This document shows, piece after piece, positions 1 to 64,000 of a stretch of 64,000 nucleotides of DNA (position 1 is the stretch's first letter; every line of letters starts with the position of its first letter). A program made the position numbers and the translations under genes. The DNA is from Sphaerisporangium sp. TRM90804 (GTDB lineage Bacteria > Actinomycetota > Actinomycetes > Streptosporangiales > Streptosporangiaceae). The stretch is from contig NZ_JARWAC010000002.1 in assembly GCF_029846175.1 (NCBI RefSeq), positions 248,001 to 312,000 of the forward strand. Reading direction: 5' to 3'. The notes below the pieces were generated by a model. It was not told the DNA's origin and ran no database searches. It saw only the letters and a program-made list of their open reading frames with translations.

Positions 1-804
1 GGTGACCGTCTCGGAAACGCGCGTCTCAACGATAATCCCCTTGGCGGCCAACGAGGACGAGAGAAGCAGGGCCGCCTCGCGAAGCCATGGCCATTCGGTG
101 GCCCAGTGGGCGGCGTCGACGAGCGCCGGGCCGCCCGCGAAGGCGCCGGACTCGACGGTCTCGCTGGCGGGGTGGTGCCTGAGGTCGGCGGTGAGGAAGA
201 CGTCGGCGGCCCGCGCCCTGCCGAGCAGCGAGTCGCCCGCGCCGCCGCTGACCGCGACCGTGCGCACCACACGCGACGGGTCGCCCGCGACGCGCAGGCC
301 GCCGGCGGTGCGCGGCAGCCCGCGCGCGGCCCGGGCGGCGAACTCACGCAGCGTGACGGGCATCTCAAGCTCGCCCACGCGGCCGAGGCCCCGGGCGGGG
401 TCGTCGGGCGAGGGCTGGAGCGGGCGCAGCTCGCCGGTCAGCCCGACGGCCCTGGCCAGGGCGTCCGAGACGCCGGGGCGGGCGACGTCGGCGTTGGTGT
501 GGGCGGTGTAGAGCGCGACGTCGTTCTTGATGAGCCGGTGGATCAGCGCGCCCTTGGCGGTGTCGGCGGCGACGGTGGTCGTCCCCCGCAGGTAGAGCGG
601 GTGGTGGGTGACCAGGAGGTCGGCCCCCCAGGCCACGGCCTCCTCGGCGACGGCGGCCACGGGGTCGACGGCGAACAAGATCTTGCGTACGGGGAGGGCG
701 GGATCGCCGCAGACCAGCCCGACGGCGTCCCAGGACTCCGCCCAGGCGGGGTCGTACATCGACTCGAGCTCGGCGAGGACCGCGGACAGCGCTGACGGGG
801 ACAC
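1..804 (-). CDS. Nif3-like dinuclear metal-centre protein (3' end cut by window)
   Basis: Member of the Nif3/YbgI family of hexameric proteins with a dinuclear metal site; the cellular role is unsettled in the literature. The GTG at 804 opens a frame that stays open to base 1, giving 268 residues, close to full family length (about 270-280), so only the last few residues should be missing. Family features seen are an N-terminal segment with AESWDAVGLVCGDP and an LLVTHHPLY metal-binding motif near residue 65, plus a C-terminal VSGGAGDSLL and a DAAHWATEWPWL segment that supplies late metal ligands. The next gene is divergent. The start could instead be the internal ATG at SMYDPAW, but the GTG keeps the usual N-terminus. 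Confidence 0.9.
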   Translation of the reverse strand, partial: MSPSALSAVLAELESMYDPAWAESWDAVGLVCGDPALPVRKILFAVDPVAAVAEEAVAWGADLLVTHHPLYLRGTTTVAADTAKGALIHRLIKNDVALYTAHTNADVARPGVSDALARAVGLTGELRPLQPSPDDPARGLGRVGELEMPVTLREFAARAARGLPRTAGGLRVAGDPSRVVRTVAVSGGAGDSLLGRARAADVFLTADLRHHPASETVESGAFAGGPALVDAAHWATEWPWLREAALLLSSSLAAKGIIVETRVSETVT

Positions 805-927
805 CCGCGAAGAATACCGGGACGACCGGCGAGGGCGGGCGAGGGCGGGCGGGGCCGCGGACAGGCCTGACATCGGCGGCCGGCGCCGTCTACTGTGAGG
901 TGTTCCGACACTCCCGGAGGTCTGCGC

Positions 928-2376
928 ATGGCGCCGTCGGTAGCCGTCATCGGGGCGGGGTTCGGTGGGCTCTGCATGGCCATCCGGCTCCAACGGGCGG
1001 GGGTCTCCTACACCGTGTTCGAGAAGGCGGGGGGCGTCGGGGGCACCTGGCGGGACAACACCTATCCCGGGGCGGCCTGCGACATCCCCTCGCACCTGTA
1101 CTCCTACTCGTTCGAGCAGCGGGACGACTGGACGCGGCGCTACCCCCGCCAGCCCGAGATCCTCGCCTACCTGGAGAGGTGCGCCGACAAGTACGGGGTG
1201 CGCGCCCGTCTGCGGCTGAACACCGAGGTGACGTCGGCGGCGTTCGACGAGGCGGTGAACCGCTGGCGGGTCCGCACGGCGGGCGGCGAGGAGCACCTGT
1301 TCGACGTGGTGGTGACCGGGGTGGGGCAGCTCAGCCGGCCCTACCTGCCCGACATCCCGGGCATGGCCGGCTTCGCGGGCGCCGGCTTCCACTCGGCCCG
1401 GTGGGACCACGGCCGCGACCTCACCGGGCGCCGCGTCGCGGTGATCGGCAACGGGCCGTCCTCCGCCCAGCTCGTGCCCCGGGTCGCGCGCGTCGCCGGG
1501 CACCTCGACCTCTACCAGCGCACGCCCAACTGGGTGCTGCCCAAGCCCGACGGCGAGCTCGGCCGGCGTCCGGCCCGTCTCTACGCGCCGCTGGTGCGGG
1601 CGGTCCGGCGCGAGCGCACCTACCGCTGGCTGGAGGGGGTGCTGTTCCCGGTGTTCGTGGACGGCTGGAGCCGCCGCATGGTCACCGAGCGGGCCCGCGA
1701 GCTTCTGCTGCGGCAGGTGCCCGACCCCGGGCTGCGCGCCAGGCTGACCCCCGGCTACCCGATCGGGTGCCGCCGCATCGTCATCGCCAACGACTTCTAT
1801 CCCGCGCTGACCCGGCCGAACGTCGAGCTGGTGACCGAGCCGATCGCCCGCGTGCGGCCCGAGGGCGTCGAGACGGCCGACGGCGCCGTCCGGGAGGCCG
1901 ACACGATCATCTACGCGACCGGCTTCCGCGCCACCGAGTTCCTCGCGCCCATCGAGATCACCGGCCGCGACGGCCACCGCCTGGACGAGGCGTGGAAGGG
2001 CCGCGCGGAGGCCTACCTGGGCGTCGCCGTGCCGCGCTTCCCGAACCTGTTCCTGCTGTACGGGCCGAACACCAACCTCGGGCACAACTCGATCGTCGTC
2101 ATGATCGAGGCCCAGGTCCGGTACGTCATGAAGTGCCTGGCCCTGCTGGCCTCCCGCGGCCCGATGGAGGTGCGGCCGTCGGCGATGGACGCCTGGCGCC
2201 GGGCGCTCGACCAGGCGATGGCCGGCACGGTGTGGGAGACCGGCTGCCGCAGCTGGTACCAGGACGAGTCAGGGCGGGTGACCGCCAACTGGCCGCGCTC
2301 CGCCTCGGCCTACCGGCGCGTCACGCGGGCCCCCCGCCCCGGCGCGTACACCTTCGGCCCGCCCACCGGGGCCTGA
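928..2376 (+). CDS. FAD-dependent monooxygenase, Baeyer-Villiger type
   Basis: Flavin- and NADPH-dependent enzyme of 482 residues that would insert oxygen into a ketone or hydroxylate a substrate; the substrate cannot be read from sequence. Seen: N-terminal FAD Rossmann motif GAGFGG at residues 9-14; GGVGGTWRDNTYPGAACD, typical of BVMOs; the BVMO fingerprint FxGxxxHxxxWD as FAGAGFHSARWD at 149-160; and the NADPH-binding motif GNGPSS at 174-179. The ATG at 928 follows GGAGG by seven bases, so I prefer it to the upstream in-frame GTG. It stands alone upstream of the dipeptidase operon with a 170-bp gap, so co-function is not implied. Confidence 0.9.
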   Translation: MAPSVAVIGAGFGGLCMAIRLQRAGVSYTVFEKAGGVGGTWRDNTYPGAACDIPSHLYSYSFEQRDDWTRRYPRQPEILAYLERCADKYGVRARLRLNTEVTSAAFDEAVNRWRVRTAGGEEHLFDVVVTGVGQLSRPYLPDIPGMAGFAGAGFHSARWDHGRDLTGRRVAVIGNGPSSAQLVPRVARVAGHLDLYQRTPNWVLPKPDGELGRRPARLYAPLVRAVRRERTYRWLEGVLFPVFVDGWSRRMVTERARELLLRQVPDPGLRARLTPGYPIGCRRIVIANDFYPALTRPNVELVTEPIARVRPEGVETADGAVREADTIIYATGFRATEFLAPIEITGRDGHRLDEAWKGRAEAYLGVAVPRFPNLFLLYGPNTNLGHNSIVVMIEAQVRYVMKCLALLASRGPMEVRPSAMDAWRRALDQAMAGTVWETGCRSWYQDESGRVTANWPRSASAYRRVTRAPRPGAYTFGPPTGA

Positions 2377-2546
2377 CCCGGACGGCGGTGGCGGGGCGGG
2401 CCGGATTTCGATCGCGACGCGCGGCGTATACGGTCGGTGAAACGGACACGGCGGGTGAATGAGCTGCTCCCTCCGGCCGGTCGTCCCCCGTGGCCCCTGG
2501 CGCCGGGAGGGGCCCCGGCGACGTCCACGGCGAGAGGAGTGCACAC

Positions 2547-3611
2547 GTGTTCGCTGAGCTGCATCGTGACGCGGTGGTGGCCGACACCCACAACGATCTG
2601 CTGATGGCGGTGTCCGGCCGGCCGCCGGAGGTGTGGGCGTCGTTCTTCCGCGAGCGGTGGCTGCCGCAGCTCCGCGAGGGCGGGGTCGACGTCCAGGTGC
2701 TCCCGGTGTGGGTCGACGGCCCGGCCCGCCCCGAGGCGGCGCTCCGCGAGACCCTTCGCATGATCGAGTGCGCCCACGTGCTCGCCGAGGGCAACGCCGA
2801 CGAGGTGACCATCTGCTACGACGGCGTGCAGGTGGACGAGGCGCTCGCCCTGGGCAGGATCGCGCTGGTCATCGCCCTGGAGAGCATGCCCGGCCTGGAC
2901 GCCAGCGTCGAGCTGCTGCCCACCCTGCACCGGCTGGGGGTCCGCGTCGCCTCCATCGCCCACTGGGGACGCACCCCCCTGGCCGACGGCAGCGGCGAGG
3001 ACGCCACCGGAAGCCGCCTGACCAGCCGAGGCGTGGCCGTCCTGCGGGAGATGGAGCGGCTGGGCATGATCTTCGACATCTCCCACCTGGGCGCCTCGGG
3101 CGTGGCCCACGTGCTGGAGATCGCGACCCGCCCGGTGATCGCCACGCACTCCGCCGCCCGCGCGCTGCGCGACCACCACCGCAACCTCACCGACGGGCAG
3201 CTGCGCGCCGTGGCGGCCGGCGGCGGCGTCGTGTGCGTGAACTTCCTGGCGGCGTTCCTGGCGGAGAAGCCCGAGGGGTACACCGTCGAGCGGCTGGGCG
3301 ACCACATCCTGCACGTCGCCGAGGTCGCCGGCATCGACCACGTCGGCCTGGGCCCCGACTTCATCAGGGAGGTGTCCCTGGACACCACGCCGCCGTGCTG
3401 TGAGGGGTTCAGCACCACCGGCATCGACTCGCGCGAGGCCATCCCCGGCCTCGACGGCCCGCGCGGCATGCCGCTGGTCACGGCCGAGCTGCTGCGGCGC
3501 GGCCTCGGCCACGACGAGATCGTCAAGATCCTCGGCGGCAACGTCATGCGGCTGTTCCGCGCCGAGCTGGGCCGTCCGGCGGAGGCGGCGACGGCCGCCG
3601 GCGCGCGGTGA
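2547..3611 (+). CDS. Membrane-type dipeptidase, peptidase family M19
   Basis: Zinc dipeptidase of the renal-dipeptidase family (354 residues), a group that often accepts dipeptides with a D-residue at the C-terminal side. Seen: HxD ligand pair H15/D17 in VADTHND, bridging E111 in IALES, H179 in DISHLG and H200 in ATHS; the 21-residue spacing of the last two matches the family. A GLGPDF segment follows in the C-terminal third. The GTG at 2547 sits behind GAGAGGAG; the earlier in-frame ATG at 2490 adds a non-homologous tail and is rejected. No signal peptide is visible, so the enzyme is likely cytoplasmic. Its stop overlaps the next start by GTGA, so it is the first gene of a coupled three-gene operon. 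Confidence 0.92.
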   Translation: MFAELHRDAVVADTHNDLLMAVSGRPPEVWASFFRERWLPQLREGGVDVQVLPVWVDGPARPEAALRETLRMIECAHVLAEGNADEVTICYDGVQVDEALALGRIALVIALESMPGLDASVELLPTLHRLGVRVASIAHWGRTPLADGSGEDATGSRLTSRGVAVLREMERLGMIFDISHLGASGVAHVLEIATRPVIATHSAARALRDHHRNLTDGQLRAVAAGGGVVCVNFLAAFLAEKPEGYTVERLGDHILHVAEVAGIDHVGLGPDFIREVSLDTTPPCCEGFSTTGIDSREAIPGLDGPRGMPLVTAELLRRGLGHDEIVKILGGNVMRLFRAELGRPAEAATAAGAR

Positions 3612-4447
3612 CCGAGCCGGCCGGGGGTGACGCGCAGGAGGCCGCGCGGCAGTACGAGGCCGCCGCGCGCCGGTGCGGGGTCCAGGTGCGCGAGCTGCGG
3701 GAGCTGGCCGAGTTCGAGCTGGTGTTCGCGCTGTTCGACGACATCTGGAAGGCCGAGCCGGGCAACGCGCCGATCAGCGTGGAGCTGATGCGGGCGTTCT
3801 CGCACAGCGGCAACTACGTCACCGGAGCCTTCGACGGCACGACCATGGTCGGGGCCAGCGTCGCCTTCCTGGCCGACCCGCCGGGGCGGGCGCTGCACTC
3901 GCACGTCACCGGCACCACCGTGGGCCGGGGCGTCGGGTTCGCCCTCAAGCTGCACCAGCGCGCCTGGGCGCTGGCCCGAGGGCTCGACCGCGTGTCGTGG
4001 ACGTTCGACCCGCTGGTGCGGCGCAACGCCTACTTCAACATCACCAAGCTCGGCGGCCGCCCGGAGGCGTACCTGCCGGCCTTCTACGGGGCGATGGAGG
4101 ACCTCATCAACGCGGGCGACGAGTCCGACCGGCTGCTCCTGGCGTGGCGGCTGGGCGAGCCGCACGTGGCGGCGGCGTGCTCGGGCGCGGCGCGCCCCCC
4201 GCGGGTGCCGCCCGGCGCCGTCGTCGCGCTCGCCGACGAGCGCGACCTGCCGGTCGCCGGGGGCACGCGCGGCCGGGTGCTGCTCGTCGCCACCCCGCAC
4301 GACGTCGAGGCGCTGCGGCGCGCCGCCCCCGCCGCCGCCAAGGCCTGGCGGTACGCGGTCCGCGACGTCCTGGGCGGCCTGATCGGCGACGGCGCGCGCG
4401 TGACCGGCTTCACCACCGACGGCCGTTACATCCTGGAGCGAGAGTGA
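3608..4447 (+). CDS. GNAT-superfamily acyltransferase, partner of the racemase
   Basis: 279-residue predicted acyltransferase of the GNAT superfamily (the larger COG3375-like type). Residues about 25-170 carry the acyl-CoA-binding fold: an ELVFALFDDIW start, a YVTGAFDGTTMVGASVAF strand pair, the turn HVTGTTVGRGVGFALKLHQR that would hold the CoA pyrophosphate, and FDPLVRRNAYFNITKLGG. The GTG start overlaps the dipeptidase stop and its own stop overlaps the next GTG, so all three should be translated together. In Geobacillus a GNAT protein beside N-succinylamino acid racemase succinylates D-amino acids; I infer the same role here from context. The C-terminal ~100 residues form a second, less conserved domain. 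Confidence 0.8.
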   Translation: MTEPAGGDAQEAARQYEAAARRCGVQVRELRELAEFELVFALFDDIWKAEPGNAPISVELMRAFSHSGNYVTGAFDGTTMVGASVAFLADPPGRALHSHVTGTTVGRGVGFALKLHQRAWALARGLDRVSWTFDPLVRRNAYFNITKLGGRPEAYLPAFYGAMEDLINAGDESDRLLLAWRLGEPHVAAACSGAARPPRVPPGAVVALADERDLPVAGGTRGRVLLVATPHDVEALRRAAPAAAKAWRYAVRDVLGGLIGDGARVTGFTTDGRYILERE

Positions 4448-5550
4448 AGATCACCGGAGTGGAGCTGCGCAGGATCGCGATGCCGCTGGTGGCGCCGTTC
4501 CGCACCTCCTTCGGCACCGAGACCGCCCGCGACGTGCTGCTGGTCAGGGTGGTGACGCCCGACGCCGAGGGGTGGGGCGAGTGCGTGGCCATGTCCGAGC
4601 CGCTCTACTCCCCCGAGTACGTGGACGGGGCGGCCGAGGTGATGCGCCGCTTCCTGATCCCGGCGCTCACCGCGCCGCCCGCCGTCGACGCCCAGGCCGT
4701 CGCCCGGGTGCTGGCGCCGTTCAAGGGGCACCGGATGGCCAAGGCCGCGCTGGAGGCCGCCGTGCTGGACGCCGAGCTGCGCGCCGCCGGCAGGTCGTTC
4801 GGGTGGTTCCTCGGCGCCGCGCGCGACCGCGTGCCGTGCGGGGTCTCGGTCGGCATCATGGACTCGATCCCGAGGCTGCTGGACGCCGTGGCCGGTTACG
4901 TGGACGAGGGGTACGTCCGGGTGAAGCTCAAGATCGAGCCGGGCTGGGACATCGCGCCGGTGCGCGCGGTGCGCGAGCGCTTCGGCGACGACCTGCTGCT
5001 CCAGGTGGACGCCAACGCCGCCTACACCCTCGCCCAGGCCCCGCACCTGGCCCGGCTGGACGACTTCGGCCTGCTGCTGATCGAGCAGCCGCTCGCCGAG
5101 GACGACCTCGTGCAGCACGCGGCCCTGGCCAGGCTGCTGAGCACCCCGGTGTGCCTGGACGAGTCGATCGAGTCGGCCCGGCACGCCGCCGCCGCGATCT
5201 CGCTCGGCGCGTGCTCCATCGTGAACGTCAAGCCCGGCCGCGTCGGCGGGTACCTGGAGGCGCGCCGCATCCACGACCTGTGCGCGGCGCACGGCGTCGC
5301 GGTGTGGTGCGGCGGCATGCTGGAGACCGGCGTCGGCCGGGCGGCGAACGTGGCGCTGGCGGCGCTGCCGGGCTTCACGCTGCCGGGCGACACCTCCGGC
5401 TCCGGCCGCTACTTCGCCACCGACGTCACCGAGCCGTTCGTGCTGGAGGACGGCCACCTGCCCGTCCCGACCGGCCCCGGGCTGGGCGTCGCCCCGATCC
5501 CCGCGATCCTGGAGGAGGTCACCACCTCGACGGAGTGGATCCCCGCCTGA
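4444..5550 (+). CDS. N-succinylamino acid racemase / o-succinylbenzoate synthase (enolase superfamily)
   Basis: Enolase-superfamily enzyme of 368 residues. The catalytic set is complete: K161-x-K163 (VKLKIEPGW), metal ligands D189 (QVDAN), E214 (IEQP) and D239 (CLDES), and the second catalytic lysine K263 (NVKPGRVGG). These numbers are those of the Amycolatopsis N-acylamino acid racemase as I recall it, which favours racemase activity; many such enzymes also make o-succinylbenzoate for menaquinone. Context decides between the two: no men gene lies nearby, while a dipeptidase and a GNAT transferase are translationally coupled upstream. The GTG start overlaps the preceding stop. A strong hairpin follows the stop at once. 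Confidence 0.92.
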   Translation: MKITGVELRRIAMPLVAPFRTSFGTETARDVLLVRVVTPDAEGWGECVAMSEPLYSPEYVDGAAEVMRRFLIPALTAPPAVDAQAVARVLAPFKGHRMAKAALEAAVLDAELRAAGRSFGWFLGAARDRVPCGVSVGIMDSIPRLLDAVAGYVDEGYVRVKLKIEPGWDIAPVRAVRERFGDDLLLQVDANAAYTLAQAPHLARLDDFGLLLIEQPLAEDDLVQHAALARLLSTPVCLDESIESARHAAAAISLGACSIVNVKPGRVGGYLEARRIHDLCAAHGVAVWCGGMLETGVGRAANVALAALPGFTLPGDTSGSGRYFATDVTEPFVLEDGHLPVPTGPGLGVAPIPAILEEVTTSTEWIPA

Positions 5551-5567
5551 AAGACCGGCCTTTCAGG
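5546..5567. terminator. Bidirectional hairpin terminator between convergent genes
   Basis: Perfect 8-bp stem CCTGAAAG / CTTTCAGG around a 6-base loop, sitting on the racemase stop codon and just before the stop of the convergent membrane-protein gene. It would serve both strands. A U-run is absent, as is common in high-GC actinomycetes. Confidence 0.65.
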
Positions 5568-5569
5568 GA

Positions 5570-6634
5570 CTAAGCGTCCTGGACGGCGTCCCGGGGCGGG
5601 CGGGGCCGGCCGGAGACGACGCGCCACAGGCCGGCGAGCTGGGTGGCCGCCGCCGTCGCCAGGACGACGATCAGGACGGGGGCGAGCCAGGCGGGGCGGA
5701 CGCGGATCGCGATTCCGGCGTCCGGCATCGTCTCGCCCAGCGGGGTGGCCACGCCGGCGACCCCCAGCACCAGCAGGTACAGCACGGTGAACGCGCCCAT
5801 CCAGGTCGTGACCCGCGGCATCCGGGACGCCGCGCCCCGGCGCACCCGCAGGCCGAAGGCCGCCCAGACGAGGGAGCACACCGCCAGGAAGACGCCGACG
5901 GCGAGCAGGAACTCCCAGGCGAAGTCGATCACCTGGCGCGCCTCGTGGATCCCGTGGTCGCGGTGGTACCAGTCGACGGTCGTGATGGCCGACTCGGCCA
6001 CCAGGATGCCCGCGGCGGTGACGGCCACGTACAGGAAGGCGTAGACCGGCTGCAGGAGCAGCAGCAGGGCCGCGCCGCGAGCCGGCGGCCGGTCGCGGAC
6101 GGCGGGCGCCGACGGCCGGGCCGCGCGGGCGGGGAGCGCGAACACCGCCGCGACGTGGGTGAGCAGCGCGCAGATGAGCACGGCGGCGAGCGCGGGGCGA
6201 CCCCACGCGGGCTCCACCAGCGAGGGGGTGAACTCCAGGCCGTGGGTGGCGAGCCCTCGCCGCAGTTCGAGGGAGGCCGCGACCGGGTTCATCCCGAACA
6301 TGACGCCGAGGCCGATCACGTAGACGAGGCTCAGCGCCCCAAAGGCCGCGAGCACCGCGGGCGACCGGGGCGCGCGCGAGATCACCCGGAAGACGGCCGA
6401 GGCGACGGCGAAGAACGCGGTGACCACCAGGACGCCGCGCACGCCGTCGCCGGTGAACTGCGCGACATAGTCCTGCTCCTCGGGCCCCAGCCCCGGCGCG
6501 GCGGCCTCCAGGGCCGCCCGCATGCGCACGAGGCCCGCGACGCACACCGTGACGGCGAGCACCCCGAACACCGGCACCAGCCGCAGCGTCAGCGGCGCGA
6601 GCGCCGGGCGCCGCCGCCTCACGGGCTCGGTCAT
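5570..6634 (-). CDS. Polytopic membrane protein, function unknown
   Basis: 354 residues with about eight hydrophobic segments spread along the chain, beginning with LRLVPVFGVLAVTVCVAGLV and ending with WLAPVLIVVLATAAATQLAGL. I do not recognise the family. Polar loops include EEQDYVAQF near residue 65 and a TTVDWYHRDHGIHEARQ segment around residue 230 rich in His, Asp and Arg, the most likely functional loop. The ATG at 6634 follows a GAGGATGGGG stretch; an in-frame start 36 bases upstream adds MAATARTREDGD and is less likely. It converges on the racemase operon and is followed downstream of its own promoter side by the acyl-CoA ligase in the same direction. Confidence 0.7.
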   Translation of the reverse strand: MTEPVRRRRPALAPLTLRLVPVFGVLAVTVCVAGLVRMRAALEAAAPGLGPEEQDYVAQFTGDGVRGVLVVTAFFAVASAVFRVISRAPRSPAVLAAFGALSLVYVIGLGVMFGMNPVAASLELRRGLATHGLEFTPSLVEPAWGRPALAAVLICALLTHVAAVFALPARAARPSAPAVRDRPPARGAALLLLLQPVYAFLYVAVTAAGILVAESAITTVDWYHRDHGIHEARQVIDFAWEFLLAVGVFLAVCSLVWAAFGLRVRRGAASRMPRVTTWMGAFTVLYLLVLGVAGVATPLGETMPDAGIAIRVRPAWLAPVLIVVLATAAATQLAGLWRVVSGRPRPPRDAVQDA

Positions 6635-6700
6635 GTCCCCATCCTCACGGGTGCGCGCCGTCGCCGCCACGGCTTCGCCGACGGCGGCGCCACCCGGGGC

Positions 6701-8254
6701 TCAGGCCGTCGGGGAGTCCGCGTGGCGGCCGAGGTACTCCTCCCGCAGCCTGTGGCGGGAGATCTTGCCCGTCGGGGTGCGGGGAAGCTCGTCGTGGTAC
6801 TCGATCACCCGCGGGTGCTTGAAACGGGCCAGGCGGGTGGCGCAGTGCGCCAGGAGCGCGGCGGTGAGGCCGGGGCCGCCGGGGGCGCCGGGGACGGGTT
6901 GCACCAGGGCGACGACGCGGTGGCCCCACTCCTCGTCCGGGACGCCGATGACGGCGGCGTCGGCCACGGCCGGGTGCTCCAGGAGCGCGGCCTCGACCTC
7001 GGCCGGGTAGACGTTGACCCCGCCGGAGACGATCAGGTCGGTGCGGCGGTCGCACAGGTACAGGTAGCCGTCCTCGTCGAGGTAGCCGATGTCGCCGGGG
7101 GCGTACCAGTCGCCGCGCCTGCTCGCGGCGGTCTTCTCGGGGTCCTTGCGGTACTGGAAGGCGCTCGTGGACGACCTGAGGTACACCGTGCCGGGCTCGC
7201 CGGGCGGCAGGTCGGCGCCGTCGTCGTCCAGGACGCGGGCCTGGACGCCGGGCACCGCGCGGCCGACGGTGCCGGGACGGGCCAGCCACTCGCGCGGCTT
7301 GACGGCGAAGGCGATCGTGGCCTCGGTGGAGCCGTAGTACTCGTAGAGCACCGGCCCCCACCACTCCATCATCGCCTTCTTCACGGCGACCGGGCACGCG
7401 GCGGCGGTGTGGATCACCTGGCGGAGCGACGAGACGTCGTAGCGCTTCCTGACGTCGCCGGGCAGCCGGAGCATCCGGTGGAACATCGTGGGGACCATCA
7501 TCGTGTTGGTCACCCGGTGCCGCTCGACCAGCTCCAGGACGTTCACCGGGTCGAACCCCGGGGCGATGACGACGGTGTGCCCGAGGTGCAGCGCCATCAT
7601 CGTGTGCGCGCACGGCGCCGAGTGGTACATCGGCGAGGTGACCAGATGGACGCCGTCGCCGGGCCGCAGGTCGCACACCTCCCCCACGAACCACGTGGTG
7701 AGCGGCACGTTCTCCTCCGGCGGCAGGCCGGACAGCCGCCGCTGCACGCCCTTGGGGAAGCCGGTGGTGCCGGAGGTGTACCACATCACCGAGCCGTTCG
7801 TCCGACCGGCGGGGGCCTGCGACGGCCGGCCGGCGGCCAGGGCGGCGTGGCCGTCGAGCAGGGCCCGCTCCGGGAGCCCGGCCGCCGCCGCGGCCTCCCG
7901 CACGGTGGCCGCGGACACGCCGCCGCCCTCCCGGTACACGACGGCCTCGGCGTCGCAGTCGCCGAGGATGTAGGCGATCTCGCCCGCGGTGAGGTGCCAG
8001 TTCACGGGCACGTAGTACAGCCCGGTCTGGCCGGTGGCCATGAGCATGACGACGGCGTCGACGCCGTTGGGCAGCACGCCCGCGACCACGCCGCCCTGCG
8101 CCGGGCCGAGCGCGCGCAGGCCGTGGGACACCTGGTTCACCCGGGCGAGCAGCTCCCCGTAGCCGGTGACCGATCCGTCGGTGTCCACCACGGCCGCGCG
8201 GCCGGGGTCGGCCTCGGCGATGCGGTAGAAGCCGGGCAGGCCGCTGATGTCCAT
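6701..8254 (-). CDS. Acyl-CoA synthetase / AMP-dependent ligase
   Basis: 517-residue ANL-superfamily enzyme that adenylates a carboxylic acid and transfers it to CoA. Seen in order: P-loop-like motif YTSGTTGFPKGV near residue 178; YYGSTEAT near 310; the hinge region GDIGYLDEDGYLYLCDRRTDLIVSGG near 400; and the C-terminal catalytic lysine in TPTGKISRHRL. Length and motifs fit fatty or aromatic acyl-CoA ligases of the FadD group; the substrate cannot be assigned. The ATG at 8254 has GAGGAG seven bases upstream, so I discard the 83 in-frame residues before it. A histidine kinase gene is divergent. Confidence 0.9.
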   Translation of the reverse strand: MDISGLPGFYRIAEADPGRAAVVDTDGSVTGYGELLARVNQVSHGLRALGPAQGGVVAGVLPNGVDAVVMLMATGQTGLYYVPVNWHLTAGEIAYILGDCDAEAVVYREGGGVSAATVREAAAAAGLPERALLDGHAALAAGRPSQAPAGRTNGSVMWYTSGTTGFPKGVQRRLSGLPPEENVPLTTWFVGEVCDLRPGDGVHLVTSPMYHSAPCAHTMMALHLGHTVVIAPGFDPVNVLELVERHRVTNTMMVPTMFHRMLRLPGDVRKRYDVSSLRQVIHTAAACPVAVKKAMMEWWGPVLYEYYGSTEATIAFAVKPREWLARPGTVGRAVPGVQARVLDDDGADLPPGEPGTVYLRSSTSAFQYRKDPEKTAASRRGDWYAPGDIGYLDEDGYLYLCDRRTDLIVSGGVNVYPAEVEAALLEHPAVADAAVIGVPDEEWGHRVVALVQPVPGAPGGPGLTAALLAHCATRLARFKHPRVIEYHDELPRTPTGKISRHRLREEYLGRHADSPTA

Positions 8255-8481
8255 GGGACGCTCCTCACGGTGCGGCACGCCGGCGGACGCGGGCCGCGCC
8301 CCGGCGTGCACATCATCATTCGAGCACGCGGGGCCCGCGGTCACGACCGCCGCGTAGGCGTGCCATCGGGCACACGCCTTCCTACCGGCTTCGTGGCGGA
8401 ACCCATCACCCGGCGATGCACCGGCACGGTCCCCGCGCATGTCCTTGATGGATACTTTCCCACCTCTTGCCGGTTCACGGC

Positions 8482-8510
8482 GCTGACCGCGAAGGATGCG
8501 CATTTAGTGT
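8482..8510 (+). promoter_or_regulatory. Candidate sigma-70-type promoter for the sensor kinase
   Basis: GCTGAC (8482-8487) and TAGTGT (8505-8510) are separated by exactly 17 bp, about 28 bp before the GTG start of the kinase. The -10 fits the actinomycete TANNNT pattern; the -35 lacks the leading TT. The 283-bp divergent region 8255-8537 shows no other ORF I can support. Confidence 0.4.
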
Positions 8511-8537
8511 GATCACGAGGCCTGACGGGGGGACGCG

Positions 8538-9920
8538 GTGAGGCTGTGGCGCGACTGGTCCGTGCGGACTCGGCTGGCGGCCGTCGCCGCCGCCGGCACG
8601 GCCCTGGCGTGCGTCGTCCTGAGCGGGCTGGTGTTCCAGGTTCTGCACGAGTCGGAGATGCGCAAGGTCCGGCAGCGGATCACCGAGGCCGACCTGCGCG
8701 TCGCGCACCTGATCGAGCTCGGCCGGTACACGCCCACGCTGCCCGACCTGAACGTCAGCGCGGTGCAGGTGGTGGACGACCGGGGGCGCGTGGTGTCGTC
8801 CAACGCCCGCATGCGCGGCCTGCCGCCCCTCACCGACTTCGTCCCGTCCATCGAACGCGGGCTCGGGGACCTGCGCACCTGCGAGGCGCCCGGCTTCCCC
8901 GACGGGTGCGCCGTCGTGGTGGCCCTGCGGTACTTCCGGTCCGGCGGCGACCTGATGATCTACGGGGCCGAGCCCGCCCTCACCTGGTTCGTCGGCTATT
9001 GGCCGCTCGCGTTCCTGCTCGGGGGCTCCCTGCTGCTGACGGGGGCCGCGTTCGGCGGCGCGTACCGCATCGTCCGCAGGTCGCTCGCGCCGGTCGAGGC
9101 CGTGCGCGCGAAGCTGACCGAGATCACCGCCTCGGACCTGAGCCGCCGCGTCCCGATGTCGGGCGCCCCCGACGAGATCCGCCGCCTCGCCCAGACCGTG
9201 AACCAGACGCTGGAGCGCCTCCAGGTGGCGGTCGAACGGCAGCGGCGTTTCGCCTCCGACGCCTCACACGACCTGCGCAGCCCCATCACCGCCATGCGGG
9301 CCCAGGTGGAGGAGGCGCTGCTGCACCCGGAGGAGGCCGACTGGACCAAGACCGCCGAGGCCCTGACGGCCGGGCTCGACCGGCTCCAGGCCATCGTCGA
9401 CGACCTGCTGATGATCGCCCGGCTGGACTCCGGGGAGAAGGCCACCCGCGACTTCATCAACCTGGCCGAGCTCGTCCGCACCGAGCTGTCCGACCGCTGC
9501 CGCAAGCGGCGGATCGTGCTGGACCTCCAGCAGGGGGTGGTCGTCAGCGGCAACCGGCTCCAGCTCATCCGGCTGCTCACCAACCTGCTGGACAACGCCG
9601 AGCGGCACGCCGCCTCCACGGTGACGGTGTCGGTGCGCCAGGGCGGCGACCGGGCGACGCTGCAGGTCGTCGACGACGGGGAGGGCATCGCTCCCGAGCA
9701 GCGTGAGGCGGTGTTCCAGCGGTTCACCCGCCTGGCGGCGGGCCGGGCCAGGGACCAGCAGGGCACCGGCCTCGGGCTGGCCATCGCCAGGGAGATCGCC
9801 CAGAAGCACGCGGGCACCCTCACCCTGGAGGACTCGCCGAAGGGCGCCCGCTTCGTGCTGAGCATGCCGCTTCTGGCGGTGCGTCCCCCGGAGCCGGCGC
9901 GCCAACGCGAGCCCGGCTGA
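8538..9920 (+). CDS. Two-component sensor histidine kinase, HAMP/HisKA/HATPase
   Basis: 460-residue membrane sensor. TM1 covers about residues 12-34. An extracytoplasmic domain follows to about 150 and holds a cysteine pair (C115, C124) that could form a disulfide or bind a ligand. TM2 is at about 152-178, then HAMP, then the HisKA box FASDASHDLRSPI with phospho-acceptor H244, N-box NLLDNAERH (353), G1 DDGEG (379-383), and G2 GTGLGLA (409). The GTG start follows GGGGGGA. No response regulator is adjacent on either side, so this is an orphan kinase within the window. It converges with the ThDP enzyme, with 7 bp between stops. Confidence 0.93.
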   Translation: MRLWRDWSVRTRLAAVAAAGTALACVVLSGLVFQVLHESEMRKVRQRITEADLRVAHLIELGRYTPTLPDLNVSAVQVVDDRGRVVSSNARMRGLPPLTDFVPSIERGLGDLRTCEAPGFPDGCAVVVALRYFRSGGDLMIYGAEPALTWFVGYWPLAFLLGGSLLLTGAAFGGAYRIVRRSLAPVEAVRAKLTEITASDLSRRVPMSGAPDEIRRLAQTVNQTLERLQVAVERQRRFASDASHDLRSPITAMRAQVEEALLHPEEADWTKTAEALTAGLDRLQAIVDDLLMIARLDSGEKATRDFINLAELVRTELSDRCRKRRIVLDLQQGVVVSGNRLQLIRLLTNLLDNAERHAASTVTVSVRQGGDRATLQVVDDGEGIAPEQREAVFQRFTRLAAGRARDQQGTGLGLAIAREIAQKHAGTLTLEDSPKGARFVLSMPLLAVRPPEPARQREPG

Positions 9921-9927
9921 CCGCGCC

Positions 9928-11547
9928 TCAGCCCTCCTCGGCGAAGGCGATCACGGTGGGGACGGCGGCGTCGAGGGCGTCGGTGACGGCCTTGCCCAGC
10001 TCGTCGGGGGTGGTCACCGCGCGGCCGCGGGCGCCGTACGCCTCGGCGAGCGCCACGAAGTCGGGCATGTGCAGGTCGACGCCGACCGGCCGCATGCCGT
10101 GCGCGAGCATCGCCGCGCGGATCTCGCCGTAACCTCCGTTGAGGGGCACCACGATCGGCAGCGCGAGGCGCAGCTCGACGGCGGTGGCCAGCTCCTGGAC
10201 GCTGAACTGCAGGGCGCCGTCGCCGGCCAGCACCGCCACCGGCCGGTGCGGCAGGCCGGCCTTGACGCCGATCGCCGCGGGCAGCGCGAAGCCCAGGGTG
10301 CCGTACCCGGTGGGGAACAGGAACCGGCCGGGCGCGTCGACCGGCAGGCCGCCCACCGCGCCGCGGTAGGCCAGCATCGAGTTGTCGCCCACGACGACGG
10401 CGTCACGGGGCAGCGACCTGCGCAGCGCGTCCAGGTGGCCGGCCCACCTGCGGGTGAGCTCCACCAGCTCGTCGTGCCGGGTGTCGCGCATCTCGCGTTC
10501 CTCGGCCCCCGGCGGGAACGCGCCCGGCGGCTCGGCGGGCGGCGCGGGCGGCAGGCGGTCGAGCAGGGCGCGCAGGGCCAGGGCGGCGTCGGCGACGACG
10601 GGGACGCCCGCGGGGTGGCCGCCGCCCATCTGGGCGGGGTCGATGTCGACGCGGACCAGGGTGCCGCCCAGCGTGAAGTCCTCCACCCACAGGTCGGAGG
10701 GGGCCAGCTCGGTGCCGACGGCCAGGACGGCGTCGCACCCGGCCAGCCAGCGGCGGACCGAGGCCAGGTGCAGCGTGGCCCCGAGCGACAGCGGGTGGCT
10801 CTCGGGCACGGTGCCCTTGCCGTTCACCGTGGTGACGACCGGCGCCGCCAGGCGCTCGGCGAGCCGCAGGGCCAGCGGGCCGGCGGGCGGGCCGCCGCCG
10901 CGCGGCCAGGTGCCGCCGCCGAGCACGACGGCCGGCCGCCGCGCCGCCGAGAGGACGCGGGCGGCCTGCTCGATCGCGGCAGGCTCGGGACGGCGGAGCG
11001 CGGGCGCGGAGGGCGGCACGGCCCGCGAGAGGTCGGCGGGCGCCTGCAGCAGGTCGACCGGGACCTCCAGGTAGACGGGGCGGGGCCGCTCCTCGGCGAA
11101 CATGCGGAACGCGCGGGCGACGGTGTCGGCGATGTCGCCGGTGGAGGCCGCCCGGTGCCCCCAGGCGCACAGCGCTTCGAGGGCGCCGAGCTGGTCTTTG
11201 CTCTCGTGCAGGTAGCCGCGCCCGTCGGAGGGGTGGCCGGTCGGCAGCCCGGTGGTGACCAGCAGGACCGCCGAGGAGTCGGAGTAGGCCTGGGCCATCG
11301 CGGTGGCCGCGTTGACCGCGCCCGGCCCGGTGGTCGTGACGAGCACGCCGGGGCGGCCGGTGGCGCGCGCGTAGCCGTCGGCGGCGTAGCCCGCCCCCTG
11401 CTCGTGCCGGGAGGTGACGCACCGCACGCCGGCGAGCTGCAGCTCCTGGTAGAGGGCGAGATTGTGCGTGCCGGGGATGCCGAAGACGGTGTCCACCCCG
11501 TGGAGCCGGAGCGCCGCGGTGAGCAGTCGCGCTCCGGTAACTTGCAC
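9928..11547 (-). CDS. Thiamine-diphosphate-dependent enzyme, acetolactate-synthase-like
   Basis: 539 residues with the three domains of the pyruvate-oxidase/acetolactate-synthase superfamily. The catalytic glutamate lies in TSRHEQGAGYAADGYAR near residue 47. A central domain follows, and the ThDP/Mg motif begins GDGALQFS and closes with PLNGGYGEI, in which the usual second Asn is Gly. The GRGYLHESKDQL segment resembles decarboxylases of the 5-guanidino-2-oxopentanoate (AruI) type more than anabolic IlvB, and no small regulatory subunit is adjacent, so an alpha-keto acid decarboxylase is the better guess. The GTG at 11547 is chosen because homology starts there (VTGARLL); the upstream in-frame extension is Arg/Pro-rich noise. 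Confidence 0.85.
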   Translation of the reverse strand: MQVTGARLLTAALRLHGVDTVFGIPGTHNLALYQELQLAGVRCVTSRHEQGAGYAADGYARATGRPGVLVTTTGPGAVNAATAMAQAYSDSSAVLLVTTGLPTGHPSDGRGYLHESKDQLGALEALCAWGHRAASTGDIADTVARAFRMFAEERPRPVYLEVPVDLLQAPADLSRAVPPSAPALRRPEPAAIEQAARVLSAARRPAVVLGGGTWPRGGGPPAGPLALRLAERLAAPVVTTVNGKGTVPESHPLSLGATLHLASVRRWLAGCDAVLAVGTELAPSDLWVEDFTLGGTLVRVDIDPAQMGGGHPAGVPVVADAALALRALLDRLPPAPPAEPPGAFPPGAEEREMRDTRHDELVELTRRWAGHLDALRRSLPRDAVVVGDNSMLAYRGAVGGLPVDAPGRFLFPTGYGTLGFALPAAIGVKAGLPHRPVAVLAGDGALQFSVQELATAVELRLALPIVVPLNGGYGEIRAAMLAHGMRPVGVDLHMPDFVALAEAYGARGRAVTTPDELGKAVTDALDAAVPTVIAFAEEG

Positions 11548-11661
11548 GCCCCAATCGTACGGGCTGGGCCCACCCGCTTCGTGATCGCCGTCCGGCCCGG
11601 GGCCCCGGCGTGTCGGCCGGAGCGACGGCGCGAGCGGCCGAGGCGGCGACCGCCTGAGTGG

Positions 11662-11680
11662 AAAAGGGAAATTCCTCTTT
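11662..11680. promoter_or_regulatory. AT-rich imperfect palindrome upstream of the SCO2524-type operon
   Basis: AAAAGGGAAATTCCTCTTT reads as AAA..GGAA.TTCC..TTT, matching its own reverse complement at 15 of 19 positions. It is the only AT-rich island in the divergent 213-bp region and lies 80 bp before the operon start. It is a candidate operator or promoter element; the binding protein is unknown. Confidence 0.35.
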
Positions 11681-11760
11681 AGACGAGGGGGAACCCGCCC
11701 GTCTCCCTTACCGTTGGTCGTGGTGGGACCGCGTCGCCGCGAGGGCATTGGGAGGCCGGC

Positions 11761-13593
11761 ATGAAACTGCAGCCGCGACAGCAGCTCCTGGAGGTCTGGG
11801 AAGCCGCGGCACGGGCCTCCTTCCGCGACGGCACCTGGGTGTGGGGCGGGCGCGACGGCTCCAACTCGATCTCCGACGCCGAGCAGTTACTCTGCTTCGT
11901 CCATCCGGCCGCCGAGCTGTCCGGCTTCAAGCTGGACGTCCCGGACGCCACCGCCGACGACGTCCTGGAGGCGTTGAGCGAGCTGGGCGACAGCGTCGAG
12001 ATCCCCAAGCTCCTGCTGCGCGTCATCGGCGAGTACCTGCGCACCTACGCGGACCCCGACGGCCGGCCGGTGTTCTCCGGCGGCGGCTACTTCAAGTCCA
12101 CCGAGGAGGGCGTCGAGGCCACGCCCGAGCAGCGCCAGCTCGACATGGTCGACTCCTTCTCCATCTCGGTGACGCTCATGCTGGGCGTGCTGGGCTTCCT
12201 GAAGGTGTTCCGGCAGAGCGTGCGGCGTGAGGACATCCGCCGCGAGATCCGCGAGCTGGAACAGCTCTCCAGCAAGCGCCTGTCGGCCGCCATGGTGGGG
12301 CTGCTGCGCAGCTTCACCGTCAACGTCTTCGAGCCGGGCTCGCTGGCCGGGCAGACCCTGCTGCGCACGGTGAACCAGACCGGCGCCCCCGAGCGGCGCA
12401 TCCAGGAGGATCTGCAGAAGCGCCTGCTGGAGGTACGCGCCGGCGTGCGCGAGCTGACGATCGGTTCCGGCGTCGTCGACCTCGACAACCCCAACCTGCT
12501 GTTCGAGTGCGGCTGGTCCTGGGGCCTGGTCAAGGACGCCCCGCAGGTCGAGACCATCCTGGACGTCGGCACGCAGCCCAAGGGCGTCGCCGTGCAGACC
12601 CCGTTCATGTACTTCACCGTGAACGCGCTGGTCGGCATCGTCGACCTGTTCTCCGAGCGCACCCGCGTGCTCGGCCTGCTGGACGACGCGCAGTTCCAGC
12701 TCGCGCAGGCGCTGCAACGCCGGTGGGACCTCACCCAGGGCTACTGGCGTGTCATCGCCACCTACGGCCGGGGCCTGTGGCCGTTGCAGGACATCCCGTG
12801 GCGCACGTCCGACGGCCGCGAGTCCGACTACTACAGCCTGGCGGTCACGGCGATGGTCGTGCAGAGCCTGCTGAGCAACCGGGCGGCCGACGTCGACGTC
12901 GGCCGGGTGACCGGCGTGCTGGAGGAACTGGCCATCCGGGCGCGCATCACGCGCAGGGCCATCGCCGGCGACCCGCCGGTGGCACTGCACTCCCCCGGCA
13001 TCACGGTGACGCTGGCGGGCACCGAGGACATCGGCCCGCAGCTCACCTGGCAGGTCGCCGACTTCTCCATCATCCTGCTGAAGCGCATCAACTGGCTGTC
13101 GTCCATCACCCAGAGCACGCGCACGCGCGAGCGCCTGCTCGACCTCGCCGACCAGGTGTGGCAGCACGTCCTGTCGCGCCGCTGCGGGCACGGCCTGGCG
13201 CGCGGGCTGTGGGACCACCCGGGCAACGTCTACTCCGACATCGACGACCACCACGAGCTGCCCTCCTGGTACTTCAGCGAGCGCGTGGTGGAGTTTCTGG
13301 TATCGGCCGCCAAGTCCAGCGCCGAGTCGCCGCTGCGCAGCCCGCAGCTCATGGACATCGCGCGCGACATGCTCAGCGAGGCCGAGCACCTCCTCGACCA
13401 GGAGCTGGTGACGCGCCCGCTGCTGGCCGGCCCGGCGATCCGCTCCAGCCTGCGGGGCGTGCAGGCGGGCCTCTCCCGCGCCCGCCTGATCCTCGGCGAG
13501 CGGCCCGCGACCGCCGTCGCGCTCATCAGCGACGCCCTGGTGGAGCTCGAACGCCTGGCCACCGCCAGGGAGAACGCCGCGGAGGTGACCTGA
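11761..13593 (+). CDS. SCO2524-family protein, function unknown
   Basis: 610-residue protein that I recognise as the SCO2524 family of actinomycetes. No function is established and no catalytic motif is apparent. It opens with MKLQPRQQLLEVWEAAARAS and a conserved-looking GGRDGSNSISDAEQLLC stretch. The remainder appears largely alpha-helical, with WRTSDGRESDYYSL and HSPGITVTL islands that suggest a helical-barrel or repeat scaffold. The ATG has GGGAGG eight bases upstream. It is followed without gap by the variant P-loop gene, in the order 2524-2523-2522-2521 known from Streptomyces, so the four proteins probably work together. Confidence 0.85.
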   Translation: MKLQPRQQLLEVWEAAARASFRDGTWVWGGRDGSNSISDAEQLLCFVHPAAELSGFKLDVPDATADDVLEALSELGDSVEIPKLLLRVIGEYLRTYADPDGRPVFSGGGYFKSTEEGVEATPEQRQLDMVDSFSISVTLMLGVLGFLKVFRQSVRREDIRREIRELEQLSSKRLSAAMVGLLRSFTVNVFEPGSLAGQTLLRTVNQTGAPERRIQEDLQKRLLEVRAGVRELTIGSGVVDLDNPNLLFECGWSWGLVKDAPQVETILDVGTQPKGVAVQTPFMYFTVNALVGIVDLFSERTRVLGLLDDAQFQLAQALQRRWDLTQGYWRVIATYGRGLWPLQDIPWRTSDGRESDYYSLAVTAMVVQSLLSNRAADVDVGRVTGVLEELAIRARITRRAIAGDPPVALHSPGITVTLAGTEDIGPQLTWQVADFSIILLKRINWLSSITQSTRTRERLLDLADQVWQHVLSRRCGHGLARGLWDHPGNVYSDIDDHHELPSWYFSERVVEFLVSAAKSSAESPLRSPQLMDIARDMLSEAEHLLDQELVTRPLLAGPAIRSSLRGVQAGLSRARLILGERPATAVALISDALVELERLATARENAAEVT

Positions 13594-14508
13594 GTGCTGA
13601 TCTTCGCCATCTCCGACAAGGGCGGGACGGGGCGCTCGGTCACCAGCGGCAACATCGTGTACCGCCGCTCCTTGCAGGGCAACGACGTCTGCTACGTCGA
13701 CTTCGACTTCGGCTCGCCCACCGTCGGCGCGATCTTCTCGATCAGCGAGGCGGAGCGCGGCACCCGGCGCGGCGGCACGCACCGCTACCTGCAGGGCGAG
13801 GTCGCCGAGCCGCACCGCATCGACATCTGGGCCGAGTCCGACCGCGAGGGGCTGCGCGTCAAGCCGCCGGGCGCGGGCCAGCTGGTGCTGTACCCCGGCG
13901 ACGAGGGCGGCGGGGAGTTCCCGACGCTCACCGAGGAGCTGCTGCGGCAGTGCGTCCGGCTCTTCAGCAGGCTCGACGAGGAGTTCGACCTGGTCATGGT
14001 CGACCTCAGCGCGGGCCGCTCGTTCGCCGCGCACCTGGCCCTGGCGGCGACCGCGCGGCTGCCCGGCGTGCACAGCCGATGGCTGGTGTTCCACCGCTGG
14101 ACGCGCCAGCACATCATCGCCGCCGCCGGGCTGGTCAACGGCGAGCGCGGGCTGCTCGACGTCGGCGCCGAGCACGGCCACGACCCCGCCGAGCTGGCCG
14201 ACCGCGTCCGGTTCGTGCGCACCGCCGTCCTGGAGCAGGACTCCGCCGAGCTGGCGGGCCTTCGCCCCACGCAGCTCGCCTGGCTCAACGACTGCGACCG
14301 CGAGCTGCGCGAGCTGTCGGCCCGCCACAAGGTGGGGCGCACCCGCATGCTGGGCAAGGTGCCGCTCGACCCCGTCCTGCAGTGGCGCGAACAACTCATC
14401 TCCGACGAGGACGTGCTCGCCAGCCAGATCGCCAACGCCGGCACGGTCGCCGCGTTCGACGACCTGGCCAAGAAGGTCGTCGACGACAACGCGTGGGAGG
14501 GCCTGTGA
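13594..14508 (+). CDS. SCO2523-family variant P-loop protein (ParA/MinD-like fold)
   Basis: 304 residues resembling a ParA/MinD/SIMIBI NTPase, with the deviant Walker A stretch SDKGGTGRS at residues 8-15: the invariant catalytic Lys of KGGxGKS is Arg. The first Lys, typical of the deviant P-loop class, is kept (K9). A YVDFDFGSPT segment stands where MinD has its Walker A' aspartate region, and FDLVMVDLSAG is the Walker B-like strand. It may bind nucleotide without normal hydrolysis. The GTG start directly follows the previous TGA, and its stop overlaps the next GTG. NCBI curators call this family a variant P-loop protein, consistent with what is seen. Confidence 0.87.
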   Translation: MLIFAISDKGGTGRSVTSGNIVYRRSLQGNDVCYVDFDFGSPTVGAIFSISEAERGTRRGGTHRYLQGEVAEPHRIDIWAESDREGLRVKPPGAGQLVLYPGDEGGGEFPTLTEELLRQCVRLFSRLDEEFDLVMVDLSAGRSFAAHLALAATARLPGVHSRWLVFHRWTRQHIIAAAGLVNGERGLLDVGAEHGHDPAELADRVRFVRTAVLEQDSAELAGLRPTQLAWLNDCDRELRELSARHKVGRTRMLGKVPLDPVLQWREQLISDEDVLASQIANAGTVAAFDDLAKKVVDDNAWEGL

Positions 14509-15461
14509 CGCCGGTCAACGCCACGTTCGGCGAGGTCGCGGCCGAGCGGCGCATCGCCTCCTCGCCGCTGTCCCACGTCTCGATCGAGCTCGGCCACCTG
14601 TACATGGAGGACTTCGAGGCGGGCCCCGACCGGCTCAGGCAGCAGTTCCGCCGGGCCGAGCCGTGGGCGTCCACCGCCCGGCGGAGCTGGCAGGAGCGTG
14701 TCCCCGGCGGCCGGGCGCGGGTCAGCACCTGCTTCCTCATCGACGACTACTTCAGCCGCTTCAGCACGCCCGCCGAGCTGATCCCGGTCATCGTCGAGAC
14801 GGCCGCCGACAGCGGCCTCACCATCGACTACCTGGCCCGCGAGTCCGCCTGCGCCCGCGCCGGAGGCGTCGAGCCGGCGAAGCTGGTGGAGGACCGCCTG
14901 GTCGCCGACCCCCCTGTGGGCACCAACGGGTCGCGCCCGCCGGCGCGCGAGACCGGCTGGCTGTGCAACGGCACCCGCTCGCCGGTGGCCGGGGTGGTGC
15001 AGGCGATGGGGGTGGCGCAGAAGTGGCGGCCCCCGGCCCAGAACGCCAAACGCGGGCACTCCGTCTTCGTCGACGTGGAGCTGTGGAACGACGACGACGG
15101 CGAGCGCACGTGGTCGTGCCCGTTCCTGGCGGCGGTGTGGCAGCTCCTGCGGCTGGGCATGCTCCGTGACGACGGCAGGCCGCCGGTCGTCCCCCAGCCC
15201 CGCGGCACCACCTTCCCCGACGACTGGGCCGACCTGCCGCCGATCATCCGGCTCGTCCCGTCGGCCGCGCCGTTCGCCGCCTACACCACGCTCTCGGTGC
15301 TGTCGTCGCGCTTCATGCCCGTCGAGCTGGCCGTGCGCACCATCCTCAGCCAGGTCGCCGTGGACGCCGAGGTCCTCGGGCAGGTCGTCTCCCGGAGCGA
15401 GGACGAAGGCGTCCCGCTGGAGGACGAGCTGGTCGACCGGCTCTCCTACGTGTTCACCTAG
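14505..15461 (+). CDS. SCO2522-family protein, function unknown
   Basis: 318 residues beginning GTG-ACG-CCG, with the start overlapping the preceding stop (GTGA). It matches the SCO2522 family as I recall it. Visible features include SHVSIELGHLYMEDF near the N-terminus, CFLIDDYFSRF, then SVFVDVELWNDDDGERTWSCPFLAAVWQLLRLGML, and a C-terminal helical segment. The acidic CFLIDDYF and ELWNDDD patches could form a metal or nucleotide site, but I know of no experiment. Translational coupling to the P-loop protein suggests a stoichiometric complex. Confidence 0.83.
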   Translation: MTPVNATFGEVAAERRIASSPLSHVSIELGHLYMEDFEAGPDRLRQQFRRAEPWASTARRSWQERVPGGRARVSTCFLIDDYFSRFSTPAELIPVIVETAADSGLTIDYLARESACARAGGVEPAKLVEDRLVADPPVGTNGSRPPARETGWLCNGTRSPVAGVVQAMGVAQKWRPPAQNAKRGHSVFVDVELWNDDDGERTWSCPFLAAVWQLLRLGMLRDDGRPPVVPQPRGTTFPDDWADLPPIIRLVPSAAPFAAYTTLSVLSSRFMPVELAVRTILSQVAVDAEVLGQVVSRSEDEGVPLEDELVDRLSYVFT

Positions 15462-15547
15462 TTCGCAGTTCACACCGCACGGCTCCAGCGACCGCCGCAC
15501 ACCGTCTCCACGGGCCGCCCCCGAGGGCGCCGGGCAGGAGGGGCACA

Positions 15548-16474
15548 TTGCTGATGGTGGGGGAAGTCCAGACCGGGCTCCTGCAGAACTCCGGGGAGAT
15601 CCCCGACTCGCTGAGCACCGAGCTCCTCGCGCTGGTGCGCGGGGAGCGGGTGCGGGTGTTCCGCCGGCCGATCGCCTACGCCGTGTCCCCCGACCGGCTG
15701 ACCGGCGTCGACTGCCACCTCGCCTCGGCGTCCGGGGCGCGGGTCCGGGGGGTGGGCACGGTGCTGTCGCGGGCGTCGGTCACCGGGGGCCGGCTCGTCC
15801 AGGGCTCCTCCCAGGTGCGCGTCACGCGAGGCACGTCGAACCGGCGGCTCGCCTGGTCGCACTACATGGCACGCCCCGGCGTCGTGGAGGTGGTCGGCAA
15901 GGCGCGCGCCGCCGACCTCGCCGGAGGTTTCACCCTGGACGCCCCGCCGGCCGAGTCCCTCGACCTGGGGGCGGTGAGCGCGCGGTTCGTGGACGTGGTG
16001 CAGTCCTCCGCCCGGCTCGACCGCCGGGCGCCGTTCCGCATGGCGCGCACCCGGTTCCGCTGGACGGCCGAGCCCGGGGAGCCGGACGTCCGCCTGCAGC
16101 TGCGGGGCGACAACGTGCGCACGCTGCGCCTGACGCTGCCCGACCCGTTCGCGCCGGGCGTCGCCGAGCTGTGCGAGGACCTCGCGCTGCACGACTGGCT
16201 GCTCACCGCGCTGATCGAGATCGTCAGGCGCGCACGGCCGGGGAGCGTGGCACGGCCGGAGGCCGCGGCCCGGCTCGCCCCGGCCATCGACCACATCCTG
16301 CACCTGTGGATGCCCGCGGCCCGGGTGCAGGACTCCCTGCTGCACGTCTGGGAGAGCCTGGAGCACCGGCCGGGGTTCACCCGGCAGTGGCAGTCACTGG
16401 TCAACAGGGTTCGCGACCACGTCACGGTGGCTCTGCTCACCGTGGCCGGCGGAGACGGGCGGAGCGGAGATTGA
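15548..16474 (+). CDS. SCO2521-family protein, function unknown
   Basis: 308 residues, SCO2521 family by content and position. The TTG at 15548 is preferred because AGGAGG ends six bases before it; the ATG at 15554 would be twelve bases away. It reads GEVQTGLLQNSGEIP, then a beta-rich middle (RVRGVGTVLSRASVTGGRLVQGSSQVRV) and a helical C-terminus. No catalytic motif is recognised. It is separated from the SCO2522 gene by 86 bp, the only real gap in the operon, so a second promoter or weaker coupling is possible here. Confidence 0.8.
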   Translation: MLMVGEVQTGLLQNSGEIPDSLSTELLALVRGERVRVFRRPIAYAVSPDRLTGVDCHLASASGARVRGVGTVLSRASVTGGRLVQGSSQVRVTRGTSNRRLAWSHYMARPGVVEVVGKARAADLAGGFTLDAPPAESLDLGAVSARFVDVVQSSARLDRRAPFRMARTRFRWTAEPGEPDVRLQLRGDNVRTLRLTLPDPFAPGVAELCEDLALHDWLLTALIEIVRRARPGSVARPEAAARLAPAIDHILHLWMPAARVQDSLLHVWESLEHRPGFTRQWQSLVNRVRDHVTVALLTVAGGDGRSGD

Positions 16475-17439
16475 GCGACACCGAAGGCAAGCGGTCCCCC
16501 CTGCACGAGCCGGTTCCCAAGACGCTGCGCAAGCTGCTGGTCACGCTGGCGATCGGCTCGCTCACGTACGCGCTGTCGGACAACATGGCGGAGGACCAGG
16601 CGTGGACCATCATGCTCACCGCGTTCATCAGCGGCGTGGTGTTCGTGGTGCAGTACCTGGTGGACGTGGACAACCAGCTCCAGGAGTCGCGTGTGGAGGC
16701 GCGGCGGCAGCACGAGAACCTGCACCGCCTGGTCGGTGACGGGCTGTCGCGCATCAACGAGGCGACGGAGCTGTTCCGGCTGGTGGAGATCTCGGCGCTG
16801 CAGATGGACGTGGTGACGCAGTTCCTGCGCAACGCCACCAAGGTGGGCGCCGACATGCCCGAGCTGGTGCAGCACTTCGCCCAGTCGGAGATCGCGCGCA
16901 TGTCGTCGTTCCTGAAGGAGCTGGGCGAGGGGAGCGTCATCTACGAGGGCGAGGACCGCGACTGGCTGCTCGGCCTGGCCGGCAACGCCAGGACGAGCAT
17001 CGACGCCCTCAGCCTCAACATCGTCGACCAGGGGCCGTCGGAGGCCGAGGGCGGCTTCTGGTTCACCGACCTCGGCGAGCGCTACCTGCGCATCCAGCAG
17101 GAGCTGGTCGAGCGGCACTGCCGGGTGCGGCGGATCTTCTTCCTCGACAGCCCCGAGCGGCTGCAGTCGGAGATGTTCCGCCGAATCTGGCGGCGGCAGG
17201 CCGAGATCGGCATCGAGGTGCGGGTCCTCACCCCGGCCGACGTGAAGACCTCGCTCGGCCTCAGCGACATCATCGTGTTCGACGACGTCATCACCTACGA
17301 GGTGACGCCGTCGCCGTCGATGGGCGAGCTGGCGGCGCACACCGTGGTCAGCACCCGCCTGGTGCTCGAACCGCTTCGCGTGGCGGAACGTTCCCAGCGC
17401 TTCAAGGAGCTGTGGGCCCTGGCGGCCACCCCGGAGTAA
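16471..17439 (+). CDS. Two-TM, coiled-coil protein with a C-terminal globular domain; last gene of the SCO252x-like operon
   Basis: 322 residues starting with TTG that overlaps the previous stop (TTGA). Two membrane segments (about 21-35 and 46-64) are followed by a predicted coiled coil (about 66-105: NQLQESRVEARRQHENLHRL). A soluble domain follows whose GNARTSIDALSLNIVD and RRIFFLDSPERLQSEMFRRIWRRQAEIGIEVRVLTP strands resemble phospholipase-D-fold effector domains, but no HKD motif is present. It would anchor the soluble SCO252x proteins at the membrane. The family is not one I can name; membership in the operon is inferred from coupling. Confidence 0.75.
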   Translation: MSDTEGKRSPLHEPVPKTLRKLLVTLAIGSLTYALSDNMAEDQAWTIMLTAFISGVVFVVQYLVDVDNQLQESRVEARRQHENLHRLVGDGLSRINEATELFRLVEISALQMDVVTQFLRNATKVGADMPELVQHFAQSEIARMSSFLKELGEGSVIYEGEDRDWLLGLAGNARTSIDALSLNIVDQGPSEAEGGFWFTDLGERYLRIQQELVERHCRVRRIFFLDSPERLQSEMFRRIWRRQAEIGIEVRVLTPADVKTSLGLSDIIVFDDVITYEVTPSPSMGELAAHTVVSTRLVLEPLRVAERSQRFKELWALAATPE

Positions 17440-17563
17440 GGCGCCGCCGGGCGCGCGCGCCCTCGGAGATCCCAGCGGCTGCCACGACGGGGTGCGGCCG
17501 ACGGGGCCCCGCCGGTGCCGTCCCGTCGCGCGCCGAGGGCCCGGCGGGTGCGGACCGCCCGCG

Positions 17564-18757
17564 TCAGGCTCGCAGTGACGGCGCGGCGGCGGCCGCGAGG
17601 TCGCGCTGGAGGGCGCGTTCGGGGGCGCAGACCGCGAGGCGCTCGGCCGTCTCGGCGTCCGGCGTCGTGCCGCTCATCACGACCGACACCAGCTCGGCGG
17701 TCGCCGGGGCGAGCGTGACGCCCAGGCCGCTGTGGCCGGTGGCGACGACGACACGGCGGTGCTCGTCGGCGTAGCCGATCAGCGGGCGCTTGTCGCCGCT
17801 GCCCGGCCGCAGGCCCGCCCAGTGCTTCTCGACCACCCACCCGGTGGTCGAGGGCATCAGCGCGGCGGCGCCGCGCAGCACCTCGTCGCGGCCCTTGGCG
17901 CTCGGCCGCAGGTCGTCGACGCCCGGCTCGTAGGTGACGCCCAGGGCGACGCGGCCGTCGGAGCGCGGCACCAGGTAGGGCGTCAGCAGACCGCCGTCCA
18001 GCTCGGCGTACACGTGGTGGCGCAGGGGGTAGGTGCGGGCGCCGGGCGGGCGGGCGTCCAGCGCCTCGCCCTTGACGGGGTACAGGAAGTGGCGGAACCG
18101 GGGCAGCAGCACGCCGCTGAGGTGGCCGGCGGCCACGACGACCGTCTCTGCGGAGATCACCGTGCCGTCGTCGAGCTCCACCTCGGCGCCGCCGGGGCCC
18201 GAGCCGACCCGCATGACCCGCGCGCCGAGCCGGACGCCGACCCCGACCGCGGGCAGGGCGCCGGCGAGTGCGGCCATGAGGTCGTGCGGATCGAGCGCCA
18301 GCTCGTCGGGCAGCAGGAAGCCGCCCCGGACGGCGTCGCTCAGCAGCGGCTCCAGCTCCTTGGCGTCCTCGCGGCTCAGCCGCACGACCGCGAAGGGCGA
18401 GGCCTCCCATTCGGGAAGCACCTTGTCGGTCAGGTGGGTCATCTCGTCGTCGTCGAGCGCCACCTGGATGTCGCCGCCGGTGAGCACCGGGACCGGCACC
18501 CTCGACTGGTCGGTGAGCCGGGCCAGCCAGGCGGGGTACAGGCGGCGGGTGAGGTCGATGACCGTGCTGAGCGGGCCGAGACAGGAGGACTCGGACTGGG
18601 TGAGGATGCCGCCCATGGCGGCGTCGGTGGCGCCGGAGCCGAGACGCCCGCTCGCGTCGAGAATGGTGACCCGGCGGCCTTCGGCGGCCAGCCTGTGGGC
18701 GACGGCGCACCCGATGACGCCGCCACCGATGACTGCGACCTCGCAGGTTTCTCTCAC
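17564..18757 (-). CDS. FAD-dependent amine/amino acid oxidase (DAO family, glycine-oxidase-like)
   Basis: 397 residues of the D-amino acid oxidase superfamily. N-terminal VAVIGGGVIGCAVAHRLAAEG is the FAD Rossmann motif, SGATDAAMGGIL the flavin-contact loop, then VVVAAGHLSG, and C-terminal HWAGLRPGSGDKRPLIG and ATGHSGLGVTLAPATAELV, both diagnostic of DAO/ThiO-type enzymes. It would oxidise a secondary amine or amino acid to an imine with H2O2 release; the substrate is unassigned and no thi genes are near. The GTG start has GGAG five bases upstream. It is convergent with the SCO252x-type operon. Confidence 0.87.
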   Translation of the reverse strand: MRETCEVAVIGGGVIGCAVAHRLAAEGRRVTILDASGRLGSGATDAAMGGILTQSESSCLGPLSTVIDLTRRLYPAWLARLTDQSRVPVPVLTGGDIQVALDDDEMTHLTDKVLPEWEASPFAVVRLSREDAKELEPLLSDAVRGGFLLPDELALDPHDLMAALAGALPAVGVGVRLGARVMRVGSGPGGAEVELDDGTVISAETVVVAAGHLSGVLLPRFRHFLYPVKGEALDARPPGARTYPLRHHVYAELDGGLLTPYLVPRSDGRVALGVTYEPGVDDLRPSAKGRDEVLRGAAALMPSTTGWVVEKHWAGLRPGSGDKRPLIGYADEHRRVVVATGHSGLGVTLAPATAELVSVVMSGTTPDAETAERLAVCAPERALQRDLAAAAAPSLRA

Positions 18758-19416
18758 GAGAGCTCCACTACGCTACGCCGGGAGCCCACTCGGAGAGCGG
18801 CCCGGCCGTTCCGTCTGACAGGCGGCCGGCGCACCGGCGTTCCGGGAGGCTCGCAGCCCTGCGGAGAGGGTATCGCAACAATCTTGGAGAGTCGCTCCAC
18901 CAACCGTCCAGGGCTAGGCGTCCGGCGCAGGGGCCTGTCGCTAGTTTTCAGGGGTCATCTCCCCTGGTTCTACCCCACCACACACGGTGCCCTACCCCAC
19001 GAGGGCGTGTCTCCACAGTACATCACCCCTACCCTGACGCCCCTCTGACGCCGGACAGGCATGGATCCGCGTACGACTCGCACGGTCGCTCGACGAGATC
19101 GGCTCAGTGCGGAGGTGAGCCGACTTCGCGTGGGTCGTCACCGCCGGCGGGCCGGCTCCAGCTCTCGCGCCCGGCCTCGACGTCTACCGCTTCGGTGAAC
19201 CCGGGAATGGCACCGATGACGGCGTCGAAGCGAGACGAAGTCACGGTTCTCTCACCCGGCTTCACGACCTCTACCATGGCCATCACGAGTAGGTGTTCGC
19301 CACGCGCTGTGCCCGGCCGGTTCCCGGCAGCCACTTCGCTCTCGCGCGAGCCGAGCCTCGACCGGGCCCACCCCGGGATGACGGCCACCGGATGACCCAT
19401 GGAAGGCGAGGGCTTG
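18758..19416. other. 659-bp intergenic region with a small hairpin, no supported gene
   Basis: Divergent gap between the oxidase and the Gfo/Idh gene. It holds a perfect 6-bp stem CAGGGG/CCCCTG with loop TCATCT at 18949-18966 and pyrimidine-rich TACCCCAC motifs at about 18970-19000. Its composition is less GC-biased than the neighbours. A 59-codon minus-strand frame (19104-19283, starting MAMVEVVKPGERT) is possible but has no clear RBS and no family I recognise. Confidence 0.4.
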
Positions 19417-20367
19417 ATGAGTGGGGGGCTGCGGGTCGGGCTGGTGGGGGTGGGGATCATCTCGGAGACGCATCTCGCGGTGCTCGGGGAGCGGGGGGAC
19501 GTCGCGCTCGAGTTCGCCGTGGATCCGCGGCTGGAAGGGCCGCTGGTGTTCCGGGGGGAGGAGGTGCCCTCGTACGGCGAGCCGGCGGGGGCGCTGGCGG
19601 CGCACGAGGTGGATCTGGTGGTGATCGCCACGCCCACGGACACGCACGCCGAGCTGGCCGTCCAGGCGCTCACGCTGTCGGCGGCGCGGGTGCTGGTCGA
19701 GAAGCCCCTCGTGCACGACCTCGCCTCGCTCGACCGGCTGCGGGCGCTGGACGAGGCGGCCGGCGTCCCGGGGCGGGTGTTCACCGCGTACCACTTCGCC
19801 TTCTCGCCGGAGGTGCTCTGGGCGGCGGGGCTGATGGCCGAGCACCCCGAGTGGGGCCCCGTCACCAACATCACCTCGGCCTTCTACGACCCGTACGTCG
19901 CGCGGGGCGAGCAGGCCTTCGCCTCCTACCTGTCGAGCTGGATGGACTCCGGCGTCAACCAGCTCAGCATGCTCGCCCGGTTCGTCGACCTCACCGCGCT
20001 CACCTCGGTCCGCGAGATGGACGGCGGCGCCGCCGCGTGGTGCACCTGCGAGTTCCTCTCCAGGGGTGAGCGCGGGCTCGCCCGGCTGCGCACGAGCTGG
20101 CTCGCCGGCTCCAGCAGCAAGGAGACCGTCCTGACCTTCGCCCGCTCCGGCGTCGAGATCTGGATCGACCACACCGCCATGACCGGCTTCGCCGCGCGTG
20201 AGGGCGCCTTGCTGGCCGCGCACGGCGACGACGGCCGCACCCCGAGGAAGGTGGCCCACTACCGGCCCCTCTACGAGAGCCTGCTGTCCGGCCGGCCCGA
20301 CCCGGTGATGAGCTTCGCCACCGCCGCCAGGATCACCGAGCTGCACCACACGGCACCCGCCCGGTGA
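19417..20367 (+). CDS. Gfo/Idh/MocA-family oxidoreductase
   Basis: 316-residue NAD(P)-dependent sugar or inositol dehydrogenase. The Rossmann start is VGLVGVGIISETHLAVL and the family signature EKP lies in VLVEKPLVHD near residue 95; residues after about 120 form the C-terminal alpha/beta domain with SSWMDSGVNQLSMLARF supplying the usual Asp/Asn substrate site. The ATG at 19417 follows GGCGAGGG closely; an upstream ATG at 19399 would add MEGEGL. It lies convergent to a sugar ABC operon, so it may process the imported sugar, though it is not co-transcribed with it. Confidence 0.85.
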   Translation: MSGGLRVGLVGVGIISETHLAVLGERGDVALEFAVDPRLEGPLVFRGEEVPSYGEPAGALAAHEVDLVVIATPTDTHAELAVQALTLSAARVLVEKPLVHDLASLDRLRALDEAAGVPGRVFTAYHFAFSPEVLWAAGLMAEHPEWGPVTNITSAFYDPYVARGEQAFASYLSSWMDSGVNQLSMLARFVDLTALTSVREMDGGAAAWCTCEFLSRGERGLARLRTSWLAGSSSKETVLTFARSGVEIWIDHTAMTGFAAREGALLAAHGDDGRTPRKVAHYRPLYESLLSGRPDPVMSFATAARITELHHTAPAR

Positions 20368-20392
20368 GCCCGCACGCGGGACGGGCAGGGCC

Positions 20393-20413
20393 GTCCGCCG
20401 CCTGAGGGCGGAC
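20393..20413. terminator. Hairpin between convergent dehydrogenase and DUF624-like gene
   Basis: Perfect 7-bp stem GTCCGCC / GGCGGAC with a 7-base loop, 25 bp past the dehydrogenase stop and 60 bp before the convergent stop; flanking GGCC/GGCC can extend it with a bulge. No U-run. Confidence 0.5.
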
Positions 20414-20474
20414 CGGCCGGCGCGGCGAGCGGGCCGGACGCGGAGTGCGGGCCGGACGCCACCGGGCCGGCGGG

Positions 20475-21020
20475 TCAGGCGCGGGCGGGAGAGGTGCGGG
20501 CGTCCACGGCGGCGGCCGCCAGCACGAGCTGGCCGAGGGCCAGCGGGGTGACCAGGGGGAAGGTGGCGCAGACGACCGCGGCGACGGCGACCGCCATGGC
20601 CAGCAACCCGGTGCCGTACAGGTCGGCGCGGACGGCGTCGCGGGCCGCGCGCGGCCAGGCGTGTCCCGGCCGCCAGGCCGCGGCGCACCGCAGCGCGAGC
20701 GCGGCGGCGGCCAGCGCCACGATGGGGACGAGCACGGCGAGCAGCTGATGGCCGGGCAGCCCGGCGCGCACCGCCGTCCAGTCGAGCAGCAGCACCGCGC
20801 CGAGGCCGACCGGCGCGGCGAAGCCGAGCGGCCCGCCGCGGGCGACGGCGGCGAGCTGACGGGCGTAGGCGCGGGCGCCGACCGGCGTGCGCTCCGACTC
20901 GCGCAGCACGGCGCAGCCGGCGGCCACCGCGGCGAACGCGGTGACCAGCGGCAGCGAGGCGAGGAACACCATCAGCCCCAGCAGCAGGGACTCCGACAGC
21001 AGCGTGAGGCGGCGGCTCAT
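20475..21020 (-). CDS. DUF624/YesL-like membrane protein of the sugar ABC operon
   Basis: 181 residues with four or five TM segments (LLSESLLLGLMVFLASLPLVTAFAAVAAGCAV first, VAAVVCATFPLVTPLALGQLVLAA last). The RADLYGTGLLAMA segment and position after sugar permeases fit the YesL/DUF624 group often found with pectin or plant-sugar importers. The start overlaps the upstream permease stop by ATGA, so it is the last gene of the four-gene importer operon. The role is unproven; it may be an accessory or sensor for the transporter. Confidence 0.75.
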   Translation of the reverse strand: MSRRLTLLSESLLLGLMVFLASLPLVTAFAAVAAGCAVLRESERTPVGARAYARQLAAVARGGPLGFAAPVGLGAVLLLDWTAVRAGLPGHQLLAVLVPIVALAAAALALRCAAAWRPGHAWPRAARDAVRADLYGTGLLAMAVAVAAVVCATFPLVTPLALGQLVLAAAAVDARTSPARA

Positions 21021-21847
21021 CCCTTCAGCCCCGAGGTGGCCAGGCCCTGCACCAGGAAGCGCTGGAAGGCCGCGAAGAACAGCAGGATGGGCACGAGCGA
21101 GAGCACCGACAGGGCGAACATCGGGCCGAAGGAGGCGGCGCTCTCCTGCAGGTCGACGTAGCCGCGCAGCGCGAGCGGAAGGGTGAGCCGGTCGGGCGAG
21201 GACAGGTAGATGAGCTGGGTGAAGAAGTCGTTCCAGGTCCAGATGAACGTGAAGATCGCCGTCGTGATCATCGCCGGTTTGACCAGGGGCAGCGTGATGT
21301 GGGCGAAGATCCTGATCGGGCCGCAGCCGTCGATCCGGGCCGCCTCGTCCAGCTCGGCCGGGAGCTGCCGGATGAACTGCACCATCAGGAAGACGAAGAA
21401 CGCGTCCGTGGCCAGGAACTTCGGCAGCACCAGCGGCCAGAACGAGTCGACCATGCCGAGCTGCTGGAAGATCGTGTACTGCGGGATCAGCACCACGTGC
21501 TGCGGAAGCATGATCGTGGCCAGCATGAACGCGAACAGCGGGGTGCGCAGCCGGAACCTCAGCCTGGCGAAGGCGTAGGCGGCAAGCGAGCAGGTGACCA
21601 CGTTGCCGATCACCGCGCCGCCCGCCACGATCGTGGAGTTGAGGAAGTACCGCCACACCGGGGGGTCGGTGGCGCCGTCCAGCACCGACGCGTAGTTGCC
21701 CAGGGTCAGGGAGTCGGCCCACAGGCCGACGCTGGAGGCGATGCTCGCGTTCGGCTTGAACGAGCTGGCCACCAGCCAGAGAATCGGGTACAGCATCACG
21801 CCGAGTACGGCCAGGACGACCACGTGCCAGATCGCCCGCCGGATCAC
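21017..21847 (-). CDS. Carbohydrate ABC transporter permease (MalG/CUT1 type)
   Basis: 276-residue inner permease with six TM segments; the EAA loop reads ELDEAARIDGCGPIRIFAHITLPLVKPA, the site that docks the ATPase. Typical of CUT1 second permeases. The GTG at 21847 has GGAGGTGGGG upstream; the stop is coupled to the DUF624-like gene. As in most actinomycete sugar importers no ATPase is encoded in the operon, so a shared MsiK-like ATPase elsewhere is likely. Confidence 0.92.
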   Translation of the reverse strand: MIRRAIWHVVVLAVLGVMLYPILWLVASSFKPNASIASSVGLWADSLTLGNYASVLDGATDPPVWRYFLNSTIVAGGAVIGNVVTCSLAAYAFARLRFRLRTPLFAFMLATIMLPQHVVLIPQYTIFQQLGMVDSFWPLVLPKFLATDAFFVFLMVQFIRQLPAELDEAARIDGCGPIRIFAHITLPLVKPAMITTAIFTFIWTWNDFFTQLIYLSSPDRLTLPLALRGYVDLQESAASFGPMFALSVLSLVPILLFFAAFQRFLVQGLATSGLKG

Positions 21848-22797
21848 CGGTCCCCACCTCCGTAGTGCACCCAGGAGCGGGCCGACCGGAAGATCAGCGT
21901 GGTCACCAGCGCGATGCCCAGCAGCAGCACCCAGGCCATCGCCGAGGCGTAGCCCATGTCGAAGTCGACGAAGCCCTTCTGCCACAGGTAGAGCGTGTAG
22001 AAGAGCGTGGAGTCGCCGGGGCCGCCGGTGCCGTTGCTGACGATGAACGCGGCGTTGAACACCTGGAAGGCCCTGATGGTGTCCAGCACCAGGTTGAAGA
22101 AGATCACCGGTGAGAGCATCGGCACCGTCACCGACCAGAACCGCCGCCACCACCCCGCGCCGTCGACCGACGCCGCGTCGTACAGCTCGGCGGGGATCTG
22201 CTTCAGGCCCGCCAGGAAGATCACCATCGGGGCGCCGAACTGCCAGATGCCCAGCAGGACGAGCATCAGCAGCGCCAGGTCGGGGTCGGTGACCCAGCCT
22301 CCGGTCCGGACGCCGAAGAACGACAGGAACCGGTCGGCCGCCCCGTCGGCGGAGAACATCGCCCGCCACACCAGCGCCACCGCGACGCTGGCGCCGAGCA
22401 GGGACGGCGCGTAGAACGCCGAGCGGTACAGGCCCTGCAGGCGGCTGGCGCGGTCGAGCAGCAGGGCCACCGCCAGCGCCGCCAGGAGCTGCACCGGGAC
22501 CGACAGGAGCACGTACTTCACCGTCGCCCAGACCGCGTTCAGGAAGTGGACGTCGGTCGTGAACATCCGCGCGTAGTTCTCGAAGCCGACCCACGACGGC
22601 GCGGTGAACAGGTCGTAGTCGGTGAAGGACAGGTACAGCGAGGCCAGCATGGGCCCGACGGTCAGCAGGACCACGCCCGCGACCCACGGCGACAGGAACA
22701 GGTAGGCCACGCCCGGCCGCTCCCCGTAGGAGGTGCGGGAGGGGACGGCGGGCGGCGCGGGCCGCTCCCGCTCCAGCGTGGACGGGCGCGCGCTCAC
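21844..22797 (-). CDS. Carbohydrate ABC transporter permease (MalF/CUT1 type)
   Basis: 317 residues: a Pro/Arg-rich cytoplasmic tail of about 28 residues, then six TM segments starting YLFLSPWVAGVVLLTVGPMLAS. The EAA loop is AELYDAASVDGAGWWRRFWSVTVPMLSP. It starts with GTG and its stop overlaps the next permease by GTGA. With the binding protein upstream it forms the pore of a CUT1 sugar importer. Confidence 0.92.
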   Translation of the reverse strand: MSARPSTLERERPAPPAVPSRTSYGERPGVAYLFLSPWVAGVVLLTVGPMLASLYLSFTDYDLFTAPSWVGFENYARMFTTDVHFLNAVWATVKYVLLSVPVQLLAALAVALLLDRASRLQGLYRSAFYAPSLLGASVAVALVWRAMFSADGAADRFLSFFGVRTGGWVTDPDLALLMLVLLGIWQFGAPMVIFLAGLKQIPAELYDAASVDGAGWWRRFWSVTVPMLSPVIFFNLVLDTIRAFQVFNAAFIVSNGTGGPGDSTLFYTLYLWQKGFVDFDMGYASAMAWVLLLGIALVTTLIFRSARSWVHYGGGDR

Positions 22798-22855
22798 CGC
22801 CGCCGCCCGCGGCGGGGGCCGGGGCGCCGCGCCGGGCGCGTCTTCTCGGCCGGCC

Positions 22856-24124
22856 TCATCCAGCGACGACCTGCCGGGCCTCGGCGTAGTACCGCTTGGC
22901 CGCGTCGGCCGGGGCCGCCTTGTCGTACATGACGTCCTGGTAGTACTTGTCGAACAGGGTGAACAGCGTGCCCGCGCCCTTGGGCGGCGCCGGCGGCCCG
23001 ACCTTGATCTTGTCGGCGATGAGCTCCTCGTAGTCGTACACCTGCTTCCAGGCGCCGGTGAGCGACGGCGCGATGGCCGCGCGGTTCTTCATGTTGGCGG
23101 GCAGGCCGCGCGACATGCCGAGGATCTTGGCCGCGTCGGGGTCGTTGACGATGAAGTCGGTCAGCTTGAGCGCGGCCGCCCGCTGCTTGGTCCGGGCCGA
23201 CACGCTGATCAGCATGGGCGGCTCGCCGTAGATGCCCGACTCGGCGCCCACCTGCGGCGGCGGCGCGAGCGCGTAGTCGTTGTCGTAGACCTCCCAGGCG
23301 TTGGGCGCGACCGTCGAGTCGGGCATGAACTCCGAGGCCGACACCTTGCGCAGCACCGGCGAGCCCGCCGGGTTCACCGCGGTGATCTCCCCGGGGGTGG
23401 CGGCGCCCGCCTTGCGGAACTTCGTGGCCATCTCCCACCAGGTGACGACGTCCTGCTCGGTGTACCCGAGCGCGCCGTCGGCGGTGTAGAGGCCCTTGCC
23501 CTGCTGGGACAGCCAGACCTTGAACCACGACTCGACGCCGCCGAAGTCGCTGGCGCCGAAGACCTTCCCGCCGGTCTCGTCGCTGACCTTCTTGGCGGCC
23601 TCGAAGTAGTCGTCCCACGTCCAGCCCAGCTCGGGCTTCTCGGCCCCGGCCTTCTCCCACAGCACCGGGTTGTAGACCATCACCATGGCGGTCTGGCCGA
23701 GCGGCAGGCCGTAGAGCTTGTCCTCCAGGGTGCCCAGGCCCATGACCTCCTGCTTGAGGTCGGCGGTCTTGATCTCCTTGCCGACGTGCGGCCGCATGTC
23801 GAGCACGGCGTCGCGCTCGGCGTACTCCCGCAGGTGCCGGTCGCTCATCTGCATGACGTCGGGCGCGTTCCCGCCCGCCGTCTCGGTGGCGAGCTTCTGG
23901 AAGAAGGCGTCGTAGATCGCGGTGCTCGTGGTGACCTTGATGTTCGGGTTCTTCCTCATGAAGAGCTGGACGGCCTCATTGGTGATCTTCGCCCGCTGCT
24001 CGCTCCCCCACCAGGCGAAACGGATCGTCACCTTGCCGTCACTCGGCGCGCCCCCGCCGCAGGCGGCCACGGCCCCCAGCAGGCCCGCCGCGAGCGCTCC
24101 CGCCAGGATCTTGCGTAAAGGCAT
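22856..24124 (-). CDS. Extracellular sugar-binding lipoprotein of the ABC importer
   Basis: 422 residues. The signal peptide ends in lipobox VAAC with C22 as the lipidation site. The mature protein follows the type I solute-binding pattern (VTIRFAWWGSEQRAKITNEAVQLF; GNAPDVMQMSDRHLREYA; PPMLISVSARTKQRAAALKLTDFIVND), fitting oligosaccharide or plant-sugar binding. RBS GAAGGAG. A LacI-type operator lies 13 bp before the ATG. It is the first gene of the binding protein-permease-permease-DUF624 operon, separated from the permease by 58 bp of GC-rich sequence. Confidence 0.92.
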   Translation of the reverse strand: MPLRKILAGALAAGLLGAVAACGGGAPSDGKVTIRFAWWGSEQRAKITNEAVQLFMRKNPNIKVTTSTAIYDAFFQKLATETAGGNAPDVMQMSDRHLREYAERDAVLDMRPHVGKEIKTADLKQEVMGLGTLEDKLYGLPLGQTAMVMVYNPVLWEKAGAEKPELGWTWDDYFEAAKKVSDETGGKVFGASDFGGVESWFKVWLSQQGKGLYTADGALGYTEQDVVTWWEMATKFRKAGAATPGEITAVNPAGSPVLRKVSASEFMPDSTVAPNAWEVYDNDYALAPPPQVGAESGIYGEPPMLISVSARTKQRAAALKLTDFIVNDPDAAKILGMSRGLPANMKNRAAIAPSLTGAWKQVYDYEELIADKIKVGPPAPPKGAGTLFTLFDKYYQDVMYDKAAPADAAKRYYAEARQVVAG

Positions 24125-24136
24125 GTCGGCTCCTTC

Positions 24137-24150
24137 GGAAAACGCTTTCC
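24137..24150. promoter_or_regulatory. LacI-family operator upstream of the sugar-binding protein
   Basis: GGAAAACGCTTTCC carries the AANCGNTT core expected for LacI/GalR regulators, in a near-palindrome with perfect GGAAA/TTTCC arms. It sits in the leader 13 bp before the start codon, so binding should block transcription. No lacI gene is adjacent; the only one in the window, at 46578, is linked to a different core sequence. Confidence 0.65.
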
Positions 24151-24183
24151 CGTAGTGTGGCGAAGAGCCTTGCCGACTTGGTC

Positions 24184-24195
24184 GTCAGCGCTGAC
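24184..24195. promoter_or_regulatory. Perfect 12-bp palindrome GTCAGCGCTGAC
   Basis: Fully self-complementary site about 60 bp upstream of the binding-protein start, near the expected promoter of the importer operon. It could be a second operator or an activator site. The rest of the 383-bp gap 24125-24507 shows no ORF of quality. Confidence 0.35.
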
Positions 24196-24507
24196 AAGGC
24201 ACCCCAGAAGCATCAGCGCACTACCGGCCCCGAGCGGTACCCCCGGCGTCCACCGGGTGTTACCGGGGATTAAAACGTTCTTCCCCACGATGCACAAGAC
24301 CCACTCGTGAGATGTCCCGAGCCCCCCGAGACCGCCGTCCCGGCGCCGCCGGACCGCCGCCGCGGGAACGCCCGGCAGGCCCCCGCCGGGCCCCGCCGCC
24401 CGTCCGGGGCTGCCGCGATCGGCCCGGCGGATCCCCCCGCCGAAGGCGGCGGGGGTGAAACTTTCATCGGCCGGAGCCGGCGGCCGGGTGCGACGTAGGC
24501 TCGGGAC

Positions 24508-25134
24508 ATGTCAGACGTGATCATCGCCGCCCGCGGCGTCGAAGTGGAGCTGGGCGACGCTCCCGTGCTACGCGACGTCGGCCTCACGGCCGCCGCCGGG
24601 GAGATCATCGCCGTGGTCGGGGAGAACGGCGCGGGGAAGTCGACGCTGCTGCGCTGCCTGGCCGGCCTGCAGCCGCCGCTGCGCGGGAGCGTCGACGTCC
24701 TGGGCGCGCCGCCGGTCGACGCCGCCGCGTTCTGGAAGCGGGTCGTCCTGGTCGGCGACGAGCCCGCCTGGTACCCCGGTCTGAGCGTCGAGGAGCATCT
24801 GGAGCTGGCGCGCGCCGTCCACCGGGGCGGCCGGCTGACGGTGGGCGAGGCGCTGGAGACCTTCGAGCTGGCCGGGCGCGCCGACCTGTCCCCGCTGACC
24901 CTGTCCAACGGTCAGCGGCAGCGGCTGTCGCTGGCGATGGCCCTGCTCAGGCCGAGCCGGCTACTGCTGCTGGACGAGCCGGAACGCGGGCTGGACGCCG
25001 CGTTCCGGGCACGCCTGGCCACGATCCTGACCGGCTACGCCGCCGGCGGCGGCACGGTCGTCATGGCCACCCACGACCTGCGGCTCGCGACGGCCACCGG
25101 GGCCCGCCTGATCACGCTGGAGACCGCGTCGTGA
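24508..25134 (+). CDS. ABC transporter ATP-binding protein
   Basis: 208-residue ATPase: Walker A GENGAGKST near residue 40, Q-loop region VVLVGDEPAWYPGLSVEEHLELA (Asp/Glu in place of the usual Gln, as in some exporter ATPases), signature LSNGQRQRLSLAMALL, Walker B LLLLDEPERGLD and switch ATHD. Short for the family but complete. The stop overlaps the next GTG, so it is coupled to a multi-TM partner; together they look like an exporter or a membrane-remodelling ABC pair. Confidence 0.9.
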   Translation: MSDVIIAARGVEVELGDAPVLRDVGLTAAAGEIIAVVGENGAGKSTLLRCLAGLQPPLRGSVDVLGAPPVDAAAFWKRVVLVGDEPAWYPGLSVEEHLELARAVHRGGRLTVGEALETFELAGRADLSPLTLSNGQRQRLSLAMALLRPSRLLLLDEPERGLDAAFRARLATILTGYAAGGGTVVMATHDLRLATATGARLITLETAS

Positions 25135-26639
25135 ACCCCGCGCGCGCCTACCTGCGTTCCCGTCGCGGACGGCGGATGACCTGGTCCGATCGTTACGCCG
25201 CGCTGTTCGGCCTCGCCCTGGTGGCGGCGGTGCTGGGCAACCCCGTCGTCGCGACCGTCCAAGGGCTGGCGGCGGGCGTCGACGCCGGGCGCATGGGCGC
25301 GGGGCTCGGGCTGCTCCTGGCCGCCTACGCGGGCTACCTCGCCCTCGCCCGGTTCCTGGGCCCCCTCGTGCTGCCCGCCGCCGACGCCGCCTGGCTGGTG
25401 CTGTCCCCGCTGCCGCGCCGCTCTGTGCTGGGCAGGGCGGCGTCCGTCCTGCTGGCGGTCGCGGCGGCGGCGGGGGCGGTGCTCGGCCTGGCCGTGCCGG
25501 CCGTGCTCGGCGTCCCCGACGACCTGGCCGTCCGCCTGACGGCGGCGCTGGTGCTGGGCCTGGGCGCGGCGGTGGGCGGCATGGCGACGGCGGTCCTCGC
25601 GCAGGCGTCCCAGACATGGGACTCCTGGCTGCTGACGATGATCGCGGGCGCCGTGCTGCTGGCCGCCGCGGCGGCCCTGCTGGGCGGCGGCCCCGGCCGG
25701 CAGGTGCTGCTCGCCGTGGCCGGCGCGCCGGTCGCGGCGGTCGTGGCGGCGGCCGGCCTGGCGGCCGCCGTGACCGCCGGGCTGCTGCGGCGAGCGTGGA
25801 TCGCGCTCGACCGCATCCCCGCCGCGAAGATCCTCAGCGCCTCGGCCAGGGGCGGGCGGGTGCTCTCGGCGGCGGTCACCATGGACACCGGCGCGCTGAC
25901 CTGGGTCGCGGAGGACAACCACTGGCGCGGACGGGTGCTGCGCTCCCGCCCCTGGCCCGGGTCGGCCCCCCGGAGCGCATGGGCCGCCGGCCTGGCGCCG
26001 GCCTGGCCGGAGTGGCGGCGGGCCGGCAGACGCCCGGGACGGCTGGCGCTGTTGCTCGGCTCCACGGCGCTTCCCGCCGTCGCCGCGCAGGCCGCCGGAG
26101 GCATGTCCGCGCTGCCGGTCGGCGTCCTGCTCTGCGGGGCGCTGACGGCGGCCGTGGCGTTCACCACCGGCGCCCGCCGTGACGGCGACAATCCCTCGCT
26201 CGCCCGGCTGCTGGCCGTCGGCCCGCGTGCCCTGATGGCGGCGCGCGCGGTGCTTCCCGCGTTGGCGGCGGCCCTGTGGTCGTCCCTGGCCCTGGCCGGG
26301 CTGGCGGCGGCCGGCGCCCTGCCCGGCGGCCCGTGGTGGCTGCTGGGGCCGGCGACCGCTCCCGCGATGGCCGCGGGAGCGCTGCGGATGGCCCGCAGGC
26401 GTCCGGCCGACCACTCGATGCCGGTCATCGAGACGGCGGGCGCCGCGCTGCCGATGGGGCCGATCATCTGGGCGCTGACCGGCGCCGATCTCGCGCTGCT
26501 CGGCTGCCTCCCGGCGCTGGTGGCGCTCACCGGCCCGTCCGCGTCCCTGACGGCGTCCGTGATCACGCAGGTGCTCGCCGGGGCCGGGGTGCTCACCGCC
26601 TACCTGCTCCGCCAGGGCCGCGGGGCGGGCGAGGGCTGA
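25131..26639 (+). CDS. Multi-TM partner of the ABC ATPase (DUF6297-like)
   Basis: 502 residues, roughly ten TM segments, Ala/Leu-rich. GTG start overlaps the ATPase stop. The arrangement and size resemble actinomycete DUF6297 proteins found beside short ABC ATPases; this is recalled, not searched. Features seen: LVLSPLPRRSVLGRA, like the loops of exporter permeases that carry a PLPR motif, and a central soluble stretch WVAEDNHWRGRVLRSRPWP. The substrate is unknown. It is convergent with the VOC gene. Confidence 0.75.
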   Translation: MNPARAYLRSRRGRRMTWSDRYAALFGLALVAAVLGNPVVATVQGLAAGVDAGRMGAGLGLLLAAYAGYLALARFLGPLVLPAADAAWLVLSPLPRRSVLGRAASVLLAVAAAAGAVLGLAVPAVLGVPDDLAVRLTAALVLGLGAAVGGMATAVLAQASQTWDSWLLTMIAGAVLLAAAAALLGGGPGRQVLLAVAGAPVAAVVAAAGLAAAVTAGLLRRAWIALDRIPAAKILSASARGGRVLSAAVTMDTGALTWVAEDNHWRGRVLRSRPWPGSAPRSAWAAGLAPAWPEWRRAGRRPGRLALLLGSTALPAVAAQAAGGMSALPVGVLLCGALTAAVAFTTGARRDGDNPSLARLLAVGPRALMAARAVLPALAAALWSSLALAGLAAAGALPGGPWWLLGPATAPAMAAGALRMARRRPADHSMPVIETAGAALPMGPIIWALTGADLALLGCLPALVALTGPSASLTASVITQVLAGAGVLTAYLLRQGRGAGEG

Positions 26640-26663
26640 ACCGCCGCCGGGCCGGGGGCCGGT

Positions 26664-27383
26664 TCAGCCGGCCGACAGGATGCGCTCCAGGTCGTCCGCG
26701 CCGGCCAGCGACCCGGCCAGCCGTTCGCGTTCGGCGGCGTCCAGGGTCAGCTCGCGCACGCGGGCGAGCAGCTCGCCCGCCCGCTCGCGGTCGGCGAGGG
26801 TGAGCGCGAGCTCGGCGCGGTAGAGCAGCGCCTCCACGAGGTCCGCGTTCGGCGGGTCCTGGGCGCGCGCCAGCGCGCCGTCCAGGACCTTGGCGGCCTG
26901 ACGGTGGTCGCCGTGGGAGTCGCCGATGACGACGGCGTTCCGCAGCGCCTCGGCGAGCCTGCCGGGCGCCGGCTCCTCCGGCTCGGCCGCCTTCGCCGAC
27001 GGGAAGATGCGGATCCAGTTCCCGCCCGGGTCGACGACCGTGAACCCGGCGAGGTCGCCGGCGTTCTTGCGCTTCCTCGGCCTGGTCATCCGGGGGATCC
27101 CGGAGATCAGAAGCTTGCCGTACGCCGACCGCATGCCGTCGGCGAAGGCCTGGAACAGGGCCCCGGTGTCCGGGACGGTGACGACGCACGAGCCGTAGGA
27201 GTCATTGGGCTCGAAGCCCGGCATGCCGAAGAAGTGCAGGTGGAGATCTTCGCGACGCAGCGCGAGGTACGGGTTCGGACGAACCTGACGGAACGTCCTG
27301 GTGAACCCCAGCACGAGGTAGAACTCCTCGACCTCGTCGATCGATCGGCAGGGCAGTATCGGCACGGTCGTCTCGTCGGCCAT
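26664..27383 (-). CDS. VOC-superfamily (glyoxalase/bleomycin-resistance-like) protein with C-terminal helical extension
   Basis: 239 residues. Residues 1-125 form a VOC domain: PILPCRSIDEVEEFYLVLGFTRTF, LHLHFFGMPGF with a metal-site His, and GFTVVDPGGNWIRIF closing the fold. Residues about 140-239 are a helical, TPR-like extension (HGDHRQAAKVLDGALARAQD; LALTLADRERAGELLARVRELTL) that ordinary resistance proteins lack. Start ATG 27383 with GGAGGAG upstream. A perfect inverted repeat lies 18 bp above the start and a PadR gene sits directly upstream in the same direction, implying drug- or ligand-responsive control. Confidence 0.85.
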   Translation of the reverse strand: MADETTVPILPCRSIDEVEEFYLVLGFTRTFRQVRPNPYLALRREDLHLHFFGMPGFEPNDSYGSCVVTVPDTGALFQAFADGMRSAYGKLLISGIPRMTRPRKRKNAGDLAGFTVVDPGGNWIRIFPSAKAAEPEEPAPGRLAEALRNAVVIGDSHGDHRQAAKVLDGALARAQDPPNADLVEALLYRAELALTLADRERAGELLARVRELTLDAAERERLAGSLAGADDLERILSAG

Positions 27384-27400
27384 GAGGCTCCTCCGGTCGG

Positions 27401-27422
27401 CAGTAGTCAAATTGTACTACTG
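27401..27422. promoter_or_regulatory. Inverted-repeat operator, probable PadR site
   Basis: CAGTAGT-N8-ACTACTG, perfect 7-bp arms with an AT-rich centre (CAAATTGT), between the PadR gene and the VOC gene. PadR dimers bind dyads of this size; position just upstream of the VOC start suggests repression of VOC by PadR. Confidence 0.6.
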
Positions 27423-27460
27423 CAAGCCCGACCGGCGGGGCTCCCTCCGGCACGCCTCCG

Positions 27461-28015
27461 TCAGGGGACGCGCGGATCCCTCTCCAGGCGTTCGATCAGG
27501 CCGCGGGTCCACTCGGCGCCGCCGGCGGTGAAGTGCGCCCACAGGCGCATGATCTCGGCGACCGGCTCCCAGCTCCCGGACTCCGCGCCGCCGGGCGTCA
27601 GGTGGGGGGCGACCTCGGCCCGCCACCCGTCGAGCGCCGCGACCCGCTCCTTGAGCAGCGCGATCGCCTCTTCCCTGGGCAGGCAGTCGAGGAACCCCAC
27701 CCCGGCCGTCAGCTCGTCGATCTTCTGGTCGTGCCTGACCAGGGCCGCGCGCAGCAGGCTCAGGAACTCCGCGTCCCCTTCGGCGGTGAGCTCGTACTCC
27801 GTGCGAGGCGGCCCGCCCGCGGCGCTCGGCGCGCTCTCGTGGGCGCGCAGCAGCCCCTGCTTGGCCATGTGCCTGAGCGCGTGGTAGATCGACCCGGGCT
27901 TGGCCGTGGACCACTCGTGCGCGCCCCAGCTCTCCAGATCACCGCGCACCTGGTACCCGTGCGCGCGCCCGCGCCGCCGCACGGCCCCGAGCACCAGCAG
28001 CCGGATGGCCGACAT
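27461..28015 (-). CDS. PadR-family transcriptional regulator
   Basis: 184 residues. The N-terminal winged helix has the family pattern: LLVLGAVRRRGRAHGYQVRGDLESWG, then KPGSIYHALRHMAKQGLLRAHES and the wing RTEYELTAEGDAEFLSLL. The C-terminal ~90 residues form the helical dimer domain of the longer PadR subtype. The ATG at 28015 is preceded by GGAGGGGGAGCGGGG. It lies 77 bp upstream of the VOC gene, with a strong inverted repeat in between. Confidence 0.92.
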   Translation of the reverse strand: MSAIRLLVLGAVRRRGRAHGYQVRGDLESWGAHEWSTAKPGSIYHALRHMAKQGLLRAHESAPSAAGGPPRTEYELTAEGDAEFLSLLRAALVRHDQKIDELTAGVGFLDCLPREEAIALLKERVAALDGWRAEVAPHLTPGGAESGSWEPVAEIMRLWAHFTAGGAEWTRGLIERLERDPRVP

Positions 28016-28079
28016 CCCCGCTCCCCCTCCGGACGACGGTAACCGCACTTTACCGGCCGGGAGGGGGCGAGCCGCGGCG

Positions 28080-28511
28080 TCAGCGCAGGCTCTCGCCGTA
28101 CACGTGGTCGACCGTCATCGCCATCAGCACCCTGCGGTCGGACACCATCACCGACCGGTACTCCTCCCAGTCGGGGTGTTCGCCGGAGGCCCTGCGGTAG
28201 TAGTCCACCAGCGCCTCCACCTCGGGACCGTTCGGGTCGGAGCCGGGCCCGGTGAGCGTCGCCGTGCCCTCGGCGGTGGCCCACGCCCGGCCGTCGGGGC
28301 TGGTGACCTCCAGCGTGGCCCGGGGGTCGCGGCGCAGGTTCGCCGTCTTGGCCCGTCCTTGCGTCATCGAGACGTAGATGACGCCGGCCCGCGGGTCGTA
28401 GAAGGGCAGCACTGGTGAGAGCTGGGGGCGGCCGTCCGACTTGATCGTCGCCAGGACGCCGAGCCTGCTCTCGGCGAGCAGCGCGCGGGGGTTGAACGGT
28501 GTGTCGCTCAT
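28080..28511 (-). CDS. PPOX-class F420-dependent oxidoreductase / pyridoxamine 5'-phosphate oxidase-like protein
   Basis: 143-residue split-barrel flavin/F420-binding protein. LGVLATIKSDGRPQLSPVLPFYD and GVIYVSMTQGRAKTANLRRDPRATLEV are the classic PPOX-family strands; the RAKTANLRRDPR segment is typical of F420-binding members. RBS is weak; the ATG at 28511 is preferred over a GTG two codons upstream. Single gene between PadR and the imine-reductase-like gene; no specific substrate can be assigned. Confidence 0.85.
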   Translation of the reverse strand: MSDTPFNPRALLAESRLGVLATIKSDGRPQLSPVLPFYDPRAGVIYVSMTQGRAKTANLRRDPRATLEVTSPDGRAWATAEGTATLTGPGSDPNGPEVEALVDYYRRASGEHPDWEEYRSVMVSDRRVLMAMTVDHVYGESLR

Positions 28512-28569
28512 GTCCACGCCAATCGCGACCGCGTGCCGTCTATTCCCCGGACGCCGGGCCCGCGGCCCG

Positions 28570-29469
28570 TCACGGCCGCGCCTGCGAGGGCGTGCGGAAC
28601 TGCTCGATCAGCGCCGCGTAGCCGCTGCCGCCGTGCCCGTCGGCCACGGCCCGGCCGGCCAGCGCCTTGACGAACCTCGGCAGTTCGGCGCTGACGCCCA
28701 GGGCCTCGCTCTCCTGGACGACGTGCTCCATGGCGGTCAGGTGCGTGTCGATGGTGGAGTCGAGGGGCGGGTACGCGCCGTCGTCGATCTGCCGCGCGTA
28801 GTCGGGCACCCAGCCGGCCACGGTCTCGATCCCGGTCTTCACGATCGGCGCGAACGCCGACGCGTCCACGCCGGATGCGGTGAGCAGGGCGGCGCCCTGC
28901 AGGAAGCCGTTCAGGACGCCCCACATCGCGCTCAGCACGGCCACCTCGTACAGCCCCGCCAGGCCGTGGTCGTCGCCGATGTGCGCCGTTCCCGCGGCGA
29001 GGACGCCCAGGGCCCGCTCATGCGCGTCGAAGGCCGGGCGCGGCCCGCTGTAGAGGATGACGGCGTCCGCCGTGCCGATGCCCTGGGGGACGGCCATGAT
29101 CGCGCCGTCGAGGTAGGCGCCGCCCCGCCGCGTCACCCACTCGCCGGTCTCACGGGCCACCCCCGGCGTGCCCGAGGTGAGGTTCACCAGCACCCGGCCG
29201 TCGAGGATGTCGCCCAGCGGATCGAGCAGCTCGCGCACGGCCGTGTGGTCGGAGACGCAGACCACCACGAGCGGGGCGGCCGCGACGGCGTCTCGGGCCG
29301 ACCCGGCGAGCCTCGCCCCCCGTGCGACCAGCTCCTCCGCCTTCCCCGGCGTGCGGTTCCACACGGTCGTGCGATGCCCGCCGCGCAGGAACGCCCCCGC
29401 CAGCGCCCGGCCCATCAGGCCCAGGCCGATGACCGTCACGGGAGTGCCGCCGGTACCGGGATCCTCCAT
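28570..29469 (-). CDS. NAD(P)-dependent oxidoreductase, imine-reductase/6PGDH-like
   Basis: 299 residues of the beta-hydroxyacid dehydrogenase / imine reductase group. N-terminal Rossmann motif VTVIGLGLMGRALAGAFLRGGH with VWNRT (NADPH preference), VVVCVSDHTAVRELL, and the NLTSGTPGVARETGEW loop that replaces the catalytic Ser/Gly motif of true BHADs. The C-terminal helices mediate domain-swapped dimers. The ATG at 29469 has AAGGGGG upstream. A MerR regulator is divergent, with its operator inside this gene's promoter spacer. Confidence 0.87.
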   Translation of the reverse strand: MEDPGTGGTPVTVIGLGLMGRALAGAFLRGGHRTTVWNRTPGKAEELVARGARLAGSARDAVAAAPLVVVCVSDHTAVRELLDPLGDILDGRVLVNLTSGTPGVARETGEWVTRRGGAYLDGAIMAVPQGIGTADAVILYSGPRPAFDAHERALGVLAAGTAHIGDDHGLAGLYEVAVLSAMWGVLNGFLQGAALLTASGVDASAFAPIVKTGIETVAGWVPDYARQIDDGAYPPLDSTIDTHLTAMEHVVQESEALGVSAELPRFVKALAGRAVADGHGGSGYAALIEQFRTPSQARP

Positions 29470-29506
29470 CAGATGCCCCCTTGTGTGATCAGCAGGTGAT
29501 GGAAGA

Positions 29507-29538
29507 ATCATCGACGTTCACACCGATATGAAGGTCAA
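29507..29538 (-). promoter_or_regulatory. MerR-type promoter with 20-bp spacer and internal dyad
   Basis: On the minus strand TTGACC (29538-29533) and GATGAT (29512-29507) are 20 bp apart, over-long as in MerR-controlled promoters. The spacer overlaps a dyad, positions 29514-29535, with arms ACNTTCANA matching at 7 of 9 positions around TCGG. It would drive the imine-reductase-like gene under control of the divergent MerR protein. Confidence 0.6.
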
Positions 29539-29550
29539 GGGGGAGTGAGC

Positions 29551-29958
29551 GTGCTGATCGGGGAGCTGAGCCGCCGCACCGGGGTCCACACGCACCAACT
29601 GCGTTACTACGAGACCCAGGGCCTGCTGGAGCCCGCCCGCGGCGCCAACGGCTACCGCGAGTACACCGACGACGCCGTCCTCACGGTCACCCAGATCAGG
29701 AGGCTGCTCGAAGCCGGCCTGTCGACGCAGGAGATCGCGTTCCTGCTTCCCTGCGCCACCGGCGCGACCCCCGACCTTGAGCCCTGCCCGGAGCTCCTGG
29801 ACACCCTGCGGGCACGCCTGCGCGGCCTGGACGAGCACGTGGACACCCTGAACCGCTCCCGCCAGACCCTGCACGAGTTCATCGACGCCACCGAACGCCG
29901 CGTCTCTCCCTACCACCCGGCGTCCGGCTCCCCCGCCCGGCAGCCGGCCCCGGCGTGA
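29551..29958 (+). CDS. MerR-family transcriptional regulator
   Basis: 135 residues. Start GTG at 29551 places the SD AAGGGGGA six bases away and begins the family motif LIGELSRRTGVHTHQLRYYETQGLL; a GTG six bases earlier would abut the SD. Winged helix ends GANGYREYTDDAV; the dimerisation coiled coil follows (RRLLEAGLSTQEIAFLL, LRGLDEHVDTLNRSRQTL). Two cysteines (in PCATG and PCPEL) might sense thiols or metals, but the pattern is not a known metal site. It controls the divergent oxidoreductase. Confidence 0.9.
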   Translation: MLIGELSRRTGVHTHQLRYYETQGLLEPARGANGYREYTDDAVLTVTQIRRLLEAGLSTQEIAFLLPCATGATPDLEPCPELLDTLRARLRGLDEHVDTLNRSRQTLHEFIDATERRVSPYHPASGSPARQPAPA

Positions 29959-29971
29959 CCGCGAGGCGGGC

Positions 29972-30610
29972 TCACGCCCGCAGGTAGGCCAGCACCGCGA
30001 GGACCCGGCGGTGGTCGTCGGCGGCCACGGGCAGGCCCAGCTTGGTGAAGATGCCGTTGACGTGCTTGGCCACCGCGGCCGGCGAGACGTCGAGCCGCCG
30101 GGCCACGGCCGCGTTCGACCGGCCCTCCGCCATCAGCGCGAGGACCTCCCGCTCGCGCGCGGTCAGCCGTTCGAGCGGGACGAGCGCCCGGCGGCGGCTC
30201 AGCAGGTGACGCACCACGTCGGGGTCGATGACCGTGCCGCCCCCGGCGACCCGTTCGAGCGCGTCGACGAACTCCGTCACGTCGCCGACGCGGTTCTTCA
30301 GCAGGTAGCCCACCCCGGCGCCGCTGTGGACCAGCTCGGTGGCGTAGGTCTGCTCGACGTACTGGGACAGCACCAGCACCGGCAGCCGGGCGTGGCGGCG
30401 GCGCAGCTCCAGCGCGGCGCGCAGGCCCTCGTCGCGGAAGTCGGGCGGCATCCGGACGTCGGTCACCACGACGTCGGGCACCTGGCCGTCGACCGCGGCG
30501 AGCAGGCCGGCCCCGTCGGCGACGGCCCGCACCTCGTGGCCGAACCGGGTCAGGATCTCGCGCAGCCCCTCGCGCAGCAGGGCGGAGTCCTCGGCGATCA
30601 CGATGCGCAC
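29972..30610 (-). CDS. NarL/FixJ-type response regulator
   Basis: 212 residues: receiver domain with acidic pair E7/D8, phospho-acceptor D51 in VTDVRMPP and Lys in YLLKNRV, then a LuxR-type HTH (LTAREREVLALMAEGRSNAAVARRLDVSPAAVAKHVNGIFTKLGL) at about 146-195. Its start overlaps the kinase stop by 13 bp, so kinase and regulator are co-translated. The probable target is the divergent ABC exporter operon. Confidence 0.95.
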   Translation of the reverse strand: MRIVIAEDSALLREGLREILTRFGHEVRAVADGAGLLAAVDGQVPDVVVTDVRMPPDFRDEGLRAALELRRRHARLPVLVLSQYVEQTYATELVHSGAGVGYLLKNRVGDVTEFVDALERVAGGGTVIDPDVVRHLLSRRRALVPLERLTAREREVLALMAEGRSNAAVARRLDVSPAAVAKHVNGIFTKLGLPVAADDHRRVLAVLAYLRA

Positions 30611-31893
30611 GGCAGCTCCACCCTCAGCACGGTCGGCCCGCCCTGCGGGCTGGACAGCATGATCCTGCCGTCCAGCACCGACACCCGGTCGGCCAGGCCG
30701 AGCAGCCCGGTGCCGCCCGCCGCGTCCGCGCCGCCGACCCCGTCGTCGGCCACCTCGACCACCAGGCGGCCGTCACCGTGTTCGACCGTCACCCGGGCCC
30801 CGGTGGCGCGGCTGTGCCGCGCGACGTTGGTGAGCGCCTCGGCGACGACGAACCAGGCCGCGGCCTCCACCGGCTCGGGCACCCGCCCGGGCGCCCGCAC
30901 GTCCACGTCGACCGGCACGGCGCACCGTTCGGCCAGCTCGTCCAGCGCGGGCGCCAGGCCCCGGTCGGTGAGGACGTGCGGATGTATGCCGCGCACCAGG
31001 TCGCGCAGCTCGGTCAGCGCCTGGTTGGCCTCGCCGTACGCCCGCTCTACCAGATCGCGGGCCGCCGGCGGCGCGCCGGACAGCTCCAGCCGGGTCAGGC
31101 CCAGCGTCATGATGAGGCCGGTCAGCCGCTGCTGGGCCCCGTCGTGCAGGTCGCGCTCGATGCGCCGCCGCTGGGCGTCCGAGGCGCCGAGGATGCGCGC
31201 CCGGGAGCGGCTCAGCTCCACCATCTCGGCCCGTAGCGACTCGTCGGGGCGGCGGGCGAGCATCGACCTGGTCATCGCCGCCCGCCCGGCCGCGTACGCG
31301 GTCGCGAGGTAGAGCACCACCGGCAGGACGACCAGCCCGGCGGCGCTGACCAGCGCCGCCCCCGGGCCGTCGGCCACGTCGAGCCAGAGCACCTCCAGCG
31401 GCAGGTACTCCGGCGGGGTGAGCAGGAGGACGAACGGAAGCCCGGCCATGTACACCGCGCACAGCACCAGGGCCGCCACGGCGAAGTCCACCCAGGCCAG
31501 CCCGAACGAGAACAGCAGCCCGTAGCCGAGCTCCCGCCACGTGCCCGTCTCGCGAAGCCGGGTGCCGAACCAGGCCCACGCGCCGCGGCGGCCGGGACGG
31601 CGGTGCGTCGAGAGCGCGGGCGCCCGGTCGACGAGCCGCAGGCGGCGGCGCTCCACCCCGCTGAGCGGGATGCCCGCCAGCAGCACCAGGACCCCGGCCG
31701 CCGGCACGCACATCAGCGCCAGGACGCCGGCCAGCCACAGTGCCGCGACCACGACGCCGGACAGCAGGTAGGCGAGCGATCGCCACGGCCACCAGGAGCC
31801 GAGGAACCGCAGGGGGTGCCCGGCGAGCGCGAGCCACGCGGTGCCCGCGGCGGCCGGGCCCCGCGGGATCTGCTGGGGGAGGACCTCGGCCAT
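30598..31893 (-). CDS. Sensor histidine kinase, NarX/LiaS (HPK7) type
   Basis: 431 residues. The N-terminal half has a DUF-type sensor with about five or six TM segments (LAYLLSGVVVAALWLAGVLALMCVPAAGVLVLLAG to about residue 203). The HisKA_3 box is RIERDLHDGAQQRL with H250; ATP-binding motifs are EALTNVARHS, VADDGVGG and GTGLLGLADRV. The ATG at 31893 is preferred to the GTG two codons earlier. Kinases of this design beside MacB-like exporters often sense cell-envelope stress or antimicrobial peptides. Confidence 0.93.
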   Translation of the reverse strand: MAEVLPQQIPRGPAAAGTAWLALAGHPLRFLGSWWPWRSLAYLLSGVVVAALWLAGVLALMCVPAAGVLVLLAGIPLSGVERRRLRLVDRAPALSTHRRPGRRGAWAWFGTRLRETGTWRELGYGLLFSFGLAWVDFAVAALVLCAVYMAGLPFVLLLTPPEYLPLEVLWLDVADGPGAALVSAAGLVVLPVVLYLATAYAAGRAAMTRSMLARRPDESLRAEMVELSRSRARILGASDAQRRRIERDLHDGAQQRLTGLIMTLGLTRLELSGAPPAARDLVERAYGEANQALTELRDLVRGIHPHVLTDRGLAPALDELAERCAVPVDVDVRAPGRVPEPVEAAAWFVVAEALTNVARHSRATGARVTVEHGDGRLVVEVADDGVGGADAAGGTGLLGLADRVSVLDGRIMLSSPQGGPTVLRVELPCAS

Positions 31894-31928
31894 GGCCACA
31901 GCCTACGAGCACGGGCCGCCGATCCGGA

Positions 31929-31952
31929 CGGGGTAACGCCAGCACTACCCCG
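31929..31952. promoter_or_regulatory. CGGGGTA-N10-TACCCCG inverted repeat between kinase and ABC operon
   Basis: Perfect 7-bp arms with centre-to-centre spacing near 17 bp, in the middle of the 112-bp divergent region. A LuxR-type regulator dimer could bind here and control both the two-component genes and the ABC exporter. Confidence 0.5.
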
Positions 31953-32005
31953 CCGGGTAAGCCGGCGCCAGTGACGCCGGGCCGCCTCCTCGCGAGGCTG
32001 GGCGC

Positions 32006-32761
32006 GTGACCACTGACGACCAGGCCGTGCGGCTGCGTGACGTCCGGAAGATCCACGGCGCCAAGGGCGCGACGGTCAGAGCGCTGGACCGCGTGTCGTA
32101 CGACTTCGCGGCCGGCTCCTTCACCGCCGTGATGGGCCCGTCCGGGTCGGGCAAGAGCACGCTGCTGACGTGCGCCGCGGGCCTGGACCGCCCGACCTCC
32201 GGTGACGTCCTCGTCGGCGGGACCCCGCTGAACGACCTGGGCGAGACGGAGCTGACCCTGCTGCGGCGGCGGAGAATCGGGTTCGTCTTCCAGCAGTTCA
32301 ACCTGATGCCCTCGCTGACCGCCGAGCTCAACGTGGCGCTGCCCCTGATGCTGGCCGGGCGCCGTCCCACACGGGCCGAGACGCGCGACGCCCTGGCGGC
32401 GGTCGGCCTGGGCGAGCGGGCCGGGCACCGCCCCGGCCAGCTGTCCGGCGGGCAGCAGCAGCGGGTCGCGATCGCGCGTGCGCTCATCACCGGACCGGAG
32501 GTTCTGTTCGCCGACGAGCCGACCGGCGCACTGGACTCGGCCACCGGGCGCGAGGTGCTGGCGCTGCTGCGGTCGGTGGTCGACGACCGCCGCCAGACGG
32601 TGATCATGGTCACCCACGACGCCGTGGCCGCGTCGTACGCCGACCGGGTGGTCTTCCTCTCCGACGGCCGGATCGCCGGCGAACTGCCTGACCCGACGCC
32701 ACGGGCCGTCGCCGAACGGATGACCCGACTGGAGGTCACGGCGATCGGAACGGCCGAATGA
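32006..32761 (+). CDS. MacB/LolD-type ABC transporter ATP-binding protein
   Basis: 251 residues: Walker A GPSGSGKST near residue 45, Q-loop FVFQQFNLMPSLTAELNVALPL, signature LSGGQQQRVAIARAL, Walker B VLFADEPTGALD and switch THD. This is the exporter subclass that pairs with FtsX-like permeases. The last codons read AIGTAE and the stop overlaps the ATG of the first 80-bp repeat, not that of the permease. Regulation is probably by the divergent two-component system. Confidence 0.95.
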   Translation: MTTDDQAVRLRDVRKIHGAKGATVRALDRVSYDFAAGSFTAVMGPSGSGKSTLLTCAAGLDRPTSGDVLVGGTPLNDLGETELTLLRRRRIGFVFQQFNLMPSLTAELNVALPLMLAGRRPTRAETRDALAAVGLGERAGHRPGQLSGGQQQRVAIARALITGPEVLFADEPTGALDSATGREVLALLRSVVDDRRQTVIMVTHDAVAASYADRVVFLSDGRIAGELPDPTPRAVAERMTRLEVTAIGTAE

Positions 32762-32841
32762 CGACCATCGCACGGCACACCCAGAACGCCCGCCGAGCGA
32801 GCCCCACCGGCTCATTCGCCGCCATCGGAGCGCCCGAATGA
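32758..32841 (+). CDS. Mini-ORF 1 of the junction repeat (27 aa)
   Basis: ATG overlaps the ATPase stop (ATGA). It encodes 27 residues starting MTTIARHTQNARRAS and ending FAAIGAPE; the first half parallels the true permease N-terminus MTRIAWHTLKARWAS and the end parallels the ATPase tail AIGTAE. Hydrophobic residues needed for a TM helix are lost. Whether a peptide accumulates is unknown; its likely effect is to relay ribosomes from ATPase to permease. Confidence 0.45.
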   Translation: MTTIARHTQNARRASPTGSFAAIGAPE

Positions 32842-32917
32842 CGACGTTCGCACGGCACACCCAGAACGCCCGCCGAGCGAGCCCCACCGGCTCGCTCGCC
32901 GCCATCGGAGCGCCCGA
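32758..32917 (+). repeat. Two extra 80-bp tandem copies of the ATPase/permease junction
   Basis: Copies at 32758-32837 and 32838-32917 differ at only four bases; a third, diverged copy is the start of the permease gene (from 32918). Each unit contains a permease-like 5' end and finishes with about 17 bp that match the 3' end of the ATPase gene (GCNATCGGANCGNCCGA). So the unit is the ATPase-stop/permease-start junction, tandemly duplicated. Since 80 is not a multiple of three the frame shifts each time, yet each copy keeps an ATGA stop-start overlap. Confidence 0.9.
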
Positions 32918-32921
32918 ATGA
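32838..32921 (+). CDS. Mini-ORF 2 of the junction repeat (27 aa)
   Basis: Second 27-codon frame (MTTFARHTQNARRAS ... LAAIGAPE), starting in the stop of mini-ORF 1 and stopping within the ATG of the permease, both by ATGA. With mini-ORF 1 it forms an unbroken chain of coupled stop-starts. Only three residues differ between the two peptides or none beyond conservative change, so the duplication is recent relative to divergence from the permease. Confidence 0.45.
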   Translation: MTTFARHTQNARRASPTGSLAAIGAPE

Positions 32922-35389
32922 CGAGGATCGCATGGCACACCCTGAAGGCCCGCTGGGCGAGCTTCGCCGGATCGTTCGCGGCGCTCTCGCTGGGGGTGGC
33001 CCTCTTCGCCGCCGCCGGACTGACGCTCGCCGCGGTGATCGGCGGGCCGGTCGAGCCGCCCCGGTGGTACGTGACCCCGTCGGTGGTGGTCGCCGGCCCG
33101 GACGGCGGCGGCGTGACCACCCGCGACCCGGACGGCCCCGCGGCCAACCCCGGCCTGCCCCCGGGCGAGCGGGGCTTCGTGCCCGAGGGCGCGGCCGGCG
33201 CGCTGTCGGCGGTGGAGGGCGTGGCCGCCGTGGTCGTCGACCGAGCCGGCTACGCGGGCTTCGGCGGCGCCACCGAGGCGCATCCGTGGACGGCCGCCGC
33301 GCTGCACCCGTACCGGATGACGGCCGGCGGGCCGCCTACGGGCGACGGCGAGGTGGTGCTCACCGCGCCCGCCGGGCAGCGGCCCGGCGACGCCGTCGTC
33401 GTGGCCACCGCGGACGGGCCGCGGCGGTTCGTCGTCAGCGGGGTCGTCGAGACCGGCGCGCCTCCCGCGCTGTACGTGACCGAGGCCACGGCCGCACGGC
33501 TGGCCGGGGGCCGGGTGGCGGCCGTGGCGCTGCTCGCCGCGCCCGGCGCCGCCCCGGAGGCGATCGCCGGGCGGGCGGCGGCCGTCCTGCGCGGGGAGTA
33601 CCCGCACCTGCGGGTGCTGACCGGCGACGACCGGCGCTCGGCCGAACCCGACCCGGACGCCGGGCTGCTGGTCGCCACCGTCTCCCTGGTCGGCAGCACC
33701 GCCGGGCTCGCCGGGTTCGTCGCCGCCTTCGTGGTCGCGGGGACGTTCGCGTTCACCGTGGCGCAGCGAAGGCGCGAGTTCGCCCTGCTGCGCACCGCCG
33801 GCGCCACGCCCCGCCAGGTGCGCCGGCTCGTGCTCGGCGAGGCCGCGCTGGTCGGCGTGCTGGCGGGGGCCGCCGGCTGCGCGCTCAGCGCGGTTCTCGC
33901 CCCGGCGTTCGCCCGCTGGCTGGGCGGCAACGGTCTCGCGCCGGCCGGTTTCACCACCGGGTTCGCCTGGTGGCCGCCGGTCGCGGCGGCCGGGCTCGGC
34001 CTGGTCGTCGCGCTGGCGGGCGCCGGGGTCGCCGCGCGGCGGGCCGGCGCGGTACGGCCGATCGAGGCGCTGCGTGAGGCGGCGGCCGAGCACCGCGGCA
34101 TGACGGCCACCCGATGGGTCTTCGGCCTGGCCCTCCCGGCCGGGGTCATCCCGATCGCGCCGTTCCTGGCCACGCCGGAGGGCGGCGCGTACCTGCTGGT
34201 GGTGGTCATGCTACTGATCCTCGGCTGCGCGCTCCTGCTCCCGGTGCTGATGCGCCCGTTCGCCTGGGCGCTGACGCCGGGCCGGGGGCCGATCGCCGTC
34301 CTGGCCCGGGCCGGGGTCCGCGCCGAGAGCCGGCGGTACGCCTCGGCGATCGCGCCGGTGCTCGTCACGGTCGGGCTGGCCGGCGCCTCGCTCGCGGGCA
34401 CCGAGACCATCTCGGCGGCGCAGGCCGCCGGCCTCCGCGCCCAGCTCACCGCACCGCTCCTGGTGGTGCCCGCCGGCGAGGCCCGGCTGCCCGACACGGT
34501 GGCCCGGGCGGTCGAGGGCGTGCCCGGGGTGACCGCCGCGGCGCGGACGAAGGCGACCACGGTCTTCGACGCCGAAGGGGGCACGATCAAGCAGCGCGCC
34601 GCCTGGTACGTGGACGGGCCGGCGGCGGCCCGGGTGCTGCGGCTTCCGCCGCGGTCGGGCTCGTTCGGCGACCTGACCGGCGAGACCGTCGCGGTCAGCT
34701 CGTCGATGGCCGCCGGTCACGGGTGGAAGGTCGGCGACCGGGCCGGACTGTGGCTGAACGACGGGGCGCAGTCCTCGCCGCGCGTGGTGGCGGTGCTCGA
34801 CGACCGGCTCGGCATGCCCGACGTCCTGCTCCCCTGGTCCCTCGCGGCGGCGCACTCCGCCGTCCCGCTGCCCGACTCGGTGTACCTCGCCCTGGCGCCG
34901 GGCGCCGACCGCGCCGCCGTCGAGGCCGCGGTCGTGCCCCTGGGCGGCGCCGTGGAAGGGACCGGCACCCACCTGGCCGCGCTGGACGAACGGTTCGACC
35001 GGCTGAGCCGGCTCTCCCTGCTGGCGATCCTCGGCATGGCGCTGGTGTACACCGCGATCGCCATCGCCAACACGCAGCTCATGGCGACCACCGGCCGGCT
35101 GCGCGAGCTGCTGACCCTACGGCTGGCCGGGGCGACCCGCCGGCAGATCCTGGCCCTCGTCGGCCGGGAAGCGCTCACCGTCAGCGCCGTCGGCGCGCTC
35201 TTCGGCGCCCTCGTCACCGGAGCCACCCTGACCGTCGTGCACGCCGCCCTGAGCGGCCTCGCCGACTCCGTCCCGACCCGGGTGCCCTGGCCGGTGCTCC
35301 TCGCCGTCACCGCCTCGTGCACGATGATCGCCTTCACCGCGAGCGTCATCCCCGCCTCCGTCGCCCTGCGCCGAACAGCGCGAGGCTAG
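32918..35389 (+). CDS. FtsX-like ABC exporter permease
   Basis: 823 residues with two MacB/FtsX units. TM1 follows MTRIAWHTLKARWASFAGSFAALSLGVALF; a large extracytoplasmic domain runs to about 245; three TMs of the first FtsX domain include GTFAFTVAQRRREFALLRTAGATPRQVRRLVLGEAALVG near 270-310. A second half repeats the design, ending with LRELLTLRLAGATRRQILALVGREALTVS and two TMs. Residues at the start of each cytoplasmic loop (TAGATPRQVRRL, LAGATRRQILAL) couple to the ATPase. It probably exports or extracts a lipid, peptide or drug from the membrane. Confidence 0.93.
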   Translation: MTRIAWHTLKARWASFAGSFAALSLGVALFAAAGLTLAAVIGGPVEPPRWYVTPSVVVAGPDGGGVTTRDPDGPAANPGLPPGERGFVPEGAAGALSAVEGVAAVVVDRAGYAGFGGATEAHPWTAAALHPYRMTAGGPPTGDGEVVLTAPAGQRPGDAVVVATADGPRRFVVSGVVETGAPPALYVTEATAARLAGGRVAAVALLAAPGAAPEAIAGRAAAVLRGEYPHLRVLTGDDRRSAEPDPDAGLLVATVSLVGSTAGLAGFVAAFVVAGTFAFTVAQRRREFALLRTAGATPRQVRRLVLGEAALVGVLAGAAGCALSAVLAPAFARWLGGNGLAPAGFTTGFAWWPPVAAAGLGLVVALAGAGVAARRAGAVRPIEALREAAAEHRGMTATRWVFGLALPAGVIPIAPFLATPEGGAYLLVVVMLLILGCALLLPVLMRPFAWALTPGRGPIAVLARAGVRAESRRYASAIAPVLVTVGLAGASLAGTETISAAQAAGLRAQLTAPLLVVPAGEARLPDTVARAVEGVPGVTAAARTKATTVFDAEGGTIKQRAAWYVDGPAAARVLRLPPRSGSFGDLTGETVAVSSSMAAGHGWKVGDRAGLWLNDGAQSSPRVVAVLDDRLGMPDVLLPWSLAAAHSAVPLPDSVYLALAPGADRAAVEAAVVPLGGAVEGTGTHLAALDERFDRLSRLSLLAILGMALVYTAIAIANTQLMATTGRLRELLTLRLAGATRRQILALVGREALTVSAVGALFGALVTGATLTVVHAALSGLADSVPTRVPWPVLLAVTASCTMIAFTASVIPASVALRRTARG

Positions 35390-35422
35390 ACCGGCCCGAC
35401 ATCCGTCCCCCCACGCCGGACG

Positions 35423-35572
35423 GTCAGGTGACGGGCTGCGGAGGGCCGCGGCCGTGGCCCCGCGCCGGACGGTGACGGGCTGGGACGGTCATGGGAGGTC
35501 AGGTGACGGACTGGGCGGCCCGCGGCCGAGGGCCCGCGCCGGATGGTGACGGGCAGCGACAGGTCCGGGGAG
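35423..35572. repeat. Degenerate 75-bp tandem repeat (two copies)
   Basis: GTCAGGTGACGG recurs at 35423 and 35498, followed in both copies by GC-rich sequence and CGCGCCGGANGGTGACGGGC. It lies in the gap between the permease and the NmrA-like gene; no ORF uses it convincingly. Confidence 0.5.
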
Positions 35573-35649
35573 TCCTAGGTCGATGGACCGATGCGGCGGG
35601 CGGGCGATGGGACGTAGCGTCGGCGTCTCATCCACAGAAGGGCTGTTCG

Positions 35650-36477
35650 ATGACGTTTCTGGTGACCGGGGCGACGGGCGCCGTCGGCCGGCACGTGGTC
35701 GGCCACCTGCTCCGCGCGGGCCGGAGGGTGCGTGCGCTGACCCGGGACCCGGCCAAGGCCCGCCTGCCGGAGTCGGTGGAGGTCGTGCGCGGCGACCTCG
35801 CCGACCCCGGAACGCTGTACCCGGCCTTCGAGGGGGTCGAGGGCGTGCACCTGCTGACCGCCGGCGGCGACGACTACGCCACGCTGCGGACCGGGCCGGA
35901 GCTGGCCGAGCTGGCGCGGAAGGCGGGGGTGCGCCGCGTCGCGCTGCTGTGGAACGGCCGGGTGGGCCCGGTGGAGGAGGCCTTCGCGGCGAGCGCCGTC
36001 GAGTGGACCAGGCTGCAGCCGGTCGACTTCATGAGCAACACGCTCTCCTGGGCGCCAGCCATCAGGGCCCAGGGCGAGGTCCACGTGCCGTTCGCCGACG
36101 TCCCCGGCGGGATCGTCGACGAGGCCGACGTCGCCGCCGTCGCCGCGACGGTGCTCATGGGCGACGGCCACGCGGGCGAGACCTACGTGCTGACCGGCCC
36201 AGAAACGCTCACCCAGCGCGAACGGCTGGCAGCGATCGCCAAGGCCACCGGCCGCCCCCTCCGCCTGGTAGAACTCACCCGGGAGCAGGCCCGCGAGCGA
36301 TGGCGGGAGGCGGGCCACGGCGAAGAACTCATCGACCTGCTCACCTCCTGGCAGAGCAACCCACCCCCCGAGTCCACCGCCATCTCCCCCGCCGTCCGCG
36401 ACCTCACCGGCCGCACCCCCCGCCCCTTCGCCGCCTGGGCCACCGAACACGCCCCCCACTTCACCCCGAAGACATAG
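35650..36477 (+). CDS. NAD(P)-binding NmrA/SDR-a-like protein
   Basis: 275 residues. The Rossmann motif VTGATGAVGRHVVGHLLRAGRRVRALTRDP (TGxxGxxG, with Arg after beta2 favouring NADP) and VEVVRGDLADPGTL define the atypical short-chain/NmrA class. The lack of a Tyr-x-x-x-Lys catalytic pair suggests a redox sensor or a reductase of the azoreductase/quinone type. RBS AGAAGGG precedes the ATG. It stands alone, after a repeat-containing gap. Confidence 0.87.
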   Translation: MTFLVTGATGAVGRHVVGHLLRAGRRVRALTRDPAKARLPESVEVVRGDLADPGTLYPAFEGVEGVHLLTAGGDDYATLRTGPELAELARKAGVRRVALLWNGRVGPVEEAFAASAVEWTRLQPVDFMSNTLSWAPAIRAQGEVHVPFADVPGGIVDEADVAAVAATVLMGDGHAGETYVLTGPETLTQRERLAAIAKATGRPLRLVELTREQARERWREAGHGEELIDLLTSWQSNPPPESTAISPAVRDLTGRTPRPFAAWATEHAPHFTPKT

Positions 36478-36700
36478 AAACGCGGCTGCGCTTCCTCGCC
36501 CCTCGACGAAGGCATCTCACCCGGCGGCCACCAGCACGAGCCCGGACCATCCGGATCCTCAGAGCGCGTACCGCGATCAGCGCGAGACGCCCCCTCCCGG
36601 GGGAGACGGCCCGCGACCGTCCATGTCAGCCTCGCAGCCCAAACCACGCGCATTACGCTTAGCATCTGAGTGACTACGCCAGAAGACTCTGCGCGGTGAC

Positions 36701-37012
36701 ATGCACCGCATGCGCTCACCACGCGAAGCGGTCGGTCATGAACAACGCGGCGAGCGCTTCGCCGTACTTCTGCAATCCGACGCGCTCGCCGCACTGTCTA
36801 CGTTGATCGTCGCGCCGACGTCCACGAGTGCCCGTCCAATGAGCTTCCGTCCCGAGATCGAGTTCAACGGCAAGACGCCGCGCGTCCTCGTCGATCAGCT
36901 CAAGGCGGTCGACTCATCCGGACTCGGCGACTTCGCAGGACGGTTGGACCGAGTGGAACTCGTTGAGATCGACGAAGCACTTCACCTCATGTTGGGTCTG
37001 CTCACGACCTAG
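36701..37012 (+). CDS. PemK/MazF-family toxin-like protein without visible antitoxin
   Basis: 103-residue frame whose body matches the MazF endoribonuclease fold: VGHEQRGERFAVLLQSDAL (beta2), TLIVAPTSTSARPMSFRPEIEF (the conserved PTS), RVLVDQLKAVDSSGLGDFAGRLDRVELVEIDEALHLMLGL. The expected first strand LRGDMHRMRSP begins at an in-frame CTG (36689), so the ATG at 36701 may miss its start; the true start may be non-canonical or lost. Only a 9-codon frame (36670-36699) lies upstream, so no antitoxin is seen in 36478-36700. Composition is less GC-rich than its neighbours, which suggests acquisition by transfer. Confidence 0.65.
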   Translation: MHRMRSPREAVGHEQRGERFAVLLQSDALAALSTLIVAPTSTSARPMSFRPEIEFNGKTPRVLVDQLKAVDSSGLGDFAGRLDRVELVEIDEALHLMLGLLTT

Positions 37013-37080
37013 CGATTCGCGGCACGGGCGGCGCGCGTCCAGCACCGACAGACCATGATGCGCGTCGTGGACGGCGGAGG

Positions 37081-38136
37081 TCAGCCGGTGGGGAGCATCA
37101 GGTCGTCAAGGGGGAGGGAACGCAGGAAGTTCTCGGGGTCGAGGAGTTCACCGGCGGTGGCGGTGCCGGTGGCTCGGACTCGGCCGGTGAGGATGCGCTC
37201 GGTGGCCTCGACCACGATCGGGGCGGTGACGGCGTAGATGTCGCGGCCGAGGGCCGCCGCGCGGCGGTGTTCGTAGCCTCGGCGGACGACGACCTCGACC
37301 AGGAAGACCTGGGCCGATCGGCCGTCGGGGCCGGCGGCCTGCGGGCCCTTGGTCTCCGGGTCGCCGAGGTCCTTCAGAGGGGTGAGGTTCAGGTAGGCGT
37401 CGATGCGCGCGGTGTCCAGGTGCTGGGAGACGGTGACCACGTCGGTGGTGGAGAACTGCCCCACGACCTCCTGGGGCCCGAACGGGTCGGGGAACGTCCA
37501 AGTGCTTCTCGGCGGCGGCTCGTCGCCCGCGAGGACCCGCAGGTGGTGGTCGGCGAAGACCACCCGCCGCCCGGCGCGGCGCTCGCCGGCCAGCAGGGTG
37601 CCCCGGGTGGGGTGCCAACTGTCCAGGGCGACCGCGATCGAGATCTCGTCGGCCGCCGGCCAGTCGCCCATCGCGGCCGTGGCGAGCAGGTCGCCCAGCG
37701 CGCCGTAGAACGCCATCACCGGCGCCACCACGATGCCCGCCTCCTTGACCCGCGGGTCGTCCCGGTAGGTCTCGAAGGTGCCCATCGCGACGAGGGCCTC
37801 GCCGGTGACGTCCAGGTAGTGGATACCGGCGCGCAGCGCGGCCTCGATCATCGGCGGCGCGGTGTCGCTGAACGGCCCGGCGCAGTTGATCACCGCGCCC
37901 GCCCCGGCGATAGCACGGTCGAGCGAGGCCTGGTCGTCGGCCGAGGCCACCCGCCACTCCACGCCGGGATGAGCGGTGGCGGCCGCCTCCAGCTTCGCCG
38001 CGTCCCGCCCGGACAGCACCGGCGTCCAGCCGCGCTCCAGCAGCTCCGCCGTCACGAACCGGGCCGTGTGCCCGTAGGCGCCGAACACCGCGACCACCGG
38101 CTTCGCCCGCCCGGGGCGGTTGTCGGTCCGCGTCAT
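37081..38136 (-). CDS. Saccharopine dehydrogenase-like / trans-acting enoyl reductase family protein
   Basis: 351 residues. The Rossmann start VVAVFGAYGHTARFVTAELLERGWTPVLSGRD, VINCAGPFSDTAPPMIEAALRAGIHYLDVTGE and the following AGIVVAPVMAFYGALGDLLA match the NADP-binding saccharopine-dehydrogenase-like family that includes mycobacterial trans-acting enoyl reductases. The substrate is unknown; there is no polyketide synthase in the window. It is divergent from the GlxA-type regulator, with a 95-bp promoter region between them. Confidence 0.87.
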   Translation of the reverse strand: MTRTDNRPGRAKPVVAVFGAYGHTARFVTAELLERGWTPVLSGRDAAKLEAAATAHPGVEWRVASADDQASLDRAIAGAGAVINCAGPFSDTAPPMIEAALRAGIHYLDVTGEALVAMGTFETYRDDPRVKEAGIVVAPVMAFYGALGDLLATAAMGDWPAADEISIAVALDSWHPTRGTLLAGERRAGRRVVFADHHLRVLAGDEPPPRSTWTFPDPFGPQEVVGQFSTTDVVTVSQHLDTARIDAYLNLTPLKDLGDPETKGPQAAGPDGRSAQVFLVEVVVRRGYEHRRAAALGRDIYAVTAPIVVEATERILTGRVRATGTATAGELLDPENFLRSLPLDDLMLPTG

Positions 38137-38231
38137 CAGATCTCCTCCAGCGTGGGGACTGGTTCCGATCCTGCTGAGCGGCGCCGCCGGGGGCCACCGT
38201 CCAGGCCGTCAAGCTGCGCTAGGTTCGCGAC

Positions 38232-39209
38232 ATGCGCGCCCATCACGTCGTCATGGCCGTCACCGACGACATGCCGATCTTCGAAGCGGCCGTCCCGTGC
38301 CAGGTCTTCGGCGTCGACCGGCCGCACCTGGCCGACCCGTGGTACCGGTTCTCGGTGGTCCCGGTCGGCGACGCGCCGGTGCGGCTGAGCCCGGGATTCA
38401 CCCTGTCCCCGGTGAGTCGCGGCTGGGATCTGGGATCGACGGACACCCTGGTCGTCCCGGCCTGCGAGAACGTGCACGACGACCCGCCGGCGGAGCTGGT
38501 GGACCTCGTCCGGGAGGCGTATCGGCGAGGGATCCGCATCCTGTCCATCTGCTCCGGCGCGTTCGTGCTGGCCGCCGCCGGGGTGCTCGACGGGCGCCGG
38601 GCCACCACCCACTGGCTGCACGCCGACGAGCTGAGCCGCCGCTACCCCGCCGTCCGCGTCGACCCGTCCGTGCTCTACGTGGAGGACGCCAACGTGATCA
38701 CCTCCGCCGGGACGGTGGCCGGCATCGACGCCTGCCTGCACGTGGTGCGGGTCGACCACGGCGCCGCCGTGGCCGCCGAGCTGGCCCGCCGCCTGGTCAC
38801 CCCGCCGCACCGCGACGGCGGCCAGGCCCAGTACCACCGCCCCGCCTCGCCCCCGCCCCGCGGCGACTGGCTACCCGCCCTGCTCGACTGGGCCGCCGAG
38901 CACCTGCACCTCCCCCTGTCCACCGCCGCCCTCGCCGCCCAGGCCAACGTCAGCGTGCGCACCGTCGAACGCCGCTTCGCCGAGGCACTCGGAATGTCCC
39001 CGCTGCGCTGGCTCCTGCAGCAGCGGGTGCGCCGGGCCCAGCAGTTCCTGGAGACCAGCGACCGCCCCATCGCCTGGATCGCCACCACCTGCGGCTTCGG
39101 CGGCCCCGCCAGCCTGCGCGCCCACTTCGCCCGAACCGTCGGCGTCTCCCCCACCACCTACCGCCGAACCTTCCACGAACGCCCCGCCGCACCCCGAGTC
39201 GCCAGCTGA
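38232..39209 (+). CDS. GlxA-type AraC-family regulator with DJ-1/PfpI domain
   Basis: 325 residues: a class I glutamine-amidotransferase-like domain (about 5-190) with nucleophile-elbow ICSGAFVLAAAGVLDGRRATTHW in which the Cys is followed by Ser-Gly as in GlxA; then two HTHs of AraC type (STAALAAQANVSVRTVERRFAEALGMSPLRWLLQQRVRRAQQFLE and IAWIATTCGFGGPASLRAHFARTVGVSPTTYRRTF). These proteins usually regulate nitrogen or amine catabolism. The divergent enoyl-reductase-like gene is its likely target. Confidence 0.93.
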   Translation: MRAHHVVMAVTDDMPIFEAAVPCQVFGVDRPHLADPWYRFSVVPVGDAPVRLSPGFTLSPVSRGWDLGSTDTLVVPACENVHDDPPAELVDLVREAYRRGIRILSICSGAFVLAAAGVLDGRRATTHWLHADELSRRYPAVRVDPSVLYVEDANVITSAGTVAGIDACLHVVRVDHGAAVAAELARRLVTPPHRDGGQAQYHRPASPPPRGDWLPALLDWAAEHLHLPLSTAALAAQANVSVRTVERRFAEALGMSPLRWLLQQRVRRAQQFLETSDRPIAWIATTCGFGGPASLRAHFARTVGVSPTTYRRTFHERPAAPRVAS

Positions 39210-39215
39210 ACGCCA

Positions 39216-39575
39216 CTACCGCTGCGGGACGTGCGCGTCAATGGCCTGCCGCTCCATCCGCGCCGCGACAGCGTCAACGTCGTCTCCCAGAAGGGCACGG
39301 GCGTACCCCTCGGTCTGAAACAGCCCGGGAACCATCAAAGGCTGATAGGTACGGAGCGCGATGGCGGCCTGCTCCTTGTCCCGCCACTTCCCGAACCAGT
39401 GCGGGAACGCCTGCCCCCTCCTCCAGTCGAGCAGTCGCGACAGAGTCCCTTCCGTGTCGAGGACCTCGTCACAGCACTGGGCGAACTCAGGGCTGGCGGG
39501 CAGTTGGCCGGTCTCCACCCCACTGATCAGCGACTCACTGAAGTGCACCTTCTCCGCGAGCTGGTGGCGGGTCAG
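39216..39575 (-). pseudogene. Truncated XRE/DUF5753 (Scr1-type) HTH regulator
   Basis: About 119 codons beginning abruptly at LTRHQLAEKVHFSESLISGVETGQLPASPEFAQCCDEVL, mid-way through the HTH; a start codon and the first helix are missing, and the frame is fused to antisense noise from the GH43 gene. It continues through PHWFGKWRDKEQAAIALRTYQPLMVPGLFQTEGYARALLG, characteristic of the DUF5753 sensor, then ends at IDAHVPQR where intact homologues continue for another ~150 residues. Both ends are lost. Such genes normally pair with DUF397 proteins; none is nearby. It marks a deletion or recombination boundary beside the glycan locus. Confidence 0.75.
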
Positions 39576-41110
39576 TGGGGTGGGAGTTCGTGGTATTCGA
39601 ACCAGTCGAAGTCGGCGACGTTGCCGCCGGCCGTGCCCTCGCCGGACAGGTACATGCCGACGTAGGCGCCGATGAAGCCTCCGGCGAGGGAGGTGCTGAG
39701 CACCCGGCCGTCGACCGGGTCCCCCAGCGGGCGCCACTGGCCGGGCTCGGTGGCGTACAGCATCTGGTAGTCCTGCTCGTGCGCCTCCACCCCGAGCCAG
39801 ACCCGCCCGGCCGGCACGTCCGCGACGACGAGGGTGCGGTCCACGCCGTCCTCGCGCCTGATCACCTTCAGCCCGTCCGCGTGCAGCGCCAGGACGATGT
39901 GGTAGTCGTCGTTCTGCACCAGGGCCAGGCCCGCGCGGTCCTCGCCCTTGGGCGTGAACTCCATCGCCGCGTGCGCGGCGAAGTGGGCGTGCTGCTGGCG
40001 GCGGGCGATGAGGCTCGGGTTCGACCGGTCGGTGAGCGACTCGGGGCGGCCCCGCAGCCGCAGGAACCCGGGCCGCTCGGTGAGCGTCCAGTAGGGCTCG
40101 CGCGGCGTGCGCAGGTGGTTCCAGAACGGCGCGAGCCACTCGGCGTCGAAGTGGTCGCAGGCCGGCGGGGCCGGCCACCGGTGGGCCGGCAGGTCGGGCG
40201 CCTCGGCGGTGAGGCGCACCTCGTCGGCGAGCGGCCAGCCGTCCTCCCAGCGGACGCGGGTCAGGAACGTCTCGCGGCCCAGGTTGTAGTGGTAGCCGCC
40301 GTACGGCCGCATGGCGAGCAGCACCATCCACCACTCCCCGGTCTGGGTCTGCACCAGGTCGGCGTGGCCGGTGCCCACGATGGGGTGCTCGCGGCCGAGG
40401 TTGCGGTGGGTCAAGATCGGGTTGCGCGAGCTGCCGGTGTACGGGCCGGTCACCGCGGAGGCCCTGGCGACGCTGACGGCGTGGTCGTGCTCGGTGCCGC
40501 CTTCGGAGGCCAGCAGGTAGTACGCGCCGTCCACCTTGTAGATGTGCGGGCCCTCCGCCCAGACCGCGCCCTTCACCGCCCCGTCCCACAGCACGTGCTC
40601 GGGGCCCACCAGCTTCATGCGGTTCAGGTCAAGCTCGCGCAGCCAGACCTCGGTGTGGCCCTCGTGCCGCGGCGACCGGGCGGGCCGGGCGCCGTGCACC
40701 CACGCCCGGCCGTCGTCGTCGAAGAACAGGGACGGGTCGAAGCCCTCGGAGTCCGAGAGCCAGTAGGGCTCGCTCCACGGCCCGGCCGGGTCGGCGGCGG
40801 TGACGACGAAGTTGCCCGACTCCATGAGGCCGTCCACCAGCGTCGTGATCATGTAGAAGACGCCCTCGTGGTGCCGCAGCGTGGGGGCGTAGACGCCCCC
40901 GCTCGGGCGGACGCCGTCCAGCGGGAGCTGGGAGGCGCGGTCCAGCACGTGCCCGATCTGCCGCCAGTGCACCAGGTCCTTGCTGTGGAAGATGGGCACG
41001 CCGGGGAACCACTCGAAGGTGGACGTCACCAGGTAGTAGTCCTCCCCCACCCGGCAGACCGACGGATCCGGGTGGAACCCGGGCAGGACGGGATTGCTGA
41101 ATCGCACCAC
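39572..41110 (-). CDS. Glycoside hydrolase family 43 (beta-xylosidase/alpha-L-arabinofuranosidase)
   Basis: 512-residue cytoplasmic GH43. The five-bladed propeller (1-300) carries general base D in NPVLPGFHPDPSVCRVGEDYYLV, the pKa-modulating D in GFDPSLFFDD and general acid E in WAEGPHIYKVDGAYYLL. A C-terminal beta-sandwich (about 320-512) has the FDAEWLAPFWNHLRTPREPYWTL start seen in GH43 subfamilies 11/12. No signal peptide, so it trims imported xylo- or arabino-oligosaccharides. The GTG at 41110 has AAGGAG ten bases upstream; the earlier in-frame ATG adds Gly/Pro-rich noise. Confidence 0.9.
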   Translation of the reverse strand: MVRFSNPVLPGFHPDPSVCRVGEDYYLVTSTFEWFPGVPIFHSKDLVHWRQIGHVLDRASQLPLDGVRPSGGVYAPTLRHHEGVFYMITTLVDGLMESGNFVVTAADPAGPWSEPYWLSDSEGFDPSLFFDDDGRAWVHGARPARSPRHEGHTEVWLRELDLNRMKLVGPEHVLWDGAVKGAVWAEGPHIYKVDGAYYLLASEGGTEHDHAVSVARASAVTGPYTGSSRNPILTHRNLGREHPIVGTGHADLVQTQTGEWWMVLLAMRPYGGYHYNLGRETFLTRVRWEDGWPLADEVRLTAEAPDLPAHRWPAPPACDHFDAEWLAPFWNHLRTPREPYWTLTERPGFLRLRGRPESLTDRSNPSLIARRQQHAHFAAHAAMEFTPKGEDRAGLALVQNDDYHIVLALHADGLKVIRREDGVDRTLVVADVPAGRVWLGVEAHEQDYQMLYATEPGQWRPLGDPVDGRVLSTSLAGGFIGAYVGMYLSGEGTAGGNVADFDWFEYHELPPH

Positions 41111-41130
41111 GCGCCGCGTACTCCTTTTCG

Positions 41131-41375
41131 CTATTCGCCCAGTTCCAGGACCCCCCGGCCCGCCGTGCCCAGGGACGAGCGGCCCGAGGAGTCGTTCCAG
41201 GTCACCGCCGAGTGTCCGGCTCGCGCCGGGTTCGTCCCGGCTCGGCTCGGGCGGCACGTACACCAGCGTGAAGTCGTCGGTGGGTGAAGGGGAAGGTCCG
41301 GCCCGCGGACTCGGCGTAGACGCTGAGAAAGTCCACGTCGCAGGCGATCGTGCATGAACCTTTCAGCTCCGCCAC
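41131..41375 (-). pseudogene. Frame-disrupted small ORF upstream of GH43
   Basis: Reading from GTG 41375 the codons are strongly GC3-biased and read VAELKGSCTIACDVDFLSVY, then AESAGRTFPFT; the coding signal then shifts frame to DDFTLVYVPPEPSRDEPGA and again to VTWNDSSGRSSLGTAGRG ending at the TAG 41131. None of the three frames is open throughout. The stop is 20 bp above the GH43 start. This looks like a broken beta-rich gene or a sequencing error; I cannot name the family. The adjoining 41376-41608 is very GC-rich without a supportable gene. Confidence 0.4.
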
Positions 41376-41608
41376 CTCCCCGCGGCGGCCGCGGACGGCG
41401 CCACCACCCGATCGTAGCCCGGCGCCGCGCCGGGCGCCGGTGCCTCCGGCGGCGCGCAGCGCGCCGGCGCCGGTGCGCGCCGCGTCCGGGGCCACCCTGA
41501 CCGTGACCCCGGAACCACGTGGCACCCACCCTCGCGGGGTGCCGTCTTGGACGCCGTACGCCGCGTCCCGCGCCCGCGGCCGGTGGTGCCGGGCCGGCCG
41601 CGGGGCGG

Positions 41609-42982
41609 TCAGGCGAGGTTGTCGGACAGCAGGCCGATGAGGGGGTCGCGGCGCACGCAGTTCTCCAGCGAGAACGAGTCGGCCAGGGCGGTCACCTCGT
41701 CGTCGTCCAGCCCGCCGAACAGCTCGGCGTACTCCGGCAGCAGTGCCTGGGCGATGAGGATGTGCCGGATGAGGTCGTCCACCTGGTAGCGGGCGCCCCA
41801 CGGGTAGGGCTCCCAGCGCGGGAACTCCTCCTCGATGAGCCGGTGCAGCGGCGCGAGCACGTCGCCGGCCTCCTCCATCGTGGACCCCCAGCGGTCCGCG
41901 CCCAGCGCCTTCTTCCTGGCCACGAAGTCCCCGAAGCGGCGCAGGTAGGCCCCGTCGGGCGCGGCGTGCACCAGACCCTGCAACCCCACGTCCTTGTACG
42001 TCCACAGCGACCAGCCGGCGTCGTACCCGTCGAAGATCTCGAGCTGGTCGGACAGGATGCGGTAGCGCTGCTCGTCCACCTCGGGGTCACCGGTGTAGAC
42101 GGGCCCGAACTCCCCGACCCACAGCGGCGTGCCGGTCTCGCGCTGGAACGCCGTGCGCTTCTCGAACGCCCGCTCCAGGTGGCCGCGGTCGACCCACTCC
42201 CCGCGCGTGTACCCCGGGTACGGGCCGCCGTGGGCGAACCCGGCCAGCGCGTAGTCGTGGCACACGAACACCGTGTTCTCGTACACTTCGCGGAAGATCG
42301 AGAAGTCGGTGGAGTAGGTGTTGCCGTCCAGGAACAGCACGTGCCCGGGGTCCACGGCCCGCAGCGCCTTGACCAGGCGGTCGTAGAAGGGGCCGACCAC
42401 CCGCCCCTCGACGTCGCCGGGCTCGTTGATCGGGTTGTACCCGGCGACCCACGGGTTGTCCTTGTAGTGGTCGGCGATCGCCTCCCACAGGTGGACGGCG
42501 CGGTCCTGGAAGTGGCGGTGCCGCCAGAAGTTCGCCACGTGCGTGGGGTTGTCGGAGTGCCAGTGCTGGTTCTGGGAGCCGGGCAGCGCGTGCAGGTCGA
42601 TCACGCTGTAGATGCGCCGCTCGGCGAGCAGGCCGATCACGCGGTCGAGATGGCGGAAACCGTCCTGGTTGATCTCCATCGGCCGGTCGTCGGACTCCCA
42701 GTGCCGGTAGTTGACCGGGATGCGGACGCAGTTCATCCCCGTCTGGGCGAGCAGGTCGGCGTCCGCCGGGCCGAAGAACCGCGTCAGCAGCCGGTCGAAG
42801 AACAGCTGCTGCCGCTCCTCGCCCAGGACGCCGCGCACGGCGTCGCGCATCGCCGACTCGTTGGCGGGGTAGCCGGTGATGAAGTTCTCCATGTTCATCC
42901 AGCCCCCGAGGCCCACCCCTCGCAGCCGTACGGGGGCGCCGTCGGCCGCGACCAGGCGGGATCCGGACACACGCAGGGTCAT
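41609..42982 (-). CDS. Glycoside hydrolase family 5 (cellulase superfamily)
   Basis: 457 residues, clan GH-A. N-terminal LRGVGLGGWMNMENFITGYP is the GH5 entry motif; catalytic acid/base E lies in YNPINEPGD near residue 205, nucleophile E in PLWVGEFGP near 302; HALPGSQNQHWHSDNP carries substrate-binding His and Trp. No signal peptide, suggesting an intracellular exo-enzyme on imported oligosaccharides. The ATG at 42982 follows AAGGAG. It is 67 bp downstream of the ABC permease and reads in the same direction, probably the same operon. Confidence 0.9.
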   Translation of the reverse strand: MTLRVSGSRLVAADGAPVRLRGVGLGGWMNMENFITGYPANESAMRDAVRGVLGEERQQLFFDRLLTRFFGPADADLLAQTGMNCVRIPVNYRHWESDDRPMEINQDGFRHLDRVIGLLAERRIYSVIDLHALPGSQNQHWHSDNPTHVANFWRHRHFQDRAVHLWEAIADHYKDNPWVAGYNPINEPGDVEGRVVGPFYDRLVKALRAVDPGHVLFLDGNTYSTDFSIFREVYENTVFVCHDYALAGFAHGGPYPGYTRGEWVDRGHLERAFEKRTAFQRETGTPLWVGEFGPVYTGDPEVDEQRYRILSDQLEIFDGYDAGWSLWTYKDVGLQGLVHAAPDGAYLRRFGDFVARKKALGADRWGSTMEEAGDVLAPLHRLIEEEFPRWEPYPWGARYQVDDLIRHILIAQALLPEYAELFGGLDDDEVTALADSFSLENCVRRDPLIGLLSDNLA

Positions 42983-43049
42983 CAGTACTCCTTGATGAGA
43001 AGCCGTGGTACAAGCCGCCGAGCCGTTCGGCGGGTCGTGTGTGGGGCGT

Positions 43050-43928
43050 TCATCCCTTTGACGCCCCCGCGGTGAGGCCACCGATGAGCTGGCGCTCCGC
43101 CACGGCGTAGAAGGCCAGGGCGGGCACCATCGCCAGCACGACATAGGCGAGGATGCGCGCCGTGTCGGAGGAGTACTGGCCGTAGAACTGCTGGACGCCG
43201 AGCGGGAGCGTCCACCAGTTGGGGTCGTTGAAGACGACGAGCGGGAGGAAGAAGTTGTTCCAGCTCGCCACGATCGCGAGGACCGACACCGTGGCCAGGG
43301 CGGGCCGCGCCATCGGAAGCAGGATCCGCCAGAAGAAGCCGAAGGAGGTGCAGCCGTCGATGGTCGCGGCCTCCTCCACCTCGCGCGGGATGGTCCTGAA
43401 GAACGCGCGCAGCACGATGACGGTCATCGGCACGCCGAACGCGGCCTGTGGAAGGATCACCCCGAGGGGGTTGTCGAGCAGCCCGAACGTGCGCAGCAGG
43501 ACGAACAGCGGCAGGATCGCCACCGCGAACGGGAACATCAGCCCCATGGCGAACAGGGTGTAGATCAGCTCCCTGCCGCGGAACGCGAAGCGCGCGAAGA
43601 CGAACGCCGCCATCGCCGACAGGACGACGACGATCAAAGTCGTGGCGATCCCGATGAACACGCTGTTGAAGAGCTGGCGCCAGAACGAGCCCGACACCAG
43701 GACGCTGGTGTAGTTCTCCGGCACCCACGGCGCGGGCAGGCCGAACGGGTTCGTGGAGAGCTGGCCGTTGTCCTTGAATCCGCCGACCAGCGCGAAGAGC
43801 AGCGGCACGACGACCCACGTGCTCAGCAGCAGCACGACGCCGTGCAGGATGACCGACTTGAGCCGGGTGTGCCGCCGGGGGGACGGCGGCCGGGCGTGGC
43901 GGCGGCCGCCGTCGATCGTCGCGGTCAT
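43050..43928 (-). CDS. Carbohydrate ABC transporter permease (MalG type)
   Basis: 292 residues, six TMs, EAA loop REVEEAATIDGCTSFGFFWRILLPMARPAL. Start ATG overlaps the upstream permease stop (ATGA). Second permease of the glycan-locus importer. Confidence 0.92.
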   Translation of the reverse strand: MTATIDGGRRHARPPSPRRHTRLKSVILHGVVLLLSTWVVVPLLFALVGGFKDNGQLSTNPFGLPAPWVPENYTSVLVSGSFWRQLFNSVFIGIATTLIVVVLSAMAAFVFARFAFRGRELIYTLFAMGLMFPFAVAILPLFVLLRTFGLLDNPLGVILPQAAFGVPMTVIVLRAFFRTIPREVEEAATIDGCTSFGFFWRILLPMARPALATVSVLAIVASWNNFFLPLVVFNDPNWWTLPLGVQQFYGQYSSDTARILAYVVLAMVPALAFYAVAERQLIGGLTAGASKG

Positions 43929-44926
43929 CGCTGGTCTCGCATGGAGGTGATGGCTCCTTCTGTGTCGCGGCGCATGACGAAGCGCTGGTATCCGAGGGCG
44001 AAGACCAGGCTGATTAGGAACATCACGACGCTGATCGCGCTGGCGTAGCCGATCTGGGACCGCTTGAAGCCGAACTGGAACATGGTGACGGCCATGGTCT
44101 CCGAGGAGTGGATCGGGCCTCCGGCGGTCAGCACCCACACCAGGTCGAAGAGCTGGATGGTGCCGATGATGGCCAGGAAGACGCTGATGCGGATCGTCGG
44201 CCCGAGCAGCGGCAGCGTGACGTAGCGGAACTGGGCCCAGCTCCCGGCGCCGTCGATCGCCGCGGCCTCGCCCAGCTCCTTGGGGATCCCCTGGCGCCCG
44301 GCCAGGTAGAGGATCATGTGGAAGCCGAAGTACTTCCAGGTCATGACGAGGAAGACCGAGGTCATGACGGTGGAGGGCTCGGCGAGCCAGGAGGACTCCA
44401 GCGCGCTCAGGCCCAGCGAGCGCAGGATCTGGTTGGCCAGGCCCGACTCCGGCGAGAGGATGCTCGTGAACAGTACGGCCGTGATCACCTCGGACAGCAC
44501 GTACGGGGCGAAGAACAGCAGCCGGTAGAACGCCCGGCCCCGCATCTTCTGGTTGAGCAGCATGGCGATGGCCAGCGAGAGCGGGAGCTGGATCAGCAGC
44601 GAGAGGCCGATCAGCAGGGCGCCCCGGTTGAGGTCGCCGAGGAAGACCTCGTCGGAGAACAGCCGGGTGAAGTTGTCGAGGCCGACGAACTGGGTCGGCA
44701 GCCCGCCCAGGCCGTTCCACTTGAACACGCTGGTGTACATGGCGACGGCGATGGGCGCCAGCACCAGCAGCCCGAACAGCACGAGCGCCGGCAGCAGGAA
44801 CAGCGTGATGGTCACCAGCCCGGTCATCCGGCGGCGCCGGGCCGTCGGCGGGCCTGACGTCCGCGGCCGGCGCGGTGGGGCCGCCTTCGTCTCCGGTCGT
44901 TCGTACGTCAGCGCCGGACGTGTCAT
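43925..44926 (-). CDS. Carbohydrate ABC transporter permease (MalF type)
   Basis: 333 residues with a basic, Pro-rich cytoplasmic tail then six TMs (TITLFLLPALVLFGLLVLAPIAVAMYTS first). EAA loop KELGEAAAIDGAGSWAQFRYVTLPLLGPT. First permease of the importer; a strong intercistronic hairpin separates it from the binding protein. Confidence 0.92.
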   Translation of the reverse strand: MTRPALTYERPETKAAPPRRPRTSGPPTARRRRMTGLVTITLFLLPALVLFGLLVLAPIAVAMYTSVFKWNGLGGLPTQFVGLDNFTRLFSDEVFLGDLNRGALLIGLSLLIQLPLSLAIAMLLNQKMRGRAFYRLLFFAPYVLSEVITAVLFTSILSPESGLANQILRSLGLSALESSWLAEPSTVMTSVFLVMTWKYFGFHMILYLAGRQGIPKELGEAAAIDGAGSWAQFRYVTLPLLGPTIRISVFLAIIGTIQLFDLVWVLTAGGPIHSSETMAVTMFQFGFKRSQIGYASAISVVMFLISLVFALGYQRFVMRRDTEGAITSMRDQR

Positions 44927-44987
44927 CTCGCTCCGCTCCGCGTGCGGGCCGGGCGGCGCCCGGCGGTCGGTCCTGTCAAGGGGCGGC

Positions 44988-45025
44988 GCCGGGCCCCGGC
45001 CCGCGTGTCGCGGCCGGGGCCCGGC
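44988..45025 (-). terminator. Intercistronic GC hairpin between binding protein and permeases
   Basis: Perfect 14-bp stem GCCGGGCCCCGGCC / GGCCGGGGCCCGGC with a 10-base loop that can pair further. It lies just after the binding-protein stop, inside the importer operon. Such hairpins usually stabilise or attenuate so that binding protein exceeds permease. Confidence 0.55.
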
Positions 45026-45041
45026 ACCGCCCCGCCCCGCG

Positions 45042-46328
45042 CTACTCCGTCTTGGCCGTCTCGGTGACGGCCTGTGTCACCTGCTCGGGCGTCTTGGAGC
45101 CGGCGATGAGGGCCGCCACGCTGTCGTTGACCTCCTGGCCGACGGCCGGCGGGTAGGCCTGGTCGAGGTAGAGCTGGAACCCGCTGGCCGTGGCCAGCGC
45201 CTTGGCCACCACCGCCAGGTTCGGGTCCTTGACGGCCTCCTCCTCGCCCTTGAGCACCGGCAGCAGCGCCCCGCTCTCCACCGCCTGGCGGTGGACGTCG
45301 GCCCGGGAGATGAACTTCACGAAGTCGACGGCCGCGGGCGGGGCGTTCACCCCGATGGCGTAGCCTCCGCCGCCTCCGAAGACGTCGGTGGGCGAGCCCT
45401 TGCCGCCCTCGACCGCGGGGAAGCCGAAGAACCCGAGGTCGTCGCCGAGGCCCTTGCCGACGTCGTTCTGCGTGACCGGGGCCCACTGGCCCATCAGCTC
45501 CATCGCGGCCTTGCCGTTGGAGACGGCCGCGGCCTGCCCGTCCGGCGTGCCGTAGGCGGCGCCGAGGAAGCCCTTCTGGAACGGCTGGAGGTCGACCAGT
45601 TCCTTCAGCTTCGCTCCGGCGGCGACGAAGTCGGGCTTGTTGAAGTCGTCGTCGACGGTCGCCTGCTTGAGCGCGTCGAGGCCGGCGATGCGCATGGCCA
45701 GGTAGGCCCAGTAGTAGTGGCCGGGCCACTTCTCCTTGCCGGCCAGCGCGATCGGCGTGGTGCCCGAGGCCTTGAGCTTCTTGACGGCTTCCAGGAACGC
45801 CGTCCAGGTGGTGGGCGGCTCGGTGATGCCTGCCTTCTCGAACAGCGCCTTGTTGTACCAGAATCCGACCATGCCGATGTCGCTGGGAACCGCGTAGGTC
45901 TTGCCGTCGAACTGGTAGGCCTGCATGGCCGCGGGGGTGAAGTCGGCGATCCAGGTCGCCGCCTCCGAGGAGATGTCCCTGACGAGACCGGCGTCGATCT
46001 GCTGCTTCAGAACGCCGCCGCCCCAGGTGGAGTAGATGTCCGGGGTCTTGCCGGACTGGGTGACGGTGGAGATCTTGGCCTTGAAAGCCTCGTTCTCGAT
46101 GGGTACGTTCTTGATGGTGACGTTCGGGTTGGCGGTCTGGTACTCCTTGACCTTCTGCGCCCAGAACGACTTCAGCGGCTCGGTGGTGGAGATGTTCCAC
46201 CACTCGACGGTGACCTTCCCGGCCGAGGCGGACCCGCCCTGCGCGCCGCCGGTGTCCCCCTGTCCGCAGGCCCCAAGCAGTAGCGCGCCCGCCGCCAATA
46301 ACACCGCACCTCGCCGGCTCAACGACAT
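45042..46328 (-). CDS. Extracellular sugar-binding lipoprotein (CUT1 importer)
   Basis: 428 residues; signal peptide with lipobox LGAC and lipidation C21. Type I binding-protein features: VTVEWWNISTTEPLKSFWAQKVKEYQ, TPDIYSTWGGGVLKQQIDAGLV, WYNKALFEKAGITEPPTTWTAFLEAVKKLKASG, FDGKTYAVPSDIGMVGF. Ligand is likely a xylo-, arabino- or other plant oligosaccharide given the enzymes around it. The ATG at 46328 is chosen because the signal peptide starts there. Repressor-type operator GAAACTTTC lies about 70 bp upstream. Confidence 0.93.
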   Translation of the reverse strand: MSLSRRGAVLLAAGALLLGACGQGDTGGAQGGSASAGKVTVEWWNISTTEPLKSFWAQKVKEYQTANPNVTIKNVPIENEAFKAKISTVTQSGKTPDIYSTWGGGVLKQQIDAGLVRDISSEAATWIADFTPAAMQAYQFDGKTYAVPSDIGMVGFWYNKALFEKAGITEPPTTWTAFLEAVKKLKASGTTPIALAGKEKWPGHYYWAYLAMRIAGLDALKQATVDDDFNKPDFVAAGAKLKELVDLQPFQKGFLGAAYGTPDGQAAAVSNGKAAMELMGQWAPVTQNDVGKGLGDDLGFFGFPAVEGGKGSPTDVFGGGGGYAIGVNAPPAAVDFVKFISRADVHRQAVESGALLPVLKGEEEAVKDPNLAVVAKALATASGFQLYLDQAYPPAVGQEVNDSVAALIAGSKTPEQVTQAVTETAKTE

Positions 46329-46394
46329 TACAGTGGTTCCCTTCCTCAATAACGGACGCGTTCCACGATCGGAGGAAGCGCTCCGAGGATCTCT

Positions 46395-46403
46395 GAAACT
46401 TTC
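46395..46403. promoter_or_regulatory. GAAA-N-TTTC operator upstream of the importer operon
   Basis: GAAACTTTC, perfect 4-bp arms around one base, about 30 bp past the candidate -10 (minus strand). Same core as the sites before lacI (46550) and GH30 (47698). Confidence 0.55.
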
Positions 46404-46433
46404 TTTGACACCCCCGAATGTTTCGTGATCCGG

Positions 46434-46463
46434 AGAGTACGTAAACCCCGTGTAACACGTCAA
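46434..46463 (-). promoter_or_regulatory. Candidate promoter of the importer operon
   Basis: Minus-strand TTGACG (46463-46458) and TACTCT (46439-46434) are 18 bp apart. Initiation near 46427 would place the operator in the transcript leader, a roadblock arrangement. Confidence 0.45.
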
Positions 46464-46549
46464 TAGCCAGCGAGCGAGTGCTGCGTTCGACACGAATCCG
46501 ATACCCGGGCACCGGGAGCTCCGGGATTCGGCACCCCGCGCGGCCGAGT

Positions 46550-46564
46550 TCCGAAAGTTTCGGA
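46550..46564. promoter_or_regulatory. Perfect 15-bp palindromic operator before the lacI gene
   Basis: TCCGAAA-G-TTTCGGA, fully symmetric, 13 bp upstream of the regulator ATG. Implies autoregulation by the LacI-family protein. Confidence 0.7.
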
Positions 46565-46577
46565 TACACTCCCTCGC

Positions 46578-47591
46578 ATGTCAGCGAAGAGGCGGGTCAC
46601 CATCGCTCTGATCGCCGAGGAGGCCGGGGTTTCCGTCCCCACCGTCTCCAAGGTCGTCAATGGTCGCCCCGAGGTAGCGCCCGAAACCCGCCGCCGGGTC
46701 GAGCGCCTGCTCCATCAGCACGGTTACCAGCGGCGCACCGGGCAGAGCGACGGCCCCGTGGGCCTGATCGACCTGGTCTTCGCCGAGATCGAGAGCCCCT
46801 GGGCGATGGAGATCATCCGGGGCGCCGAGACCGCGGCGCGCGAGGCCGACGCCGGCGTCGTCGTCTCGGTGCTGCACACCCACGCCGGGCCCGGCCGCGA
46901 CTGGCTCGACCGCATCGCCGCCCGGCGCACCGACGGCGTCGTGCTCGTGGCCTCCCGCCTGACCCGCCGCCAGCACGGCCAGCTCCTGGCGCGCGCCATC
47001 CCGTTCGTCATCGTCGACCCCGAGGGCGAGCCCGCGCCCGACGTCGCCTCGGTCGGGGCGACCAACTGGCACGGCGGCCTGGCCGCCACCCGCCACCTGC
47101 TGGAGCTCGGGCACCGGCGCATCGGCATGATCGGCGGCCCCGCCGAGATGCTGTGCAGCCGGGCGCGCATCGACGGCTACCGCGCCGCGCTGGAGACCGC
47201 CGGCCTGCCCGTGGACATCGGCCTGATCCGCTACGGCGACTTCCTGGTCGACTCCGGCCACCTGCACGGCAAGGAGTTCCTCGAACTGGACGACCCGCCG
47301 ACCGCCATCTTCGCGGGCAGCGACATGCAGGCGTTCGGCGTCTTCGAGGCCGCCCGCCGTGCCGGGCTGCGCGTTCCCGACGACCTGAGCGTCGTCGGGT
47401 TCGACGACCTGCCGCTGGCGCGCTCGGCCTGGCCGCCGCTCACCACCGTGCGCCAGCCGCTGGAGGAGATGGCCGCGCTGGCCACCCGCATGGCGCTGGA
47501 GATCTCCCGGGGGGAGATCCCCGAGACCCGGCGGGTCGAGCTGGCCACCGACCTGCTGATCCGCGACAGCACGGCGCCGCCGCGAGCCTGA
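46578..47591 (+). CDS. LacI/GalR-family transcriptional regulator
   Basis: 337 residues. The HTH and hinge read TIALIAEEAGVSVPTVSKVVNGRPEVAPETRRRVERLLHQHGY; the periplasmic-binding-like effector domain follows (VGLIDLVFAEIESPWAMEIIRGAE, DGVVLVASRL, HRRIGMIGGP, VVGFDDLPLARSAWPPLTTVRQP). The effector is probably a sugar released by the locus enzymes. The gene is flanked by identical-core palindromes, at its own promoter, before the divergent importer and before GH30 downstream, which makes it the likely local repressor. Confidence 0.95.
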   Translation: MSAKRRVTIALIAEEAGVSVPTVSKVVNGRPEVAPETRRRVERLLHQHGYQRRTGQSDGPVGLIDLVFAEIESPWAMEIIRGAETAAREADAGVVVSVLHTHAGPGRDWLDRIAARRTDGVVLVASRLTRRQHGQLLARAIPFVIVDPEGEPAPDVASVGATNWHGGLAATRHLLELGHRRIGMIGGPAEMLCSRARIDGYRAALETAGLPVDIGLIRYGDFLVDSGHLHGKEFLELDDPPTAIFAGSDMQAFGVFEAARRAGLRVPDDLSVVGFDDLPLARSAWPPLTTVRQPLEEMAALATRMALEISRGEIPETRRVELATDLLIRDSTAPPRA

Positions 47592-47642
47592 CGGGGCTGC
47601 CACCGAAAGATTTCGACACCGTTCCACCGCGTGGACCGGGTC

Positions 47643-47671
47643 TTGACGCATGCCCGTCGGACGTTTAGGTT
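47643..47671 (+). promoter_or_regulatory. Promoter of the GH30 operon
   Basis: TTGACG and TAGGTT are separated by exactly 17 bp. Transcription would begin near 47678, about 20 bp before the palindromic operator. A related GAAAGATTTC with a 2-bp centre lies at 47605-47614 upstream. Confidence 0.6.
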
Positions 47672-47697
47672 TCGGGGCGCGAAAACTCTCGTAAATC

Positions 47698-47714
47698 TTC
47701 TGAAAGTTTCGGAA
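47698..47714. promoter_or_regulatory. LacI-type operator overlapping the GH30 leader
   Basis: TTCTGAAA-G-TTTCGGAA, arms matching at 7 of 8 positions, 8 bp before the GTG start and overlapping the SD GGAAGGGG, so repressor binding would block elongation. Confidence 0.65.
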
Positions 47715-47722
47715 GGGGTTCC

Positions 47723-49174
47723 GTGCCCAGACGAGTTCACGCCGCCTTGGCCGCCGGGCTGGCACTGGCCGCGCTCACCGGTTCGCACGCCAGCGCCGCC
47801 TCAGGCGCCGGGAACTCCTCACCACCACCGGAAAGCGCTTCCCCCTCCATTGTCCTGGACGCGCGTACGCGGCACCAGTCCATCGACGGGTTCGGCTTCT
47901 CCCAGGCCTTCCAGCGGGCCGACGTCATGCACGGCGCCCGCGGCCTGTCCGAGCAGCACCAGCGCGAGGTGCTCGACCTGCTGCTCAGCCGCGACAAGGG
48001 CGCCGGGCTGAGCATCCTGCGCCTCGGCATCGGCTCCTCGGCGGAAGACCCCTACGACCTCATGCGCAGCATCGCGCCCACCGACCCCGGCGGCCCGGAC
48101 GCCGAACCGGTGTACGAGTGGGACGGCGACGACGGCGGCCAGGTGTGGCTCGCCAAGGAGGCCAAGGCCTACGGGGTGCGCCGCTTCTACGCCGACGCGT
48201 GGAGCGCCCCGGGCTACATGAAGGACAACGGCAGCGACTCCAACGGCGGCACCCTGTGCGGCCTGAGCGGCACCAGCTGCGCCGGCGGCGACTGGCGGCG
48301 CGCCTACGCCGAGTACCTGGTGCAGTACACCCGGTTCTACGCCCGCGAAGGCATCAAGATCACCGACCTGGGCTTCACCAACGAGCCCGACCTCACGGTG
48401 CCCTACGCCTCGATGCGCTTCACGCCCGAGCAGGCCGCCGAGTTCGTCAAGGTCCTCGGGCCGGTCGCCGCGCGGGCCGGGCTGAAGGTCGCCTGCTGCG
48501 ACGCCGCCGGGTGGGACGTGCAGGAGAGGTACACCAAGGCCATCGAGGCCGACCCGCAGGCGGCCCGATGGGTCGCCACCCACACCGGCCACCCGTACGT
48601 GGACCCGATCGACCACCCGCTGCCGACCCGGCGCCCCACCTGGATGTCGGAGTGGTCGCCCAACGGCACCACCTGGAACGAGAACTGGGACGACGGCAGC
48701 GGCTACGACGGGTTCGCCGTGGCGTCCAACATCCACGAGGCCCTGGCGACCGCGAACGTCAGCGGCTACGTCTACTGGTTCGGCGCCTCCCTCGGCGCCA
48801 CGCGCGGGCTCATCCAGCTCGACGGCGACGCCTACCGGGTGTCCAAGCGCCTGTGGGCGCTGGCCGCCTACAGCCGCTTCATCCGGCCGGGCGCCGTTCG
48901 CATCGGCGCGCGCACCACCGCCGAGGGGCTGAAGGTCTCCGCCTTCCGCAACGCCGACGGCAGCAGGGTCGTCGAGATCCTCAACACCGGCACGGCGGCC
49001 GTCTCCGCGAACCTCGTCACCGGCGGCGGGCGCGCCACCGCCTACCGCACCGACGCCGAGAACTCGCTGACCCCGGTGAACGCCCTGCGCGGCCACGGGG
49101 CCCACGCGCGGGCCGAGCTGGCGCCGCGCTCGCTCACCACGATCGTCCTCGACGGCAGGGGACACGCCGGATGA
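47723..49174 (+). CDS. Secreted glycoside hydrolase family 30
   Basis: 483 residues with a signal peptide to about residue 27 (AALAAGLALAALTGSHASAA). Clan GH-A catalytic domain: QSIDGFGFSQAFQRADVMHG, LSILRLGIGSS, SAPGYMKDNGS, acid/base E in DLGFTNEPDL near 223, nucleophile E in TWMSEWSP near 312; the closing beta-sandwich (about 390-483) is standard for GH30. Fits bacterial endo-acting GH30 xylanase or beta-1,6-galactanase; I cannot choose. It is the only exported enzyme here, so it would release oligomers for the importer. The stop overlaps the next ATG. Confidence 0.92.
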   Translation: MPRRVHAALAAGLALAALTGSHASAASGAGNSSPPPESASPSIVLDARTRHQSIDGFGFSQAFQRADVMHGARGLSEQHQREVLDLLLSRDKGAGLSILRLGIGSSAEDPYDLMRSIAPTDPGGPDAEPVYEWDGDDGGQVWLAKEAKAYGVRRFYADAWSAPGYMKDNGSDSNGGTLCGLSGTSCAGGDWRRAYAEYLVQYTRFYAREGIKITDLGFTNEPDLTVPYASMRFTPEQAAEFVKVLGPVAARAGLKVACCDAAGWDVQERYTKAIEADPQAARWVATHTGHPYVDPIDHPLPTRRPTWMSEWSPNGTTWNENWDDGSGYDGFAVASNIHEALATANVSGYVYWFGASLGATRGLIQLDGDAYRVSKRLWALAAYSRFIRPGAVRIGARTTAEGLKVSAFRNADGSRVVEILNTGTAAVSANLVTGGGRATAYRTDAENSLTPVNALRGHGAHARAELAPRSLTTIVLDGRGHAG

Positions 49175-50211
49175 TCCGCGTCGCGATCGTCGGAGCCGGC
49201 GGCATCGCCGGGATCTGCCACATGCCCGCCCTGGCCGCGCAGCGGCACCGCGCCGAGGTGGTCGCCGTCGTGGACGTCGACGGCGACCGCGCCAAGGCCT
49301 TCTGCGGCGAGCACGGCGTCCCTGGGGCGTACACCGACCTCGGGGAGATGCTGGCCCGCGAGCGCCCCGACCTGGTGCACGTCTGCACGCCGCCCCACCT
49401 GCACGCCCGCCAGGCCGTCGAGTGCCTGCGCGCCGGGGCGTGGGTGTGGGTCGAGAAGCCGATGTGCCTGTCGCTCGCGGAACACGATCTGATCACGGCG
49501 GCGGAGAGCGGCGCCTTCGCCGCCGTGGTCTTCCAGCACCGCTTCGGCTCGGGGGCGCGCCACCTGCGCGAGCTGGCCGCCTCCGGCGTCCTCGGCCGCC
49601 CGATGGTCGGCCTGTGCGTGACCGCGTGGTACCGCGACCACGCCTACTACGCGGCGCCGTGGCGGGGCCGCTGGGACACCGAGGGCGGCGGCCCGACGAT
49701 GGGCCACGGCATCCACCAGATGGACCTGATGCTGTCGGTGCTCGGCGACTGGGAGGAGATCAGGGCCATGGCCCGCCGCCTCGACCGGCCCGTGGAGACC
49801 GAGGACGTGTCCATGGCGACGGTCAGGTTCGCCGGCGGCGCCATGGCGTCGGTGGTGAACAGCGTGCTGTCGCGCCGCGAGGAGAGCTACCTGCGCTTCG
49901 ACTTCGAGGAGGCGACCGTGGAGCTGCGCCACCTGTACGGCTACAGCAACCACCACTGGACATCCACTCCCCCGGAACCGTGGAACCCGCCGGACGACGT
50001 GCCCAGCTCGCACTCGGCCCAGCTCGCCGGCCTGCTGGACGCCTACGAGGCCGGGCGCCGCCCCCCGCTCAGCGGGGCCGAGAGCCGGCGCACGCTGGAG
50101 TTCGTGACCGGGCTCTACGCCTCGGCCTTCACCGGCAGACCCGTGCGGCGCGCGGAGCTGACCATCGACAACCCCTTCTACCACCGGCTCGACGGCGGAG
50201 GCAGCCTGTGA
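49171..50211 (+). CDS. Gfo/Idh/MocA-family dehydrogenase
   Basis: 346 residues: VAIVGAGGIAGICHMPALAA Rossmann motif, EKPMCLS signature near residue 98, and a GGGPTMGHGIHQMDLMLSVLG catalytic-loop region. The ATG overlaps the GH30 stop. Coupled to DUF6807 and cupin genes; together they likely modify a released sugar or uronic acid derivative. Confidence 0.9.
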   Translation: MIRVAIVGAGGIAGICHMPALAAQRHRAEVVAVVDVDGDRAKAFCGEHGVPGAYTDLGEMLARERPDLVHVCTPPHLHARQAVECLRAGAWVWVEKPMCLSLAEHDLITAAESGAFAAVVFQHRFGSGARHLRELAASGVLGRPMVGLCVTAWYRDHAYYAAPWRGRWDTEGGGPTMGHGIHQMDLMLSVLGDWEEIRAMARRLDRPVETEDVSMATVRFAGGAMASVVNSVLSRREESYLRFDFEEATVELRHLYGYSNHHWTSTPPEPWNPPDDVPSSHSAQLAGLLDAYEAGRRPPLSGAESRRTLEFVTGLYASAFTGRPVRRAELTIDNPFYHRLDGGGSL

Positions 50212-51113
50212 GCGACGACGACTTCGCGCCCGTGATGAAGGACACCGGGACCGAGCTGGTGGCCGAGGCGGGCGGCGTGGAGCTGATGCGGTACGTCTAC
50301 CGGCCCCGCATGCCCGCCTTCGAGGGCCCCAAGCCGTACGTCCATCCGCTGCGCACGCTCGCCGGGGACGTCGTGAGCTGCTACCGGCCGCACGACCACC
50401 GCTGGCACAAGGGCCTGCAGATGACCGTCTCGCACCTGTCGGGCCAGAACTTCTGGGGCGGCGGCAGCTTCGTGCGCGAGCGCAAGGAGTACGTCGACCT
50501 GCCGAACGTCGGCACGATGCGGCACGAGGAGTTCACCGCGCCCGGCCGCGAGCGGCTGACCTGGCACACCCAGGCCGGGGAGCACTGGGTGGACGAGCTG
50601 CGCGAGCTGTCCGTGGGCGCCGCCGGGCCGGGGGCGTGGGCGCTGGACTTCGCCACCGCGATGACCAACGTGCGCGGCGAGCCGCTGCTCTTCGGCAGCC
50701 CGACGACGCACGGCAGGCCGCTGGCGGGCTACAGCGGCCTGTTCTGGCGCGGCCCGCGCGCGTTCACCGGCGGCCGGGTCACCGCCGAGGGCGGGCGGGG
50801 CGGCCCGGAGATGATGGGCGAGGCCGCCTCCTGGCTGGCCTACACCGGCCGGCACGACGAGGTGGACCGCGCCTCGACGCTGCTGTTCCTGGCCGAGCCC
50901 GGCACCGCCTGGTTCGTCCGCACCGAGCCGTTCGCCGCCGTCAACCCCTCGCTCGCCTTCCACGAGGAGGTGGAGCTGGCGCCCGGCGCGACGCTGCGCC
51001 GCCGCTACCGCGTGGTGGTCGCCGACGGCGTCTGGGACCGCGAACGCCTGGCCGCCTACGTCCGCGACCATCCCCTCGGCCCCGCGGACGCGGACGCGGA
51101 GGACGGCTCGTGA
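50208..51113 (+). CDS. DUF6807 / PmoA-like protein
   Basis: 301 residues, GTG start coupled to the previous stop. RYVYRPRMPAFEGPKPYVHPLRTLAGDVVSCYRPHDHRWHKGLQMTV is the hallmark of the PmoA-like family (DUF6807), found beside Gfo/Idh dehydrogenases in plant-glycan loci. The HDHRWHKG cluster suggests a metal site, and the fold resembles aldose-epimerase-like beta sandwiches. Enzymatic activity is unproven. Confidence 0.87.
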   Translation: MSDDDFAPVMKDTGTELVAEAGGVELMRYVYRPRMPAFEGPKPYVHPLRTLAGDVVSCYRPHDHRWHKGLQMTVSHLSGQNFWGGGSFVRERKEYVDLPNVGTMRHEEFTAPGRERLTWHTQAGEHWVDELRELSVGAAGPGAWALDFATAMTNVRGEPLLFGSPTTHGRPLAGYSGLFWRGPRAFTGGRVTAEGGRGGPEMMGEAASWLAYTGRHDEVDRASTLLFLAEPGTAWFVRTEPFAAVNPSLAFHEEVELAPGATLRRRYRVVVADGVWDRERLAAYVRDHPLGPADADAEDGS

Positions 51114-51784
51114 GCTTTCCCGGCGGCGTCGGCGTCTCCGGGCTGCGCGTCTACGACTGGCCCACGGCCGACGGCGTGTGCGGCGGCTCCCCGCACATGC
51201 ACCTGCTGTGCTCGGAGGCCTACGTGGTGGTCGAGGGCACCGGCGCCGTCCAGACGCTGACCTGGAGCGGGTACGCGGAGACGCCGCTTGCCTCCGGCTC
51301 GGTGGTGTGGTTCACCCCGGGCACGATCCACCGGCTGGTCAACGAGGACGGGCGGCTGCGGATCGTGGTGGTCATGCAGAACAGCGGCCTGCCCGAGGCG
51401 GGCGACGCGGTGTTCACCTTCCCGCCCGCCGTCCTGTCCGACCCCGTCCTGTACCGGCGGGTGTCCGCGCCAGGCGACGAGGCCGCGGCGCGGCGGCGGC
51501 GCGACGTGGCGATCGAGGGCTTCCTCGGGCTGCGGGAGGCGGGCAGGGACGCGCTGGCCGACTTCCACCGCCAGGCCGCGGCGCTGGTGTCCGGCAAGCT
51601 GGAGGAGTTCGAGAAGCGGTGGCGCACCGGGGCGCTCCCGGCGGCGGAGGTCACCGGCGCCCACCTGCAGGCGCTCAGGATGGGCGACGCCGGCCACCTC
51701 AGGGAGGCGCGGGTCGTGACGGCGGGCCCGGAGCCGCGGCTCGGCATGTGCGGCAGGCTCGACACCTACGCCCTGGAGGACTGA
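51110..51784 (+). CDS. Cupin-domain protein
   Basis: 224 residues, GTG start coupled to the DUF6807 stop. A single cupin domain (about 15-105) with CGGSPHMHLLCSEAYVVVEGTG as metal motif 1 (two His and Glu) and PGTIHRLVN as motif 2, then a helical tail. Probably a sugar isomerase/epimerase-like or sensor protein of the same pathway. Confidence 0.85.
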   Translation: MSFPGGVGVSGLRVYDWPTADGVCGGSPHMHLLCSEAYVVVEGTGAVQTLTWSGYAETPLASGSVVWFTPGTIHRLVNEDGRLRIVVVMQNSGLPEAGDAVFTFPPAVLSDPVLYRRVSAPGDEAAARRRRDVAIEGFLGLREAGRDALADFHRQAAALVSGKLEEFEKRWRTGALPAAEVTGAHLQALRMGDAGHLREARVVTAGPEPRLGMCGRLDTYALED

Positions 51785-51807
51785 GCACCCTCCCGGCGGG
51801 GCGGCGG

Positions 51808-53091
51808 TCAGGGGACGGAGCGGATCTTCCACACCAGGCCGGCGCCGAGCAGCGACAGGGCGGCGGCGGTCAGGTAGAGCACGGGGTAGCCGCCGAGACC
51901 CGCCACGATCGGCCCGGCGATCACCGGGCCGAGCACCTGGGGGCCGGAGTTGGCGATGTTGATGACGCCGAGGTCCCTGGCGCGGCCGGACGCGGTGGGC
52001 AGCACCTGGGTGATCAGGGCGTTGTCGACCGCCAGGTAGACCCCGTACCCGACGCCCATGACGGCCGCCGCGACGATGACCATCGTCCAGCGCGGCCAGA
52101 ACGCCATGAGCACGGCGGGCACCGCGCTGACCACGCCCGCCACCGTCACCATGGCCTTCCTGCGGCCCAGCCGGTCGGAGACCACGCCGCCCGCGACCGT
52201 GGTGAGCACGACCGCGGCCGTGTAGATCAGGATCAGCACGAGCAGGCCGTCCTGGGCCCGGCCGCCGGGGAACACCCGCTCGTACCCCACCGCGTCGGTG
52301 AGGAAGTAGAGCAGGTAGAGCAGGACGATCGCGTTGCCGAGCTGCATGAGGAAGCGCGTCACCCAGGCCCATGCGAAGTCGGGGTGGGCGCGGGGGCTGA
52401 TCCACAGGCCGCGCAGCAGGTCGCGGACGCCGGCGTGGGGGCGGTGCGCGGCCGGCAGCGGCGCGTCGGGGGTGGCGAGCACGAACGGCAGCGCGGCGAG
52501 CGGCACGAGCAGGCCGATCACCAGGTAGCCGGACGACGTGGTCGTGACGACCACCGTCACCAGCACGACCGCCAGCACCACCCCGAGGGTCTGCGGCACG
52601 CCGATCCAGCCCGACACCTCGCCCCGCTGGGCCACCGGGACGTGGTCGGGCACGCCCGCCGTCAGGGACGCCTGCATGGCGTTGAGACCGGCCTGGGCGA
52701 GGCACCACCCCGCCAGCACGCCGAGGACCGAGCCCTGGAAGGCCAGGAACACCAGGCCGAGGCCGCCGGCGACGGCCCCGGCCAGCGTCCACGGGTGCCG
52801 CCTGCCGTACCGGCCCGCCGTGCGGTCGGACAGGGCGCCGGCCACCGGGTTGGCGACCATGGCGACCGCGGCGCCGACCCCGGTGACCCACGCCAGGGCG
52901 GTCTCCTTGCTCCCGGGCGCCGCCGCCGCGACCTGCTGGGGCAGCAGCACCTGCAGCGGCCCGAAGTAGGCCATCCACAGCCCCAGGTTGGCCAGGGAGA
53001 TGAGGGCGATCCAGCGCGGGCCGACCCGCCTGACGGGCTCGGCCAGCGCGGCCGGGAGATCGTGCGGTGTGACCGGGGGGACAGTGCTCAC
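51808..53091 (-). CDS. Major facilitator superfamily transporter
   Basis: 427 residues, twelve TMs. Motif A-like loop GALSDRTAGRYGRRHPW between TM2 and TM3 and its repeat GGVVSDRLGRRKAMV in the second half; VDNALITQVLPT resembles GPH/sugar-cation symporters. GTG at 53091 with GGAG close upstream is chosen over an Arg-rich extension encoded inside the repeat. Convergent with the cupin gene; it may bring in or expel a mono- or disaccharide. Confidence 0.87.
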   Translation of the reverse strand: MSTVPPVTPHDLPAALAEPVRRVGPRWIALISLANLGLWMAYFGPLQVLLPQQVAAAAPGSKETALAWVTGVGAAVAMVANPVAGALSDRTAGRYGRRHPWTLAGAVAGGLGLVFLAFQGSVLGVLAGWCLAQAGLNAMQASLTAGVPDHVPVAQRGEVSGWIGVPQTLGVVLAVVLVTVVVTTTSSGYLVIGLLVPLAALPFVLATPDAPLPAAHRPHAGVRDLLRGLWISPRAHPDFAWAWVTRFLMQLGNAIVLLYLLYFLTDAVGYERVFPGGRAQDGLLVLILIYTAAVVLTTVAGGVVSDRLGRRKAMVTVAGVVSAVPAVLMAFWPRWTMVIVAAAVMGVGYGVYLAVDNALITQVLPTASGRARDLGVINIANSGPQVLGPVIAGPIVAGLGGYPVLYLTAAALSLLGAGLVWKIRSVP

Positions 53092-53237
53092 CGTGGCTCC
53101 AGGTGATGAGGCGTGCTGGCAGCGTAGTCGCCGCACCCCGCGCGAGAAAGGGCCCGGCGGGAGCCCCTCGCCCGCGCCGCCGGCCTCCCGGTTCCGCGTT
53201 CGCCCCCGGGCCGCCTCGCGCGGGCGACGGGCGCTCA

Positions 53238-53577
53238 TGGGGAGGCCGAGTCCCTGGGCAGCGCCGGGCCACCGCTCGCGCGGGGAACGGGCGGCATCTG
53301 GCCGCGCATCCCCTCATGCGCCGACCCGTCCGCCGCCCGCGCGGGGGACGGGCCGTCTCTCCCGGCCGGCGCGCGGTGCTCGCGCGGAACGGGGGAACCG
53401 GCGCCCTTGGGGAGGCCGAGTCCCTGGGCAGCGGCCGGGCCATCGCTCGCGCGGGGAACGGGCGGCATCTGGCCGCGCATCCCCTCATGCGCCGACCTGA
53501 CCGCCGCCCGCGCGGGGACGGGCCGTCTCTCCCGGCCGCCGGCCGGCGCGCGGTGCTCGCGCGGAACGTAGGAATGG
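53238..53577. repeat. Two tandem copies of a ~170-bp GC-rich repeat
   Basis: Copy 1 begins at 53238 and copy 2 at 53408, both opening TGGGGAGGCCGAGTCCCTGG and both containing AACGGGCGGCATCTGGCC and CCCCTCATGCGCCGACC. Differences are few single-base changes and small indels. They fill most of the 525-bp gap 53092-53616 between the MFS and copC genes; no ORF is convincing there. The function is unknown. Confidence 0.85.
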
Positions 53578-53616
53578 GACCATGGCTGGGTCACTCGGAA
53601 CCGAAGGAAAGGTCAT

Positions 53617-54243
53617 ATGCCGGTGAGGCGACTGCTCACGGTGCTGCTGGTGGCCTGTGCGGCCATGGCGACGGCCGTCGCGCCCGCGCAGGCGCACAAC
53701 GTGCTCACGGGCAGCGATCCCAAGGAGGGCGCCCGGCTCGGCGCGGTGCCGGGCCGCGTGACCCTGACCTTCGACCAGCCGGTCCGGGCCGAGTTCGCCC
53801 AGGTGGCGCTGACCCACCCCGGCGGCGGCGCCGTGCGGGTCCACGACGTGCGGGTGAGCGGCGCGAAGGTGCGCGCCGCGCTCCCCGCCGACGGCGGGCC
53901 GGGCGTCTACGTGGTCGGCTACCAGATCCTCTCGAACGACGGCCACCCCGTCACCGGCAAGATCACTTTCACCGTCGCCGCGAAGGAGGGCGCGGGCGCG
54001 CCCGCCGAGACGGCCTCGCCGACGACTCCGGCGACTCCGGCCGAGACCGGGCCGGCGACCGCGGCCCAGCCCGGAGCCCCGCCGGCGGGCCCCCCGCCGC
54101 AGGTGCCGGTGTCGGCGCTCCCCCCGCCCGGCGGTGACGGCGCCTGGGTGTGGGGCCTGCTGGTGGTGGCGCTGCTCCTGTCCGGCCTCGGCATCCTCGT
54201 CGTCGCCCGCCAGGGCCGCCCGCGAAGGGGCGCCGGCGCATGA
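53617..54243 (+). CDS. copC: CopC-domain copper-binding protein
   Basis: 208 residues. The signal peptide ends AQA at residue 26, so mature His1 (H27) is the first Cu(II) ligand; D108 and H110 of NDGHPVTG complete the CopC Cu(II) site at mature positions 82 and 84. A Pro/Ala/Thr-rich linker (about 125-165) leads to a C-terminal TM (WVWGLLVVALLLSGLGILVV), so the domain is tethered outside the membrane. The stop overlaps the CopD-like start. Copper handling or import is the likely role. Confidence 0.92.
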   Translation: MPVRRLLTVLLVACAAMATAVAPAQAHNVLTGSDPKEGARLGAVPGRVTLTFDQPVRAEFAQVALTHPGGGAVRVHDVRVSGAKVRAALPADGGPGVYVVGYQILSNDGHPVTGKITFTVAAKEGAGAPAETASPTTPATPAETGPATAAQPGAPPAGPPPQVPVSALPPPGGDGAWVWGLLVVALLLSGLGILVVARQGRPRRGAGA

Positions 54244-55328
54244 GCCTCGCAGGCCGGTCCGCCGACCACCCCGTCACCGTGAACGGGACGGGCGAGAGCA
54301 TCCCCGCCCCGCCCCGCGACGCCCCCGCCGCCGAAGCCGCCGCCGTGTGGCCGGTGCCGTGGGCCGGGCTGGGCGCGGCGGGGGTGCTGGCCGTGCTCGT
54401 CGCGTCCTGGTGGACGTCGCCGGAGGCCGTGCCCGGGATCCCCCTCCCGGGGCCGCTGGTGGAGTACGGGCTGCCGGTGTCCCGGGTGGCCCTCGACCTG
54501 TTCGCGCTGGCCACCGTGGGGCTCAGCCTGCTGCCCCGGCTGCTCGGGTTCGACGACCCCGCGCGCACCGAGCCGGTGCTCGCGCGGGCGCGGAGTTGGG
54601 CGGTGCTCACCGCCTTCGGGTGGGCCGTCGCCGCCCTGGTGTCCATGGTGCTCGGCGCCGCCGAGGTGACCCCCGGGCAGGCTCCGGACCCCGCGACCTA
54701 CGTCGACCTGGTCGGCTCGGGGCAGGGCCTGGTGATCAGCGCGGCCTGCGCGCTGATCTACACGTGCTTCGGCCTGCTCGCCGTGCGCTTCGGTGAGAAG
54801 GTGCCCGCCGAGCTGCGCGTCGTCGTGGCCGTGTTCGGCCTGCTCCCGCTCCCGGTCAGCGGCCACGCCGCCAACTGGTACTGGCACGACGTCAGCATGG
54901 TCTCCATGGAGCTGCACGTGGTGGCCGCGTCGCTGTGGACCGGCGGCCTGGTGGCACTCGGGGTCCTGCTCGCGCGCGACCGCGAGCTGCTCGCCCGCGC
55001 GCTGCCGAGGTTCTCCCGGCTGGCGACGGTCGCCGTGGTCGTCGTCGGGGTGTCCGGGCTGTTCAACGGCCTGGTCGAGCTGGCGCTCTCCCCCACGACC
55101 CGGCTGCCGGGCTCGCTGTTCACCACCCGGTACGGGGTGCTCGTGCTGGTCAAGGTCGCGCTCATCGCCGCGGTGGCCGTCCTGGGCGCCGTCATCCGCT
55201 GGCGGCTGCTCCCGGCCGTGGCCCGGCGCACGACGACGGCCTTCGCGGCCTGGGCCGCGCTGGAGGCCGTCGTCATGGGCCTGGCCTACGGCGTCGCGGT
55301 GGCCCTCACCACGGCCCCGGTGGGCTGA
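54240..55328 (+). CDS. CopD-like copper transport membrane protein
   Basis: 362 residues with about eight TMs (PWAGLGAAGVLAVLVASWW first, AVVMGLAYGVAVALTTA last). Conserved-looking polar residues in membrane regions include SGHAANWYWHDVSMVSMELHVVAASLWTGGLVALGV, typical of the CopD family, with several His and Met available as copper ligands. The ATG overlaps the CopC stop, making a two-gene operon for copper uptake or resistance. Confidence 0.9.
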   Translation: MSLAGRSADHPVTVNGTGESIPAPPRDAPAAEAAAVWPVPWAGLGAAGVLAVLVASWWTSPEAVPGIPLPGPLVEYGLPVSRVALDLFALATVGLSLLPRLLGFDDPARTEPVLARARSWAVLTAFGWAVAALVSMVLGAAEVTPGQAPDPATYVDLVGSGQGLVISAACALIYTCFGLLAVRFGEKVPAELRVVVAVFGLLPLPVSGHAANWYWHDVSMVSMELHVVAASLWTGGLVALGVLLARDRELLARALPRFSRLATVAVVVVGVSGLFNGLVELALSPTTRLPGSLFTTRYGVLVLVKVALIAAVAVLGAVIRWRLLPAVARRTTTAFAAWAALEAVVMGLAYGVAVALTTAPVG

Positions 55329-55365
55329 CGGCCTCCCGGCCGGGCCTCAGGGCCGGTGGGGGCGC

Positions 55366-56532
55366 TCAGGTGGACGGGGCCGGGGCCTCGGCCGAGGGAA
55401 GGGGAAGCGCGCCCGGTGCGGCCTGGTCGCCGGGGCGGCGGCGGCGTTCGACGCCGAACCAGGCGGCGCCCAGCACGACGGCGGCCACCGGCGCGGACGC
55501 CACCATGAACGGCGGGGCGGTGAGCAGCGCCTGCTGCGCGGCGAGCCCCCCGTACACCGCGGCGGTGGCCATGAGCGCGCCGAGGGCGGCCCGAGCCGCC
55601 GGGAGCCGGATCATGAAGGCCACGTCGACGCAGACGGCGGCGAGCATCAGGAAGAACGGGACGGCCGAGGGCGGGAAGTCGGCCGCGACGAGCAGCGGCC
55701 AGATGGCCGCGCGGTAGGCGACGTAGCCGCCGGCCACCGCCGTGGCGGTCCACCGCCACCCCACCAGCCTGCGCGCCACGACCAGCACGAGCAGGGCCAC
55801 GACCCCGAACCACACGGGGTACACCCATTCGGGGACGGGCAGCGAGAACTGCACCACCATGCCGCGGTCGATGGGCCGGCCCATCTGGTCGGCCGCGAGC
55901 TGCATGAGGATGGGCTCCGCGTACGGCTGGCCGCGGTCCCACGAGGCGATCTCCAGGATGCCGTACTCCTGGTGCTGGCTCGGGAAGAGCGCGTTCTCCA
56001 GGAAGAACGCGAAGAGCCCGCCCAGGACGACCGAGCGAAGGCGGCCGTGCGGCGCGCTGACGAACCAGCCCCGGATCACGCCCGCGATCATGAAGGCGGT
56101 GCCGATGTAGAGCAGGGCGTGGGAGGGGCTCCACGAGGTGATGTCGAGGCCGTTCACCCGGTGGTTGATCAGGTCGATGGGCACCGCGATCAGGAAGATG
56201 CCGGTGCCCCACTGGATGAGCCGCAGCGCCGTGCGGTCGACGCCGTAACCGGTGTAGGCGTGCACGATCACCAGGGTGACCACGATGGCCGTGCCCGCGC
56301 TGTTGAGCAGGTGCGGCGGCGCGAGGTCGTCACGCAGCCACTTGAAGTGCCAGGAGACGTCCCAGGAGGCGCCGAGCACCTTGAGGCAGAAGGCCGCGAC
56401 CCAGCCGAAGTAGAGCACCCGGAGCAGGTCGGCCGGAGTCTCTCGACCGGCGGGCCCCCGCGTCCAGTACGGCAGGGCCCATTCGATGGCCCGTGTGGCC
56501 GTGTCCCGCGCTCGTGAAATCACGGGTCGCAA
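55366..56532 (-). CDS. Polytopic membrane protein of unknown function beside copCD
   Basis: 388 residues, about nine TMs. TTG at 56532 follows GGACGGG by five bases; an in-frame GTG three codons later is the alternative. Membrane-embedded polar motifs include DVSWHFKWLRDDLAPPHLLNSAG, NHRVNGLDITSWSPSHALLY and ENALFPSQHQEYG, which contain repeated His, Trp, Asp and Glu. I do not recognise the family. The convergent orientation with the copC-copD genes does not prove a link, although the His-rich loops would fit metal-related chemistry. Confidence 0.7.
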   Translation of the reverse strand: MRPVISRARDTATRAIEWALPYWTRGPAGRETPADLLRVLYFGWVAAFCLKVLGASWDVSWHFKWLRDDLAPPHLLNSAGTAIVVTLVIVHAYTGYGVDRTALRLIQWGTGIFLIAVPIDLINHRVNGLDITSWSPSHALLYIGTAFMIAGVIRGWFVSAPHGRLRSVVLGGLFAFFLENALFPSQHQEYGILEIASWDRGQPYAEPILMQLAADQMGRPIDRGMVVQFSLPVPEWVYPVWFGVVALLVLVVARRLVGWRWTATAVAGGYVAYRAAIWPLLVAADFPPSAVPFFLMLAAVCVDVAFMIRLPAARAALGALMATAAVYGGLAAQQALLTAPPFMVASAPVAAVVLGAAWFGVERRRRPGDQAAPGALPLPSAEAPAPST

Positions 56533-56642
56533 TGTTGCCCGTCCTTGACAACCACCGCAATCAGGGATGTCCCCGAATTTACCCCCGTTACCTCGGGCGA
56601 GGCCCTCAGCGATCTCTCAGCCGCCCTAAGTAGGCTCTCGGC

Positions 56643-59312
56643 ATGAAGCTACGGGGGAGGCGGCCCGCCGCGCTGGTCGTCTCGGCGCTGCTGGTCCTGG
56701 GCGCGGCGGTGTGGGCCCTGTGGCCGTCGCCCCCGCCGGTCAAGGCGCTCGACCAGCGGATCACGGTGGTCGACGGGCCGCGCGACGACCAGCGGGTGAG
56801 CCTGGACGCCACCTTCTTCTCCCCTGCCACCGGCGGGAAGGCCCCCGCCGTCCTGCTCGCCCACGGTTTCGGCGGCAGCAAGCGCGGCATGCGGGCCGAG
56901 GCCGAGCGGCTGGCGCGGCAGGGCTACGCGGTGCTCACCTGGTCGGCGCGGGGCTTCGGCGCCTCGGGTGGGCAGATCGCGCTGAACTCCCCCGACTACG
57001 AGGTCAAGGACGTCCGGCAGCTCGTCGACTGGCTCGCGGCGCGCCCCGAGGTGCTGCTCGACGCCCCGGGCGACCCGCGACTCGGCGCGGCCGGCGGCTC
57101 GTACGGCGGCGCGATCACGCTGATGGCGGCGGCGTACGACCGCCGCATCGACGCGATCGTCCCCCAGATCACCTGGTACGACCTCGCCGACGCCCTTTTC
57201 CCCGACGCCACGGGCGCCGGCCCCGAGAACGGCGTGTTCAAGCGCATGTGGGCCGGCCTGTTCTTCAGCATGGCCGTCGACTCCCCGCTGGCCCCGGGCG
57301 CGGGCGGCCTCGGCGCGCTCGCCGGCGCCACGGGGGCAGACGGCCCCGGCGCGGGCGGGGCGGGCGGCGCCGGGTCGCCGGGGACGCCCACCGGCGGGGC
57401 GGGCACGCCCACCGGCGCCCCGGCCTCGCCGGGCACCCCCGGCGCACCGGGCGAGGCACCGGCGGGCGGAGGCGCGCAGGACGTCCAGTGCGGGCGGTTC
57501 CTGCCGGCGATCTGCGCGATGTACCAGGAGGTGGCCGAGACCGGCCGGGCCACCCCCGCCGCCGTCGAGACGCTGCGCCGGTCCAGCCCGATCTCGGTGC
57601 CCGGCAGGATCCAGGTGCCGTCCCTGCTCATCCAGGGCAAGCGCGACTCGCTGTTCCCGCTGGCCCACGCCGACGCCAACGCCAGGGCCATCGCCGCGAC
57701 CGGCGCCCCGGTGGAGGTCGCCTGGTTCGACGGCGGCCACGACGGCGGCGACGGCGAGGCCGACTGGGTGGCCGAGCGCACGGCCGCGTGGTTCGACCGC
57801 TGGCTGAAGAAGGACGGCACGCCCGCCGGCGACGCGTTCACCGTGACACGGGACGGCGGCCGCGACCCCGGCACGCGCCGCCCCGTGCTCGTGCACGCGT
57901 CCGCCGGCCGTTACCCCGGCCTCGCGGGCGCCCGGCAGAGCACCGTCCCGCTCGCCGGGCCCGACCAGACGGTCGCCACGCCTCCGGGCGGCTCCCCCGC
58001 GGCCATCTCCTCGGTGCCGGGCATCGGCGGCCTGCTGGGCGGCCTCGGCGGGAGCGCCGGCATCTCGCTCGACATGCCGGGGCAGAGCGCCGCCTTCGAG
58101 TCCGCGCCGCTCAGCGCCCCGCTGGAGGTCACCGGCTCGCCGACGGTCCGCGTCCGGGTGCGGGGCGAGGGCGACGTGACGCTGTTCGCCAAGGTCTACG
58201 ACATCGGCGGGCAGCGTCCCACGCTGCCGCAGGGCCTGGTGGCGCCGCTGCGGGTCAAGGCCACCCCGGCCGGCACGGCCGTCGCGGTCACGCTTCCGGC
58301 GATCGACCACCGGTTCGACGCCGGCCACCGGCTGCGCGTCGTGCTGAGCACCACCGACATGGGGTACGCCTCGCCCTCGGCCGCGGCGGCGCACCGCATC
58401 GGCCTGGCGGCGCCCGCGCTCGCCCTGCCCACCGACCCGTCGCTGCGCTCGACCGGCGCCGGCCTCGCCTGGTGGACGTGGGCGCTGCCGCTGGCCGCCC
58501 TGCTCGCCGCGGCCGTCCTGCTGCTGACCGGGCGCGTGCGCCGCGCCGACACCCCCGACCCCGAGTCGGCCGGCGTCCCGCTGCGGATCAGCGGCCTGAC
58601 CAAGAGGTACCGCGACGGCGAGCTCGCCGTGGACGACCTGTCGTTCCGCGTGGAGCAGGGCCAGGTCCTCGGCCTGCTCGGGCCGAACGGCGCGGGCAAG
58701 ACGACGACGCTGCGCATGCTGATGGGGCTGATCCATCCCGACGCCGGCGAGATCCGCATCTTCGGCCGGCGGGTCACCCCGGGAGCGCCGGTGCTGTCTC
58801 GGCTGGGGTCCTTCGTGGAGGGCCCGGGCTTCCTGCCCCACCTGTCCGGCCGGGACAACCTGGAGCTGTACTGGCGGGCCACCGGGCGCCCGGCCGGCGA
58901 GGCCCACCTGGAGGAGGCGCTGGAGATCGCCGCCCTGGGCTCGGCGCTCGACCGCGCGGTGCGCACCTACTCCCAGGGCATGCGCCAGCGCCTGGCCATC
59001 GCGCAGGCCATGCTCGGGCTGCCCGACCTGCTCGTCCTGGACGAGCCGACCAACGGCCTCGACCCGCCGCAGATCGCCGAGATGCGCGGGGTGCTGTCCC
59101 GGTACGCCTCCGGCGGGCGCACGGTGATCGTGTCCAGCCACCTGCTCGCCGAGGTGGAGCAGGTCTGCGACCACGTGGTCGTGATGCACCGCGGCCGGCT
59201 GGTGGCCGACGGCCCGGTCAGCGCCCTGCTCGGCGGCGGCGCCAAGCGCGCCAACGGCGCCAGGGTCCGCCTGGAGGACGTCTTCCTCGACCTGATCGGA
59301 GACAAGGCATGA
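56643..59312 (+). CDS. Fusion of exported S15-like alpha/beta hydrolase and ABC ATPase
   Basis: 889 residues. N-terminal TM (8-27) exports an X-Pro-dipeptidyl-peptidase-like hydrolase: S153 in GGSYGG, D335 in QGKRDSLF, H366 in GGHDGG. A Gly/Pro/Ala-rich insert (about 217-279) splits the hydrolase cap. A C-terminal beta-sandwich (about 395-590) follows. A second TM (612-629) returns to the cytoplasm and a complete ABC ATPase begins near 648: Walker A GPNGAGKT (680-687), signature YSQGMRQRLAIAQAML, Walker B LLVLDEPTN. Hydrolase and transporter motor are thus one chain across the membrane. The stop is coupled to the permease gene. Confidence 0.93.
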   Translation: MKLRGRRPAALVVSALLVLGAAVWALWPSPPPVKALDQRITVVDGPRDDQRVSLDATFFSPATGGKAPAVLLAHGFGGSKRGMRAEAERLARQGYAVLTWSARGFGASGGQIALNSPDYEVKDVRQLVDWLAARPEVLLDAPGDPRLGAAGGSYGGAITLMAAAYDRRIDAIVPQITWYDLADALFPDATGAGPENGVFKRMWAGLFFSMAVDSPLAPGAGGLGALAGATGADGPGAGGAGGAGSPGTPTGGAGTPTGAPASPGTPGAPGEAPAGGGAQDVQCGRFLPAICAMYQEVAETGRATPAAVETLRRSSPISVPGRIQVPSLLIQGKRDSLFPLAHADANARAIAATGAPVEVAWFDGGHDGGDGEADWVAERTAAWFDRWLKKDGTPAGDAFTVTRDGGRDPGTRRPVLVHASAGRYPGLAGARQSTVPLAGPDQTVATPPGGSPAAISSVPGIGGLLGGLGGSAGISLDMPGQSAAFESAPLSAPLEVTGSPTVRVRVRGEGDVTLFAKVYDIGGQRPTLPQGLVAPLRVKATPAGTAVAVTLPAIDHRFDAGHRLRVVLSTTDMGYASPSAAAAHRIGLAAPALALPTDPSLRSTGAGLAWWTWALPLAALLAAAVLLLTGRVRRADTPDPESAGVPLRISGLTKRYRDGELAVDDLSFRVEQGQVLGLLGPNGAGKTTTLRMLMGLIHPDAGEIRIFGRRVTPGAPVLSRLGSFVEGPGFLPHLSGRDNLELYWRATGRPAGEAHLEEALEIAALGSALDRAVRTYSQGMRQRLAIAQAMLGLPDLLVLDEPTNGLDPPQIAEMRGVLSRYASGGRTVIVSSHLLAEVEQVCDHVVVMHRGRLVADGPVSALLGGGAKRANGARVRLEDVFLDLIGDKA

Positions 59313-60145
59313 GCGCGGGTTACGCGCCGGGACGCACGCTGCCGCTGCGGGTGGAGTTCGTGCGGCAGTTCAGGCGCCGCCGCACGCTGACGATGTTCGG
59401 CCTGCTGCTGGCGCTGCCGTGGATCCTGGTGGTGGCGTTCACGCTCGGCCCCGAGCCCGCCCAGCAGAGCTCCCTGCGCCTGTCGGACCTCGCGACGCAG
59501 GGCGGGCTCAACTTCGCGGCGTTCACGCTGTCGGTGTCGGCGACGCTGCTGCTGGTGGTCGCCGTCGCGCTGTTCTGCGGGGACACCGTGGCGAGCGAGG
59601 CGAGCTGGTCGTCGCTGCGCTACCTGCTGGCGGCGCCGGTGCCGCGTGACCGGCTGCTGCGCCAGAAGCTGGTGGTCGCCCTCGGCTTCTCCGCCGCGGC
59701 GGTGGTGTCGGTGCCGGTCATGGCGCTGCTGGCGGGCACGCTCGCCTTCGGCTGGAACGACATCCGCCTGCCGGGCACCGGCGAGGTCATCGCGGCCGCC
59801 TCGGTGCTGCCGCGGTTCGGCATCGTGGTCGGGTACGCGCTGGTCAGTCAGCTCGTCGTGGCCGCGCTGGCGTTCCTGCTGTCGGTGAGCACCGACTCGC
59901 CGCTCGGCGCCGTGGGCGGGGCGGTCGGGCTGGTGATCGTGAGCAGCATCATGCAGGCGGTGGAGGCGCTGGGCGTGGTCCGGGAGTTCCTGCCGACCTT
60001 CTGGAGCACCGCCTGGCTGGACGCTCTGGCGCCCGAGCTCGACTGGAGCGGCATGACCAAGGGCGCGGCCCTGTCGGTGACGTACGCCGCGATCCTGGTG
60101 GCGGTTGCCTTCCGCCGTTTCCGCCGCAAGGACATCGTGTCCTAG
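59309..60145 (+). CDS. ABC-2-type permease partner of the hydrolase-ATPase fusion
   Basis: 278 residues, six TM segments; LRVEFVRQFRRRRTLTMFGLLLALPWILVVAF opens the first and FCGDTVASEASWSSLRYLLAAPVPRDRLLRQKLVVAL is the typical ABC-2 signature (E-W-R-LPV-like) helix. ATG overlaps the fusion stop. With the ATPase moiety it forms a likely exporter or extrusion pump; the exported substrate might be processed by the hydrolase moiety outside. Confidence 0.9.
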   Translation: MSAGYAPGRTLPLRVEFVRQFRRRRTLTMFGLLLALPWILVVAFTLGPEPAQQSSLRLSDLATQGGLNFAAFTLSVSATLLLVVAVALFCGDTVASEASWSSLRYLLAAPVPRDRLLRQKLVVALGFSAAAVVSVPVMALLAGTLAFGWNDIRLPGTGEVIAAASVLPRFGIVVGYALVSQLVVAALAFLLSVSTDSPLGAVGGAVGLVIVSSIMQAVEALGVVREFLPTFWSTAWLDALAPELDWSGMTKGAALSVTYAAILVAVAFRRFRRKDIVS

Positions 60146-60184
60146 GGCCGCCGTGACGGGTGGGGCGAGGGATGTCTTCCGTGG

Positions 60185-60258
60185 TCGATATCCATTTCCG
60201 TCAACATCGGTACCCGTAGTCTGGAATGATCCTCTCGGTAAATCCTGTCGGATATCGA
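60185..60258. repeat. 9-bp inverted repeat TCGATATCC / GGATATCGA, 56 bp apart
   Basis: Perfect arms at 60185-60193 and 60250-60258 in an AT-richer stretch immediately upstream of the following membrane-protein gene. Candidate paired operator sites or structured leader. Confidence 0.45.
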
Positions 60259-60277
60259 GAATGACGGACAGTGACTG

Positions 60278-61588
60278 ATGCCCCCCATCGATCAGGTAAC
60301 GACGTTCGCCTCGGACAATCCGGTCGGCACGGCCATCATCTGCGTGTTCGCCCTGGCCGTTCTGGTGCTCGCCTATTTCGCCCTCCGCGCGGTCTACCGC
60401 GCGGCGGCTCACACCTACCGCCGGTTCGCCCACAACCGTCCGGCCGAGGACATCCTCACCATCGTCGCCGCCAGCATCGCCACCGGCGTCTCCGCCCAGG
60501 GCATGTGGCGGTTCTCCGGTGACGTGCTCGGCTTCGACGGGCCGCTGCGCATCCTGCTCTTCGCCTTCATCGAAGTGGCCGTGATCACCAGCGCCGTCCG
60601 GGCGCGGCGGAACATGCGGGAGAACTTCTCCGCGGGCATCGACGGCATGGCCGTCTGGGTGCTCACCGGCCTGTCGGCGGTGCTGTCGGCCCTGGACGCG
60701 CGCAGCCTCGCCGAGGCGATCTTCCGGCTGGCGGCGCCCCTGGTCGCCGCGTGGCTGTGGGAGCGCGGCATGGCCATCGAGCGGCACCGCATCACCGGAC
60801 GGTCGCGCATCAAGTGGCGGTTCACCCCCGAGCGCGCGATGGTGCGCCTCGGGCTCGCCGAGGTGAGCGACCGCACGGCCAGCGAGGTGGACGCCCACCG
60901 CAGGCTCACCCGCGTCGCCCTGGCGGCCAAGCGGGCCCGCGCGCTGCGCGAGGCCGGGGCCTCCGACCGCAAGATGCGCGCCGCGCTGACCAAGCTCGAC
61001 CGCGTGATGGACCAGGCGGTGGAGCACACCGGCCTGGCGATCGACCAGTCGCGTCAGGAGGCCCTGCTGTCGCAGATCGGCGCCCTGTACAACACCAGCG
61101 CGCTGATCGACCTGCGGCCCCCGGTGCCCTGGCAGCCGGAGGAGGAGCGCCCCGAGCGGGGCGGTCCGCACGCGCTGCCCGTCGCCGCCTCCCCGGTCGC
61201 CGCCCACCTGCGCGACGACGACGAGGAGGAGGCCGAGATGCTCGCCACGGCCCCGCCGGTCGTCGACACCGCCCAGCGGGCGGCCATGATGCGGGCCGCG
61301 CGGGCGTACTGGGACAAGCAGATCGAGCGCAGGTTCGTGCCGCGGGCCGCCGACATCGCCAGGGAGACCGGCCTGCCGCTGGTCACCGCCCGCGAGTACC
61401 GCGCGCTGTGGAAGCTGGAGCCCAAGGCGCACGCCCTGATCGAGGCGGCGTACAACGAGCACGGCATCGTCGACACCGGCACGTTCCCCGCCATCGTGGT
61501 CACGGAGGGGCCGGAGCAGCCGGACTCCGACGAGCCGCGCCGCGAGGGCCGCGTCCTGACGGTCAACGGCTCGGCGTCCGGAGCCTGA
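60278..61588 (+). CDS. Membrane protein with C-terminal HTH-like domain
   Basis: 436 residues. Four N-terminal TM segments (AIICVFALAVLVLAYFALRAV; ILTIVAASIATGVSAQGMW; ILLFAFIEVAVITSAVRAR; MAVWVLTGLSAVLSALDA and more) resemble the spread-protein/DUF2637 layout of actinomycete mobile elements, ending with APLVAAWLWERGM. A charged linker leads to FVPRAADIARETGLPLVTAREYRALWKLEPKAHALI near 340-385, which looks like a helix-turn-helix. I do not recognise a defined function; a membrane-anchored DNA-binding or transfer-associated role is a guess. No integrase or tra gene is nearby. A perfect terminator follows. Confidence 0.65.
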   Translation: MPPIDQVTTFASDNPVGTAIICVFALAVLVLAYFALRAVYRAAAHTYRRFAHNRPAEDILTIVAASIATGVSAQGMWRFSGDVLGFDGPLRILLFAFIEVAVITSAVRARRNMRENFSAGIDGMAVWVLTGLSAVLSALDARSLAEAIFRLAAPLVAAWLWERGMAIERHRITGRSRIKWRFTPERAMVRLGLAEVSDRTASEVDAHRRLTRVALAAKRARALREAGASDRKMRAALTKLDRVMDQAVEHTGLAIDQSRQEALLSQIGALYNTSALIDLRPPVPWQPEEERPERGGPHALPVAASPVAAHLRDDDEEEAEMLATAPPVVDTAQRAAMMRAARAYWDKQIERRFVPRAADIARETGLPLVTAREYRALWKLEPKAHALIEAAYNEHGIVDTGTFPAIVVTEGPEQPDSDEPRREGRVLTVNGSASGA

Positions 61589-61598
61589 AGCACGACGG

Positions 61599-61631
61599 AC
61601 GGCCCGGAGACCGCTGAGGTCTCCGGGCCGT
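61599..61631. terminator. Strong hairpin terminator
   Basis: Perfect 14-bp stem ACGGCCCGGAGACC / GGTCTCCGGGCCGT with a GCTGA loop, 10 bp after the membrane-protein stop and before the stop of the convergent 54-residue gene; bidirectional by position. Confidence 0.75.
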
Positions 61632-61687
61632 CGTCTTCACTCGACGGGCCCTTCCGGCCTGAGGCCGGGGGCCGTGGACGGGCGGGT

Positions 61688-61852
61688 TCAGTCCCAGTGC
61701 GGAGGGCGTTCCTCCAGCAGATGGGACACGTCGTCGGAGGGGCGCCACTCGCCCCAACCGGCGTCGGTGTCGTCGCTCGTCTGGTCGGGCAGCACCGGCG
61801 GCCCCTCTTCCGAGAGGTCCACCGGACGCAGGTCATCCGGGTGCACGGTCAC
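61688..61852 (-). CDS. Small acidic protein, 54 aa, function unknown
   Basis: GTG start at 61852; encodes VTVHPDDLRPVDLSEEGPPV and ends HLLEERPPHWD. No TM or signal. The tail DVSHLLEERPPHW resembles small conserved actinomycete proteins, with high codon bias consistent with a real gene. Divergent to the AfsR-like gene. Confidence 0.65.
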   Translation of the reverse strand: MTVHPDDLRPVDLSEEGPPVLPDQTSDDTDAGWGEWRPSDDVSHLLEERPPHWD

Positions 61853-62026
61853 GCCCCCAATGCTACGCGGCGCCGGCCCGCGTGCGATCGTCTGCCCGTC
61901 CGGCACCACTCGCCGACCGCCCGGAACCGCCCGTCCCGCGGGCATCGGGGCCGAGGACAGCCGGTGGCCGACGCGTATACGATGCGTGGGCATCAGCACG
62001 CCGGAACGACCAACGTGAGGCGGCCC

Positions 62027-64000
62027 ATGGCGACCCCGGCAGGATGGCGGAGAGAGGGCAACCTCCCCGCCGAGCTCACGAGCTTCGTCGGACGCGACCG
62101 CCTGCTGGCCACCATCAGGCAGCGTCTCCACGAGTCCCGCCTCGTCACGGTGACCGGCATCGGCGGGGTGGGCAAGTCGCGCACCGCGCTGCGCGTCGCG
62201 CACCAGGTCGCCGGGCAGTTCCCGCACGGCGTCTGGTACGCCGACCTGTCGCGCCTGCAGGATCCGACGATGCTCCAGCACACCGTCAACGCGGCGCTGG
62301 GCATCGCCGACCAGTCGGCCCGCCCGGAGGTCGAGACCCTCGTCGAGTGGCTGTCGCGCCGCGAGGTGCTGCTCGTTCTCGACTCCTGCGAGCACGTGGT
62401 GGACTCCTGTGCTCACCTGGTGGAGCACCTGCTGAGGGAGGTCCCGCAGGTGCGCGTCCTGGCGACCAGCAGGCAGTCGCTGGGCGTGCCGGGCGAGTAC
62501 TCCATCCCCGTCGCGCCGCTTCGGGTGCCGGGCGAGGACGCCGGCGAGAGCCCGTTCGTCAACGAGTCGGTGCAGCTGTTCACCGAGCGGGCCTCGGCGG
62601 TCGTGCCCGGCTTCGGCGTCGACGAGGAGAACATCGCGGCGGTGTCCGAGCTGTGCCGCCGGCTCGACGGCATCCCGCTGGCCATCGAGCTGGCGTCGGT
62701 GCGGCTGCGGGCCCTTTCCGTGCGGCAGATGCTCGCGCTGCTGGCCGACCGCTTCAGCCTGCTCGCCGGCGCGAGCCGCACGGCGCTGCCCCGGCACAAG
62801 ACGCTGCGCGCGGCCATCGGGTGGAGCCACGAGCTTTGCGAGCCGGCCGAGCGGCTGCTGTGGGCACGGCTGTCGATCTTCTCGGGCGACTTCGAGCTGG
62901 ACGCCGCCCGCTACGTCTGCGCGAGCGAGGACCTCCCGGCCGACAAGATCCTCGACGTCATCTCGGGCCTGGTCGAGAAGTCCATCCTGCTGAGCTCCAG
63001 CGAGCGCGCCGGGGCGCGGTACACCCTCATCGACACCCTGCGCCACTACGGCAAGGAGTGGCTCGACAAACTGGAGGAGACCGAGTGGGTGCGGCGCCGC
63101 CACCGCGACTACTACCTCCAGCTCGCCGAGCGGGGTGAGCACGCCTGGTCGGGGCCGCGCCAGGTCTACTGGTTCGGGCGCATGCGCCAGGAGCACGACA
63201 ACATCCGCGCCGCGCTCGACTACTGCCTGCACGACCCGGCGGAGGGGCGCACCGGCCTGGAGCTGCTGTCGTCCCTGTGGTTCATGTGGGTCGCGTGCGG
63301 GTTCGCCCGCGAGGGCCGCCTGTACCTGGAGCGCGCGCTGCACGCCTGCCCCGAGCCCAGCAAGGAACGCTGTAAGGCGCTGTGGGTGCTGGCCTACGTG
63401 CGCAACGCCCAGGGCGACACCGACGGCGCGCTGGAGGCGGCCGAGCAGTGCGCCACCGACGCCGTGCGGGTGGGCGACTCCATCGCGGTGATCCTGGCCA
63501 CCAAGATGCAGGGCAGCACGGCGTGGCTCCAGGGCGACCTGCACAAGGCGACGGCTCTGCTGGGCGTGGCGATCGAGTTCCACCGCAGCGGGCGCGAGCT
63601 GAACCCGGGCCTGCTGCCGGCGATCGTCGAGCTGGCCGTCGTGCTCACCCAGCAGAACGAGCTGGGTGAGGCCGAGTCGCTGCTGCGCGACTGCCGGCAG
63701 CTGTGCGCCGAGCGCGGCGAGCTGTGGCTGCGGTCGTACGCCGTCTGGGCGACGTCGGCGATCGAGCGGGTCACCGGGCGCACCGAGGACGCCGTGCGCA
63801 GCGCGCAGGAGTCGCTGCGCATCAAGCGGCACTTCCACGACGTGCTGGGCGCGGTGCTGGCGATGGAGACGCTCTCGCAGCTCGCCGTCGACCAGGGCGA
63901 CGGCGAGCGCGCCGCGCGCATCCTGGGCGCGGCGCAGACGAACTGGCACCTGTTCGGCATGCCGCAGTTCGGCTCCCCGTTCTTCAGCACCGAGCACGAG
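62027..64000 (+). CDS. AfsR/SARP-like NTPase regulator (3' end cut by window)
   Basis: 658 residues and still open at 64000. It starts NLPAELTSFVGRDRLLATIRQRL, the entry of NB-ARC/AfsR STAND ATPases; Walker A GIGGVGKS at 44-51, Walker B-like EVLLVLDSCEH near 112; LATSRQSLGVPGEYSIPVAPL and GLPLAIELASVRLRALSV-like GIPLAIELASVRLRALSV are STAND hallmarks, followed by a winged helix and TPR-type repeats from about 390 on. No N-terminal SARP DNA-binding domain exists; a C-terminal LuxR HTH may lie beyond the window. RBS GTGAGG, six bases before the ATG. Confidence 0.9.
   Translation, partial: MATPAGWRREGNLPAELTSFVGRDRLLATIRQRLHESRLVTVTGIGGVGKSRTALRVAHQVAGQFPHGVWYADLSRLQDPTMLQHTVNAALGIADQSARPEVETLVEWLSRREVLLVLDSCEHVVDSCAHLVEHLLREVPQVRVLATSRQSLGVPGEYSIPVAPLRVPGEDAGESPFVNESVQLFTERASAVVPGFGVDEENIAAVSELCRRLDGIPLAIELASVRLRALSVRQMLALLADRFSLLAGASRTALPRHKTLRAAIGWSHELCEPAERLLWARLSIFSGDFELDAARYVCASEDLPADKILDVISGLVEKSILLSSSERAGARYTLIDTLRHYGKEWLDKLEETEWVRRRHRDYYLQLAERGEHAWSGPRQVYWFGRMRQEHDNIRAALDYCLHDPAEGRTGLELLSSLWFMWVACGFAREGRLYLERALHACPEPSKERCKALWVLAYVRNAQGDTDGALEAAEQCATDAVRVGDSIAVILATKMQGSTAWLQGDLHKATALLGVAIEFHRSGRELNPGLLPAIVELAVVLTQQNELGEAESLLRDCRQLCAERGELWLRSYAVWATSAIERVTGRTEDAVRSAQESLRIKRHFHDVLGAVLAMETLSQLAVDQGDGERAARILGAAQTNWHLFGMPQFGSPFFSTEHE

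Follow-up and report, generated by a model that had tools for sequence, protein, structure and literature searches.

The closest described relative of the locus studied here is the SCO2521-SCO2525 locus of Streptomyces, which is covered by curated NCBIfam models (NF040564-NF040568). Extracts from two papers assign the sco2521-sco2526 operon to the HupS-only regulon and call SCO2525 necessary for normal growth or morphogenetic, citing Gehring 2004 (PMC11472566, PMC6344877). In the extracts of open-licence PMC literature that our searches returned, we found no study of SCO2520-SCO2526, of proteins called "SCO2523 family", "variant P-loop" or KGGVGR, or of DUF6879 proteins, and no interaction, localisation or nucleotide-binding result for any member of the set. 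The name "variant P-loop" already exists at NCBI for the SCO2523 family. The same KGGxGR variant is also found close to the N-terminus of TPR proteins of the FxsT type, which belong to the FxSxx-COOH system, and is described by the model NF047398 (KGGVGR-motif variant AAA).

We analysed a window of 64,000 nucleotides from Sphaerisporangium sp. TRM90804, this being the whole stretch of DNA under consideration. As the first-pass annotation had claimed, it contains an operon-like series of five open reading frames, all on one strand (Table 1). The first four score above the curated equivalog cut-offs for SCO2524, SCO2523, SCO2522 and SCO2521, which establishes the identities proposed for them and is the main likeness to the Streptomyces locus. 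The locus differs from that of Streptomyces in that no SCO2525-type gene was found in this genome by a profile search in which 62/62 candidates were scored. No model of the NCBIfam set covers gene 5. In all eight loci of the f18 family, which we take to be Streptomyces, gene 5 lies 3′ of SCO2521 in the same orientation, and its position suggests that it corresponds to SCO2520. The best explanation of the window locus is that it represents the version, in one lineage, of an SCO2521-2524 set conserved in actinomycetes, together with a membrane-anchored fifth member.

Table 1. The five genes of the operon, with NCBIfam scores where a model applies
Gene	Product	Length (aa)	Position	Strand	Model or features	Score and cut-off (bits)
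1	SCO2524 family protein	610	11761..13593	+	NF040567	896 (300)
2	SCO2523 family variant P-loop protein	304	13594..14508	+	NF040564	494 (200)
3	SCO2522 family protein	318	14505..15461	+	NF040566	461 (200)
4	SCO2521 family protein	308 (from TTG start)	15548..16474	+	NF040565	396 (150)
5	Putative membrane protein	322	16471..17439	+	Hydrophobic segments and predicted DUF6879-like C-terminal domain	

Gene 2 begins directly after gene 1 (TGA/GTG, zero gap at 13593/13594), genes 2 and 3 share a GTGA overlap at 14505, and gene 5 is joined to gene 4 by the TTGA overlap reported earlier, at 16471. Genes 3 and 4 are separated by an 86-base gap (15462-15547), so the coupling is not continuous. In another genome (locus L044), genes 4 and 5 are spaced 428 bases apart, as measured from a script-chosen start. 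Given these two gaps, near-continuous coupling is a weak argument for the fixed-ratio complex that had been proposed. An ATG at 15554 is an alternative possible start for gene 4. No convincing conserved promoter motif was apparent in an upstream alignment of nine loci (the window, four Planotetraspora and four g2) or in one of eight f18 loci, and scans with promoter consensus sequences found nothing.

Profile searches detected SCO2522, SCO2523 and SCO2524 in an identical 29/296 genomes of the class, with one copy of each per carrying genome. No paralogues or distant relatives of SCO2522 or SCO2524 were found outside these 29 genomes at E <= 0.01, with 7 and 4 candidates per genome scored, respectively. 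Hits of the SCO2522 profile to out-of-frame stretches inside SCO2523, which are open frames caused by high GC content, were disregarded. The set genes share one strand in all 33 loci, and SCO2521 is present in 32 of them, the exception lying at a contig end. Gene 5 was found in 25 of the 29 set-carrying genomes, and the other 267 gave no strong match. It lies inside the operon at 29/33 loci, four of which place it between SCO2523 and SCO2522. The neighbourhood survey suggested by the first-pass annotation, on whether gene 5 accompanies the set in other genomes, thus gave a positive answer. In the sampled genomes, the core genes occur together or are absent altogether, and gene 5 occurs solely with the core. 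The set is carried in single copy by some actinomycetes and is missing from most; it has most likely been inherited vertically.

Because four of the 33 loci lack gene 5, this gene is not essential to the core. One of these, in genome G056, has a low-GC stretch where gene 5 is missing. An assembly gap was considered there and rejected: the sequence contains no N, and three relatives used as queries detected no gene remnant (best E 0.13). Pairwise distances of the gene 5 protein track those of each core protein (r 0.82-0.87), although shared species history inflates these values. Distances among the core proteins track one another more tightly (r 0.92-0.96); this mirror-tree comparison has no species-tree control.

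Of the five families, that of the P-loop protein SCO2523 shows the strongest conservation, with a mean column identity of 66% versus 38-58%. Its SDKGGTGRS sequence (residues 7-15 in the window protein) contains a deviant Walker A motif, KGGTGRS. Relative to KGGxxK[ST], the signature lysine, K9, is invariant in 33/33 SCO2523 sequences, while the catalytic-lysine position is occupied by R14 in 33/33. The arginine reported earlier is therefore a property of the whole family, and its invariance means that it is no sequencing error. By contrast, the label "lysine-less" was misleading: SCO2523 is not lysine-less, because the signature lysine of ParA/MinD proteins is retained and only the second lysine is exchanged. 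SDKGGTGRSVT, D36, D38 and D137 are likewise invariant in all 33 sequences. SCO2523 is an altered relative of positioning proteins of bacteria: it shares the signature lysine, glycines and acidic residues of ParA, MinD and Mrp, but differs from them at the catalytic lysine. None of the set genes was recognised as encoding a ParB- or MinC-like partner. The best PDB relatives of its first ~70 residues are Mrp/ApbC, Cfd1 and MinD chains. Its C-terminal half has no match in NCBIfam, Pfam or the PDB outside the SCO2523 family itself. The domain described by NF047398 has the same Lys-to-Arg exchange, in KGGxGR[ST], but SCO2523-type proteins score only 35.6-37.9 bits against this model (cut-off 90). 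They also differ from FxsT proteins in standing alone, unfused to TPR, TIR or NB-ARC domains. 

In the gene 5 protein, hydrophobic segments at about 22-40 (weak) and 46-64 are followed by a linker and a C-terminal domain that profile comparisons indicate to be DUF6879-like. No NCBIfam model matched the protein (best 13.1 bits, E 0.087). Its lone near-significant Pfam match, at residues 206-318, is to DUF6879 (PF21806), with 20.8 bits against a gathering cut-off of 23.9. The same match is found at E <= 0.01 in 21/27 family members, and a profile-profile alignment of the gene 5 family with DUF6879 by hhalign gave a probability of 97.5 (E 7e-12), whereas ten control pairs with these profiles gave at most 5.7. 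The hydrophobic N-terminal part and the linker are additions relative to DUF6879.

The two transmembrane segments claimed earlier for gene 5 are partly borne out. Both pass the cut-off of 1.2 in the window protein and in 21/29 family members, but the first barely does so here (1.23, compared with 2.08 for the second), and only a single segment passes in 8/29. Seven members (L045, L047, L049 and all four Planotetraspora) miss the first segment and one (L053) misses the second. Since the first segment is missed in relatives and barely passes in the window, the hairpin and topology are uncertain in this lineage. It had also been suggested that the soluble domain resembles a phospholipase-D fold without HKD. 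The HxK(x)4D motif is indeed absent from the window protein and from 29/29 family members, one of these sequences being partial. The fold itself gained no support and was set aside: besides the missing motif, the family has no Pfam PLD match and no hhalign signal against PLD, the last being a weak test, as only six PLD segments passed the motif filter. An SLATT/DUF4231-type pore was rejected too, the DUF4231 match being sub-threshold (E 0.051) and limited to the window protein among 27 members.

Our reading of these data as a whole is of a conserved membrane-tethered complex with a slow or non-hydrolysing P-loop switch and a role in hyphal growth or development. We offer it tentatively, at somewhat less than an even chance. 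The products of the set would form one cytoplasmic complex. Both ends of the gene 5 protein would be cytoplasmic, a two-helix hairpin would tether the complex to the membrane, and the protein would display its DUF6879-like domain. SCO2523, with its signature lysine, its acidic residues and an arginine for the catalytic lysine, would probably bind nucleotide, pair, and, as a switch or scaffold that hydrolyses slowly or not at all, time the action of SCO2524, SCO2522 and SCO2521. The NNMT-like methyltransferase SCO2525 joins the operon in many other lineages: its gene is found 5′ of SCO2524 in 18/33 loci, and all 18 also have gene 5, which fits this reading. Here it would have been lost or never present. 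Hyphal growth or development would be the most likely role, and development is favoured only indirectly. The shared genome distribution and single strand of the set, the correlated distances, the invariant P-loop residues and the paired hydrophobic segments of most gene 5 proteins speak for the proposal. The four loci lacking gene 5, the looser correlation of its distances, the uncertain hairpin and the attribution of the growth phenotype to SCO2525, a gene not found in this genome, count against it.

It is unlikely that the set is instead an enzyme complex modifying a small molecule or protein, with SCO2524 and SCO2522 as its enzymes, a methylation by SCO2525 in many of the lineages, and the P-loop and membrane proteins only holding it together. 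SCO2525-type proteins match NNMT/PNMT N-methyltransferases (by profile, and for one member in Pfam). However, SCO2525 was found neither here nor in the close relatives tested. The numerous invariant polar and aromatic residues in SCO2522 and SCO2524 would suit enzymes (long rows of the SCO2522 alignment were trimmed to about 320-370 residues), as would the KGGxGR domain in proteins of the FxSxx-COOH system. Yet no catalytic family was recognised in SCO2521, SCO2522 or SCO2524. SCO2524 has no Pfam domain above cut-off and no convincing PDB relative (best profile match E 0.018), PDB searches with SCO2522 and SCO2521 gave no match, and the fold of SCO2522 is unrecognised. A GNAT acetyltransferase gene lies nearby in 20/33 loci, but in 11 of these it runs in the opposite direction; for the two members scanned, the best models were MshD and RimI, under their cut-offs.

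A static membrane scaffold, in which SCO2523 has a P-loop fold without nucleotide binding, is less probable still. The arginine in every sequence would fit, as would ParA-family proteins with altered lysines such as McdA (SGGQGKT) and BcsQ (RGGVGTT), listed in Table 1 of PMC9178275, of which an extract was available. However, invariance of the remaining P-loop and acidic residues in the most conserved family would be uncommon at an inactive site. Least probable is a system for phage defence or other conflicts that acts through a membrane effector, a defence role being among those proposed for the locus earlier. The arrangement of transmembrane segments and a soluble domain resembles known membrane effectors, the sub-threshold DUF4231 match points the same way, and among three scanned FxsT proteins the related KGGxGR domain is joined to TIR in two and to NB-ARC in one. 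Against this, the sole PADLOC hit is a weak P-loop match (E 0.0025, residues 6-48 of the gene 2 protein). No match was found in 72,556 plasmid records or, with the P-loop protein as the only query, in 50,697 phage records, and a mobile element was rejected on this basis. Defence is therefore disfavoured by single copy per genome, the lack of plasmid or phage matches, and conserved metabolic flanks, which are common to the window and eight close loci.

A bolder reading is possible but doubtful: a new kind of membrane-tethered switch in filamentous actinomycetes, spatial or temporal, in which a natural Lys-to-Arg protein of the ParA/MinD type would be locked towards the nucleotide-bound state. 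A dedicated DUF6879-type anchor would hold this protein at the membrane, where it would gate a three-protein machine, with an optional methyltransferase output in many lineages. Three families without a recognised fold are present or absent together with a P-loop protein in which arginine replaces the catalytic lysine in all sequences seen. Recognising gene 5 as a membrane-type member points to the probable location of the set and supplies an obvious bait for pull-downs, and SCO2525, reported to affect Streptomyces growth, is now tied to a defined gene set. With its invariant arginine, SCO2523 is a natural experiment on what ParA/MinD-type proteins can do without the catalytic lysine.

The five-gene set is real. 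All five ORFs lie on one strand of the window where the first-pass annotation had placed them, and four of them score above cut-off as NCBIfam equivalogs (the SCO2524, SCO2523 "variant P-loop", SCO2522 and SCO2521 families). Three of the four gene junctions touch or overlap, and 86 bases separate genes 3 and 4. A convergent gene, whose homologue in the Planotetraspora locus L001 is an FAD-dependent oxidoreductase, stands 124 bases past the operon end. Neither end of the operon showed a promoter or terminator in simple consensus scans.

Coordinates of the operon genes and of other features discussed
Feature	Sequence	Positions	Strand
Gene 1, SCO2524	window	11761-13593	+
Gene 2, SCO2523	window	13594-14508	+
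Gene 3, SCO2522	window	14505-15461	+
Gene 4, SCO2521	window	15548-16474	+
Gene 5, fifth gene	window	16471-17439	+
Expected place of dehydrogenase gene	window	11560-11760	
Lower-GC stretch	L058	10672-14228	
SCO2524 frame with in-frame TAG (L059)	G292:C361	9-1850	
SCO2525-type fragment (L047)	G233:C1	5199054-5199194	
DUF6879 gene (L087)	G000:C1	188606-189100	

Whether the fifth gene belongs beside the SCO2521-2524 set, as the same annotation asked, was judged at 33 loci, each with a gene of the SCO2523 family. They are the window, 28 further class-sample genomes and four records of Planotetraspora, which is a member of the Streptosporangiaceae. The SCO2523 cut-off was passed by 29 of the 296 class-sample genomes, the window genome included; two sub-threshold loci (L064, L065) were inspected and excluded from the counts. 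Six-frame profile searches, followed by alignment and a recount, placed a fifth-gene homologue inside the operon at 29 of 33 loci, a result in favour of the finding. One copy, at L059, is truncated by a contig end. The gene is missing from L055, L057, L058 and L062, and a profile search of their genomes (G172, G132, G056 and G031) found no match elsewhere. At its expected position in L058 there is a stretch of lower GC (about 52-59%) without called genes. At four loci, all of genus g49 (L059, L060, L061 and L063), the fifth gene lies between SCO2523 and SCO2522 rather than at the operon end, the order in L059 being pieced together from two contigs. Every set member found is on the same strand at all 33 loci; start codons in this survey were chosen by script, and those of SCO2522 are unreliable.

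Profiles of SCO2522 and SCO2524 matched exactly the 29 genomes with SCO2523 above cut-off, once each, and the fifth-gene profile matched 25 of these strongly. Weak partial fifth-gene matches in G007 (1e-8, positions 193-258) and G151 (1e-6, positions 8-120) were not counted. Given that the profiles were built from the 29 genomes, matches there arise by construction, and the informative result is that the other 267 genomes gave no strong fifth-gene, SCO2522 or SCO2524 match among the 4-7 candidates scored per genome. Because the 29 genomes belong to 8 of 115 genera, they stand for a much smaller number of independent events. In a sparser phylum sample, 7 of 396 genomes were positive, all from the same class. 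The SCO2524 frame of G292 contains an in-frame TAG, which may be either a sequencing error or a sign of decay.

The fifth protein (322 aa) matched no NCBIfam model and gave a sub-threshold match to Pfam DUF6879. This model matches 21 of 27 family members at E <= 0.01, and a profile-profile comparison of the family with 29 DUF6879 sequences gave a probability of 97.5 (E 7e-12); ten control pairs, setting fifth-family and DUF6879 profiles against other families, reached at most 5.7. The phospholipase-D-like domain suggested earlier found no backing, with no profile-profile signal against six PLD segments, a small comparison set. DUF6879 was not found by name in the open-licence literature searched. 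The window's contig carries another DUF6879 gene, some 75 kb away from gene 5. In a hydropathy scan (19-residue window, cut-off 1.2), 21 of 29 family members have two N-terminal hydrophobic segments over the cut-off and eight have one. The first segment falls below it in L045, L047, L049 and L001-L004, and the second in L053; in the window protein the first scores 1.23. Because basic residues precede the first segment, and the spacers are short and mostly uncharged, the sequence suggests that both ends are cytoplasmic, a topology that depends on this weaker first segment.

In SCO2523, SDKGGTGRSVT, D36, D38 and D137 are invariant across 33 sequences; by analogy with MinD, D36/D38 and D137 would be the switch and Walker B positions. 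The ParA-family motif KGGxxK[ST] has one signature lysine and one catalytic lysine (PMC9178275, Table 1). By this comparison, the description of the P-loop as lysine-less is misleading: Arg occupies the catalytic position in all 33 sequences, but the signature lysine is kept. PDB relatives of the first ~70 residues are Mrp/ApbC, Cfd1 and MinD. In RecA, a P-loop Lys-to-Arg change can retain binding while slowing hydrolysis.

The motif KGGxGR[ST] is common to SCO2523 and the start region of large proteins in the same class. All three of those scanned are FxSxx-COOH system TPR proteins, with TPR (3/3), TIR (2/3) and NB-ARC (1/3) domains. SCO2523 scores 37.9 bits against the model of this FxsT domain, far under its cut-off of 90, and so we count it as a cousin rather than a member. 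In three genomes, all of genus g49, a KGGxGR-type gene lies about 11-15 kb from SCO2523 (G162:C68, loci L045/L080; G268:C132; G276:C111). It is FxsT in G162, and the other two copies are known from the P-loop match alone.

Searches of Pfam over family members and of the PDB gave no convincing known family for SCO2524, SCO2522 or SCO2521. The best weak Pfam matches were DUF6829 for SCO2524 (4 of 32 proteins, E 0.0031), DprA_WH for SCO2522 (1 of 32, 0.072) and DUF6963 for SCO2521 (1 of 32, 0.029). The best PDB match of SCO2524 was YacP (0.018); SCO2521 and SCO2522 had none.

In other lineages, an NNMT-like methyltransferase gene of the SCO2525 type precedes SCO2524 (18 of 33 loci, every time with the fifth gene present). 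The single member scanned against NF040568 passes it (342 bits, cut-off 240), as does the single member scanned against Pfam NNMT_PNMT_TEMT (30.7, cut-off 25). In the PDB, the family's relatives are the nicotinamide and phenylethanolamine N-methyltransferases (best E 1.6e-8). A profile search covered 14 genomes, picked because the gene was unseen beside their operon; the window genome and 12 of the other 13 gave no match. In G233, a short SCO2525-type fragment with an in-frame stop lies upstream of SCO2524, which suggests a recent loss of the gene.

SCO2525 reportedly influences colony growth and development, according to work by Gehring and colleagues. In the passages concerned, PMC11472566 places operon sco2521-sco2526 in a group seemingly under HupS alone and describes SCO2525 as needed for normal growth, PMC6344877 terms it morphogenetic, and PMC3017869 names it together with SAM and differentiation; each of these papers refers to Gehring et al. 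2004. In S. coelicolor the fifth gene would be SCO2520, and our family f18 would correspond to Streptomyces.

We compared the flanks at nine loci: the window, the four close loci of Planotetraspora and four more from genus g2. An FAD oxidoreductase occurs in all nine, a TPP enzyme in eight (absent from L002) and a hydroxyacid dehydrogenase in eight (absent from the window), flanks that are unlike a defence island. At seven close loci, the 2-hydroxyacid dehydrogenase gene has the operon on one side and the TPP-enzyme gene on the other. L002 carries the dehydrogenase gene with no TPP gene within reach, and in the window the dehydrogenase gene is missing at its expected place. Plasmid records gave no match to the P-loop or fifth proteins, and phage records none to the P-loop protein.

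The SCO2521-2524 set is already named by NCBI, and any mechanism or role given to it is inferred. As far as our searches show, what is new is the fifth member with its DUF6879-like domain, the exact P-loop change together with the FxsT cousin, and a window lineage that lacks the methyltransferase.
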